The notes beneath the pieces were generated by a model. That model did no database searches. It saw only the letters and a program-made list of their open reading frames with translations, and was not told where the DNA came from. A stretch of DNA of 36,411 bases from a virus. The stretch is taken from positions 1-36,411 of the IMG/VR virus record IMGVR_UViG_3300047994_000253. One strand, given 5' to 3'. The translations under genes were made by a program, and so were the position numbers. This document shows, piece after piece, positions 1 through 36,411 of this stretch; position 1 is the first letter of the stretch; every line of letters begins with the position of its first letter.

Positions 1-23
1 ACAGCAATCAACAGCGTACTCAT
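1..23 (-). CDS. 5' end of a gene running off the left edge
   Basis: An ATG on the minus strand (positions 23-21) is preceded by a good Shine-Dalgarno stretch, AGGAG, about five bases upstream. Only the first seven codons are inside the window (MSTLLIA), so no function can be assigned. The hydrophobic start could be the beginning of a signal peptide or membrane segment. It follows the 42-281 gene by 18 bases in the same direction and is probably co-transcribed with it. Confidence 0.5.
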
Positions 24-41
24 ACAATCTCCTTTTAGTTT

Positions 42-281
42 TCAACCCTGATCCATGTAATAGCCTTTGATAAAGCCATTACTATCAACCTGCAACATAC
101 CTCTTGCGTATTCGGGGATAGAATGCCTGTTGAGGCATCCTGCCGAATCGATTTCAAGAATCATGAACTGCTTCCCATGAAGCCGGCCCATTAAACTGAT
201 GCTGCCACTAAGCTCTGGGTCCAGCCAAACCTCCAGAGACTCTTCCTTCGCAACACCAGTCACGATCTTGTACTTACCCAT
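42..281 (-). CDS. Small hypothetical protein (79 aa)
   Basis: No family recognised. The protein is soluble, with no membrane segment, and has a predicted beta-rich pattern (MGKYKIVTGV, SISLMGRLHG, MILEIDSAG). A GTG four codons upstream (293) is possible, but I chose the ATG at 281 because a GAGGAAAG ribosome-binding site sits just before it, within the last codons of the upstream gene at 290-961. It belongs to the leftmost minus-strand group with the exported or membrane proteins, which suggests co-expression but gives no role. Confidence 0.6.
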   Translation of the reverse strand: MGKYKIVTGVAKEESLEVWLDPELSGSISLMGRLHGKQFMILEIDSAGCLNRHSIPEYARGMLQVDSNGFIKGYYMDQG

Positions 282-289
282 CGCTTTCC

Positions 290-961
290 TCACATGATGG
301 AAACTCTGTCTGGGTCAACCTCCGAGCCTCTCCAGATTTGCCACCAGCCGTCGCTTGTATTTCGTTCCACGAAAAGTAGCTCGACGTACTTCTGGCTGGC
401 TTCGTCAAGGAGTTCGGTGTTGTAGTCCCAGTATTCAACAGTAGACTCCCTAACTTCATCGGAGTCAATCTGACCATTTCCGTCCAAATCCTGGAGTACT
501 TTAACTCCGATTTTGCACGGACCTCTCAGATTGTTGATACGGAAATACTTCCGTTTACCATTCCAGTCAATCTCGAACTCGCCAGTCCCAGCATTAACCC
601 CAGAATTCAACCCAGACTCAATACCTTCCTGGTGTCCACAGGAATAGTAGAGTGACAGAACCACGACATTGTGAGTCAATCCGCTGGCAGGATCAGGATG
701 CTCCATCGGCGTCACACGAACACGGATGTTGCCTGTTTTTTCACCAACCGCCAACAAATCGTAATCCACCGACTGGTAGTTCACTCCTCCGATAAATCGA
801 TTATTTTCTCGGATTGAGTAGACCTTGAACTGCTTGTTTCTCAGATCGATGGAGTTTATGCTCATTCCTTGCCCGACCTTGACCTTGAACGGATTGTAAA
901 TCCGCAGTTCCTGGGCAGGACCGAGCTTGTCTTTCATGATCTGGTAAAGAGTACGTCCCAT
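290..961 (-). CDS. Hypothetical protein with a DxDGNGxID calcium-loop-like segment (223 aa)
   Basis: The start at 961 overlaps the stop of the upstream membrane-protein gene as TAATG, so translation is probably coupled. The protein is beta-rich. It contains one Cys pair (YYSCGHQEG and RGPCKIG) and near residues 170-185 a DLDGNGQIDSDEV stretch resembling an EF-hand or dockerin calcium loop. The C-terminus is rich in Trp. No signal peptide is visible. The general look recalls DUF4178-type proteins, which often neighbour membrane stress proteins, but I cannot confirm that. The longer reading frame starting at 1036 would overlap the previous gene and has no ribosome-binding site. Confidence 0.6.
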   Translation of the reverse strand: MGRTLYQIMKDKLGPAQELRIYNPFKVKVGQGMSINSIDLRNKQFKVYSIRENNRFIGGVNYQSVDYDLLAVGEKTGNIRVRVTPMEHPDPASGLTHNVVVLSLYYSCGHQEGIESGLNSGVNAGTGEFEIDWNGKRKYFRINNLRGPCKIGVKVLQDLDGNGQIDSDEVRESTVEYWDYNTELLDEASQKYVELLFVERNTSDGWWQIWRGSEVDPDRVSIM

Positions 962-1995
962 TACTTCCACTCCTTTACAAACACGAGGTACAAAATAATT
1001 GCGATGATTGCTACACCCATGAACGTCCAGAGGCATACCCAGCCCAGGAGTTCAAAGGATGACGGTGGATGTTCAGCGTTGTATGCGGCATCCACAAAAT
1101 CATCGTCATACTGAAGGTCGGGGTCCAACCCTGGTAAGGAATACGCCGGGTCTCTCTGGACTTTCTCGGCCTCCATTTTCCTGACTCTGGCTTCAAGTTG
1201 GGCATCTTTGGCCAAGAGATCACGGTATCGAGCAGCGTCCATACTATCCTGGTGGTGGTAAGCCCAAGCCGCTCGCTCATCCAGGCTTCGGTCAAGCAAA
1301 ACATACATGAACAACGGACCGTATGGATCGCTGTAGATCATTGGAGGGCGACCGTAGTAGTTGTGGTACACGATCTCCTGCCGAGACGACCTATTCACCC
1401 ACTTCTCGTGGTCCAATTCGTTTCGTAATTGCTCGATCTTCTTGTCTTTCGGATCGATACTTTTGACTGTTCCGTTAGGCGTTTTGTACTCCGTTTTTGG
1501 AGCCTCCGCCTTTTTCATTGCCTGTTTACTTTCCTGCTTTGCCTGAGCCTGACCAGCCTTGGAGTCATAACCATTAGAAACGGGCCTGCTACCCTCTGTT
1601 TTGTTTCCAGAAGTGTTATTTCCACCTCCTGAGAAACTCGGCTTACTCGCTGGGGGCGTAGTAGTGCCACCACCTGAGAAACTCGGCTTACTCGCTGGGG
1701 GTGGTGTATTCCCGCTTGGCGGGGTTTTACTTGCTGGTGGTGGTGTGGTTGTGCCACCTGAGAAACTCGGCTTGCTTGCTGGTGGTGGTGTGGTTGTGCC
1801 ACCTGAGAAACTCGGCTTGCTTGCTGGTGGTGGTGTGGTTGTGCCACCTGAGAAACTCGGTTTACTACCAGTGCTTCCTGAACTGGCTGGCGGCGAGCCA
1901 CTTGAGCTTTTTTGTGCCTCGGCTTCGGAGCTTACCCCGAACATTCCGAAAGACACCAATGCTGTTGCCAGCAACAATACCATCAGTCGTTTCAT
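961..1995 (-). CDS. Exported repeat-rich membrane protein (344 aa)
   Basis: Residues 1-28 form a clear Sec signal peptide (MKRLMVLLLATALVSFGMFG, then SEAEAQ). About residues 40-125 are Pro/Ser/Gly/Thr-rich repeats of a KPSFSGGTTTPPPAS unit. Next comes a charged Ala/Lys linker, a helical charged region (about residues 180-290), and one strongly hydrophobic segment at the C-terminus (WVCLWTFMGVAIIAIILYLV) followed by KEWK. The predicted topology is an extracytoplasmic protein anchored at its C-terminus. The start has an AGGAGG site and overlaps the preceding stop as ATGA. The function is unknown; the repeat region looks like a flexible spacer, as in surface or cell-wall-spanning proteins. Confidence 0.75.
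   Translation of the reverse strand: MKRLMVLLLATALVSFGMFGVSSEAEAQKSSSGSPPASSGSTGSKPSFSGGTTTPPPASKPSFSGGTTTPPPASKPSFSGGTTTPPPASKTPPSGNTPPPASKPSFSGGGTTTPPASKPSFSGGGNNTSGNKTEGSRPVSNGYDSKAGQAQAKQESKQAMKKAEAPKTEYKTPNGTVKSIDPKDKKIEQLRNELDHEKWVNRSSRQEIVYHNYYGRPPMIYSDPYGPLFMYVLLDRSLDERAAWAYHHQDSMDAARYRDLLAKDAQLEARVRKMEAEKVQRDPAYSLPGLDPDLQYDDDFVDAAYNAEHPPSSFELLGWVCLWTFMGVAIIAIILYLVFVKEWK
1622..1863 (-). repeat. Tandem 45-bp coding repeats (KPSFSGGTTTPPPAS)
   Basis: A 45-base unit containing CCACCTGAGAAACTCGG (plus-strand sense) recurs at least five times. Three adjacent copies from about 1753 onward are nearly identical and the others have short indels in multiples of three. The array encodes the Pro/Ser-rich stalk of the exported protein at 961-1995. 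Near-identity of adjacent copies suggests recent slippage or unequal recombination, so copy number may differ between relatives. Confidence 0.85.
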
Positions 1996-2315
1996 TGTTT
2001 TTCCTCCTCTGAATTCATCTTATACTCGCCTTTCTCGATTATTGCGAGAGCATCTAGATCGAATTCTTTTTGTGCTTTTTTGTAGGCTTTTGTGACTGAC
2101 ACGAAACGATCACGCATTTTTCTTACCCAGCGTTTCGTGCAGTAGATTCCTGTATGGTCCATGAACAGTTCATGGTGCCCAAAAACGATGTAGTAACTCA
2201 GGAAAGCCCTTTGGATTTCCGAAGCGAAGTACTTGATCAAATATCGTTTTTCGGGGGGCAAGTCCGGGGATGTGAAATCCCCGGAGATGAGTTGCATGTC
2301 TCTATTTTCGGTCAC
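1992..2315 (-). CDS. Hypothetical small basic protein (107 aa)
   Basis: The likely start is the GTG at 2315, which overlaps the upstream stop as GTGA; an ATG at 2297 (MQLISGDF) is the alternative. The longer frame to 2543 lies entirely inside the preceding gene and reads as an antisense-like Arg/Pro/His-rich shadow. The protein is helical and charged (YLIKYFASEIQRAFLSYY, KRWVRKMRDRFVSVTKAYKK) with no membrane segment or known motif. It overlaps the downstream membrane-protein gene by four bases, so the three genes probably form one translationally coupled unit. Confidence 0.55.
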   Translation of the reverse strand: MTENRDMQLISGDFTSPDLPPEKRYLIKYFASEIQRAFLSYYIVFGHHELFMDHTGIYCTKRWVRKMRDRFVSVTKAYKKAQKEFDLDALAIIEKGEYKMNSEEEKQ

Positions 2316-2857
2316 GCCGCCCCCACCGAGATTCCCATCCAGTTGTCTGCGAAATTGAACCCTTCGCAAAATTCGAAATACATCATGGTGATCCCGCCAC
2401 GGAATGCCTTGGGGATGCCCCGCCGGTTGCATTCTTTCTGAACGGCCAGGACTGCTTCGATGTCTGATGGGATGTCGCCGATTTGCTGGGCTTTCTTGAC
2501 TTCCGTGAGGGAAACCACCCCAAGCGTGGCGGCGGTGTACCAACGGTCATAAACCGCTTGCACACCAGTCTCCACGTCGGTGTTGAGGAGCAGTTCGACG
2601 TAATAGTCGGAAGTGATCTGGGAGATATCGATTTCTCCGCCGCAATACCAGGATTTTCCGGTGAAGAAACTCCTGATGAAATTCTTGGCGTGAAATTTGA
2701 GATCGTCGAGGAAATAGCTCGACCACGCCCGTGGTTTGGCGTCGTCTTCCTCAACAAAATCGAATATTCCCGACTCTTCGGAAATGTCTTCGTCGGTGTC
2801 GTCTTCTGGAGGTGAATAGATAGCCAGCGGGTTTGCCCGCAGGAGTGTTTCGGTCAT
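2312..2857 (-). CDS. Hypothetical acidic-N-terminus protein (181 aa)
   Basis: The start was placed at the ATG at 2857 (MTETLLRANPLA), which has a GGAGAGGAAAAG site; the frame extends to 2968 but that part reads as non-coding. The first 45 residues are strongly acidic (PPEDDTDEDISEESG) and the rest is a mixed alpha/beta domain with several aromatic residues (YDRWYTAAT, MMYFEFCEGFNFADNW). No family recognised. It is the first gene of the left minus-strand group, divergent from the spanin-like gene at 2986 across a 128-base gap that probably holds promoters for both. I could not identify a convincing -35/-10 pair there. Confidence 0.6.
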   Translation of the reverse strand: MTETLLRANPLAIYSPPEDDTDEDISEESGIFDFVEEDDAKPRAWSSYFLDDLKFHAKNFIRSFFTGKSWYCGGEIDISQITSDYYVELLLNTDVETGVQAVYDRWYTAATLGVVSLTEVKKAQQIGDIPSDIEAVLAVQKECNRRGIPKAFRGGITMMYFEFCEGFNFADNWMGISVGAA

Positions 2858-2985
2858 AATCTTTTCCTCTCCCGACAAAGAAATGGGTAATGCCTGCCAT
2901 AGGCACAAATCGACTCTAGGCCAATTTGGCGACCGGATCAATAGATAGATGTGACATTTTGGTACCACTTGTGCGGAGGTGACAC

Positions 2986-3483
2986 ATGAGAAAGATTCTC
3001 AACGGTGCGATTTTAGCAATTTCGATTTTGATGTTGAGTGGTTGTGCCAACATCAACCCACGTCTGGACGAGAAAATCGATAACCAAAACGGGAAAATCG
3101 ACGAGATCAAGAACAACCAAAACGGCGTCATGACGGAGATCGGCAAGATTAAACAGGACCAGGCACTCAACAATAGCCAACTGAAAGATGTACAAAACGG
3201 CTATGCCAACCTGAAAAACCAAATGTTCAACAAAGACAATAGCGGGGTGCAAATCCTTCAGGGCGACGGGCCACTATTTATGATTTTCGCTTCGGGCGTC
3301 GTCTTCATGGTGATGTGGCATTACCGCTCGATGGCCAAACGTAACGAGAAAGCAGCCAACATTATGGCTCAGCAAATCGCTATGTCTGAAAATGAAGAAC
3401 TAAAAGACAAGGTTCTTCGGTCAGCGATGCATACCGACGTGGAAAAAGACGTTTATCACATGATTAACAAGCACAAGGTTTAA
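2986..3483 (+). CDS. Lipobox + coiled coil + TM protein, candidate unimolecular spanin (165 aa)
   Basis: Residues 1-20 are a lipoprotein signal peptide ending in the lipobox LSGC (Cys20). Residues 23-85 are a charged, Asn/Gln/Lys-rich region with heptad-like spacing (KIDNQNGKIDEIKNNQNG). A hydrophobic transmembrane segment follows (LFMIFASGVVFMVMW, about residues 98-113), then a basic YRSMAKRNEK stretch and a predicted cytoplasmic helix of about 50 residues. An outer-membrane lipid anchor plus an inner-membrane helix in one chain is the architecture of unimolecular spanins, which fuse the two membranes at the last step of lysis. The cytoplasmic tail is longer than in the known T1 example. It stands alone on the plus strand with a GGAGG site. 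No holin or endolysin was seen nearby, so the role is inferred from topology. Confidence 0.6.
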   Translation: MRKILNGAILAISILMLSGCANINPRLDEKIDNQNGKIDEIKNNQNGVMTEIGKIKQDQALNNSQLKDVQNGYANLKNQMFNKDNSGVQILQGDGPLFMIFASGVVFMVMWHYRSMAKRNEKAANIMAQQIAMSENEELKDKVLRSAMHTDVEKDVYHMINKHKV

Positions 3484-3770
3484 GGCTTCTTGTCCACATC
3501 ATAACCCTGTTCGACGTGAAGTAGGGCAGGGTATCCTTTGCAGTGGTCACCCAGGGGAATACCGTCTTTGAGAGGGTCTTCCCCATTAGCCTTGTACTCT
3601 TTCAGCGTCTCTTCAATTTCTGCATCAATGTCGGATTTCCTACCTGGAGACAGCTTAGCACACAGATATTTCGTATTATCAGTTTGGCTGTATCCAATGT
3701 ACCTGCATTTACAACCTGTGTTGTCGTCAATAAGGCACACCGTCTCCAAATGCTTTCTGCTTAGAGCCAT
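3480..3770 (-). CDS. Hypothetical small protein (96 aa)
   Basis: Unknown family. It contains four Cys (TVCLIDDNTGCKCRYIGY and LCAKLSPG) plus GDHCKGYP, which could bind a metal, but no standard zinc-ribbon spacing is present. The start at 3770 overlaps the stop of the upstream gene as TAATG. Its 3' end overlaps the 3' end of the convergent plus-strand spanin-like gene by four bases. It is the last gene of the deformylase/bS21 group. Confidence 0.6.
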   Translation of the reverse strand: MALSRKHLETVCLIDDNTGCKCRYIGYSQTDNTKYLCAKLSPGRKSDIDAEIEETLKEYKANGEDPLKDGIPLGDHCKGYPALLHVEQGYDVDKKP

Positions 3771-3964
3771 TACCCCATCCTTTGCATTTCGTCTTTTTCG
3801 GTGTTGTAGAAAAACACCTGATAAAGCCTCTTCGGGCCAGGTTCAAGATAAACCAGAACCATTTTATCGAAAGTAACAGCACCATCAGGTGCCATTGTAA
3901 CCTCCGGAAACATACCAAAATTGGTTATTTGCTGTAACCTTTTACGGAGCTTCTCTGTTACCAT
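3770..3964 (-). CDS. Hypothetical small protein (64 aa)
   Basis: No family recognised. Basic at the N-terminus (MVTEKLRKRLQQ), then beta-rich (MVLVYLEPGPKRLYQVFFYN). Its start lies inside the last codons of the deformylase gene and its stop overlaps the next start as TAATG, so all three are probably translated from one message. Length and coupling make it a believable gene, but nothing indicates a function. Confidence 0.6.
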   Translation of the reverse strand: MVTEKLRKRLQQITNFGMFPEVTMAPDGAVTFDKMVLVYLEPGPKRLYQVFFYNTEKDEMQRMG

Positions 3965-4446
3965 ACTTCTAGCTCCTCTCCGATTTGACTGATCAAGATT
4001 CCACGCTGGTGATCCACCTCGTGCTGGACAACAATGGAGAAAAATCCACCGATCAATTCTTGATCAACGGTCATCAAGGAAAGTTCTGGGTTCACGACCA
4101 ATTCTTTGCCTGTGATCAGAACCGAATTTGCTCTCTCAACCTTGAAGTGTCGTAAATTCCCGGCTTTGCTGAGAATAGACAGGCATCCCTCAACCGACTC
4201 CCGCTTTCCGGCTCCGACAACGGGCTCGTACTCTACGTTCACGAAATACCTAAATTTTGGTTCATCCCCAGGTTTGGCAATAAACAGTTTCCAAGGTATC
4301 CCAACTTGCACTGCCGACAGACCAACTCCGTTGGCCAACAGACAAGCATTTTCCATCATCAGGCAAGTGCGATACAATTTAATGAGGCTATCCTCGGGGG
4401 CAGGGATAACCTCTTTTGGTATTTCAGATTCGGAAAGTATCTTCAT
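3958..4446 (-). CDS. def: Peptide deformylase
   Basis: Removes the formyl group from the initiator methionine of new proteins at the ribosome exit. All three family motifs are present (numbering from the chosen start): GVGLSAVQ at residues 40-47, EGCLS at 86-90 with the metal-binding Cys88, and HEVDH at 142-146 with the two metal-binding His and the catalytic Glu. At 162 residues it is nearly full bacterial length. I chose the ATG at 4446 because it overlaps the upstream stop as TGATG; the frame extends to 4491. It sits in one transcription unit with bS21, which fits a role in processing proteins on the ribosome during infection. Phage-encoded deformylases are known, notably in cyanophages. 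Confidence 0.93.
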   Translation of the reverse strand: MKILSESEIPKEVIPAPEDSLIKLYRTCLMMENACLLANGVGLSAVQVGIPWKLFIAKPGDEPKFRYFVNVEYEPVVGAGKRESVEGCLSILSKAGNLRHFKVERANSVLITGKELVVNPELSLMTVDQELIGGFFSIVVQHEVDHQRGILISQIGEELEVW

Positions 4447-4697
4447 CACGTCAAAGCCTTTAAGATGGCCAAAACCTTTGTGTCCAGCCATTTCTTCATC
4501 TCCTCACGGTCCGATTTTAGAGCATTCGGAACCTTGATGATAACTGGGGTCACATCTTCGTCTATAACGAGATACTTGTCAACCAAATCAGATACAAGCT
4601 GAGACACATTGCCGTCTGTTTTCTTATCAGCCACCAGCTTGAGTATTTGCTGCTTGTCTGGCTCGATAGACAGACTCATGATCTTTTTCTTAGCCAT
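4446..4697 (-). CDS. Ribbon-helix-helix-like small protein (83 aa)
   Basis: The first 45 residues have a short beta strand (IMSLSIEP), then helix, Gly/Asn turn and helix (QQILKLVADKKTDG, NVSQLVSDLVDKYLVI), as in CopG/Arc-type DNA-binding proteins. The rest is a Lys/Glu-rich helical tail. If correct it could be a small repressor, but the family match is only by pattern. It lies between bS21 and deformylase; its stop overlaps the deformylase start and its own ATG has a GAGGT site. Confidence 0.5.
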   Translation of the reverse strand: MAKKKIMSLSIEPDKQQILKLVADKKTDGNVSQLVSDLVDKYLVIDEDVTPVIIKVPNALKSDREEMKKWLDTKVLAILKALT

Positions 4698-4707
4698 TTG
4701 GTACCTC

Positions 4708-4959
4708 TTACTTTGGTTCGAAGAAGTTTTCTCGCAACTGACCCTTCATTCGAGCCAATTCTGCTTCTCGTTGCTTCCGACGCTTCTTACGAGACTTACT
4801 TTCGTAATGCTCGTGCTGCTTATAAGAAGCCATTACGCCCTCAATACTTACAAGTTTCTTGAAAGCCGTAAACATCTTCTTAAATTCCCGAAACTTCTCA
4901 TCCGGAGAAGCATGCGGATTGTAGTTCTTCGACTCGACCCTTACATTAACCTTGCTCAC
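4708..4959 (-). CDS. rpsU: Ribosomal protein bS21 homologue
   Basis: bS21 is a small basic protein of the 30S subunit next to the anti-Shine-Dalgarno end of 16S rRNA and takes part in initiation. The 83-residue product shows the family pattern: VNVRV strand, KFREFKKMFTAFKK helix (family: LRRFKR), GVMASYKQHEHYES (family: R-x-x-x-YEKPS), then a strongly basic helix KSRKKRRKQREAELARMK. Start is a GTG at 4959 with an AAAGGAGTG site overlapping the end of the upstream glycosyltransferase-like gene. Phage-encoded bS21 is known from huge phages and is proposed to steer host ribosomes. Here it is grouped with a deformylase. Confidence 0.8.
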   Translation of the reverse strand: MSKVNVRVESKNYNPHASPDEKFREFKKMFTAFKKLVSIEGVMASYKQHEHYESKSRKKRRKQREAELARMKGQLRENFFEPK

Positions 4960-4962
4960 AAA

Positions 4963-6096
4963 TCACTCCTTTGGAATTTTCAGCAACTTTGCACCAACTT
5001 TGATCACCTTCTTGGTACGGACAGAATCGTAAGACACTACATCATTCGATTCAACCGTAGACGGCCAATTATCCCTGTCCAATTCCGGAAGAAACGATTC
5101 AAGACGTGCTGCCACATTGTTGAAAATAGCATCGTCCCAAATACCCGCCGTACCATCTAGTATAGTACAAAACGAAAAAATATAACTCTTGGGAACACGG
5201 GGTCCACCTAAATCGTCGATTTCCCATTCTTTGGTATTTGCGTATCGGCTTCTTTCATCGACGGCCAAGAACGGGCAACGGGCAGCCAAGGCCATCCTGG
5301 AAATTCCGTTGAACATATCCAGAACGCATCCACAGGATCGCATCACACCTAAAACTTTCGTCAGGTCTGGATCAGTCACATGGATGCACTCCGATGGCAA
5401 ATGCGTGGAAAGATCGTGGGTCCACGGACTTCGATAACAAACTGGAACGAACTTATTCTTCACCAGCCTCTCGGCTAGAGAGACCCAGAATTCCTTCTGA
5501 GTCGGCAATGTAGCTTCCCGCCCAGACCGCCAGGTTTTCATCCACAATGATGGATAAAGAAATACCTTGTATCCTGCCCTCGCTGTTATTTCACGTCCGA
5601 AATCTTTTCCCAATACACCTACAGATGGAACCATTGGCAACCATCTTTGTACTTTGGAAAACCTCTGGAAAAACTCTTCGGTCAAACCACCGTCGTAAAA
5701 ATTCTTCAGAACGACTGGATCGATTACATCAAAGAAGTGGCTATTGAGGTTCCTGGTGCAATTGGCCACCACATCAGACCGGTTTTCGAACCGGTCATTG
5801 TCTTGGTACAATTTCTTAATTGCGTGATCATCCTGGATTGACCAGTATTCATCAACGTATGGGAACAATCCCTGCATCCCAGGCCACGAACACAAGATAA
5901 AATACTTTGAGCCCTTCTCTTCTTCCCGATATCTCTTCAGCAAAATAGACGAAGCTATGAAAGTATGTCGAAGGTCTGGAAACAATGGCAATACTGACAC
6001 CATCGCCATATCAGTTGGAGTCCGAGATTCGTTGAACCGGTCTCGGGAAAGACCGCATTTTTCAGCCGCTCGCTTGATACTTCCTAAAACATCCAT
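4963..6096 (-). CDS. Glycosyltransferase-like protein (GT-B type?), copy 1 (377 aa)
   Basis: Two-domain alpha/beta protein with no membrane segment. It has the look of GT-B glycosyltransferases such as heptosyltransferases (GT9): an N-terminal region with SVLPLFPDLRHTFIASSILLKRYREEEKG and KYFILCSWPGMQG, and a C-terminal segment where a sugar-nucleotide site would be expected (LGVMRSCGCVLDMFNGISRMALAARCPFLAVDERSRY). Its downstream neighbour at 6096-7229 has similar length and a matching C-terminal segment, so the two are probably distant paralogues. Start at 6096 overlaps the upstream stop as TGATG. The assignment rests on fold-like pattern and the presence of an HldE gene elsewhere in the window. 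Confidence 0.45.
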   Translation of the reverse strand: MDVLGSIKRAAEKCGLSRDRFNESRTPTDMAMVSVLPLFPDLRHTFIASSILLKRYREEEKGSKYFILCSWPGMQGLFPYVDEYWSIQDDHAIKKLYQDNDRFENRSDVVANCTRNLNSHFFDVIDPVVLKNFYDGGLTEEFFQRFSKVQRWLPMVPSVGVLGKDFGREITARAGYKVFLYPSLWMKTWRSGREATLPTQKEFWVSLAERLVKNKFVPVCYRSPWTHDLSTHLPSECIHVTDPDLTKVLGVMRSCGCVLDMFNGISRMALAARCPFLAVDERSRYANTKEWEIDDLGGPRVPKSYIFSFCTILDGTAGIWDDAIFNNVAARLESFLPELDRDNWPSTVESNDVVSYDSVRTKKVIKVGAKLLKIPKE

Positions 6097-7229
6097 CAAT
6101 TTCTCCCGAGTTTGGTTTTAGCCCCATCCATCATTGACCGAATGGCTTCCTCAGACTCCACAAGGCCAATTACCTCATTCCAGTTGCCTTCATTCATTTC
6201 ATCAATGCATTTAGATGTCACACTGATCGCACCATCAAGATCGTTAAATGTGTTCAGATAATGGCTGATAACCAGCTTCTTGTTTCCAAGCGTCATGAGT
6301 TCCATCCGGATGCCTTCTTGTCCATTCCCATAAATCTGATCTGGGCTCTCAAATAGCAAATAAGGAACACCCATCAACGCCGCCAATCTGGTGCTTGCCG
6401 TCCAATACTGAATCGTAAAATTGCAGCACTTCGTCAAAGCCAACGTATTTTCCAAGTCACGGGACTCTGGCATACGACTGAAATCCAACACACCATCTAC
6501 CGGACACGCCAGCGTACTCTGCTTCTCGCCAAGCCAAATAGGGTCACACCCGTTTTTACGGAGCATGCCGATCAGTTTAATGTAAAATTCTGGTGGTAGG
6601 TTTCGTCCGTAGGTCTGTCGATTTCTGGCAGTAATACCAACCAATGTTGTCGAGTTGTCTGTTATTTCACGAGCCCATTTCATCTTCTCCGATGATGGCT
6701 CGGGAATTGGCACCATCTTTGGTTTCCAGGCATTGATATTGCCCAGAACTGACCATTCAACGTCTCTGGACCCGCATTTTGGACATGGCGGCTCCTTGGA
6801 AACGTCACCCCAGAAATGTCGGCAGTTACGACAATCGTTGCCTACTGCCCAATGCCCCATGTCACCAGCGGATACAACCTTCCCAAACGCCACCAGTTTC
6901 TTCTCAAGCAGTTTTAGATTATTTGATTCGTGGTGGAATGCTCGGGCGTACTCCCGAAGCCACATATGTTCTTCCCTGATCTCCCAAAACTCATCCACAA
7001 GGTGCCGATACAGATACTCACGGCCATACCACCCAACAGCGATGTAGTAGGTGTTAGGTGGCCTGTGAGTCTTCAAACGAGGAATCGTGTACGTCACACC
7101 CAACGTTTCACAACCGAATTCACCAAAACACGATAAAATCACGATCTGGTTTTTATCGGTTGGTTTAGGAGTGGTTGTGAACTTGTGAATCGTAAACTGG
7201 ACTTGTTCCAGTATTTCACTATTTGCCAC
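6096..7229 (-). CDS. Glycosyltransferase-like protein with zinc-ribbon insert, copy 2 (377 aa)
   Basis: The N-terminal domain begins IVILSCFGEFGCETLGVTYTIP and the C-terminal domain has the GT-B-like segment LALTKCCNFTIQYWTASTRLAALMGVPYLLFESPDQIYGN. Between them (about residues 133-157) lies a four-cysteine ribbon, CRNCRHFW then CPKCGSRD, unusual for a glycosyltransferase. Start is a GTG at 7229 inside the last codons of the zinc-ribbon gene. Probably paralogous to the next gene. The substrate is unknown; an envelope or DNA sugar is possible. Confidence 0.45.
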   Translation of the reverse strand: MANSEILEQVQFTIHKFTTTPKPTDKNQIVILSCFGEFGCETLGVTYTIPRLKTHRPPNTYYIAVGWYGREYLYRHLVDEFWEIREEHMWLREYARAFHHESNNLKLLEKKLVAFGKVVSAGDMGHWAVGNDCRNCRHFWGDVSKEPPCPKCGSRDVEWSVLGNINAWKPKMVPIPEPSSEKMKWAREITDNSTTLVGITARNRQTYGRNLPPEFYIKLIGMLRKNGCDPIWLGEKQSTLACPVDGVLDFSRMPESRDLENTLALTKCCNFTIQYWTASTRLAALMGVPYLLFESPDQIYGNGQEGIRMELMTLGNKKLVISHYLNTFNDLDGAISVTSKCIDEMNEGNWNEVIGLVESEEAIRSMMDGAKTKLGRN

Positions 7230-7407
7230 GAGTGCCCTTCTCCCTCGTCATTTTCACGAGTTTGCCGCACTTGGGACAACGATAAGTTCGTGGACCTCCG
7301 CAGGTCGCACACTTTTTATACTCGTGCAGGTCTTGAAGGTCTGCGGTAAGGCCAGTCGAACGACGGAAATACCCGCATTTGCATTTGATGTAGAAAGGTT
7401 GATCCAT
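7219..7407 (-). CDS. Small zinc-ribbon protein (62 aa)
   Basis: Three CxxC or CxC sets are visible: CKCG near residue 9, CATCG near 34 and CPKCG near 45, giving one or two zinc ribbons in 62 residues, with a basic tail (KMTREKGTRGK). It is the first gene after the terminator at 7436-7459 and overlaps the next gene (GTG start at 7229), which itself carries a zinc ribbon. Such proteins bind nucleic acid or other proteins; no specific role can be given. Confidence 0.65.
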   Translation of the reverse strand: MDQPFYIKCKCGYFRRSTGLTADLQDLHEYKKCATCGGPRTYRCPKCGKLVKMTREKGTRGK

Positions 7408-7430
7408 GACTGAAATAGAGTGACCGCCAT

Positions 7431-7459
7431 TAAAAAAGAGGGGGCAATTACCCCCTCTT
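7431..7459 (-). terminator. Intrinsic terminator after the 7463-8092 gene
   Basis: A nine-base-pair perfect stem (AAGAGGGGG / CCCCCTCTT) with a six-base loop is followed on the minus strand by a run of T (complement of positions 7432-7437). It lies four bases after the stop of the minus-strand gene at 7463 and separates it from the zinc-ribbon gene. Confidence 0.85.
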
Positions 7460-7462
7460 AAA

Positions 7463-8092
7463 TCAAGACAATCGTTCAGTACCGTACTTCGGACTAAATT
7501 CGTTGCTCAAATCATCGATTTGCTTCCAAATACTAGCAAATTTTGGCAACAAATTCTTTGTCTTCGACTCGCTGAGACCTTCTGAACTATGCATCTTGCA
7601 TTCAAGGTCGTACAGCTTCCTCTTGAGCGATTCCAGCTTCATAAACTGCTCATCAGTTCCGGTGGCCGGGGATACTCGGGTCGTACCTTCTGGCTCATCG
7701 TCATCTGATCCGTCTCGTCCGACGGTATCTCGATAGATCGGATTTGGGTTCTTGCCGAGGGTCTTGGCCACCTTTCCAGTCTCATCCTTGGACTTGGCCG
7801 TTTTGACCGGAGAGCCACAGTGATCCTGTTCCTTCTTCTTGGCTTCAGAAATCACATCTGGTGCCTGCCCAGCGTGAGAAGACAGGTCATAAACCTGACG
7901 CCAGTATTCGGCATCCACGTCCTTCAGATTGCTTTTCTCAGCGGGGCGGTGGTTGCCAAAGAAGTCATTTGGCCCAGCTTGCTGGGTGACTTGCGGTGGC
8001 TTTGGGGCATCTGCAAACGTACCATCTTGCTGGGATTTTTCCCATTGAGATGTCCATTTGTCGAAATCGGGACCAAGATATTTCTGGCTCAT
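7463..8092 (-). CDS. Hypothetical hydrophilic protein (209 aa)
   Basis: Low-complexity, Lys/Asp/Pro/Gln-rich middle (about residues 85-145) flanked by an N-terminal region with WTSQWEKSQQDGTF and a C-terminal coiled-coil-like helix (QFMKLESLKRKLYDLECKMH). Such proteins are common among phage virion or scaffold components, but no homology is recognised. It follows the 8101-8580 gene by eight bases and is closed by a strong terminator, making it the last gene of the dnaE-C transcription unit. Confidence 0.6.
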   Translation of the reverse strand: MSQKYLGPDFDKWTSQWEKSQQDGTFADAPKPPQVTQQAGPNDFFGNHRPAEKSNLKDVDAEYWRQVYDLSSHAGQAPDVISEAKKKEQDHCGSPVKTAKSKDETGKVAKTLGKNPNPIYRDTVGRDGSDDDEPEGTTRVSPATGTDEQFMKLESLKRKLYDLECKMHSSEGLSESKTKNLLPKFASIWKQIDDLSNEFSPKYGTERLS

Positions 8093-8100
8093 GATAATAT

Positions 8101-8580
8101 CTAGACAGATTCTTCTTTTTTCTTATCTTCGAACTTCCATTTAGATTGCAACTTTGTACCAGCCTGATCGACGAATTCATTCAGATTCAGCATCGTGATC
8201 GTACTCCAGTGAGGATCATCAGTCGGCACGTTACTCGGGTCAGTGTAATAAAAAGACTCCAAATGGTATTCGTACACTTTCTCCGCCACTTCGTCATCCG
8301 ACATACCAGACAATAAATCCTTAGTCATTTCAATGCACACCCGATAGGAATCAGCCTCTGTACAACACCCCAGCTTTCTCATCACATTCGTTGCAGGAAG
8401 AGCCTTTTCAGTGTTTTTCAGCAAATCTATCAAGTCTCTCTTGAGACGACCATCGACCAAGTCGGCGACGGCAGTAAATCTTGCGATTACCTGCCCACGT
8501 TTCGGAGCATGGCGACGAACATCGAAAAAGTGTTTGTCAAAATTAGTCTCATCAATCACCAACTCCGGGGCATTGGTCAT
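8101..8580 (-). CDS. Hypothetical protein, coupled to dnaE-C (159 aa)
   Basis: Mostly helical soluble protein. It contains LKRDLIDLLKNTEKALPATNVMRKLGC, a CIEMTKDLLSGMSDDEVAEKVYEYH helix and a Lys/Glu-rich end. No family recognised. Its ATG overlaps the dnaE-C stop as ATGA, so it is translated in fixed ratio with the polymerase fragment. That makes a replication accessory role conceivable but unproven. Confidence 0.6.
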   Translation of the reverse strand: MTNAPELVIDETNFDKHFFDVRRHAPKRGQVIARFTAVADLVDGRLKRDLIDLLKNTEKALPATNVMRKLGCCTEADSYRVCIEMTKDLLSGMSDDEVAEKVYEYHLESFYYTDPSNVPTDDPHWSTITMLNLNEFVDQAGTKLQSKWKFEDKKKEESV

Positions 8581-11183
8581 ATTTCTCCAATTGTAAACAT
8601 ATCATTGACTTCTTCGTCTGTGAGAACCCGATGTTTAGTTGCCGGGGCCGTCTCCGGCTTACGCATTACTACCAAACGATAGTCCTGGTCTTTATGTTTC
8701 GGAAGGTTGTGACGCTTGTGCCGAGGCGGCGACTCAAACGTATAATTCCGAAATGGTGGTTCTGGACGTATCAGCCTTATTTTAACTAAGTTACCAGCCA
8801 CCAGTTCTGGACGAAACCTTTCCAAATCTTCTGACCATACATTCACAAAACCAGCTTCACTGTTGGCATCTTCGACCCGCAACGACGCAAACGGATCACC
8901 CTTCTTCGTCGTTTTCAAATCAACCGACACAATCATCACCTCACACATTGCTGTCGTCGCATTCCTCGACTCTACATCCATTCGGAACGACTCGAAAGTA
9001 TGATCGCCCTTGTAATCCGGGCTCTTTTCCAATGGATGCGTCCAAACGAACCCGTAGAACTGCTTCTCGGCTTCCTCTTTGTTACACAGAATTTTTTCCA
9101 GGTCCGGCTCTACATCGTAAGACGTAGGCCAGAATTCCTCAAATGGGATCGGACCTTCGGCTACGTCCTTTTCTTTCCTGGCAAATGTATCGATACAACG
9201 CTTCCACTTCTTCTGCAATTTCACCAAAGACTTGTAACGCTCTTCTATAATCTCATCCTCCCCCAAAACTTGCTCATACCAATCGTTCAAGTTGACCGCA
9301 AGGAAATCCTTCTTCATAATCTCGAAGTCGTGTTCATTGACCAATCCCTTCAGTTCTTCCATCAGTTTCACCTGACTGTTTTTGTACCGTTGCCGACGTT
9401 CGTGGATTTTCTTGGTTGCATCCTTGTAGTGTTCAGAATAGAGATACAAGCGAACATGATCACCCTTGAAACAATCCAAGGATATCAACGCTTTGACGAC
9501 AGAAGCGTCTGTCCCAAACCTCTCCAAGAAATCCGTGATCCCCACATACGGCTGCCCTGCCACCACTCGTTTTGCCACTTCGGGACCAACACCCTTCAGA
9601 TTCCCAAACCCGAAGTACAATTTATTGTCAACAATGTCGAACGACTCCTTCGAATCATTCAAACTCAGTCGATTAACCTCGATGTTGCTTCTCGACGCCT
9701 CTACCTTGTACTCTTTCACCTTATCCGCATCATCAACGCAACTCAAAGTAGCGGCGAAAAATTCCAGAGGGTAATGGGCCTTCAGGTACAAAAGGCGGCT
9801 GGAGATCATCGTGTATGCAACCGCATGTGAGCGGTTAAAAGAGTAACCGCTAAATGCCTGAACGGTATCCCAAAGCTCTAGGATTTTAGCTTCTTCCCAG
9901 CCGAGGTTCTTCACCCCGTTGGTTACAAATCTTTCCTTGTATGACTTGAACTTCTCCTCATCCTTCTTCGAGATAGCTTTCCGGAGAGCTTCGCAGTCTT
10001 TCAGGGGAATGTTGCCAACGAAGTGGAGAACCTGCATACATTGTTCCTGGAAAATCATGAGACCATAGGTGTATCTCAAAGACTTTTCCAGCAATGGATG
10101 GATTTCGTACTGTTCCTGACCTCGTTTGCGAGCCGCATACCGTTCGGGTGCTTTTGCTGCCATCGGACCTGGACGATAAAGTGACGAATAAGCCACCAAG
10201 TCGTTGAAATTGTCAACGCCGCCGCTCTTGACCATCGCTCGGATACCTTCCGAGTCAAACTGGAAAATACACTTCAAATCAGCTTTCTTCGCTAGTGCAA
10301 TTGCCTTCTCGTCATTCAAATAACTTGTGTCAGACCAGTCTTTATTTCCTGGCTTTGCACATATGTTTTTGAGGCCGTGCCGTTCCTTGATGAACTTACA
10401 AGCCTTGGCAATCTGCATCAGGTTGGTGATCACCAGCAAATCGAACTTGATCAGGCCAACTGGCCCCAAATCCTGGCCGTGCAGACCTTCCACCCACGCA
10501 GAAAGCTGAGTTCCGTTCTTGTCCTTCACCAATGGCACGAAATCAGCAATTGGAACGCTGGAAATGATCAAACCACCAGCGTGCTTGCCCATCCCCCGGT
10601 TTCGATGGAGGAGTTTCTTGGCAGCCCTGGCCACATCTGGATTATCTTCGCAGTACTTCTTCAGGTCTGGATACTCTTCCAGAGCTTTATCCCAGGTCAA
10701 AGCCTTGCCATCATCATCCTTCAATCCTAACTTGGTAGTAAGATCAAGAATTTCCGACCTGGATTTCCCGTGAACACGAGCCATGTCGATAAGAGCGGAC
10801 TTGATTCCGAAAGAATTGTAGCTACCAATCGAACACACTTTATCGACACCATACTCCTTCGGTGCCCACACATTCTTCAGGTAGTCACGAACGAGTGGGT
10901 TGTAATCTGTGTCGATATCAGGGAATTCGCCATAAATATATTCAGGCTTCCCAGAATGATCGTAGTCAAAGACAATCCCTAAAAGATACGGGACAAGTAG
11001 GTTGTTTTCGTTCTTTTGGTGACGAATCTTCTTGTCGGCCATATCCAGGAAATACTGGAATTCATTCTGAGCATCGATTTCACGAATTTCATCGTTCAGC
11101 CGATCCTGATAATCGGCTGGATCAAGCCCAAGCCCCTTAAACCCCTGGTTGCAAAGCGAAATGAGTTTTTCTCGATCTGTCAT
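8577..11183 (-). CDS. dnaE: DNA polymerase III alpha subunit, C-terminal catalytic part (split DnaE)
   Basis: Replicative C-family polymerase lacking the PHP domain. The catalytic aspartates are present: FPDIDTDY with D89 and D91 (E. coli D401/D403) and GLIKFDLL with D248 (E. coli D555). Also conserved are HAGGLIIS, SLYRPGPM, YGLMIFQEQ, FSGYSFNRSHAVAYT and a helix-hairpin-helix region (GFGNLKGVGPEVAKRVV), followed by an OB fold (MIVSVDLKTTKKGDPFASLRVED). The tau-binding C-terminus of E. coli DnaE is missing; the last residues hold VNDMF, vaguely like the clamp motif QADMF. Residues 1-60 repeat a segment also present near the end of the N-terminal fragment (17039-18442), but without the GRGS motif. 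No intein sequence is seen at the junction. Start is an ATG with AGAGG inside a hairpin. Confidence 0.92.
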   Translation of the reverse strand: MTDREKLISLCNQGFKGLGLDPADYQDRLNDEIREIDAQNEFQYFLDMADKKIRHQKNENNLLVPYLLGIVFDYDHSGKPEYIYGEFPDIDTDYNPLVRDYLKNVWAPKEYGVDKVCSIGSYNSFGIKSALIDMARVHGKSRSEILDLTTKLGLKDDDGKALTWDKALEEYPDLKKYCEDNPDVARAAKKLLHRNRGMGKHAGGLIISSVPIADFVPLVKDKNGTQLSAWVEGLHGQDLGPVGLIKFDLLVITNLMQIAKACKFIKERHGLKNICAKPGNKDWSDTSYLNDEKAIALAKKADLKCIFQFDSEGIRAMVKSGGVDNFNDLVAYSSLYRPGPMAAKAPERYAARKRGQEQYEIHPLLEKSLRYTYGLMIFQEQCMQVLHFVGNIPLKDCEALRKAISKKDEEKFKSYKERFVTNGVKNLGWEEAKILELWDTVQAFSGYSFNRSHAVAYTMISSRLLYLKAHYPLEFFAATLSCVDDADKVKEYKVEASRSNIEVNRLSLNDSKESFDIVDNKLYFGFGNLKGVGPEVAKRVVAGQPYVGITDFLERFGTDASVVKALISLDCFKGDHVRLYLYSEHYKDATKKIHERRQRYKNSQVKLMEELKGLVNEHDFEIMKKDFLAVNLNDWYEQVLGEDEIIEERYKSLVKLQKKWKRCIDTFARKEKDVAEGPIPFEEFWPTSYDVEPDLEKILCNKEEAEKQFYGFVWTHPLEKSPDYKGDHTFESFRMDVESRNATTAMCEVMIVSVDLKTTKKGDPFASLRVEDANSEAGFVNVWSEDLERFRPELVAGNLVKIRLIRPEPPFRNYTFESPPRHKRHNLPKHKDQDYRLVVMRKPETAPATKHRVLTDEEVNDMFTIGEI

Positions 11184-11187
11184 AATA

Positions 11188-11229
11188 CCTCTCTTTATTT
11201 ACCGGACTATACATCAGCCGGTAGAGAGG
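11188..11229 (-). promoter_or_regulatory. Hairpin covering the dnaE-C ribosome-binding site
   Basis: On the minus strand CCTCTCT (11229-11223) pairs perfectly with AGAGAGG (11194-11188), the Shine-Dalgarno region of dnaE-C, and ACCGG (11222-11218) pairs with CCGGT (11205-11201). This gives two stacked stems of seven and five pairs with an asymmetric six-base bulge and a 12-base loop. Folding would block ribosome access. Confidence 0.6.
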
Positions 11230-11240
11230 ATCAACCATTA

Positions 11241-11651
11241 TTAGTCTTCGAACAATACATATTCGGTCTTGCATTCTTCGCAAAACCTCAAAGTACTATC
11301 CGTACCTCTCCTCGACTTGCACTTCATAACGAACGCCATGACCACTTTGCAGTTCTCAGCAATTTTCCGGTTCCTGATGTGATAATTCGAAGCGGAATAC
11401 GACTTGCCGTAGTCTTCTGGAGAACCAACCATGTACGGTTGGTATTGGAAATGTGCTGGTGCGTATTCCAAATACTTCACGCCAAGTTCATTTGCGATAA
11501 CCTTGGCGTGATAATCAGCCCCGGTCGGACAGCCGCCACTAACCACCGTGAAGCCATCCTTGCCGTATTGCTCAATGAACTTGAGTATGACGGCACGAAT
11601 GCGACCTGGGTTGTTGTACTCACGGCTGCCCACGAATCCGACGTTGATCAT
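11241..11651 (-). CDS. SLOG / DUF2493 (YspA-like) nucleotide-binding protein (136 aa)
   Basis: Rossmann-like protein of the SLOG superfamily: VGFVGSREY at the N-terminus (the GSR glycine-rich loop), a helix (IRAVILKFIEQYG), then FTVVSGGCPTGADYHAKVIANELG, the typical SGG-x-x-GAD motif. The C-terminus has a Cys pair (CEECKTEYV). Members bind nucleotides or nucleotide-derived ligands and are frequent in large phages, with uncertain roles. The start overlaps the stop of the small membrane protein as ATGA. It ends about 60 bases upstream of dnaE-C. Confidence 0.75.
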   Translation of the reverse strand: MINVGFVGSREYNNPGRIRAVILKFIEQYGKDGFTVVSGGCPTGADYHAKVIANELGVKYLEYAPAHFQYQPYMVGSPEDYGKSYSASNYHIRNRKIAENCKVVMAFVMKCKSRRGTDSTLRFCEECKTEYVLFED

Positions 11652-11758
11652 GACCTTTTGCCTCTGAGGATGTAACCGACCAGGATGCCGGCCAGAAAGA
11701 CCCAGAGAACATCATACAGACTAAACGAGGCATAGACATAGGCGGAAAACAGCGTCAT
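11648..11758 (-). CDS. Small single-pass membrane protein (36 aa)
   Basis: Short ORF reading MTLFSAYVYASFSLYD, then VLWVFLAGILVGYIL and RGKRS before the stop. It has one clear transmembrane helix followed by a positively charged end, predicting N-out/C-in. It overlaps the upstream gene by ATGA and the downstream SLOG gene by ATGA, and it has a GAAAGAGG ribosome-binding site. Such exact fits on both sides strongly support a real gene. The function is unknown. Confidence 0.7.
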   Translation of the reverse strand: MTLFSAYVYASFSLYDVLWVFLAGILVGYILRGKRS

Positions 11759-12201
11759 TTTGGCCTCTTTCCCCACCACGACTTGCGATCAGCAACGTAT
11801 TGGAATCGTGGGCAGTTGCAATCTCGGAAGAACTTGACCGGGTCTTTCACCCAAATGCTTTCATCCTTGTCCAATTCGTGGTCGTACCACATCGACGTGG
11901 CTTCGTCGATGTACCTGTCATAAGTCCAGGTGTACTCGTACCACTCTTCTTCGCCAGCGTAGTAGCTGTCTGTCAGACATTTAATTTCAGATGGTCGGGC
12001 TCCCTCAACAAAGTCGAGGACACGATCACGAAGAATCAAGCAATTGATCTGTTTCCAGCCCCAGTCTCTGGAAACAAAAACGATGTGTTGTAGGAGAGCG
12101 GCTGGATCAAAGGCCAAATCAGCCATTTCGTGCCACCAGCCCTTACCCAGGTCAAAGGCAGTCTTGTTATCCTTGCGGAATAATGCGTATTCAACACCCA
12201 T
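11755..12201 (-). CDS. Hypothetical protein rich in Trp/Tyr (148 aa)
   Basis: No family recognised. The sequence is unusually aromatic and acidic (GWWHEMADL, YYAGEEEWYEYTWTYDRYIDEATSMWYDHELD) and ends with a basic patch (RKSWWGKRPK). Start has an AAGGAAAT site just after the terminator at 12217-12240. It is translationally coupled to the 36-residue membrane protein by a four-base overlap. Confidence 0.6.
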   Translation of the reverse strand: MGVEYALFRKDNKTAFDLGKGWWHEMADLAFDPAALLQHIVFVSRDWGWKQINCLILRDRVLDFVEGARPSEIKCLTDSYYAGEEEWYEYTWTYDRYIDEATSMWYDHELDKDESIWVKDPVKFFRDCNCPRFQYVADRKSWWGKRPK

Positions 12202-12210
12202 GTGATTTCC

Positions 12211-12240
12211 TTAAAAACGGGTGCCAAATTTGGCACCCGT
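12211..12240 (-). terminator. Intrinsic terminator after the AAA+ ATPase gene
   Basis: Perfect 24-base palindrome (ACGGGTGCCAAA / TTTGGCACCCGT, 12217-12240), followed on the minus strand by TTTTT. It lies ten bases past the end of the ATPase gene and before the next gene's ribosome-binding site. Confidence 0.85.
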
Positions 12241-12250
12241 GAATTGCAAA

Positions 12251-13315
12251 TCAGTCTCGTTTGCTGAAACCGCCACCTCCGCTGGTCTGCTTCCGGGACT
12301 TCGCAGCATTGTGGAACCCCATCATCTTCTCGATGTCGTCCTCCGAGGACGGGATTTCCTTCATCGTGTTCAGGGTTTCGATAGCATCTTCGTAGTTATC
12401 ACCAAGGATAACGGTGGCCACGAAAAGCTCCTGAAGGTGAGCAATGCTGAACCCTTCAGTGTCTTCCACCCATTTATCCAGAACAATCCCGAGCTTGGCG
12501 ATTTGTTCTGTTCCGCCGATGATGTGTTCGAAATACATCTTTCGGCTTTCTGCGTTTGGGTGACCGATCTTGAACCGCTTGTCGAAGCGAGACGGCCGGT
12601 TGACGATGCGAGGCCCGAGTCGCTCCGGGTAGTTGGTGGTGGCAACGAAAACGGCTTTATTCACCTGATCAACGCCGTCCAAAATGTTCAGAACTTCGGA
12701 CTCGTTGTACACATCCAGGATGCTGTCGATATCCTCCATGAGGATAACAACAGGTGTGTCCGGCTGAATTTCCCGAAGAATACGGACGCCTTCAGTGAAC
12801 AGGCTTGGGGCCGTGAACTTGAGAACGATACCGCCTCGATTCACCACGTCTTCCATGATGATCTTCAGCGAACAACTCTTGCCTGATCCTGGTGGTCCCC
12901 AGAGAAGAATACCTCTCTTGTGAGTGAGCCCGTACTGCTTGAAAATATCTTCTCGGTCCCAGAACTTGGCGATCTCTTCAATGACCTTGTTGGAGTTGGT
13001 CTGAGGGAAACGGATCAGTCCCTTGATGTTGACTGGAAGTTTCTCGAAGAAAATACCGATGTTAGGGCTGGATTGGATTTCGTAAACGCCTGGGGTCAGG
13101 ATGTCCACGGTGTGACTTGCTGGCAAAAATCGCTTATCGTCGCTGGTGGTCCATTGAACCAAACCCTTGAGGGTATTTTTTTTTTCGTCGTCACTATCGT
13201 CGTCACCACAAGAGGCAGGCGAGGAATTACGACGAGCCTTTTTGGTTGGGGCATGGAAACTGTTTCCGGATGCCATCATTTCGTTGAGTTCACGGTTTTC
13301 GCTGTTCTGTGCCAC
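12251..13315 (-). CDS. AAA+ ATPase (354 aa)
   Basis: Classical AAA module: Walker A GPPGSGKS at residues 140-147, Walker B VVILMEDID at 189-197, sensor-1 Asn in FVATTNYPERL (N228), and arginine-finger candidates in RPSRFDKRF (about 240-246). The fold resembles Bcs1/FtsH-type AAA proteins. The roughly 100-residue N-terminal region starts with a low-complexity acidic stretch and then a small domain. A run of ten A (complement of 13176-13185) occurs in codons about 45-48. Start is a GTG at 13315 with CTGGAG ahead of it, preceded by a promoter-like TTGACT and a hairpin leader. The substrate is unknown; remodelling of a phage protein complex is likely. Confidence 0.85.
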   Translation of the reverse strand: MAQNSENRELNEMMASGNSFHAPTKKARRNSSPASCGDDDSDDEKKNTLKGLVQWTTSDDKRFLPASHTVDILTPGVYEIQSSPNIGIFFEKLPVNIKGLIRFPQTNSNKVIEEIAKFWDREDIFKQYGLTHKRGILLWGPPGSGKSCSLKIIMEDVVNRGGIVLKFTAPSLFTEGVRILREIQPDTPVVILMEDIDSILDVYNESEVLNILDGVDQVNKAVFVATTNYPERLGPRIVNRPSRFDKRFKIGHPNAESRKMYFEHIIGGTEQIAKLGIVLDKWVEDTEGFSIAHLQELFVATVILGDNYEDAIETLNTMKEIPSSEDDIEKMMGFHNAAKSRKQTSGGGGFSKRD

Positions 13316-13341
13316 GACAGTATTCTCCAGTAATTGGTTTT

Positions 13342-13360
13342 GGACTAGCCGACCTAGTCC
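13342..13360. other. Seven-base-pair hairpin in the ATPase leader
   Basis: GGACTAG / CTAGTCC with a five-base loop lies in the untranslated leader between the terminator at 13418-13447 and the GTG start of the ATPase gene. A TTGACT hexamer (complement of about 13400-13405) is upstream, but no good -10 box could be paired with it. A structural leader or protein-binding site is possible. Confidence 0.35.
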
Positions 13361-13417
13361 CCGAGGTGGCCAGACAATAATTCGATATATCGGATGTGTC
13401 CAGTCAAAATGAAAATA

Positions 13418-13447
13418 AAAAGCCGTGGCTTTGACACCACGGCTTTT
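13418..13447 (-). terminator. Strong bidirectional-looking terminator
   Basis: Eleven-base-pair perfect stem AAAAGCCGTGG / CCACGGCTTTT with an eight-base loop. On the minus strand it ends in TTTTTATTTT. It would end transcription coming from the structured region at 13457-13682 and separate it from the ATPase gene. Confidence 0.85.
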
Positions 13448-13456
13448 GAGATTGTG

Positions 13457-13682
13457 AAGGCGGCAGGTTTTAGATGACCCGAACGGAGCCGGATTCCCTC
13501 TGCCGCCTTGCCCTGCTACTTAGTAGACGAGGGGTTACACGAGAACATCGTGGGCAGGATTCCAACTTACCGCTGAGGTTCAATCCCCCTTTCGAGAGAG
13601 TGATTCGTGGGGTTAGCGGTGGCGATTTTTTGTCAACCACGGGGTCACCCCTTAGATTCAGACCCGTGCTGGATCACCCAGC
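13457..13682 (-). ncRNA. Candidate structured RNA: tandem ~50-nt stem-loops before a terminator
   Basis: This non-coding stretch is dense in helices. Stems: GCTGG/CCAGC (13668-13672 with 13678-13682), CACGGG/CCCGTG (13638-13643 with 13663-13668), ACCGCT/AGCGGT (13569-13574 with 13615-13620, plus inner CCCC/GGGG), a branched element closed by TGCC/GGCA (13509-13512 with 13553-13556) holding CACGA/TCGTG and CTAC/GTAG hairpins, and a ten-pair stem AAGGCGGCAG/CTGCCGCCTT (13457-13466 with 13500-13509). Three units are each about 50 bases. The strong terminator at 13418-13447 follows on the minus strand. I tried to fit tRNAs and could not. Strand is inferred from the terminator and flanking genes. 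It could be a new small RNA or an elaborate 3' UTR. Confidence 0.45.
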
Positions 13683-14342
13683 ATCCACAGCCTTGTCGGT
13701 GTCGCTCTTGCTTGGCGTACCGGGTCTTATTTCATCCTTGTATTTCACTTTCGTCGGATGAAACGGCTCAAAACTTGAAGCATGTACTGGATTGAATTCG
13801 CCAGCGTATTTAGCCTTGTCGCTGTCGAAGTATTTCCTTGTCCTTGCAAGTCCACCACCTTCATGATCGGAGAACAAAAGCGGTGTGTAATAGTGGACTT
13901 CGTGCCCTTGCTCCTTGAGCAACCAGTTCAAACGCTTGAAAAGCTGCAAATACGATATCCAAAGGCAATTGCTTTCGTATCCGCCGGACATATAAATGTC
14001 CGTGTTTGGGTTGTCCATGAGAAAGTCCGGAAGGTCTGTGCTGTAAGACGTTCCGTAACCATCTCTAGAATCAAATAGTGTCTTGGTGCTGTGTTTTTTG
14101 ACTGCATTTACCAAAATATTGTGGGCGTCTTTGGTTTCCTGGTTCCAACTGTAACCCCAAGGTCTGCCATCTTCCATGAAGAGGTGGGTGATGACGAAAT
14201 CGAATTTTGGGAGATGTTGTTCGACGAGCTTGGCGTACTGCAAGGCTGCATCTGCACTGACCTCGGTAATACAATCCGGGTGGACCAAAATGAGTAGCTT
14301 CTTCTTTTCAAGCATCTCAAACAGTTTGTAAAACGAGATCAT
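13674..14342 (-). CDS. Hypothetical protein, possibly isochorismatase-like (222 aa)
   Basis: Start is either ATG 14351 or the internal ATG 14342 (MISFYKLFEMLEKKK); neither has a good ribosome-binding site. I prefer the latter because its first residues resemble the F-x-E-W-L-type beginning of other small genes here. The body has LLILVHPDC, FVITHLFMED, an Asp-rich FDSRDGYGT stretch, and IYMSGGYESNCLWISYLQLFKRLNWLLKEQG. That last stretch recalls the cysteine-hydrolase segment of isochorismatase-like proteins (GG-x-x-x-x-C followed by a helix). The match is weak. The C-terminal 50 residues are charged and Pro/Ser-rich. Confidence 0.5.
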   Translation of the reverse strand: MISFYKLFEMLEKKKLLILVHPDCITEVSADAALQYAKLVEQHLPKFDFVITHLFMEDGRPWGYSWNQETKDAHNILVNAVKKHSTKTLFDSRDGYGTSYSTDLPDFLMDNPNTDIYMSGGYESNCLWISYLQLFKRLNWLLKEQGHEVHYYTPLLFSDHEGGGLARTRKYFDSDKAKYAGEFNPVHASSFEPFHPTKVKYKDEIRPGTPSKSDTDKAVDAG

Positions 14343-14410
14343 TTGGCCCATTCGGTCTGACTAATGATGCAGGTATTTACCTCACAACTTGTATTCTTGG
14401 CCTGAAAACA

Positions 14411-14440
14411 AAAACACCTCACTTACCAGTGAGGTGTTTT
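14411..14440 (-). terminator. Intrinsic terminator, near-copy of the hairpin at 15264
   Basis: Thirteen-base-pair perfect stem AAAACACCTCACT / AGTGAGGTGTTTT with a four-base loop; the minus strand continues TTTTTGTTTT. The arm sequence is repeated in the hairpin at 15264-15308, on the other side of the HNH gene. Confidence 0.8.
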
Positions 14441-14544
14441 GAACATGCAGCGATGTCCAACAAGGACACCCATTCACCAGACAGCACATCTTTGCACCAT
14501 ACAAAGAAATCTGGGAAATTCGCTGTCAGTTCAGCCTGCTGCAT
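14419..14544 (-). CDS. Possible 41-aa ORF downstream of the HNH gene
   Basis: An ORF begins MQQAELTANFPDFFVWCKDV, continues through LSGEWVSLLDIAACSKHLTGK and stops inside the terminator stem. No clear ribosome-binding site. Just upstream, in another frame and without a start codon, an ORF fragment reads KADITGNSGKATWGSWITNA. The 14441-14597 interval may therefore hold remnants of a gene disrupted by the HNH insertion. I cannot distinguish a real small gene from a remnant. Confidence 0.25.
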   Translation of the reverse strand: MQQAELTANFPDFFVWCKDVLSGEWVSLLDIAACSKHLTGK

Positions 14545-14597
14545 TAGTTATCCACGAGCCCCAAGTCGCTTTGCCGCTGTTGCCTGTAATATCAGCT

Positions 14598-15266
14598 TTA
14601 GGCGTCTGCCGTCACCGTTTCTTGGGGATTGCCGGCTTGTACTTCTCGTGGAGTTTCATTTTTAACACCACTATTCATATCCAAAATCCCGACGGTGTCA
14701 AGTGGTTTTGTGTTGTGATTGACTACCGCCCGGCAAAAATCAACTAGACTATCGTCCGAGAATGTGTTCTTGGCGTATTGAGCCATCAAAGAAACAAACT
14801 GAACATTTCCCTCAACGTACCCATTCGAGTTGTCGATCCGGTCCAACGAAGCCATGTCAGGTGTTACAGGTCGTTTGTTGCTCGTGTTTTTGGGCGTCTT
14901 CAATTCCCAACCTGTGTACGGGCAACGTCCATTCTGAAGTTCCCAAAGTTCTTTCAAATATTCCAAACTGATCTCCACATGTTTCCGGTTCGGATCGCCC
15001 TTCTTGATCCTGTGGTCACGGTCAGTTTTCTTAGCTCGACCCAAAAACACCCGGTACATAGACAAACCATCCTGTCGGTTGTCCGCTTTTATATTTTCCG
15101 GATGGGATCGTTTTTCAACAGGGATGTTGGCGAAAAGAGCCTTGCCAGCACACTTGCGTGAACAATAGACCGAACGCCCAGCTTTCCGGTTGCGTTCGAC
15201 CTCTGTGGTTCGGCGTTGAAATACCTGTTGGCAAACTGCACATGTCAGATCGGTCGTTGAAATCAC
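14598..15266 (-). CDS. HNH homing endonuclease (222 aa)
   Basis: The N-terminus carries a four-Cys zinc site (CAVCQQ, then YCSRKCAGK). The HNH core is WELQNGRCPYTGWEL, followed by ASLDRIDNSNGYVEGNVQFVSLMAQYAKN, typical of phage free-standing HNH enzymes that cut DNA to spread their own gene. The C-terminal 40 residues are low-complexity. I chose the GTG at 15266 (a GTG at 15272 is in frame) because GTGAGG lies five bases before it. Both starts and the ribosome-binding site lie inside the 15-bp stem at 15264-15308. It is inserted between the tmRNA and the 13674-14342 gene. Confidence 0.8.
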   Translation of the reverse strand: MISTTDLTCAVCQQVFQRRTTEVERNRKAGRSVYCSRKCAGKALFANIPVEKRSHPENIKADNRQDGLSMYRVFLGRAKKTDRDHRIKKGDPNRKHVEISLEYLKELWELQNGRCPYTGWELKTPKNTSNKRPVTPDMASLDRIDNSNGYVEGNVQFVSLMAQYAKNTFSDDSLVDFCRAVVNHNTKPLDTVGILDMNSGVKNETPREVQAGNPQETVTADA

Positions 15267-15308
15267 AAACACCTCACTTCCCAGTGATAGGAGAGTGAGG
15301 TGTTTGTG
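15264..15308 (-). promoter_or_regulatory. Hairpin sequestering the HNH ribosome-binding site, downstream of tmRNA
   Basis: Perfect 15-base-pair stem, CACAAACACCTCACT (15264-15278) with AGTGAGGTGTTTGTG (15294-15308), and a 15-base loop. On the minus strand the 3' arm contains both the GTGAGG site and the GTG start codons of the HNH gene. It begins about 20 bases after the tmRNA 3' end but lacks a T run, so it is more likely a translational block or RNA-processing site than a terminator. Confidence 0.7.
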
Positions 15309-15328
15309 GAATCGCTCAGATTCTTTAG

Positions 15329-15715
15329 TGGAGCCGCCGATTATCGCAAATCGGGTCTTCCATCCGCTTTGCCAGCACGTCTACATGCTTAGCCACATTG
15401 ATCAGAGTTCTCCACCAAAGGTTCAATTCAGGCAAAACCCTTGATGGACCAGCGGTAATCTTAGCCCAGAGTCAAGCCGCCCACTCTGAGCCGTAACAGA
15501 CGATTTGTGGGACACTCTCCAACGTCTGTTGGATCGGAGGTATCCCGGCTACCCAATCACTTAGGCAGCAACGGCGAAATCGGCCTTCTCGGCACCAACG
15601 ATTTCAAGTTTGTTCTTCTTTGCAGTTGAACGTTGAACGATTTTTTCGTGGCCCTTCGTTCACCCACGGCATGCTGCACTGGGTCACCGCATAGAATCGA
15701 ATCTAAATCGGCCCC
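15329..15715 (-). ncRNA. ssrA: Transfer-messenger RNA (tmRNA)
   Basis: tmRNA rescues stalled ribosomes and adds a degradation tag. The ends pair as a seven-base-pair acceptor, GGGGCCG (15715-15709) with CGGCTCC (15336-15330), one G-U. The 5' part continues GATTTAGATTCGATTC, then GCATGCCGTGGG...GGGCCACGAAAAAA, matching the conserved D-arm and first pseudoknot. The 3' part has GGCTAAGCATGTAGACGTGC, matching the conserved TAAGCATGTAG block. The tag frame starts at GCA (15623) and ends TAA (15561), reading AKKNKLEIVGAEKADFAVAA, with the usual hydrophobic Ala-rich end. The T-arm is CCGAT/ATCGG with an eight-base loop lacking the usual TTCRANY. CCA is not encoded (A then CTA). At about 387 bases the length is normal. 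No smpB is in this window. Confidence 0.95.
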
Positions 15716-15729
15716 ATGTCAACACTGGT

Positions 15730-15758
15730 ATATTACTTGCCAACTCCGTTTTCTGCAA
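15730..15758 (-). promoter_or_regulatory. Candidate promoter for tmRNA
   Basis: On the minus strand TTGCAG (15758-15753) and TAATAT (15735-15730) are separated by exactly 17 bases. The -10 box is 14 bases before the mature tmRNA 5' end, which leaves room for a short leader removed by RNase P. The hexamers match sigma-70 consensus at three and four of six positions, so this is tentative. Confidence 0.4.
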
Positions 15759-15786
15759 GCGATTTTCCAAAACTTCTTGCCTAGAT

Positions 15787-15802
15787 ACCTCCATCTGGAG
15801 GT
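15787..15802 (+). promoter_or_regulatory. Hairpin over the pspC ribosome-binding site
   Basis: ACCTCC / GGAGGT with an ATCT loop places the Shine-Dalgarno GGAGG in a stem five to ten bases before the ATG. The sequence TAGATACCTCCA starting at 15782 is repeated in sense orientation in the leader of the HNH gene at 18471-19271, where it also pairs with the ribosome-binding site. Confidence 0.5.
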
Positions 15803-15806
15803 TCTC

Positions 15807-15983
15807 ATGCTTACTCGTGATCCTTACAACGGAACCATCGCTGGCGTTTGTGCTGGCTTGGGAGAGTATTTTGGAATTGATCCTATATTCTTCCGAATTT
15901 CTTTCCTCGTCAGTTTTCTGTGCTTCGGCTTCGGAGTTCTTCCATACCTCATTTTCTGGCTTCTGATGCCCACCAAGGAGTAA
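15807..15983 (+). CDS. pspC: PspC-domain membrane protein (58 aa)
   Basis: The entire protein is one PspC domain: TIAGVCAGLGEYFGIDPIFFRISF followed by a hydrophobic hairpin ending LPYLIFWLLMP, which matches the family consensus GVCGGLAEYFGID and YLILWLIMP. PspC is an inner-membrane sensor of the phage-shock stress response in bacteria. Only the core domain is present, without the leucine-zipper tail of E. coli PspC, as in many stand-alone bacterial homologues. Start is the ATG at 15807 with CTGGAGG; the frame open from 15633 overlaps the tmRNA and is not used. It heads a two-gene plus-strand unit. Confidence 0.88.
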   Translation: MLTRDPYNGTIAGVCAGLGEYFGIDPIFFRISFLVSFLCFGFGVLPYLIFWLLMPTKE

Positions 15984-15989
15984 ATCGAA

Positions 15990-16931
15990 ATGTCCAAGAA
16001 GACCTTTATTGAATACCTGAGCGACAAAGGCATCACAGTCGAAAAACCCGTGATCACTCCTGTTGCTGATTATAATTCAACCGCACCATCCAAGCCTCAG
16101 CAAGGCAAGAATTCTGCTCCGTATACCAATCCAGGAACACCACCTGAAAAGTATCGTCCAAAAGACGACAAAAGCGGTTTTGCCCACAAAGGCAAATCCA
16201 ATTTGAAGTACGAGCCCGGCGTCACCGGCGTAGCCAAAGCTGGAGAAGGTGGAAAGAAACTCAATTCCTATCCACATGTAAAATCTGCAACGCCGAAATC
16301 CGAAGCATTCTTTAATGCAACAAAGGACATGAACATTGTTCAGTATGCCCAGTTCGTTGGGGAACAGAACAAGGCCGGCGACAAGAATGCCTCTCAGCCA
16401 GTCGAGTACATCAAATACACAACTTCTCTTGTAGCTGAAAATGCCAATTTGGCGACCAGTCTTGTACAAGAGGCCAAACGGCAAGGCGTTCTCAGCCTTC
16501 TTGTTTTCGAAGCTCTACAACAAGATGAAGCTGTTCAGACCCTGGTAGACATGATGGGCGACCCAGTTTTTGGACCATCACTTTGTCGTCGTCTCAGCCG
16601 GAAACTCAGTGAAGAAGCATCCCCGCCAGTCACACCCGAAGATGGTAGTGATGAGGAAGACCCAAACAAACCAAAAGACCCAAATAACCCGGAAGCTAGT
16701 ACCGACGATGAAGAAATCGATCCGAACGCACCACCTGACGATGCTCAGCCACCACCTGAAGAAGACCCAAACGCCCCACAAGACCCAAATGCTGCGGCGG
16801 CACCTCCAGGGATGCCACCAGGAATGCCACCACAACCTGGAGCAGTCGAGAACATGCTGAATGCATTATCAGACCATGCTTTGTTGCTTGAGGTGATGTA
16901 CAAGACGGTGGCCAAGAGAATCTACCGCTAA
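15990..16931 (+). CDS. Low-complexity acidic protein, probable virion/scaffold-like (313 aa)
   Basis: Begins MSKKTFIEYLSDKG, resembling the F-x-E-W-L start of several small genes in the window. A disordered Pro/Lys/Gly region covers about residues 20-100. A helical central domain follows (about 110-210; YAQFVGEQNKAGD, LATSLVQEAKRQGVLSLLVFEAL), then a very acidic Asp/Pro/Asn repeat (EEDPNKPKDPNNPE, DPNAPPDD) and PPGMPPGMPPQPG, and a final helix. The PPGMPP motif is shared with the protein at 33696-34229. Such composition fits a prohead core or internal virion protein, but there is no direct homology evidence. It follows pspC by six bases. Confidence 0.55.
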   Translation: MSKKTFIEYLSDKGITVEKPVITPVADYNSTAPSKPQQGKNSAPYTNPGTPPEKYRPKDDKSGFAHKGKSNLKYEPGVTGVAKAGEGGKKLNSYPHVKSATPKSEAFFNATKDMNIVQYAQFVGEQNKAGDKNASQPVEYIKYTTSLVAENANLATSLVQEAKRQGVLSLLVFEALQQDEAVQTLVDMMGDPVFGPSLCRRLSRKLSEEASPPVTPEDGSDEEDPNKPKDPNNPEASTDDEEIDPNAPPDDAQPPPEEDPNAPQDPNAAAAPPGMPPGMPPQPGAVENMLNALSDHALLLEVMYKTVAKRIYR

Positions 16932-17004
16932 TAAGAGAATTGCCCCACGCCGGAGAATAAATACGACTGCCTGGAACCAAGGAGGGCGAAAGGCCATAAA
17001 ACCC

Positions 17005-17028
17005 AAACCCGCCATTTATGGCGGGTTT
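17005..17028. terminator. Bidirectional terminator between convergent genes
   Basis: AAACCCGCCA / TGGCGGGTTT, ten base pairs with a four-base loop, lies between the plus-strand gene ending at 16931 and the minus-strand dnaE-N ending at 17039. T-rich sequence follows on the minus strand (TTTGGGTTTT), with only TTT on the plus strand. Confidence 0.75.
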
Positions 17029-17038
17029 GTGCGTAGAA

Positions 17039-18442
17039 TCAAGCCACTTTATCGAAAAGCTCCGAAGGAAGTGGCGGTCCAGAGAATCTAAGTTTCATTT
17101 GCTTCCCACCACGAGCCTCACTCATGAACCGGCTGAAAAGCAGATCATGTTCAATTGGGTCCACATCAGTGATACCCAGACAATAACAAAGTAGAGAGCC
17201 AGCAGCCGACCCACGGGCAGGACCGACGGCCTCACTACCATCTCCACCCCACCCCAGCAATTGCGGGCAAATTCTTCGAGCTTCGTCGGTCATCGCCTTC
17301 TGGATGAGGAAGTACGAACAGAAGTCCTTTCTGCAAATCAAGTCGTATTCTTCCCTGAGCCTCTTACTGTACTTCACTTGCCGTGGAATATCACGACTGA
17401 CGACCCCCTTCACGACAGCGTCCCAAAGTCGATTTTCACTGTCAGGAATTCTTGGCAACTTATTGCTACGATCCAGTTTGACGCCTTTGGCCATCCGGCA
17501 TATTTCAACTGTGTTCCTCTTGGCCTGCTTGAAAATGTCGTAGTCCACGGTGTCCTGGTAGTTGGCTTCCCACTTCAGGTTCATCTCATCTTCAGTCTTC
17601 ATCCAGAGATTTGGGTCTTGCAATTCGAACATATCGGCACCGTCGTTCTCAGCAATCGCCTTTTGGACATCCTGGATCGTCCTTCCCGTCTGAACCATCA
17701 GCATGAGTCTTTGGAATTCGCTGTCCTCTGGATCACAGAAGTGGGTATCCGTGGTCATGATGACCGGAATGTGGTATTTGAGGTGCATCTTCTGGATGAA
17801 GACGTTGTACGCCTTCTGCTTCGAGAAATCGAGCAGCATCATTTCCAGGTAGAACTTGTCCCCGAACATCGCCATGTACTTCAGTACCATCGCTTCGCCA
17901 GCTTCGTCGCCGCCCTGGTCGAACGCCTGCCCAATCTCAGAATTGTAACAACAACTGGTGAAAATGATGCCTTCTTTGAGGGCGAGTAGTTGTTCGTGGT
18001 TGACTCGTGGTCGGTAGTAGTATCCCTTCATCCAGGCAGCGGACGTGAGTCGGACGAGGTTGGAGTATCCGGTTTGGTTGTAGGCGATGGCCAGTAGGTG
18101 GTAGCTTTTGCGGAGTTTCTTGGCTTCGTCTGGAGAAAGTGATTTTGTGTATTGGCCCCATTCGTCTTTGTTGTCGTACTCGATCTGCATGGGGTTGACG
18201 TAAAGCTCGCACGCAAAGATTGGGTGGAGAGAACGCTTCATGAAATCGGGTGCTTTTTTGTCCTTTGAAGGATCGCAGGCACGGATTTGGTTGGGGACGG
18301 CTGACATAATGCCGTGGTCGCTGACACAAAGGTAATCTCCGTGTTGTTTCCACCGGCGGGCGTATTCGTCGGGTGTACCAAAACCGTCAAGAAGGCTGAA
18401 ATGGGTGTTAACTAATGAAGATGGAGTAGCTCCAAGCCACAT
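17039..18442 (-). CDS. dnaE: DNA polymerase III alpha subunit, N-terminal PHP part (split DnaE)
   Basis: Residues 1-270 are a PHP domain with most metal ligands in place: VNTHFSLLDG (H14, D19; the first His of the usual HxH is Asn12), SDHG (H43), ACELYV (E79), SYHLLA (H115), TSCC (C164/C165) and TTDTHF (D232, H234). It may therefore keep phosphoesterase or proofreading activity. The chain runs into the polymerase palm: YSKRLREEYDLICRKDFCSYFL, then VGPARGSAAGSLLCY (the GS motif, about 409-416) and ITDVDPIEHDLLFSRFM. It stops before the catalytic PDFDVDF motif, which is in the separate gene at 8577-11183, about 6 kb further along. The last 25 residues (SEARGGKQMKLRFSGPPLPS onward) are unlike DnaE. 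Start is the ATG at 18442. Confidence 0.9.
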   Translation of the reverse strand: MWLGATPSSLVNTHFSLLDGFGTPDEYARRWKQHGDYLCVSDHGIMSAVPNQIRACDPSKDKKAPDFMKRSLHPIFACELYVNPMQIEYDNKDEWGQYTKSLSPDEAKKLRKSYHLLAIAYNQTGYSNLVRLTSAAWMKGYYYRPRVNHEQLLALKEGIIFTSCCYNSEIGQAFDQGGDEAGEAMVLKYMAMFGDKFYLEMMLLDFSKQKAYNVFIQKMHLKYHIPVIMTTDTHFCDPEDSEFQRLMLMVQTGRTIQDVQKAIAENDGADMFELQDPNLWMKTEDEMNLKWEANYQDTVDYDIFKQAKRNTVEICRMAKGVKLDRSNKLPRIPDSENRLWDAVVKGVVSRDIPRQVKYSKRLREEYDLICRKDFCSYFLIQKAMTDEARRICPQLLGWGGDGSEAVGPARGSAAGSLLCYCLGITDVDPIEHDLLFSRFMSEARGGKQMKLRFSGPPLPSELFDKVA

Positions 18443-18470
18443 GTCTCCATCTTCGTAGTCCCCCCTTTCT

Positions 18471-19271
18471 TTACATAGAATTCCATATTATTCCCTTTTC
18501 TTTGAGATACAACTCGAACTCTGACCGTTCGTACTTGTCGCCTTTTCTTATATTCTCCTTGTACCCCAATGGTCGGAGGTTGTCCAGAGCGTTAATGATA
18601 GAAACATCGCTAATGCCATATTCATGAAATGCACCAATTGGGAAAATGTGGTCAATGTGCCAACGAGTACCTTTTAGCAAATTGTAGTTTGGATGTGTTG
18701 TTATGTGCTTTTGAAGCTGTTCGTGATCGTAGCCAAGGAGCTTAGAAGTTTTCGTGGTCTTCTTGCCGCCAATTTTTTTCAAAGTCATTTTTACGAGCTT
18801 GTAAGATCGCTGACGGAATTTAAGTCTCTCTGCTATCAGTTCTCGATCTTTCTGCCATTCGTAATGATTCTCGCCACTTCGCTTATGAAGTCCACAAGCC
18901 CAGCAACGATGGCCTTTCTGAAAATTATTCAGACTAATTTTGTCTTTTTGGCCACACGAACATCGATATTCAACCTTAGCCCGAGACCGGGTGTATTGGC
19001 CAAGTAACTCGCAGCCGCCATCTTTGAATTGTTTAGCAACCTCTTCCTGCGTGTAAATTAGTTTCTGAACTGTTTTACGGTTGCCACAAGATTGACAGCG
19101 ATTTCCTCGTCGAAATGAGTCGAATACAATACTGCTTTCTTTTCCGCATTCACACCGATAACGTAACTTGGTTCGAGCATTTTTGTAAGCAGTCTCAAGT
19201 AGCTCGCACCCATGATCAGCAAAATACTGTCGGACAAAATCGTAAGTTAGACGAACACCAGGCTTAGACAT
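18471..19271 (-). CDS. HNH homing endonuclease with tandem zinc modules (266 aa)
   Basis: Two tandem modules of about 60 residues share the pattern Y-x-x-E/D-x-V-x-x-x-F-x-D-x-G-CELL ... YRC-x-CG ... F-x-x-G-x-RC-x-x-CG (residues about 9-63 and 73-126); each has CxC plus CxxC, probably a zinc-binding DNA-recognition unit. The C-terminal catalytic part is WHIDHIFPIGAF followed by ALDNLRPLGYKENIRKGDKY, an HNH-type core. The gene stands immediately upstream of dnaE-N and its ribosome-binding site and ATG lie within a perfect 34-base palindrome. Free-standing homing endonucleases often sit beside conserved replication genes, which are their target regions. Confidence 0.8.
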   Translation of the reverse strand: MSKPGVRLTYDFVRQYFADHGCELLETAYKNARTKLRYRCECGKESSIVFDSFRRGNRCQSCGNRKTVQKLIYTQEEVAKQFKDGGCELLGQYTRSRAKVEYRCSCGQKDKISLNNFQKGHRCWACGLHKRSGENHYEWQKDRELIAERLKFRQRSYKLVKMTLKKIGGKKTTKTSKLLGYDHEQLQKHITTHPNYNLLKGTRWHIDHIFPIGAFHEYGISDVSIINALDNLRPLGYKENIRKGDKYERSEFELYLKEKGIIWNSM

Positions 19272-19303
19272 AGATACCTCCAGAAATTTCTGGAGGTATC
19301 TAT
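19270..19303 (-). promoter_or_regulatory. Perfect 34-base palindrome over the HNH start
   Basis: The two 17-base halves (ATAGATACCTCCAGAAA and its complement) are perfectly complementary. On the minus strand the second half contains CTGGAGG and runs into the ATG. The RNA hairpin would hide the ribosome-binding site. As DNA it could also be a cruciform or a dimeric protein site. It lies 17 bases after the stop of the upstream gene and could reduce read-through, though no T run follows. Confidence 0.75.
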
Positions 19304-19319
19304 TAGTCAGTAATGGGAT

Positions 19320-20027
19320 TTATTGATCCGAGGAAACCGGAAAGTACCAAATTTCCTCACCCTCAATTAGTAGCTCTGGCTTGATGTACATGATCAGTTT
19401 AGGGTTCCAAGAGGAACCATCAATTACTAACTTAATACTTATCATGTTTCTAAATTCTGGTATTGTTGGATAAAACGCTCGATCAGCATCTTTCTCCTGC
19501 TTGTTTTTTCTGGGATAATGCTCAATTGGCTGCCCCTCTTCAAACCAGTTCACCAAAGACGGAAATACATATTTCGATTTCAAAATTGGTGCATCTGCAT
19601 ATCTAACAACTTTTACACAATTCGACAATGAAGCAAACCCTTTGCAAGGCTTGTCTATATCACGACCAATTTTCCCACCATCTGGGAAAACAAACTGGTC
19701 AAACAAAGGTTTAGACGGGTCATAAACTCCGTTTGTCAGAATGTCCCTTGGACGAACAGCTTTGTGAAATTTATGTCCATAAAGTGTCGTCAATGGCTCG
19801 AATATTGCCAGTCCCAAGTCATTCCATTGTTTCTTGTCATCACGCAATTTGCTCTGAATTCCATTGCCGCATTCGTCAACAATATCGACGTGATGTACCC
19901 TGTCCTCTTCTTTAGTTGCCGGGCGTAATTTTCTACCCCAAGCGTCGCTAAGTGTTCTTATGACTATTTCTTCTCCGCTATTGCCAATATCACGCCTTTC
20001 ACTGAACGGTTTTTGATTAGTTTCCAT
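19320..20027 (-). CDS. Hypothetical protein, possible PD-(D/E)XK nuclease (235 aa)
   Basis: Near the N-terminus GNSGEEIVIRTLSDAWGRKL is followed by RVHHVDIVDECGNGIQSKLRDD. The Glu in the first helix, the Asp in HVDI and the Q-x-K after the next strand resemble the E...D...(D/E)xK arrangement of restriction-type nucleases, though here the third acidic residue would be Gln. The rest is mixed alpha/beta with no recognised domain. It sits between an HNH endonuclease and the SpoVR group and has a clear AGGAGG site. A homing-type or defence nuclease is possible. Confidence 0.45.
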   Translation of the reverse strand: METNQKPFSERRDIGNSGEEIVIRTLSDAWGRKLRPATKEEDRVHHVDIVDECGNGIQSKLRDDKKQWNDLGLAIFEPLTTLYGHKFHKAVRPRDILTNGVYDPSKPLFDQFVFPDGGKIGRDIDKPCKGFASLSNCVKVVRYADAPILKSKYVFPSLVNWFEEGQPIEHYPRKNKQEKDADRAFYPTIPEFRNMISIKLVIDGSSWNPKLIMYIKPELLIEGEEIWYFPVSSDQ

Positions 20028-20048
20028 AAAACCTCCTGTTTGTTGATT

Positions 20049-20336
20049 TCAACGATCCCAATAACCTTTTGATTTGTCTTTGTACTCGGAGAACTCGTAG
20101 AAGCTGCCATCCTTTTGGCAACTTTGGAGTTTTACACTCCATCCGGCAGCCTGATACTTCTTGACGAGAGCTTTGGCTGCCCTTGGGGAACAATCCAGAA
20201 GGCTGGCGTCATAGGTGAATGTTGCCCCAGTGAAGCCGTCCATCAAAGCCTTGTCGAGCTTCTTTTCGAGACGTTCGATATCGATCTTGTCTTTTTCATC
20301 GAGTACATGAAGAACTTGGTTTGGTGTAACTGCCAT
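20049..20336 (-). CDS. Hypothetical small protein (95 aa)
   Basis: Charged helical start (VLHVLDEKDKIDIERLEKKLDKALMDG), then FTGATFTYDASLLDCSPRAAKALVKKYQAAGWSVKLQSCQ, an alpha/beta pattern with a strand after a helix. It starts three bases after the SpoVR stop and ends before the 19320-20027 gene. No family recognised. Position suggests it is transcribed with the PrkA/YeaH/SpoVR genes. Confidence 0.6.
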   Translation of the reverse strand: MAVTPNQVLHVLDEKDKIDIERLEKKLDKALMDGFTGATFTYDASLLDCSPRAAKALVKKYQAAGWSVKLQSCQKDGSFYEFSEYKDKSKGYWDR

Positions 20337-20339
20337 TTT

Positions 20340-21944
20340 TTACCACTTCTTTTCGTATTCGTCTCGTGTGAGGGTCATCACGTCCTTTTCCGGATCATCG
20401 TGCCCGACACACATGTAGATGATTTCCACATCATGCTTATTTTTGGTGGTCAGGTAAACGTCATTTCCCCACAGGTAATTCACGGACATAATCGTGTCAC
20501 GAGCGTAAGGATCGTAAAGGGTTCTGCCATCCCAAACGTGTTCGAGGAGATAGTACCCCTTACCCTTGAAGTTCGGATCAACCAGCCTGATCTCTGGGAG
20601 CCCGCCATTGAGGTGTTTCTTCATCAAGCGTTTGCGAATCACCTTGGCGTCTTTTGACTCGACAACGTATTCGCCACTCGGCCTCTTTTTCCAGGCGAAG
20701 AATTCGTGTTTGTCGCAGAAATCTTGGTCAAAAAATTCGGAGATCAGGGTCATGTCGTCGTGGTATTTGCAGACCTCGAAAACCTTTTCCTTGCCCTTAC
20801 CCTTCTGGGTATCCCAGTTCTCCCGCTCACGCATGTCGGTACATGCGGCGTATTCCGGACCAAACCTACCTTTATTCCATCGGTCTTCAATTTCGAGAAG
20901 CATTTCCATGCCGACCTTGTATGGGTTCATGGAATACTTGGCGTTGGCCCCGCCGAGGACACCCATTTTGTGGATAGCGTACTCGAAAATACCTCCGTCG
21001 TCGGTTCCTGTACCAAGGGCCGAAAACCGTTTTTCAGCCATCATCTTGTGGTCGAACCAGGATGCAAAACCTTCGTTTATCGTCTTGGTTTTTCTCTGTG
21101 GATCGAAGTATTGAGCTTCATCGTAGATCATGGAAACAATGTCTGCTTGCCACATCTTGAGTGGTGCATGATCTCTCAGGTGGCCTAGAACGTCTCTGGT
21201 TGGCTCTTTGAACAAGCCAATCTCTTCTGCCATCTGGTTGCGTTTGATTGCCTCACGCTGCTCGTCTATCCACCATTTTGGATTCAGGTACGAATCCATG
21301 TACATGCGGTCTTTTGCAACAGGAATCCGGTACGGTTCCTCATGCGTAACCGTGTCACGAATTTTTAGGTCTTTCCTTTGTCTTCCTTCCCATGCCTTGG
21401 CTGGGTCGATGAGGGTTTCGAGGCAAAGGACTCGATCAATGAAGTCGAGAACCCGGTCCTGCCCGTACTCGGACATGTAATCTCGCATGACGGTCCCGTG
21501 TTGGGCCATCGTGTTGATCATGTTCCGGTTTGTGGGCTGGAAATAGATGTTGTTTTTGAAGAAGTGGTTGTGCCCAGTCGCATGGATGATGACAAGGATG
21601 TCGTCCAGCAGAGTGTTTGTGTTCAGACAATAGAGGAGGCAGGGGTCATTGTTGATGACCATTTCGTAAATCTTGTGTAGTCCGAATTCATAACCACGCT
21701 GCATCTCCTCGTATTCCATACCAAATCGCCAGTGTGGATACCGAGACGGAAAGCCGCCGTAAGATGCAACTTGTGACATCTCATCGCCGGTAAGGTGCTT
21801 CACTACGGTTGGGAAGAAATCCAAACCGAAATCACGACAGCCTTGGAATACCTGGGGAAAGTTTTTCATCACCCCCTTCGGTGTCGTAAGCCCCGGTATT
21901 CTTTGGTTCCCCACTAACAGTGGGCTGTTGATTTTGAAAGACAT
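20340..21944 (-). CDS. spoVR: SpoVR family protein
   Basis: Full-length member (534 residues; E. coli YcgB is about 510). Conserved SpoVR features visible: FFPTVVKHLTGDEMSQVASYGGFPSRYPHWRFGMEYEEM, YEMVINNDPCLLYCLNTNTLLDDILVIIHATGHNHFFKNN, and later the EGFASWFDHKMM segment. Named for a Bacillus sporulation gene, in other bacteria it belongs with PrkA (YeaG) and YeaH to a conserved stress and stationary-phase trio. Here all three stand together in the order prkA, yeaH, spoVR. Start overlaps the neighbourhood of the yeaH stop (three-base gap). The biochemical role of the family is not settled. Confidence 0.92.
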   Translation of the reverse strand: MSFKINSPLLVGNQRIPGLTTPKGVMKNFPQVFQGCRDFGLDFFPTVVKHLTGDEMSQVASYGGFPSRYPHWRFGMEYEEMQRGYEFGLHKIYEMVINNDPCLLYCLNTNTLLDDILVIIHATGHNHFFKNNIYFQPTNRNMINTMAQHGTVMRDYMSEYGQDRVLDFIDRVLCLETLIDPAKAWEGRQRKDLKIRDTVTHEEPYRIPVAKDRMYMDSYLNPKWWIDEQREAIKRNQMAEEIGLFKEPTRDVLGHLRDHAPLKMWQADIVSMIYDEAQYFDPQRKTKTINEGFASWFDHKMMAEKRFSALGTGTDDGGIFEYAIHKMGVLGGANAKYSMNPYKVGMEMLLEIEDRWNKGRFGPEYAACTDMRERENWDTQKGKGKEKVFEVCKYHDDMTLISEFFDQDFCDKHEFFAWKKRPSGEYVVESKDAKVIRKRLMKKHLNGGLPEIRLVDPNFKGKGYYLLEHVWDGRTLYDPYARDTIMSVNYLWGNDVYLTTKNKHDVEIIYMCVGHDDPEKDVMTLTRDEYEKKW

Positions 21945-21946
21945 CC

Positions 21947-23191
21947 TTAATCGTCCTCGAACATTTCCGTCTCGATACCAACCTCGCCGAACAGTTTCTT
22001 GAAGACATTGTTTATGGCTTCAAATTTACCGTCTTCATCGGCTCCAAAGCTGGGTTCCTTCCAGCCTCCGTTAATGTTGTCGTCGGAATCTTCCGGGCCA
22101 ACACTGACTGTCCTGATGTAGTGTCGGTCTAGCTTTTTCTCACGAACAGCCACATCAATGACCTTTTTAACACTGCTTGCGTAATCGTAAGACAAAACCT
22201 GAACCACCCCTATCATGTTCACAACAGACGGACCAAGTTTTTCAGCTATCGTTTCAACCATAACTGTATTATCTTGACCCCAATTATCGCCATCGGTGAA
22301 ATAGAACAAATAAATATTCCAAGCATGAGCAGGGAATCGAAACTCGATCAGTTCATCTGCCATAACAAATGCTGTAGAACATGTCGTGCCACCGCCATCA
22401 GAAAGCTCATACCAAGTCGTCTGATCGACCTCCCTGGCCTTGTTGTCGTGCCAGATGTAGGCCGATTGAACCTTCCCCTTGTACTGCCTCGCAATCAGCT
22501 TTTCAGTCCACCAAGAGATGTTCGATATAATCTCCCGCTTCTCCTCATTGACGGACCCTGATCCGTCTCGCATGAAGATAATGGCGGCGTTATTGGACGG
22601 AATTTTTATTTCCTTGCGTTGCCGATACCTTTTATCCGACTTGATCGGGGTAATGATGCGGATCGGTACGGCTATACCTGGTATCTCATGGAGCTTATCT
22701 AGTTCCCCATTCGATGCCATTCTCTTCATCGCCTCCGTCCACGTCCGACGGTTGTGCCGGAGTGACTCAGGGCCGTTAAGAGATATCGAGTTGTATCGAT
22801 ATTTGATATCTTCGAATGTCTGAATTGGCTTTGGCTTCAGATTAGGAAGTTTTAGTTCCTGCATCATGAGTTCGAGAACGTATTCTTCATCCACCTGAAC
22901 CTGAACGGCATTTCCGTCGTTATCTCCGCCTTTGTTGCCCTTTTCTTTTGGGTCGTCCTTGCCGATTACTTGGCCTTCTTTCGCTTTACCACGAGCCAGT
23001 CCCTCGTCGGATTCGCCGTGAACGAAGTGCGGCTGGTCAAGTTGTTTGATGGGAACGGTAAATACGCCGCCTTTGGACCTCTGCCCAGTCATTTTCCCAG
23101 ACTTGATTTTTTTACTTAAACCCCTTTTGACCAATTTGTCGATCTTGTCACGAAAGAGTTTGTGATCAGTTTCAATGCTCTTGTTTGCCAT
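21947..23191 (-). CDS. yeaH: YeaH/YhbH family protein (DUF444, VWA-like)
   Basis: Starts MANKSIETDHKLFRDKIDK at 23191; the longer frame to 23329 crosses the hairpin at 23214-23268 and prkA, so it was rejected. The N-terminal third has the family pattern (GLSKKIKSG, VPIKQLDQPHFVHG). The C-terminal part is a von Willebrand A-like domain with a MIDAS-type motif, FMRDGSGSV, and IYLFYFTDGDNWGQDN. At 414 residues it is close to E. coli YeaH. It is the usual partner of PrkA and SpoVR, and the gene order here repeats the bacterial cluster. Confidence 0.9.
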   Translation of the reverse strand: MANKSIETDHKLFRDKIDKLVKRGLSKKIKSGKMTGQRSKGGVFTVPIKQLDQPHFVHGESDEGLARGKAKEGQVIGKDDPKEKGNKGGDNDGNAVQVQVDEEYVLELMMQELKLPNLKPKPIQTFEDIKYRYNSISLNGPESLRHNRRTWTEAMKRMASNGELDKLHEIPGIAVPIRIITPIKSDKRYRQRKEIKIPSNNAAIIFMRDGSGSVNEEKREIISNISWWTEKLIARQYKGKVQSAYIWHDNKAREVDQTTWYELSDGGGTTCSTAFVMADELIEFRFPAHAWNIYLFYFTDGDNWGQDNTVMVETIAEKLGPSVVNMIGVVQVLSYDYASSVKKVIDVAVREKKLDRHYIRTVSVGPEDSDDNINGGWKEPSFGADEDGKFEAINNVFKKLFGEVGIETEMFEDD

Positions 23192-23213
23192 TATTATCTC
23201 TGATTTGGTTAAA

Positions 23214-23268
23214 CAGCCGGCACCCCAGTCCATCGTGCAACAGATGAGGTAGTTTAGGGTGCCGGCTG
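23214..23268 (-). terminator. Long-loop hairpin between prkA and yeaH
   Basis: CAGCCGGCACCC (23214-23225) pairs perfectly with GGGTGCCGGCTG (23257-23268), a 12-base-pair GC-rich stem with a 31-base loop, in the only sizeable gap of the triad. On the minus strand TTTAACC follows. It may be a partial terminator that lowers yeaH/spoVR expression relative to prkA, or an mRNA-processing site. Confidence 0.5.
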
Positions 23269-23282
23269 CTGTTCGAGCTACG

Positions 23283-25397
23283 TTACGAGTCCTTCTTGCC
23301 TGAGCCGCCTCGGGCAAAGATACTGGCAACGTGATTGAGAATGTCTGTAGCAGACTGGGCGTTGTAACCGTACCACTTGATCATTCGGGCCTTCAAAGAA
23401 TCGAGCTTAGCCTGTTGATCAGCGTCAACTACCATCGCTGCGTCAGACATGGCCGACAGACGAATGGTGTCCTTGATGTCATCGAACAATTTCGCTTCAA
23501 GAGCTTCTTTAAGCTGCTGGTTGGAATCCCAACGGAAAGTCTTGTTTTCCATCGCCAGATCGCCAATGAAGCTGCTGATCTCTCTTCGAAAATCATTAGC
23601 CCCGCCGTCAGGAATGTTGATCTTCCGTTCGATCTCTCGCATCAGCCGCTCATTCGGCTTCTCCATCTCCCCAGTGACTTGATTCCTGATCTTCGACTTC
23701 TGGTTCGATGCACGAACATTGTCGATATACTGTCCGCAAAGACGAGCAATCAAATCCTCGTCACCAACCATAGCCCTTTGCACTTCGTTGGTGATGGTCT
23801 TCTCGTACTTTTCCAGTGCGTATTCAACGCAAGTTAGGTAACGAGCAATTAGGTTTTTGTCCGTGATCAACGGGTAGTTCTTCAAACCCTCCTTGACCTC
23901 GTGCATGACCATGAAAGCGTTGATGTAGTCGTGGTGTTCTGACAGACAGTTCGAAATCTTGTCAATCAGATACCGGCACGAAATACCAACACTCAAGCCT
24001 TCTTCGGGATGCTTCATACGCATCTCGATTACCGCCTCTTCATTGTACCCTGGGATATAAAACCCATTGTACAACTCGGCCTTCTGAATCAAACTGATCT
24101 TGCCGCCAATGTCGTCTTCAAGGCGAGTCAGAATACACCAGAACGACCCCGTCTCGAATGTGTGCGGAGCGACGTGCTGTTTGACCTTCGAGAACTGATC
24201 TTTTACAACATCGTTCTCGTCTTTCCAGCGGGTGTTGTACGGAATGTCAATCTTGCTAGTTCGGTCTCGCAATGCTTCCATGAATTCATTGTTCTGGAGA
24301 CGCTTGTATTCAGCCGAGTTCGTGTGGCCGAGAATGAATTCATCGACATCAATCTGCGAGAATTTCTTGGGCTTGATGCTCTTTTCCTGGCTGGCCCCGA
24401 GAAGGTCGTAGAGGAATGCTACGTCGAGCTTCAACACTTCGATAAACTCGACAATGCCACGATTGGCGATGTTAAGTTCACCGTCGAAATTGAATGCTCT
24501 TGCGTCTGAATCTTTGCCAAAATGTGCGATCTTACGATAGTTGATGTCCCCAGTTAGCTCTGTGCTGTCCTGGTTTTTTTCATCCTTCGGCTGGAATGTC
24601 CCAATACCGATTCGATCCGACTCGCTGTGCGTCATTCGGACAACACGGATGTGCTTATCGACTACCTTGTCCCAGTCGCCATTGTATTTCTTGAGAAGCA
24701 CGTTCATGTAGGTCTTGCAGCACGGGCAAAGATTGCCCACACATCGCATGTCATACTGGCCGGTTCTCTCACATTCTGGCGTATTGTCTACCAATCGCTC
24801 ATTGATTTCTGCGAGGTATTCCTTGCGTTCAGCCACTGGAACCAGCTTGAGCGGCTCCTCATGCATCGGACATAGTTCTTCGGTCTGAATCGACGTGCCG
24901 TCTTCAACTGGCATGTTGACCCACTTGATCGTGGCCCAAAAGCCCTCATCTGATGCCGAATAGTCTTCCAGGCCACGCTTGATAGCACGAGCAATAGTAC
25001 TCTTTGCACTACCAACCGGCCCGTGCAGCAAGCAGACCCGACGCTCGCTACCGTAGTGACCGGCAGCACCCTTGATGAACTTCACCAGAGCCGCTTTTTG
25101 AGGTTCAAGACCTCGGATGGGAGGATCGGACTTGTCGAAGAAGAAATAATGCGGGATCATCTTCTTCTGGTACTCACGCATCTCAAAACCATGCGACATA
25201 ATCATGTCGTAAATCATCTGGAAAGATGTGCGAATAGTTTTCGGCTTTGAGTAAATCAAGTCCAGATAATCATCCCAGGTACCTTCCCAGTTAAGAGCCT
25301 GATACCTTTTCTGATCAAAGCATTTCTTGCGAAGTTTGCTTCGTGGGTGAACCATGCCTAACACGTCATTTTCCGTTTCTGTCTTTGCCTTTGCCAT
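23283..25397 (-). CDS. prkA: PrkA family serine protein kinase
   Basis: AAA-like N-terminal domain with Walker A CLLHGPVGSAKSTIARAI (E. coli YeaG: GPVGGGKS) and the family hallmarks MRGLEPQKAALVKF-like region and NRGIVEFIEVLKLDVAFLYDLLGASQEKSIKPKKFSQIDVDEFILGHTN. A C-terminal kinase-like helical region follows. Length is 704 residues against about 640 for E. coli YeaG; extra length includes a Cys cluster (CERTGQYDMRCVGNLCPCCKTY), possibly a zinc insertion. It probably works with the YeaH and SpoVR encoded downstream. Start has AAGGAGA. A phage copy might phosphorylate host targets or mimic starvation signalling; that is inference. Confidence 0.92.
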   Translation of the reverse strand: MAKAKTETENDVLGMVHPRSKLRKKCFDQKRYQALNWEGTWDDYLDLIYSKPKTIRTSFQMIYDMIMSHGFEMREYQKKMIPHYFFFDKSDPPIRGLEPQKAALVKFIKGAAGHYGSERRVCLLHGPVGSAKSTIARAIKRGLEDYSASDEGFWATIKWVNMPVEDGTSIQTEELCPMHEEPLKLVPVAERKEYLAEINERLVDNTPECERTGQYDMRCVGNLCPCCKTYMNVLLKKYNGDWDKVVDKHIRVVRMTHSESDRIGIGTFQPKDEKNQDSTELTGDINYRKIAHFGKDSDARAFNFDGELNIANRGIVEFIEVLKLDVAFLYDLLGASQEKSIKPKKFSQIDVDEFILGHTNSAEYKRLQNNEFMEALRDRTSKIDIPYNTRWKDENDVVKDQFSKVKQHVAPHTFETGSFWCILTRLEDDIGGKISLIQKAELYNGFYIPGYNEEAVIEMRMKHPEEGLSVGISCRYLIDKISNCLSEHHDYINAFMVMHEVKEGLKNYPLITDKNLIARYLTCVEYALEKYEKTITNEVQRAMVGDEDLIARLCGQYIDNVRASNQKSKIRNQVTGEMEKPNERLMREIERKINIPDGGANDFRREISSFIGDLAMENKTFRWDSNQQLKEALEAKLFDDIKDTIRLSAMSDAAMVVDADQQAKLDSLKARMIKWYGYNAQSATDILNHVASIFARGGSGKKDS

Positions 25398-25491
25398 TTA
25401 TCTTCTCCTTGTTCCGTATCTCATGCGTGCGTGGTTTATTCGCCTAGGTCTACGGCCATTCCTGGGTATTAGAGAGTGCAGATAACGGAAT

Positions 25492-25839
25492 TTACTTAAC
25501 TTCACCCCAGGCGGAATTATTTTTCGTATCATCGATTTTCCCGTAAGGGTTTGCACCTGTTTTTGAACGCAGTTCGGCTTGCTTGCGTTCGTTGAGAACT
25601 TTCGGGAGATTGTGTTTGAATCGGTAATCATGGCCGGTGGATTCGCTGATCCACCGGCCAGTACCCTCTGGTTGGGCGAACTGGAAATTACAAGCGGCGG
25701 CAACTTGGACTTTCCTCTTGGAATTGCAAAACGGACACCTTACATCCGGGAATTTCCCAGTCTCATCGTAAGGCACCAGGTCTTCGTACATCTTGCCGCA
25801 CTTCTTGCTTTTACACTGGAAATCGTAACGTGGAATAAC
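25492..25839 (-). CDS. FmdB-like zinc-ribbon protein (115 aa)
   Basis: The N-terminus IPRYDFQCKSKKCGKMYEDLV and the following RCPFCNSKRKVQ form a zinc ribbon of the FmdB regulatory family type (Y-x-Y/F-x-C-x-x-CG ... C-P-x-C). The C-terminal half is a charged tail with no recognised domain. I chose the GTG at 25839, with AAGAGG four bases ahead; this start lies within the last codons of the LAGLIDADG gene, giving a 29-base overlap. The FmdB group is common in large phages; function uncertain, possibly transcription-related. The 25398-25491 gap before prkA contains no other feature that I could recognise. Confidence 0.65.
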   Translation of the reverse strand, partial: VIPRYDFQCKSKKCGKMYEDLVPYDETGKFPDVRCPFCNSKRKVQVAAACNFQFAQPEGTGRWISESTGHDYRFKHNLPKVLNERKQAELRSKTGANPYGKIDDTKNNSAWGEVK

Positions 25840-26577
25840 ACACCTCTTTTTTTCTTTTGAGGAACACCGTCGAATCTCGATACATCCAATCTGCAACACG
25901 AGTCGCCTGGACATTCCCTGATATTTCTAAAGCCCGGACTATTTTGTTGTTTCCCGCTGGTCTGAGGGCAGCGGTCACGTTGACAATTTCTTTTAGGCTG
26001 GTCAGAAAAGATTCAGTTCCAATAAAAGTGAGTCTTAACTGAGGAGTTTTTTGATCTTTTTTCAAGTTTGCACTACCATCGCCGTCGAAATAGCCACGAA
26101 CAAAATGATGCACAAGATGCTTGGGAACCAATGACGGGAATGTGAGAACCAGACTTTTATTGGGCACGCACCCCAATTGAATTAGGTCGCCAACCATTGC
26201 TTTGGAGTAATGTTGACTAACAGCACCGCCGGACATTAATTTAACAGGATTACACGATCTGATCGAACGATGCCATTCTTCGAGGTGGTCAGCATCTTTA
26301 ACTGCCAGTTTTATTGTGATTCTATGCCCAGGTTTCACGATAACATTACCGTCAGCATATAAAAATCCAAGCCAGTAAGCCTTATGCTCTGTGTTTACTT
26401 GGTGGAAAAATTCATGATCAAACCGGACGCCGCTTTTCGTTACCCCAGCTTCCTTGAGTTTTGTGGCCAGGCTGCAACGAGTCATTTTCAATCCAACAGC
26501 TATATCAGATAACGACTGACCATTCCTAATCTGGAATATTACTTGCTCCAGATTAGGAATGGTCTTGATATTGGCCA

Positions 26578-26578
<1 letters not shown>
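25811..26578 (-). CDS. LAGLIDADG homing endonuclease (255 aa)
   Basis: Two LAGLIDADG helices are present: AYWLGFLYADG (residues 67-77) and HHFVRGYFDGDG (about 157-168), each ending in the catalytic Asp, so this is a monomeric two-repeat enzyme. Residues 10-45 form a helix-turn-helix (SLSDIAVGLKMTRCSLATKLKEAG) that may add DNA recognition. It is free-standing; neither neighbour looks like interrupted intein or intron sequence. Start overlaps the upstream stop as TAATG, and its 3' end overlaps the FmdB-like gene and supplies its ribosome-binding site. A 16-bp perfect inverted repeat lies in its first codons. Confidence 0.88.
26520..26562 (-). repeat. Perfect 16-bp inverted repeat in the LAGLIDADG coding start
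   Basis: CCATTCCTAATCTGGA (26520-26535) and its exact complement (26547-26562) are separated by 11 bases, inside codons about 6-20. A stable mRNA hairpin starting 16 bases after the start codon could hinder translation initiation. In protein it encodes IPNLEQVIFQIRNG, so the symmetry is not forced by a protein repeat. Confidence 0.8.
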
Positions 26579-26943
<365 letters not shown>

Positions 26944-26945
26944 AA

Positions 26946-27629
26946 CTACCCCCTCGAAACGGTGCTGAATACCTGATCTGTCATTTTCCACAGCTTGAGG
27001 ACACTTGCCTCGTTTGCCGTGAGCGTCGTGCTATCCGCAAATCTTTCAGCGTGAGGAAACGGGTATTCCACCTTATCTATCCACTCAGCGGTAACAAACT
27101 TACTAACACTATCACCGCAAGATACAAAAAGCGGAAGTTCCCCAGACTGAGCGTCCGAAGAAAAATCGGACATTGTTATAAATCCTTCGGTTGAAATACT
27201 GGGCGGTATTTTTAGCAATAGCTCATCCACAACGCCTTTGAAATACCAAGTGGAATTATTTCTACCTTTTAGTATTCCCGTTTTCTCCATATCCGAAATT
27301 AATTGATTGGATGGGCTCCGGATAGCCATAGTACCAGCTTCAATGACCACCATTGGCTGAGTATACCCAGCTTTTGAGGCAGAAAGTGCTATAAAAGCTG
27401 GCTCCCATATATTTTCAGGCAATGTATATGAGAGCATTTTAACTCGGCACTTTGAGGGCCAAGGGAACATCATGTCCAGCCGATTTGTGCGGCGGATGGC
27501 CATGACGAATTTTGCATCTGGAAGAATTTTTTGTATCGAATAGAAAGAGGCAAATGACATCCAATTGTAATGGTTTCGGTATTCACACCGAGCCACAATG
27601 GTCAGTCCGCCTCCGAGAGGTGTTGGCAT
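26946..27629 (-). CDS. Hypothetical protein (227 aa)
   Basis: Alpha/beta protein beginning LTIVARCEYRNHYNWMSFASFYSIQKILPDAKFVMAI, with no signal peptide or membrane segment. Two-domain appearance with an Ile/Leu-rich middle (DELLLKIPPSIST). The N-terminal strand-helix-strand pattern is reminiscent of glycosyltransferases, but there is no DxD-like motif and I do not assign it. It overlaps the upstream small gene by 28 bases and precedes the acidic protein gene. Confidence 0.55.
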   Translation of the reverse strand: MPTPLGGGLTIVARCEYRNHYNWMSFASFYSIQKILPDAKFVMAIRRTNRLDMMFPWPSKCRVKMLSYTLPENIWEPAFIALSASKAGYTQPMVVIEAGTMAIRSPSNQLISDMEKTGILKGRNNSTWYFKGVVDELLLKIPPSISTEGFITMSDFSSDAQSGELPLFVSCGDSVSKFVTAEWIDKVEYPFPHAERFADSTTLTANEASVLKLWKMTDQVFSTVSRG

Positions 27630-27826
27630 TTTATTTCTTCGCCAGTAATTGAGTCTACGAGAACGAAATCATCTCTGTACCCATCTACATGGAGGGTATC
27701 AGCGTACTCTTGGCACACACGAAGCATGTCCTCTGCCTCTGATAAATCAGGAGTATACCACAACCCGACTTTGGGATGATTTAAGAGTTTCTGAAGCCTT
27801 TTGTTGTAAAGTGAATACAATTTCAT
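27602..27826 (-). CDS. Hypothetical small protein (74 aa)
   Basis: Start chosen at the ATG at 27826 (MKLYSLYNKRLQKLLNHPKVG), two bases after the preceding stop; the frame to 27880 overlaps that gene. Mixed helix/strand with YADTLHVDGYRDDFVLVDSITGEEI. Its end overlaps the next start by 28 bases. No family recognised. Confidence 0.55.
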   Translation of the reverse strand: MKLYSLYNKRLQKLLNHPKVGLWYTPDLSEAEDMLRVCQEYADTLHVDGYRDDFVLVDSITGEEIKCQHLSEAD

Positions 27827-27827
27827 A

Positions 27828-28040
27828 TTAGATTTTGCCGCCGAGAACCACGGTACTTGGCTGACGAGTCGTTTGGCCAAGTTTACCTGGTTGGAATTTC
27901 AATGCTCCCACAGCATGTGCAGGGCGAGCAGGAGCAACCGAAAATGACGTTGCGGCCCGCATCGTATTAGCCATCTTTGGGATCGAACCTAAAATAGTCG
28001 ATCCTTCTTCGTTAGCTAACCACTCCTTGAAATTAATCAT
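27828..28040 (-). CDS. Small protein with N-terminal F-K-E-W-L motif (70 aa)
   Basis: Starts MINFKEWLANEEG, followed by a disordered Ala/Pro/Thr/Gly-rich, basic stretch with no predicted fold. The same kind of start is found in the adjacent 28037-28300 gene and in the genes at 33505 and 15990. Resembles short virion-internal proteins whose N-terminal helix directs packaging into the prohead, as in T4, but this is by analogy only. Start overlaps the upstream stop as ATGA. Confidence 0.55.
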   Translation of the reverse strand: MINFKEWLANEEGSTILGSIPKMANTMRAATSFSVAPARPAHAVGALKFQPGKLGQTTRQPSTVVLGGKI

Positions 28041-28300
28041 TTTTTCCCCATCATTTTCTGACCTGGAGTTGCCGGAGCAGCCTGATCCAAACTGGCTATT
28101 TTCATCGGATCAGGATGGGTTTTTGCTACATCGGCCAATTTTTGACGAGCCTGAGTTGCGAGAGGCTTGCTTGGGTCAATTGTTGCCATCGAGTTTTTAA
28201 TGGCCTGATTAGCCATCGTGAGAGATGGGTCAGGTGCCCCTGGTTGAGGAACACCCATCTCCATTTGAAGTAACCACTCACGGAAGTTCCAAGTAATCAT
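28037..28300 (-). CDS. Small protein with N-terminal F-R-E-W-L motif (87 aa)
   Basis: Starts MITWNFREWLLQMEMG, then a Pro/Ala/Lys-rich, probably disordered chain ending TPGQKMMGKK. Related in design to its neighbour at 27828-28040. It is the first gene of the minus-strand group, divergent from the cysteine-rich plus-strand gene across an 86-base gap that contains an inverted repeat. Confidence 0.55.
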   Translation of the reverse strand: MITWNFREWLLQMEMGVPQPGAPDPSLTMANQAIKNSMATIDPSKPLATQARQKLADVAKTHPDPMKIASLDQAAPATPGQKMMGKK

Positions 28301-28305
28301 GGCAG

Positions 28306-28359
28306 TATCTATCCGCTACCACAAAAACTATTGCAAGAACAATACTATTGGGATAGATA
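28306..28359. promoter_or_regulatory. Inverted repeat in a divergent promoter region
   Basis: TATCTATCC (28306-28314) and GGATAGATA (28351-28359) are exact complements within the 86-base gap between two divergent genes. A promoter-like TTGCAA, 17 bases, TAGATA pairing (28332-28360) points toward the plus-strand cysteine-rich gene, with the second arm overlapping the -10 region. It could be an operator, but half-site spacing is long and the promoter match is weak. Confidence 0.35.
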
Positions 28360-28386
28360 TCTGATACCCCGTCAAGGAGAAAAATT

Positions 28387-28662
28387 ATGAAGGGTTTTGT
28401 TCTAGGAGCCAGCATTGCTTTACTGGCCGTCGTTTTCGGCATCGGACTCGCTCACTGCCCGTGGGCTTGTAAAAAAGCCCACAACGCATGTGGCGTTGTA
28501 GAAAAAGACTGCTGCAAAGGTAAATGCGGCTGCAAAAAGTCCGGATGCAAGAAGTGTTGCGACGGCTGCGAGTGCAAAGACTGCAAATGCGACAAAGACA
28601 AGAAGTGCTGCGACGGCTGCGGCTGTTGCGGCGACAAAGCATGCCCAGTAGAGAAGAAGTGA
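28387..28662 (+). CDS. Membrane-anchored cysteine-rich (metallothionein-like) protein (91 aa)
   Basis: Residues 1-23 are hydrophobic (FVLGASIALLAVVFGIGLAH), a signal peptide or anchor. The remaining 68 residues carry 20 Cys, many as CC, CxC and CxxC, spaced by Lys, Gly and Asp (KCGCKKSGCKKCCDGCECKD). The composition matches metallothionein-type metal binders. If exported with the anchor it would present a metal-binding or disulfide-rich domain outside the membrane. It has an AAGGAG site and its own terminator, so it is a monocistronic plus-strand gene. Confidence 0.7.
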   Translation: MKGFVLGASIALLAVVFGIGLAHCPWACKKAHNACGVVEKDCCKGKCGCKKSGCKKCCDGCECKDCKCDKDKKCCDGCGCCGDKACPVEKK

Positions 28663-28677
28663 TTTTCACCAATCTCC

Positions 28678-28705
28678 AAAACAGACGCCAATTGGCGTCT
28701 GTTTT
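28678..28705. terminator. Perfect 28-base palindromic terminator
   Basis: AAAACAGACGCCAA and its exact complement lie side by side, followed by CG and TTT on the plus strand and flanked by A/T runs on both sides. It ends the cysteine-rich gene and lies five bases beyond the end of the convergent hldE gene. Confidence 0.85.
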
Positions 28706-28710
28706 CGTTT

Positions 28711-30162
28711 TCATACACCTTCTTTGTTGATGACTCCTGTGGTCGAATGGTCAGCTACAGTTGGGAAAATAACGACCCGAGCCAAGTCTTTACCAACCAC
28801 TTCTTCTTTCTTGTAATCCCCACCTTTGACAATCATGCCCGGACGTATTTTCTTGATTAATTCGTATGGCGTGTCTTCATCAAACACGACAACCTGATCT
28901 ACACATGCCAAGCCAGCCAACATTCTGGCTCTGTCTTGCTGCTTGTAAATAGGCCGTGATTCGCCTTTGAGCCTGCGTACACTTTCGTCGGAATTAATCG
29001 CCACAATCAGCTTTTGGTGGCCAACACACAGAGACTTGGCGTACTGTAGCAAAGCCAAATGGCCTGGGTGTAAAACATCGAAACAGCCGTTGCATAATAT
29101 ACCATTGGAACTACACTCTCTGGCTTCCACGATTTTTCCGTCAACAGGGTCTAACTCCTTCAATTCTTCCGGGCAAACCCAACAGTTGTAGCGATGTGTT
29201 ACATAGATCGCCCCGGCTTCGAAAGCAATCTTCGAAGCCTCACTCACATTGTACCCCAACCCAACTGCCATACTCAAAAAGGCAAGGAAACAGTCCCCTG
29301 CACCCACAACGCTGTGAACTTTTACTTCCCGAGGAGCTATCGCCATACGGTGACCCTTTTCGCCAAAATTCACCCAGGGAACCGCATACTCGAAATACTG
29401 GCCTCTGTCAGAACCAGTAACACCCCCAGCACCATGCGTAATCACAACTGATTCACATCCAAGATTGGTCCGGAAGTAATCAGGCTGAATCTTCGGGTCA
29501 CAGTATTCACTTATGCCACTCAGTGCCGCCGCCTCACGCTCATTCGGCTTGTAAATTGTACACCCACGCCACAAATCAATCGGACCCTTCTTGGGGTCTA
29601 CTATGATCGGAACGTTCTTCCCCTGCTTCTTCCAATGATCCATCGGGAAAAACCACGGACCGTTACTGAACACACCCTTGGCATAATCCGACAAAATCAC
29701 CACGTCCGGATCAGACTTGATTAGATTTTCACCAATCTCTATTTGCAGTTGTCTTAGCAGGGTATTGCTGAGGTAGAAGTTGTCTCGTTCTTGGTCAATA
29801 CGGTGAACCTGGACATCGCCTGCCATGTACCTTTTCTTGATTGGGTTAAGAACCTTGAGATGGACGGCACACTTTGAGGTGTCGATACCAAAACTATCGT
29901 TGTACATTTTGGCGGTTTCTTCGCCTAAAATTCCATACAATTCAACGTCAACGTTCCAGCGTTTCAGTTGATTGGCAACGTTGCCGGCACCGCCAGGTTG
30001 GCGGCTGTTTGGGCACCAAGAATGTGTCCTGAAGATTGGAATTGGGGCTTCTGGAGAGATTCTGCTGACCTCTCCGTTCCACCATTCATCAACCATACAA
30101 TCGCCCACGACGGCAATCTTTAGGCGATGTGATTTGCTCATTTCCAGGAATTCATTGATCAT
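28711..30162 (-). CDS. hldE: Bifunctional heptose-7-phosphate kinase / heptose-1-phosphate adenylyltransferase (HldE-type)
   Basis: Makes ADP-heptose for lipopolysaccharide inner core. The N-terminal PfkB/ribokinase domain has GDCMVDEWWNGEVSRISPEAPIP, PGGAGNVANQL, DPKKGP and the catalytic signature VVGAGDCFLAFLS. The C-terminal nucleotidyltransferase domain has NGCFDVLHPGHLALLQYAKSL, AINSDESVRRLKGESRPI and VFDEDTPYELIKKIRPGMIVKGGDY, close to the E. coli enzyme. At 483 residues it is full length. It is bounded by terminators on both sides, so it is transcribed alone. Together with the glycosyltransferase-like genes at 4963-7229 it may modify the host envelope. ADP-heptose is also a signalling sugar; the role in a phage is unknown. 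Confidence 0.92.
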   Translation of the reverse strand: MINEFLEMSKSHRLKIAVVGDCMVDEWWNGEVSRISPEAPIPIFRTHSWCPNSRQPGGAGNVANQLKRWNVDVELYGILGEETAKMYNDSFGIDTSKCAVHLKVLNPIKKRYMAGDVQVHRIDQERDNFYLSNTLLRQLQIEIGENLIKSDPDVVILSDYAKGVFSNGPWFFPMDHWKKQGKNVPIIVDPKKGPIDLWRGCTIYKPNEREAAALSGISEYCDPKIQPDYFRTNLGCESVVITHGAGGVTGSDRGQYFEYAVPWVNFGEKGHRMAIAPREVKVHSVVGAGDCFLAFLSMAVGLGYNVSEASKIAFEAGAIYVTHRYNCWVCPEELKELDPVDGKIVEARECSSNGILCNGCFDVLHPGHLALLQYAKSLCVGHQKLIVAINSDESVRRLKGESRPIYKQQDRARMLAGLACVDQVVVFDEDTPYELIKKIRPGMIVKGGDYKKEEVVGKDLARVVIFPTVADHSTTGVINKEGV

Positions 30163-30193
30163 GAACTGACATAGTGTGCAGGCAAAAAAACTA

Positions 30194-30220
30194 AAAAGCC
30201 CAGGATAAACCTGGGCTTTT
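30194..30220 (-). terminator. Intrinsic terminator after the SPFH gene
   Basis: AAAAGCCCAGG / CCTGGGCTTTT, 11 base pairs with a five-base loop, followed on the minus strand by TTTTTAGTTTTTTT. It closes the thyA/DHFR/SPFH unit and isolates hldE. Confidence 0.9.
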
Positions 30221-30234
30221 GTTCTTTTGGAACA

Positions 30235-31422
30235 TTACTTCTTTGGAGGAGGTGCCGGAATTGATGGGAATGGCAACACTGGGATAATGTTGGCTCCGCC
30301 GGCCCCGTTGATCACCGTTGACGGGACGCCACCAGACCACAGAGAACGCCACGCCTTCTCGACCTCGACAGCCTTTAAGTTCAGGACAAGATCACGGTAC
30401 TTGTCCAGCTTTTCCAACTTGTAGGACTCAGCATCCGCCTCGATCTTTGTAGCGGCTGCCCGGCCCTCGGCTTCGACTTTGTTGGATTCCGCTTCGACCT
30501 TGGCGGCTGCCAGCTTAGCCTTTGCTTGCCCTTCGAGTTCTGCGGTTTTTGCCGCTGCAACACCTTCGGCATTCAGCAACTTGGTTTGGTTGTCGATTTT
30601 CTGGTTGTTCAACTTGGTTTCGGCTTCGACAAGTTCCTTTTCCTGAGCAGCCTTGGCCGAAACCTTGGCTTGTTGGTCTTGGATCGTCTTGTCGATTGTG
30701 GACTGGATTCCAGGGTTTATGTAGTGGAAACCGCCCACCATACCGATGTTCGTGATTGAGATACCCCGCTTCTTGAAGAATGGGATAACATCTTCACGAA
30801 CAACCTTGGCGAGTTCAGCTTGATGCCCACGAAGTTCGTCGAGAATGTACTTGGCACAAAACTCACTGGCTACCGACTGGACACGAGCCCGAACCTCTTG
30901 ATCCATGATCTTGGAAAGGTTCTCGCCACGGTAGTAGTACAGAAAATGCTCTGCACCTTCCTGGTGTTCGCCATCAGCTTCCGGCACATAAGCCGTGCAG
31001 GTAAAAGACAGCCGTAGACCAGTTCCATCTTTACTCTGGGCGGAAATTGCATCATCGTGAGGGCTTGTACCCGAATGGGGGTCTTGTGTCCATTCTCGAA
31101 TCACAGGATGCCGATCCACCTTAATCAAACGCATGGTATCAAGGTACTCACCAGAAGACGGCATGCGGCCTGTTTGCTGCCACCGACGAGGAATCTGGAC
31201 CCGCTTGGCAGCGACTTTCTTGTCTCGGAGATATTCAGCAGACTCAAATCGGACCTGTGCGTTGGTATCCGAATCGAGCGGGACCAGAAATCCCGTTTCG
31301 TTGTTCTCGATGGTCTCGAATTTTGGCACGTTGTACGGCGGGATCAGAAGAATCCACACCAACAACATAGCAATCAGGAAAACACCAGCCCCGCCAGCCA
31401 ACATAATTTGCTTCGGACTCAT
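30235..31422 (-). CDS. SPFH/band-7 (prohibitin-like) membrane protein (395 aa)
   Basis: One N-terminal transmembrane segment (MLAGGAGVFLIAMLLVWILLIPP) is followed by an SPFH domain (about residues 35-235; ETGFLVPLDSDTNAQ, FFKKRGISITNIGMVGGFHYINP) and a long Ala/Glu/Lys coiled coil (about 240-345; AKVEAESNKVEAEGRAAATKIEADAESYK), ending in a Pro-rich tail. SPFH proteins form large membrane rings and scaffold or protect membrane enzymes and proteases. It follows a small two-helix membrane protein by three bases, which may be its partner. Phage homologues of this family exist in large genomes; the role is uncertain. Confidence 0.87.
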   Translation of the reverse strand: MSPKQIMLAGGAGVFLIAMLLVWILLIPPYNVPKFETIENNETGFLVPLDSDTNAQVRFESAEYLRDKKVAAKRVQIPRRWQQTGRMPSSGEYLDTMRLIKVDRHPVIREWTQDPHSGTSPHDDAISAQSKDGTGLRLSFTCTAYVPEADGEHQEGAEHFLYYYRGENLSKIMDQEVRARVQSVASEFCAKYILDELRGHQAELAKVVREDVIPFFKKRGISITNIGMVGGFHYINPGIQSTIDKTIQDQQAKVSAKAAQEKELVEAETKLNNQKIDNQTKLLNAEGVAAAKTAELEGQAKAKLAAAKVEAESNKVEAEGRAAATKIEADAESYKLEKLDKYRDLVLNLKAVEVEKAWRSLWSGGVPSTVINGAGGANIIPVLPFPSIPAPPPKK

Positions 31423-31424
31423 GT

Positions 31425-31715
31425 TCAGGACTCCTTTTTATTCACCACGATTCGGGTGATGGTTCGGCCAAAAAGCAAGGTAAAAACCAAGGCGAGAAAC
31501 ATTGCCTCGCCGACATACACGACCCCAAACGGCACGCTGTAGCCCTCGATCTGGAAGTCTCTGCTAGTTGCAGGAGTTCCACTCTCAAACTGCTTGAGGG
31601 CCAAATCGTTGTTGTGTTTCAGTAGTGGCCCGTTGACGACGTAACTGTTTGCAGTCACCACGCCAACCGCCAACGCCATGAACAAAATCATCTTGATTAC
31701 CAAACCGTACATCAT
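31425..31715 (-). CDS. Two-helix membrane protein (96 aa)
   Basis: Transmembrane segments at residues 2-23 (YGLVIKMILFMALAVGVVTA) and about 66-88 (GVVYVGEAMFLALVFTLLFG), joined by a polar loop with Asn/Asp/Gln, and a basic end (VVNKKES). Start overlaps the DHFR stop as ATGA and the gene ends three bases before the SPFH gene, so all three are translationally linked. The function is unknown; partnership with the SPFH protein is suggested by adjacency. Confidence 0.7.
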   Translation of the reverse strand: MMYGLVIKMILFMALAVGVVTANSYVVNGPLLKHNNDLALKQFESGTPATSRDFQIEGYSVPFGVVYVGEAMFLALVFTLLFGRTITRIVVNKKES

Positions 31716-32182
31716 TCTCTCCAGTATTCGACCACATCAAACCCTTCGTTGGGTTCGGTGGTCTTCTTTTTCAAGTACTCAGGAATCCCCGAGAAATACA
31801 CATCACCATCATGTTTTCCGTGGACATGACTGACCACTAAACGGTCGATCATTTTCAGGATGAAGGCTGCGTTGTACACTTGTTTTCCGCCAATAATGAA
31901 CACTTCTGGCACGTCGCCGGCCAGTTTCACAGACTCTTCAAGACTTCGGGCGATCTTCACCCCTTCGATGTCTGTGACTGATGCAGACAGTACAATATTG
32001 GTTCGTCCGGGCAAAGGCTTTCTTGGGAGGGAGTCCCAAGTTTTTCGGCCCATGATCACTGGACAACCCATCGTCGTCTTCTTGAAATGCTTGAAGTCCG
32101 CAGGGATGTACCAGGGCATCTCATTGCCCTTCCCCATCACGCTTTCTTCATCAAAAGCCACAATTGCACTAACTCTTGGCAT
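31712..32182 (-). CDS. folA: Dihydrofolate reductase
   Basis: Reduces dihydrofolate to tetrahydrofolate with NADPH. Conserved elements: SAIVAFDEESVMGKGNEMPWYIPADFKHFKKTTMG (active-site Trp and the catalytic acid in PADFKHFK), VIMGRKTWDSLP (cofactor loop), GRTNIVLS, and EVFIIGGKQVYNAAF (GG cofactor site). Length 156 is typical. It follows thyA by 14 bases with an AAAGG site, the usual phage pairing in which DHFR regenerates the folate oxidised by thymidylate synthase. Confidence 0.95.
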   Translation of the reverse strand: MPRVSAIVAFDEESVMGKGNEMPWYIPADFKHFKKTTMGCPVIMGRKTWDSLPRKPLPGRTNIVLSASVTDIEGVKIARSLEESVKLAGDVPEVFIIGGKQVYNAAFILKMIDRLVVSHVHGKHDGDVYFSGIPEYLKKKTTEPNEGFDVVEYWRE

Positions 32183-32196
32183 CTGAAACCTTTCTT

Positions 32197-33099
32197 TTAC
32201 ACAGCTACCGGAATTTCGATTTTTGGGCCACTCTGGAAGTCGTCCAGAACGAAGTCGTCGGGCTTGTAGGACAACATGTCCTGAGCCTTGTTGATTGTCA
32301 AAACAGGAGAGTCGATTACCGGAGTGGCAAGGTATTCTTCCACGCCGGCAATCTGATTTTCGTAAATGTGAGCATCGACAGCTTCGTGAATGAATTCGTA
32401 GGCGGTGTACCCCGTTTGCTGAGCAAACATCATGGTCAAAACCGAGTAGAACTGGATGTTCGCTGGAACACCGATTGGGTAGTCGTTGCTTCTCTGAGTC
32501 AGGTGGCCAGTCATCCTGCCATCATCGTCAATGATGAGTTGGTAGGTGTAATGGCACGGCGGAAGCCGCATTTTGTCAATGTCTTGTGGGTTCCAGAGGG
32601 AGAAAAGTATTCTCCTGTCGCTGGGGTCATTCTTGATCCGATCCAGCATATACTGTAGCTGGTCGAAACCGCCATGACCGTAAGGCAGCCAAGACGTAGT
32701 CTTCCCATTCCAAGAAATAGAGTGTGAAGAGCCATTGCCATAATGCCCGCCGAAATGGCGAAGCTGGAAACCATAGACTGGACCAAAACTGCCAGGAATG
32801 AAGTTGTGTTTTTCCTCGAACTCCTGATCTACCCACGGAGTCCAAAAACCAGCCCCGAGCTTCTTCAAATCCTCGTTGTTCGTGGAACCCGACAGAAACC
32901 ACAGCAACTCCGCAAAAACCGCTTTCGGCCACACTTTGCGACGAGTCAGAAGCGGGAATCTTCCTTCGAGAGAATACCGAGTCTGCAACCCCCCAATGTA
33001 CAGAGTTTTGATGCCTGTCCGCTTGTTGCTTTTGGGTTTGCCCTTTTTGAGGATCATTTCCAATGCTTCGTCATATGGCCCCATAACGTAATTACTCAT
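32197..33099 (-). CDS. thyA: Thymidylate synthase (ThyA type)
   Basis: Makes dTMP from dUMP and methylene-tetrahydrofolate. The catalytic Cys is C182 in MRLPPCHYTYQLII. Also present are the phosphate-binding arginine region DPSDRRILFSLWNP, RSNDYPIGVPANIQFY, and FPLLTRRKVWPKAVFAELLWFLSG. At 300 residues it is a little longer than E. coli ThyA (264), with an insertion around residues 120-145. Start overlaps the lipoprotein stop as ATGA behind AAGGAGGG. Confidence 0.96.
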   Translation of the reverse strand: MSNYVMGPYDEALEMILKKGKPKSNKRTGIKTLYIGGLQTRYSLEGRFPLLTRRKVWPKAVFAELLWFLSGSTNNEDLKKLGAGFWTPWVDQEFEEKHNFIPGSFGPVYGFQLRHFGGHYGNGSSHSISWNGKTTSWLPYGHGGFDQLQYMLDRIKNDPSDRRILFSLWNPQDIDKMRLPPCHYTYQLIIDDDGRMTGHLTQRSNDYPIGVPANIQFYSVLTMMFAQQTGYTAYEFIHEAVDAHIYENQIAGVEEYLATPVIDSPVLTINKAQDMLSYKPDDFVLDDFQSGPKIEIPVAV

Positions 33100-33428
33100 T
33101 TACCCTCCTTGGCTGGCTCTTGTTTGATTTTGGTCGGATCGACTCTTGTGAATACTAACATCCCGTGTGTCCTGGTGATGTTTCTACCATTTCCATCTCT
33201 TGTAGTCGTCATCTGTGGGATGAAGCTCTTCACGACAAGTTCGGGATGTTCTTTTAGCCACGAATCGAGGAAATTGATGAAAACGCCAGCTTCGAAAGCA
33301 TCGCCAGTGTCGTATTGAAACTGAAAAACTTCATTTTCCAGGCCAGTCACGACGAATTTTGGCGGCGGCGGCGGCTGTTGTGCCGAACAACCGATACAAA
33401 ACAGAAGTGCAAAAACGAAGTACCGCAT
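33096..33428 (-). CDS. Small lipoprotein (110 aa)
   Basis: Signal peptide MRYFVFALLFCIGC with a lipobox-like LFCIGC (Cys14 as lipid attachment), followed by a Pro-rich linker (QQPPPPPK) and a small mixed domain (FVVTGLENEVFQFQYDTGDAFEAGVFINFLDSWLKE). No family recognised. It is coupled to thyA by a four-base overlap, an unexpected partner. Its start codon lies in one arm of a ten-base-pair inverted repeat (33423-33480). Confidence 0.65.
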   Translation of the reverse strand: MRYFVFALLFCIGCSAQQPPPPPKFVVTGLENEVFQFQYDTGDAFEAGVFINFLDSWLKEHPELVVKSFIPQMTTTRDGNGRNITRTHGMLVFTRVDPTKIKQEPAKEGK

Positions 33429-33480
33429 TTCCGTGTCCTCAAATCCCTTGATTGGGAGATGATGTTACATGGAAATGCGG
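33423..33480 (-). promoter_or_regulatory. Inverted repeat enclosing the lipoprotein start codon
   Basis: CCGCATTTCC (33423-33432) and GGAAATGCGG (33471-33480) are exact complements with a 38-base loop. On the minus strand the second arm is GGAAATGCGG, containing the ATG of the lipoprotein gene. Folding would occlude the start codon, and downstream coupling would reduce thyA and DHFR translation too. Confidence 0.55.
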
Positions 33481-33504
33481 CATGCCGAAAGACACGAAAG
33501 TGAT

Positions 33505-33687
33505 TTACTCGTCGTCTTTTTTGTGATGCTTCTTGTGGTGTTTCTTGTGTTTCTTCTTTGGTTCGTCATCTTCAGGCATCCAGCCTGGGGCGGCACCTAG
33601 ACGCATAGGTACATTGGCAATACTACCGGTGGAAGTCATGGCCTCTTCTTCAATTTGAGCAAGCCATTCTTTGAAATTCAGGTTCAT
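33505..33687 (-). CDS. Small protein with F-K-E-W-L motif and Lys/His tail (60 aa)
   Basis: Starts MNLNFKEWLAQIEEEA and ends with a repeated Lys/His tail (KKKHKKHHKKHHKKDDE) after an acidic PEDDEP stretch. No fold is expected between them. The start motif is shared with the genes at 27828 and 28037. The His/Lys tail could bind nucleic acid or metal. Probably a virion-internal protein, by analogy with T4 internal proteins. Confidence 0.55.
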   Translation of the reverse strand: MNLNFKEWLAQIEEEAMTSTGSIANVPMRLGAAPGWMPEDDEPKKKHKKHHKKHHKKDDE

Positions 33688-33695
33688 AGTTTTCC

Positions 33696-34229
33696 TTACA
33701 TAGGAGGCATTCCAGGTGGGGCACCACCTGGGGGAGGCGGCATGCCTCCTGGGGCTCCCCCAGCACCGCCACCCTGCTGAGCAGCACGCAAAGCAGCATC
33801 TAACATGTGTGCAAATTGCTTACGAGGAATAGTTTTTGGCTCTGTATCAAACGGTCCGTCTGGACCGACCCTTTCCAATTCTCCATTGTGCTTTTTACGA
33901 AATACGTTGTGAGACAGATTTGGTGCCCCAGCCGGGTCCAATTGAATCGTAACATGATCTTCGTCAGCATCGACTACCGTCCATGCTGAAGTCTTGTAGA
34001 CGTAGTGACCAACTTCGATTGGCTCTTGAATTACCAATTTGTCTTTTTTGACGCCGCTTTTCCAGTCAAATCCAAGTTCATCTTCCAAAGACCCAAGATA
34101 ATCGTCCTTTGCACCATCGTGATGCTTCTTGGACGCCTTTGGTTTAAGGGAATTAACGTCGTCCTCGACGAATTGCCTGAATCCATCGAGGGCGTATCTG
34201 GGATCAATTCTGGTGTATAGTTCACGCAT
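33696..34229 (-). CDS. Hypothetical protein with PPGMPP tail (177 aa)
   Basis: Residues 11-22 (YALDGFRQFVED) resemble the N-terminal motif of the small F-x-E-W-L proteins. A central beta-rich domain (LVIQEPIEVGHYVYKTSAWTVVDADEDHVTIQLD) is followed by a short helix and a Gly/Pro/Met tail (GGMPPPPGGAPPGMPP), also seen in the protein at 15990-16931. It precedes the Lys/His-tail gene by eight bases. A structural or head-assembly role is plausible but unproven. The 45-base divergent gap to the plus-strand genes contains GATATATACA, which may be part of a promoter. Confidence 0.55.
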   Translation of the reverse strand: MRELYTRIDPRYALDGFRQFVEDDVNSLKPKASKKHHDGAKDDYLGSLEDELGFDWKSGVKKDKLVIQEPIEVGHYVYKTSAWTVVDADEDHVTIQLDPAGAPNLSHNVFRKKHNGELERVGPDGPFDTEPKTIPRKQFAHMLDAALRAAQQGGGAGGAPGGMPPPPGGAPPGMPPM

Positions 34230-34274
34230 TCAAATGATATATACATTCGAAATGGGTTTTTCCGCAGGAGTAAC

Positions 34275-34778
34275 ATGAACGATGCACCGGCTTTCTCTGG
34301 ATTTAGGAGCCTCCTGGACACCTGGGACGATCACTGCTTCTGGGAGACCCTAGACGACAACCTCAGCAACCTTCTTGATGGTCGTGGATACATCATGTTC
34401 TTCAAAAAGGAAAACGAGATATTCGGGGCTCCCGAAGAGAGTCGAATCATGTTTGCCAGGATGAAAACCCCTGAAAAACAAGACACCGACGACCTGATGG
34501 AGCCCGGCGGCTTTCTTGCTTTTAACCTGCTCAAATCTCTGATGGGAGATATGTCTCCTAATCTGTTTGGTCCAAAAGACCTGAAAAAGATCAAGATTAT
34601 CGACCGGGAAGACGCTGAGAAAAAACTCAAAAACAAAATCAAAGATGACGACAAGAAATCACCATCTGGTCACCCACTCCGAATGGTTATGACCAAAATG
34701 ATCAGAATCATACCTAACATGATGGGCGGACCAGAAGATGGCGGGCCTACAATGATTCGCCTCAAGGACAAAAAATAA
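34275..34778 (+). CDS. Hypothetical protein (167 aa)
   Basis: Begins MNDAPAFSGFRSLLDTWDDHCFWETLDDNL, with an acidic, aromatic N-terminal region, a Lys/Glu-rich middle (DLKKIKIIDREDAEKKLKNK) and a Met-rich end (MVMTKMIRIIPNMMGG). No family recognised. It is the first gene of a plus-strand trio, with GCAGGAG as ribosome-binding site, and its stop overlaps the next start as TAATG. Confidence 0.6.
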   Translation: MNDAPAFSGFRSLLDTWDDHCFWETLDDNLSNLLDGRGYIMFFKKENEIFGAPEESRIMFARMKTPEKQDTDDLMEPGGFLAFNLLKSLMGDMSPNLFGPKDLKKIKIIDREDAEKKLKNKIKDDDKKSPSGHPLRMVMTKMIRIIPNMMGGPEDGGPTMIRLKDKK

Positions 34779-35455
34779 TGAGTCTTCCATACAAAAAAGA
34801 TGACGGCAAAAGAAAATACCAATGTTTCGTCTGCGGCCTAGAAGACGAAACATTCGAAGGGTTCTCCAAGCACATTATTGAGGAACACGAAAAAGGTAGA
34901 GAGTACGTCCTTTGCCCGCTTGCCCGATGTGGGGCACCCGTCAGGGATTTGAAAGCCCACTTCGCTGCAAGGCATCCCCAGGAGACAGTCCCTGGCGGCA
35001 TCCCCCACAAAGCTATCGTTTGGAAAGACATGGGTGCCAAAAAGGGCGACAAAATGAAAACCAGGAAACCGAATTTCCGATCAGGAAGTTTGATTTCTGC
35101 TAAGAACCACGGCAAAGAAATGACCTACCGATCCGGATGGGAATGTGCAGTATACGAATGTCTCGAATCACTAAACGAAGTAACATCATACGCCGTTGAA
35201 CCGATTCGTATTCCTTACATGTTCAATGGCGAAATTCACGATTATTTGCCAGACATCCGTGTTTTTTACAACGATGGCGATGTGGAAGTCTGGGAGATCA
35301 AACCATCCAACCAGACTGCCGATGAGAAAAACCGGGCGAAGTGGGCAGCGGCGAAGGAATGGTGCAAGACCCGTGGATGGGGCTTCACTATTGTCACCGA
35401 AACTGGTATCGATAAGCTCAAGAAAATCGTTATTGATCGGAAACGTTCTTCGTGA
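34778..35455 (+). CDS. Zinc-finger PD-(D/E)XK nuclease, head-completion or TnsA-like (225 aa)
   Basis: The N-terminal half has two zinc fingers: CFVCGLEDETFEGFSKHIIEEH and CPLARCGAPVRDLKAHFAARH (Cys2His2 spacing). The C-terminal half has a nuclease core: YRSGWECAVYECLE (catalytic Glu), YLPDIRVFY (Asp) and VEVWEIKPSN (E-x-K), followed by a basic helix. The YRSGWE...LPD...EIKP pattern is that of phage T4 gp4-type head completion proteins and related TnsA-like enzymes. It may process packaged DNA ends. Translationally coupled to the preceding gene. Confidence 0.7.
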   Translation: MSLPYKKDDGKRKYQCFVCGLEDETFEGFSKHIIEEHEKGREYVLCPLARCGAPVRDLKAHFAARHPQETVPGGIPHKAIVWKDMGAKKGDKMKTRKPNFRSGSLISAKNHGKEMTYRSGWECAVYECLESLNEVTSYAVEPIRIPYMFNGEIHDYLPDIRVFYNDGDVEVWEIKPSNQTADEKNRAKWAAAKEWCKTRGWGFTIVTETGIDKLKKIVIDRKRSS

Positions 35456-35468
35456 TACTGGTTGACCC

Positions 35469-35900
35469 ATGAAAAAGATCATCCATGTCAACCAATTCAA
35501 AATCAAATCCAATACCAAAACCGGAGCCAGAGAACCGGTTTTGACAGTAAAAACCTACAAATCCAACGATTACGCCCACGAGGTTATCATATACGACAAG
35601 CAAGGCGAGGAGGTTGCCAGGGTTGTTTACAGCCCCGACAAGCCTTTGCCATGCGGGGCCAGGGTTTGGATTGCTGTGGAGGGGGAAATCAAGCTAGTCA
35701 ATCACCCTTCTCAATCCGGTAACTGTCCGAGTCTTCATGATGGGTCGAAAACTCCAAAATCTCGCTCTCCTCGTAAGCGAGCAACCTGTGACGTAAGCCA
35801 ACTGGAACATGGAACGTGTCACCAGGATTCAAAATTGTCGTCTGAGCCAACGCAATGTCGTCTTCCCAGCCGTAAAACAAAACCAATCGCCCATAAGTGA
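35469..35900 (+). CDS. Hypothetical protein with a 3' end antisense to the cupin gene (143 aa)
   Basis: Residues 1-77 look like a genuine beta-rich domain (IIHVNQFKIKSNTKTG, LTVKTYKSNDYAHEVIIYDKQGEEVARVVYS, GARVWIAVEGEIKLV). The following 66 residues run antisense over the cupin gene and have a non-protein-like composition (CPSLHDGSKTPKSRSPRKRA). A TAG occurs in the +1 frame exactly at the junction (about 35694). The real product may therefore be about 77 residues with the stop lost by a one-base indel, or truly extended. No clear ribosome-binding site. Confidence 0.5.
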   Translation: MKKIIHVNQFKIKSNTKTGAREPVLTVKTYKSNDYAHEVIIYDKQGEEVARVVYSPDKPLPCGARVWIAVEGEIKLVNHPSQSGNCPSLHDGSKTPKSRSPRKRATCDVSQLEHGTCHQDSKLSSEPTQCRLPSRKTKPIAHK

Positions 35901-36078
35901 CGTAAAACGTTTCATCCTTGATTTTGTGATAATGCCAACTCAGCTTTTTCCCTGCGGCAAAATACAACCTCTTGCCGCAGTACTTCTCGTTGTTAACGAT
36001 CCACAACTCGTATCCCCATCCTTTAGGAACATATTTCAGTTCGCCCTGAGAAACAACTCTCGGTAATTCATCATTCAT
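35698..36078 (-). CDS. Cupin-fold protein, sugar-phosphate isomerase-like (126 aa)
   Basis: Single cupin domain with the metal-binding pattern WHYHKIKDETFYVTYGRLVLF (G-x5-H-x-H-x4-E-x6-G) and PGDTFHVPVGLRHRLLA (second motif with His). The start of the domain, YVPKGWGYELWIVNNEKYCGKRLYF, resembles the C-terminal domain of type II mannose-6-phosphate isomerase / GDP-mannose pyrophosphorylase. I chose the ATG at 36078 behind AAAGGAA; the frame to 36102 overlaps the previous gene. It could act in sugar-nucleotide supply together with HldE and the glycosyltransferase-like proteins. Confidence 0.72.
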   Translation of the reverse strand: MNDELPRVVSQGELKYVPKGWGYELWIVNNEKYCGKRLYFAAGKKLSWHYHKIKDETFYVTYGRLVLFYGWEDDIALAQTTILNPGDTFHVPVGLRHRLLAYEESEILEFSTHHEDSDSYRIEKGD

Positions 36079-36088
36079 ATTTTTCCTT

Positions 36089-36411
36089 TCAGGTGTTGAC
36101 AAAATCTAGTCGCATTGGCTTGCGGCAACGAAACATTCTCTTTTCCAGGTAAGGAACCAGAAAAGTATTGGCCTTTTGGTACAGATCGTTGACAGTTCCG
36201 TCGTTTCTCACAAACCAATCGTAATGTTCCAAACCGTCAGGCGGGCAATAATGAGAAGTGGAACAGCTTGGGAATATTTCCCCATCAATGCTGTTGCGAA
36301 CACAATAATCGATTATTGGCTTGAGTTGAGATTCAGATGGGTTAGGATCGTTGTTTTCGTACCCCGGTCTCCAGATCAAAACATTGACCCCACCGTGGTT
36401 TCGGACAGCCT
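36089..36411 (-). CDS. C-terminal part of a gene running off the right edge
   Basis: The reading frame is open to the window end (AVRNHGGVNVLIWRPGYENN onward), so the start is outside. The visible 107 residues include CSTSHYCPPDGLEHYDWFVRNDGTVNDLYQKANTFLVPYL. The stretch DWFVRNDGTVNDLYQKANTFL resembles the C-terminal segment of P-loop nucleotide kinases (I-x-NDG-x-x-x-x-L), such as phage deoxynucleotide kinases, but the P-loop would be outside the window. It ends ten bases before the cupin start. Confidence 0.6.
   Translation of the reverse strand, partial: AVRNHGGVNVLIWRPGYENNDPNPSESQLKPIIDYCVRNSIDGEIFPSCSTSHYCPPDGLEHYDWFVRNDGTVNDLYQKANTFLVPYLEKRMFRCRKPMRLDFVNT

Follow-up and report, generated by a model that had tools for sequence, protein, structure and literature searches.

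A phage-encoded one-piece tmRNA with paired D-loop and T-loop changes

Does a phage tmRNA gene whose T-loop lacks the consensus sequence still encode a working tmRNA? The question arises from a window of 36,411 nucleotides, positions 1 to 36,411 of IMG/VR virus record IMGVR_UViG_3300047994_000253, for which a preliminary description had proposed a tmRNA at 15329-15715 without stating its strand. These coordinates were exact for the mature body (387 nt, CCA excluded), and the gene lies on the minus strand. The covariance-model search that had been suggested returned a match of 15326-15715 to Rfam model RF00023 at 101.3 bits (E = 1.2e-38; curated cut-off 47 bits), extending over the full model (1-374 of 374). 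ARAGORN reported no tmRNA gene in the 36-kb window. The gene is colinear and in one piece, and does not have the permuted layout of RF01849, in which the 3' part of the acceptor lies upstream.

The acceptor, pseudoknot 1, tag frame and TAAGCATGTAG block described previously are all present (Table 1). G3-U70 and A73 give the acceptor alanine identity. The tag, AKKNKLEIVGAEKADFAVAA, has 20 residues, starts at a GCA resume codon, ends in FAVAA and is followed by TAA; upstream of the resume codon the window has a C (CAACU-GCA) where U is common in other tmRNAs. The usual, though not universal, combination of a TTCRANY T-loop and a GG D-loop is absent. The eight-base T-loop TTGCGATA indeed lacks TTCRANY, as had been noticed, and the noncanonical AG of the D-loop had been overlooked. 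In tRNA numbering, which is used here for elbow positions, the D-loop has AG for GG (A18) and U55 of the T-loop is replaced by G, with U54 and A58 kept. As described, CCA is absent from the gene, which has ACTA in place of ACCA at its 3' end.

Table 1. Features of the tmRNA gene and its surroundings in the window.
Feature	Position	Strand	Basis
One-piece tmRNA gene (ssrA)	15326..15715	-	RF00023, full length
Acceptor stem 5' strand GGGGCCG, partner CGGCTCC at 15330-15336	15709..15715	-	sequence; 7/7 pairs form
D-loop dinucleotide AG (most tmRNAs: GG)	15703..15704	-	
Pseudoknot 1, CGTGG/CCACG + TGAACGA/TCGTTCA	15634..15668	-	
Tag frame AKKNKLEIVGAEKADFAVAA + stop	15561..15623	-	translation
TAAGCATGTAG block, 3' side of helix 2	15381..15391	-	
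T-arm CCGAT-TTGCGATA-ATCGG; loop 15342-15349, G55 at 15347	15337..15354	-	
Strong hairpin directly downstream of tmRNA, probable terminator or processing signal	15264..15308	-	-34.5 kcal/mol, z = -7.7
HNH/endonuclease VII-like gene, downstream of tmRNA	14598..15272	-	PHROG 3322 endonuclease, E 2e-19
ORF with PspC domain, strand opposite tmRNA	15633..15983	+	PF04024, E 3.5e-21
DnaE-type DNA polymerase, split, N-terminal part	17039..18442	-	PHROG 405, Pfam PHP
DnaE-type DNA polymerase, split, C-terminal part	8577..11183	-	PHROG 405, DNA_pol3_finger

The tmRNA belongs to a shared locus. Among phage records, the window DnaE is closest, at 56% identity, to that of the uncultured phage LR756511 (595 kb), and tblastn of the window ORFs recovered many of the genes in the same order in LR756511 and IMG/VR relatives. 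PrkA, DUF444, SpoVR, DnaE, an AAA ATPase and the tmRNA make up the gene order common to the LR756511 huge-phage clade and the window, and the assignment of the window as a fragment of a huge phage is supported. Eight contigs have a tmRNA beside the DnaE region (the window, LR756511, G008, G010, G011, G022, G027 and L107). None was found in G002, G006 and G007, three relatives that do have this region, so the tmRNA is not essential to the phage group. BLASTN of the window tmRNA against phage records gave no match. In the seven syntenic tmRNAs that were compared, acceptor and T-stem sequences vary with every pair kept, and both stems of pseudoknot 1 form in all seven with different paired bases, indicating compensatory change. 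Readable tags in six relatives (ANPEFAMAA, VTNENFSMAA, GDTLRMAA, GETVRLAA, GETQFAMAA and GKSDLAMAA) are 8-10 residues long, with variable fronts and a hydrophobic-Ala-Ala end; the 20-residue window tag is thus long for the clade. Read by hand, the tag frame of the G027 tmRNA (L055) is off by one base, through either sequencing error or decay. An SmpB gene was found neither in the 36-kb fragment nor in the 595 kb of LR756511, and host SmpB must therefore accept the window tmRNA; G011, a 320-kb relative in which the tmRNA is present too, encodes SmpB (L059, G011 96449-96832). LR756511 also contains, besides its full tmRNA, a 137-nt RNA consisting of a tRNA-like domain only (2250-2386, L018 1501-1637; 50.4 bits), which has G3-U70 and a normal T-loop and resembles the inhibitory RNA of mycobacteriophage DS6A.

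The changes in the two loops of the elbow go together, an association that we tested on tmRNAs picked by their D-loop only. In the Anaerolineales, the order of the genome that carries the chromosomal tmRNA L064, the AG pattern was present in 23 of the 151 genomes sampled, and all 18 fetched genes that were readable to the 3' end had G55, in T-loops reading GGCAG, TGGCAG, TGCAA, TTGCGA, CTGCGA and similar. The GG pattern was present in 13 genomes of the order, with TTCRA in 13/13 (Fisher p = 5e-9 for AG/G55 versus GG/TTCRA, uncorrected for relatedness). In viral contigs G55 accompanied the AG D-loop in 16 of 17 readable tmRNAs, some of which are near-copies of each other. The sole exception (L209, 4158-4489) combines AG with a canonical T-loop; one of its acceptor pairs is mismatched, and it could be a chimera, possibly from assembly. 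L205, L207, L212 and L216 were left out as probable chance hits of the pattern, in which no tmRNA 3' end could be read; L205 gave no Rfam hit. With the selection reversed, the 5' end could be located in 62 of 80 viral tmRNAs with TTCRA. Of these, 61 read GG (six called by eye, the script having picked an adjacent base) and one was unclear. A second pair of positions, 54 and 58, covaries as well, as U54/A58 or G54/G58. Barends et al. reportedly described a functional contact between D-loop and T-loop in 2002, and may already have noted the association. The same pair of changes, AG with GGCGG, is found in a two-piece tmRNA of a rhizobium, Mesorhizobium, and G at this T-loop position is known from Caulobacter and a mitochondrion (Burks et al. 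2005, PMC1168896).

Because the T-loop change comes with a change in the D-loop, and this pairing recurs in chromosomal tmRNAs of Anaerolineales and of a rhizobium, the unusual T-loop is, as judged from sequence, a balanced variant in which A18 and G55 would take the place of G18 and U55, and not a product of decay. This recurrence also means that noncanonical loops do not exclude a tmRNA, and it speaks against the earlier suggestion that the odd T-loop alters maturation or the binding of EF-Tu and SmpB.

Eight-base T-loops are rare. The eight-base pattern occurred in 13 stretches of viral contigs, seven of them Rfam-confirmed tmRNAs (two of the seven identical), whereas the seven-base pattern gave at least 120; in 251 Chloroflexota genomes the numbers were one and 46, the single eight-base case coming from the seed genome of the sample. 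A sequencing error is unlikely, because the tmRNA of G008 at the same locus also has an eight-base T-loop (TTTCGATG), and because the D-loop change in the window matches its T-loop change. The G008 D-loop is GG. The two T-loops differ at position 55 and in the closing base, and the D-loop dinucleotides at position 18; with positions 18 and 55 both changed, these differences fit balanced change within the phage group. The first and last loop bases can pair in seven of eight distinct eight-base T-loops, so that a stem of six pairs with a six-base loop (TGCGAT in the window), in which the pentamer around C56 is kept, is the simpler description and probably the best one. A possible sixth T-stem pair has been noted in Dehalococcoides (Burks et al. 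2005, PMC1168896). With six pairs in the T-stem, the acceptor/T helix would grow from 12 to 13 pairs, and EF-Tu might bind it less well.

The missing CCA had likewise been proposed to affect maturation or binding. We rejected it as a defect: CCA is not encoded in any of the eight syntenic tmRNAs, and in tRNA maturation the host CCA-adding enzyme completes genes without an encoded CCA, so its absence is ordinary. Hairpins downstream of the tmRNA are also present in LR756511, G008, G010 and G022, and with the window hairpin they make the tmRNA look like its own transcription unit. Scans of the window found no sigma-70 consensus promoter and no T-run terminator.

A relative of the HNH/endonuclease VII-like gene directly follows the tmRNA in G010, and homologues of the PspC ORF, whose true start is probably near the domain, are found near the tmRNA in G008, G011, G022 and L107. 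For the protein encoded at 15990-16931, direct search gave no relatives in viral contigs, and weak homologues are present in the syntenic loci. The tmRNA sits between the two DnaE parts, which correspond to one contiguous frame in LR756511. The split falls just before the PDxDxD motif, and the C-terminal part seems to open with a degenerate repeat of the region before it. A split intein was considered, but the protein is contiguous in LR756511 and the matches overlap, which points instead to a split with partial duplication. DnaE insertions of ~0.4 and 1.2 kb at a common site (~residue 410) in L009 (11209-11627) and L012 (11167-12380) are possible inteins or introns. Elsewhere in the window, the PrkA kinase, DUF444 and SpoVR genes are consecutive (20340-25397) and kept across the phage clade, and a TnsA-like endonuclease domain accompanied by a zinc-finger-like part (34778-35455) is conserved in relatives.

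Since the elbow change is balanced and is found in some bacteria, the window RNA is likely to be a working one-piece tmRNA that would serve ordinary trans-translation with the SmpB, AlaRS, EF-Tu and CCA-adding enzyme of the host, which agrees with the probable function and own tag proposed before. It would be transcribed as its own unit and trimmed, receive CCA from the host enzyme and, given G3-U70 and A73, be charged with alanine. Host SmpB and EF-Tu would then bind the charged RNA and bring it into stalled ribosomes, where translation is predicted to resume on GCA and to add the 20-residue tag ending in FAVAA. The ribosome would be freed and the tagged product passed to a ClpXP-type protease, and the phage may gain by recycling ribosomes during infection. 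Counted against a working tmRNA were the lack of SmpB in the fragment and in LR756511, the C before the resume codon, the possible 13-pair acceptor/T helix, the three relatives without a tmRNA and the lack of a consensus promoter.

Other readings of the gene have to be weighed against these features. The phage RNA could be a decoy that occupies SmpB or ribosomes of the host and so prevents the host's own trans-translation, as tmRNA is inhibited by the DS6A RNA, which is a tRNA-like domain only (PMC4131195, PMC11915505); the 137-nt RNA that LR756511 has besides its full tmRNA fits this idea. Both the DS6A and the window RNA are phage-encoded and tmRNA-derived, but the former has no mRNA-like part and the latter is complete. 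Its resume codon, protease-type tag end and compensated pseudoknot 1 would all be superfluous in a decoy, which we regard as unlikely. It is similarly improbable that the elbow and long tag act apart from the host tmRNA, through a different SmpB, the lack of pseudouridine 55 or another protease fate. Without U55 that modification is impossible there, and the T-arm and tag are unlike those of the relatives; yet the tag end is ordinary, and the same elbow changes occur in Anaerolineales and rhizobium chromosomal tmRNAs that presumably perform ordinary trans-translation. Less probable still is a host ssrA copy that the phage took up and carries as a functionless, decaying passenger. Noncanonical T- and D-loops, the absence of the tmRNA from some relatives and the broken G027 tag frame would suit such a copy, but the locus is common to eight contigs, helices are kept despite different sequences, and the loop changes are balanced, not random.

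In structure the window RNA is a variant, found in a new place, and not a new kind of system. It shares G3-U70, helix 2, pseudoknots, resume codon, tag and TAAGCATGTAG with the standard one-piece tmRNA (RF00023, E. coli ssrA type), and differs in its AG D-loop, in having TTGCGATA for TTCRANY, in its 20-residue tag and in the lack of an encoded CCA. AG and G55 also mark the alphaproteobacterial two-piece tmRNA RF01849 (GGCGGTA in Mesorhizobium, GGCAGTA in phage L214), whose genes are permuted, whereas the window tmRNA is a single piece with U54/A58 kept. Among the Anaerolineales chromosomal tmRNAs, L064 is also one-piece, with an AG D-loop, an eight-base T-loop (TTGCGAAG) and no encoded CCA; it is a cellular gene with a different tag, DNNTSPAYAFAA.

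Phage tmRNAs as such are already known: tmRNA was counted in 402 of 18,146 phage genomes (PMC9004378), a 2025 database holds 79 unique phage sequences (PMC11915505), and a survey that used ARAGORN reported both tmRNA and SmpB from huge phages (PMC7162821). The window likewise belongs with very large genomes, but its tmRNA escaped ARAGORN and the fragment has no SmpB. ARAGORN reported a tmRNA in only two of the 19 AG-class loci tried, although it did detect L064; because most were missed, counts that rely on ARAGORN alone are too low in phages and Anaerolineales. What is new is the elbow variant in the LR756511 clade and the D/T-loop pairing. That one-piece A18-G55 tmRNAs form an overlooked structural class in phages and Anaerolineales, whose elbow gives a phage partial independence from the host tmRNA, for example by dispensing with pseudouridine 55 or through a different SmpB fit, is a speculative and rather doubtful extension. 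The association of D-loop and T-loop supports, on evolutionary grounds, a contact of position 18 with position 55 in tmRNA, and the shared locus offers a small family for tracing how a phage tmRNA is gained, lost and altered.
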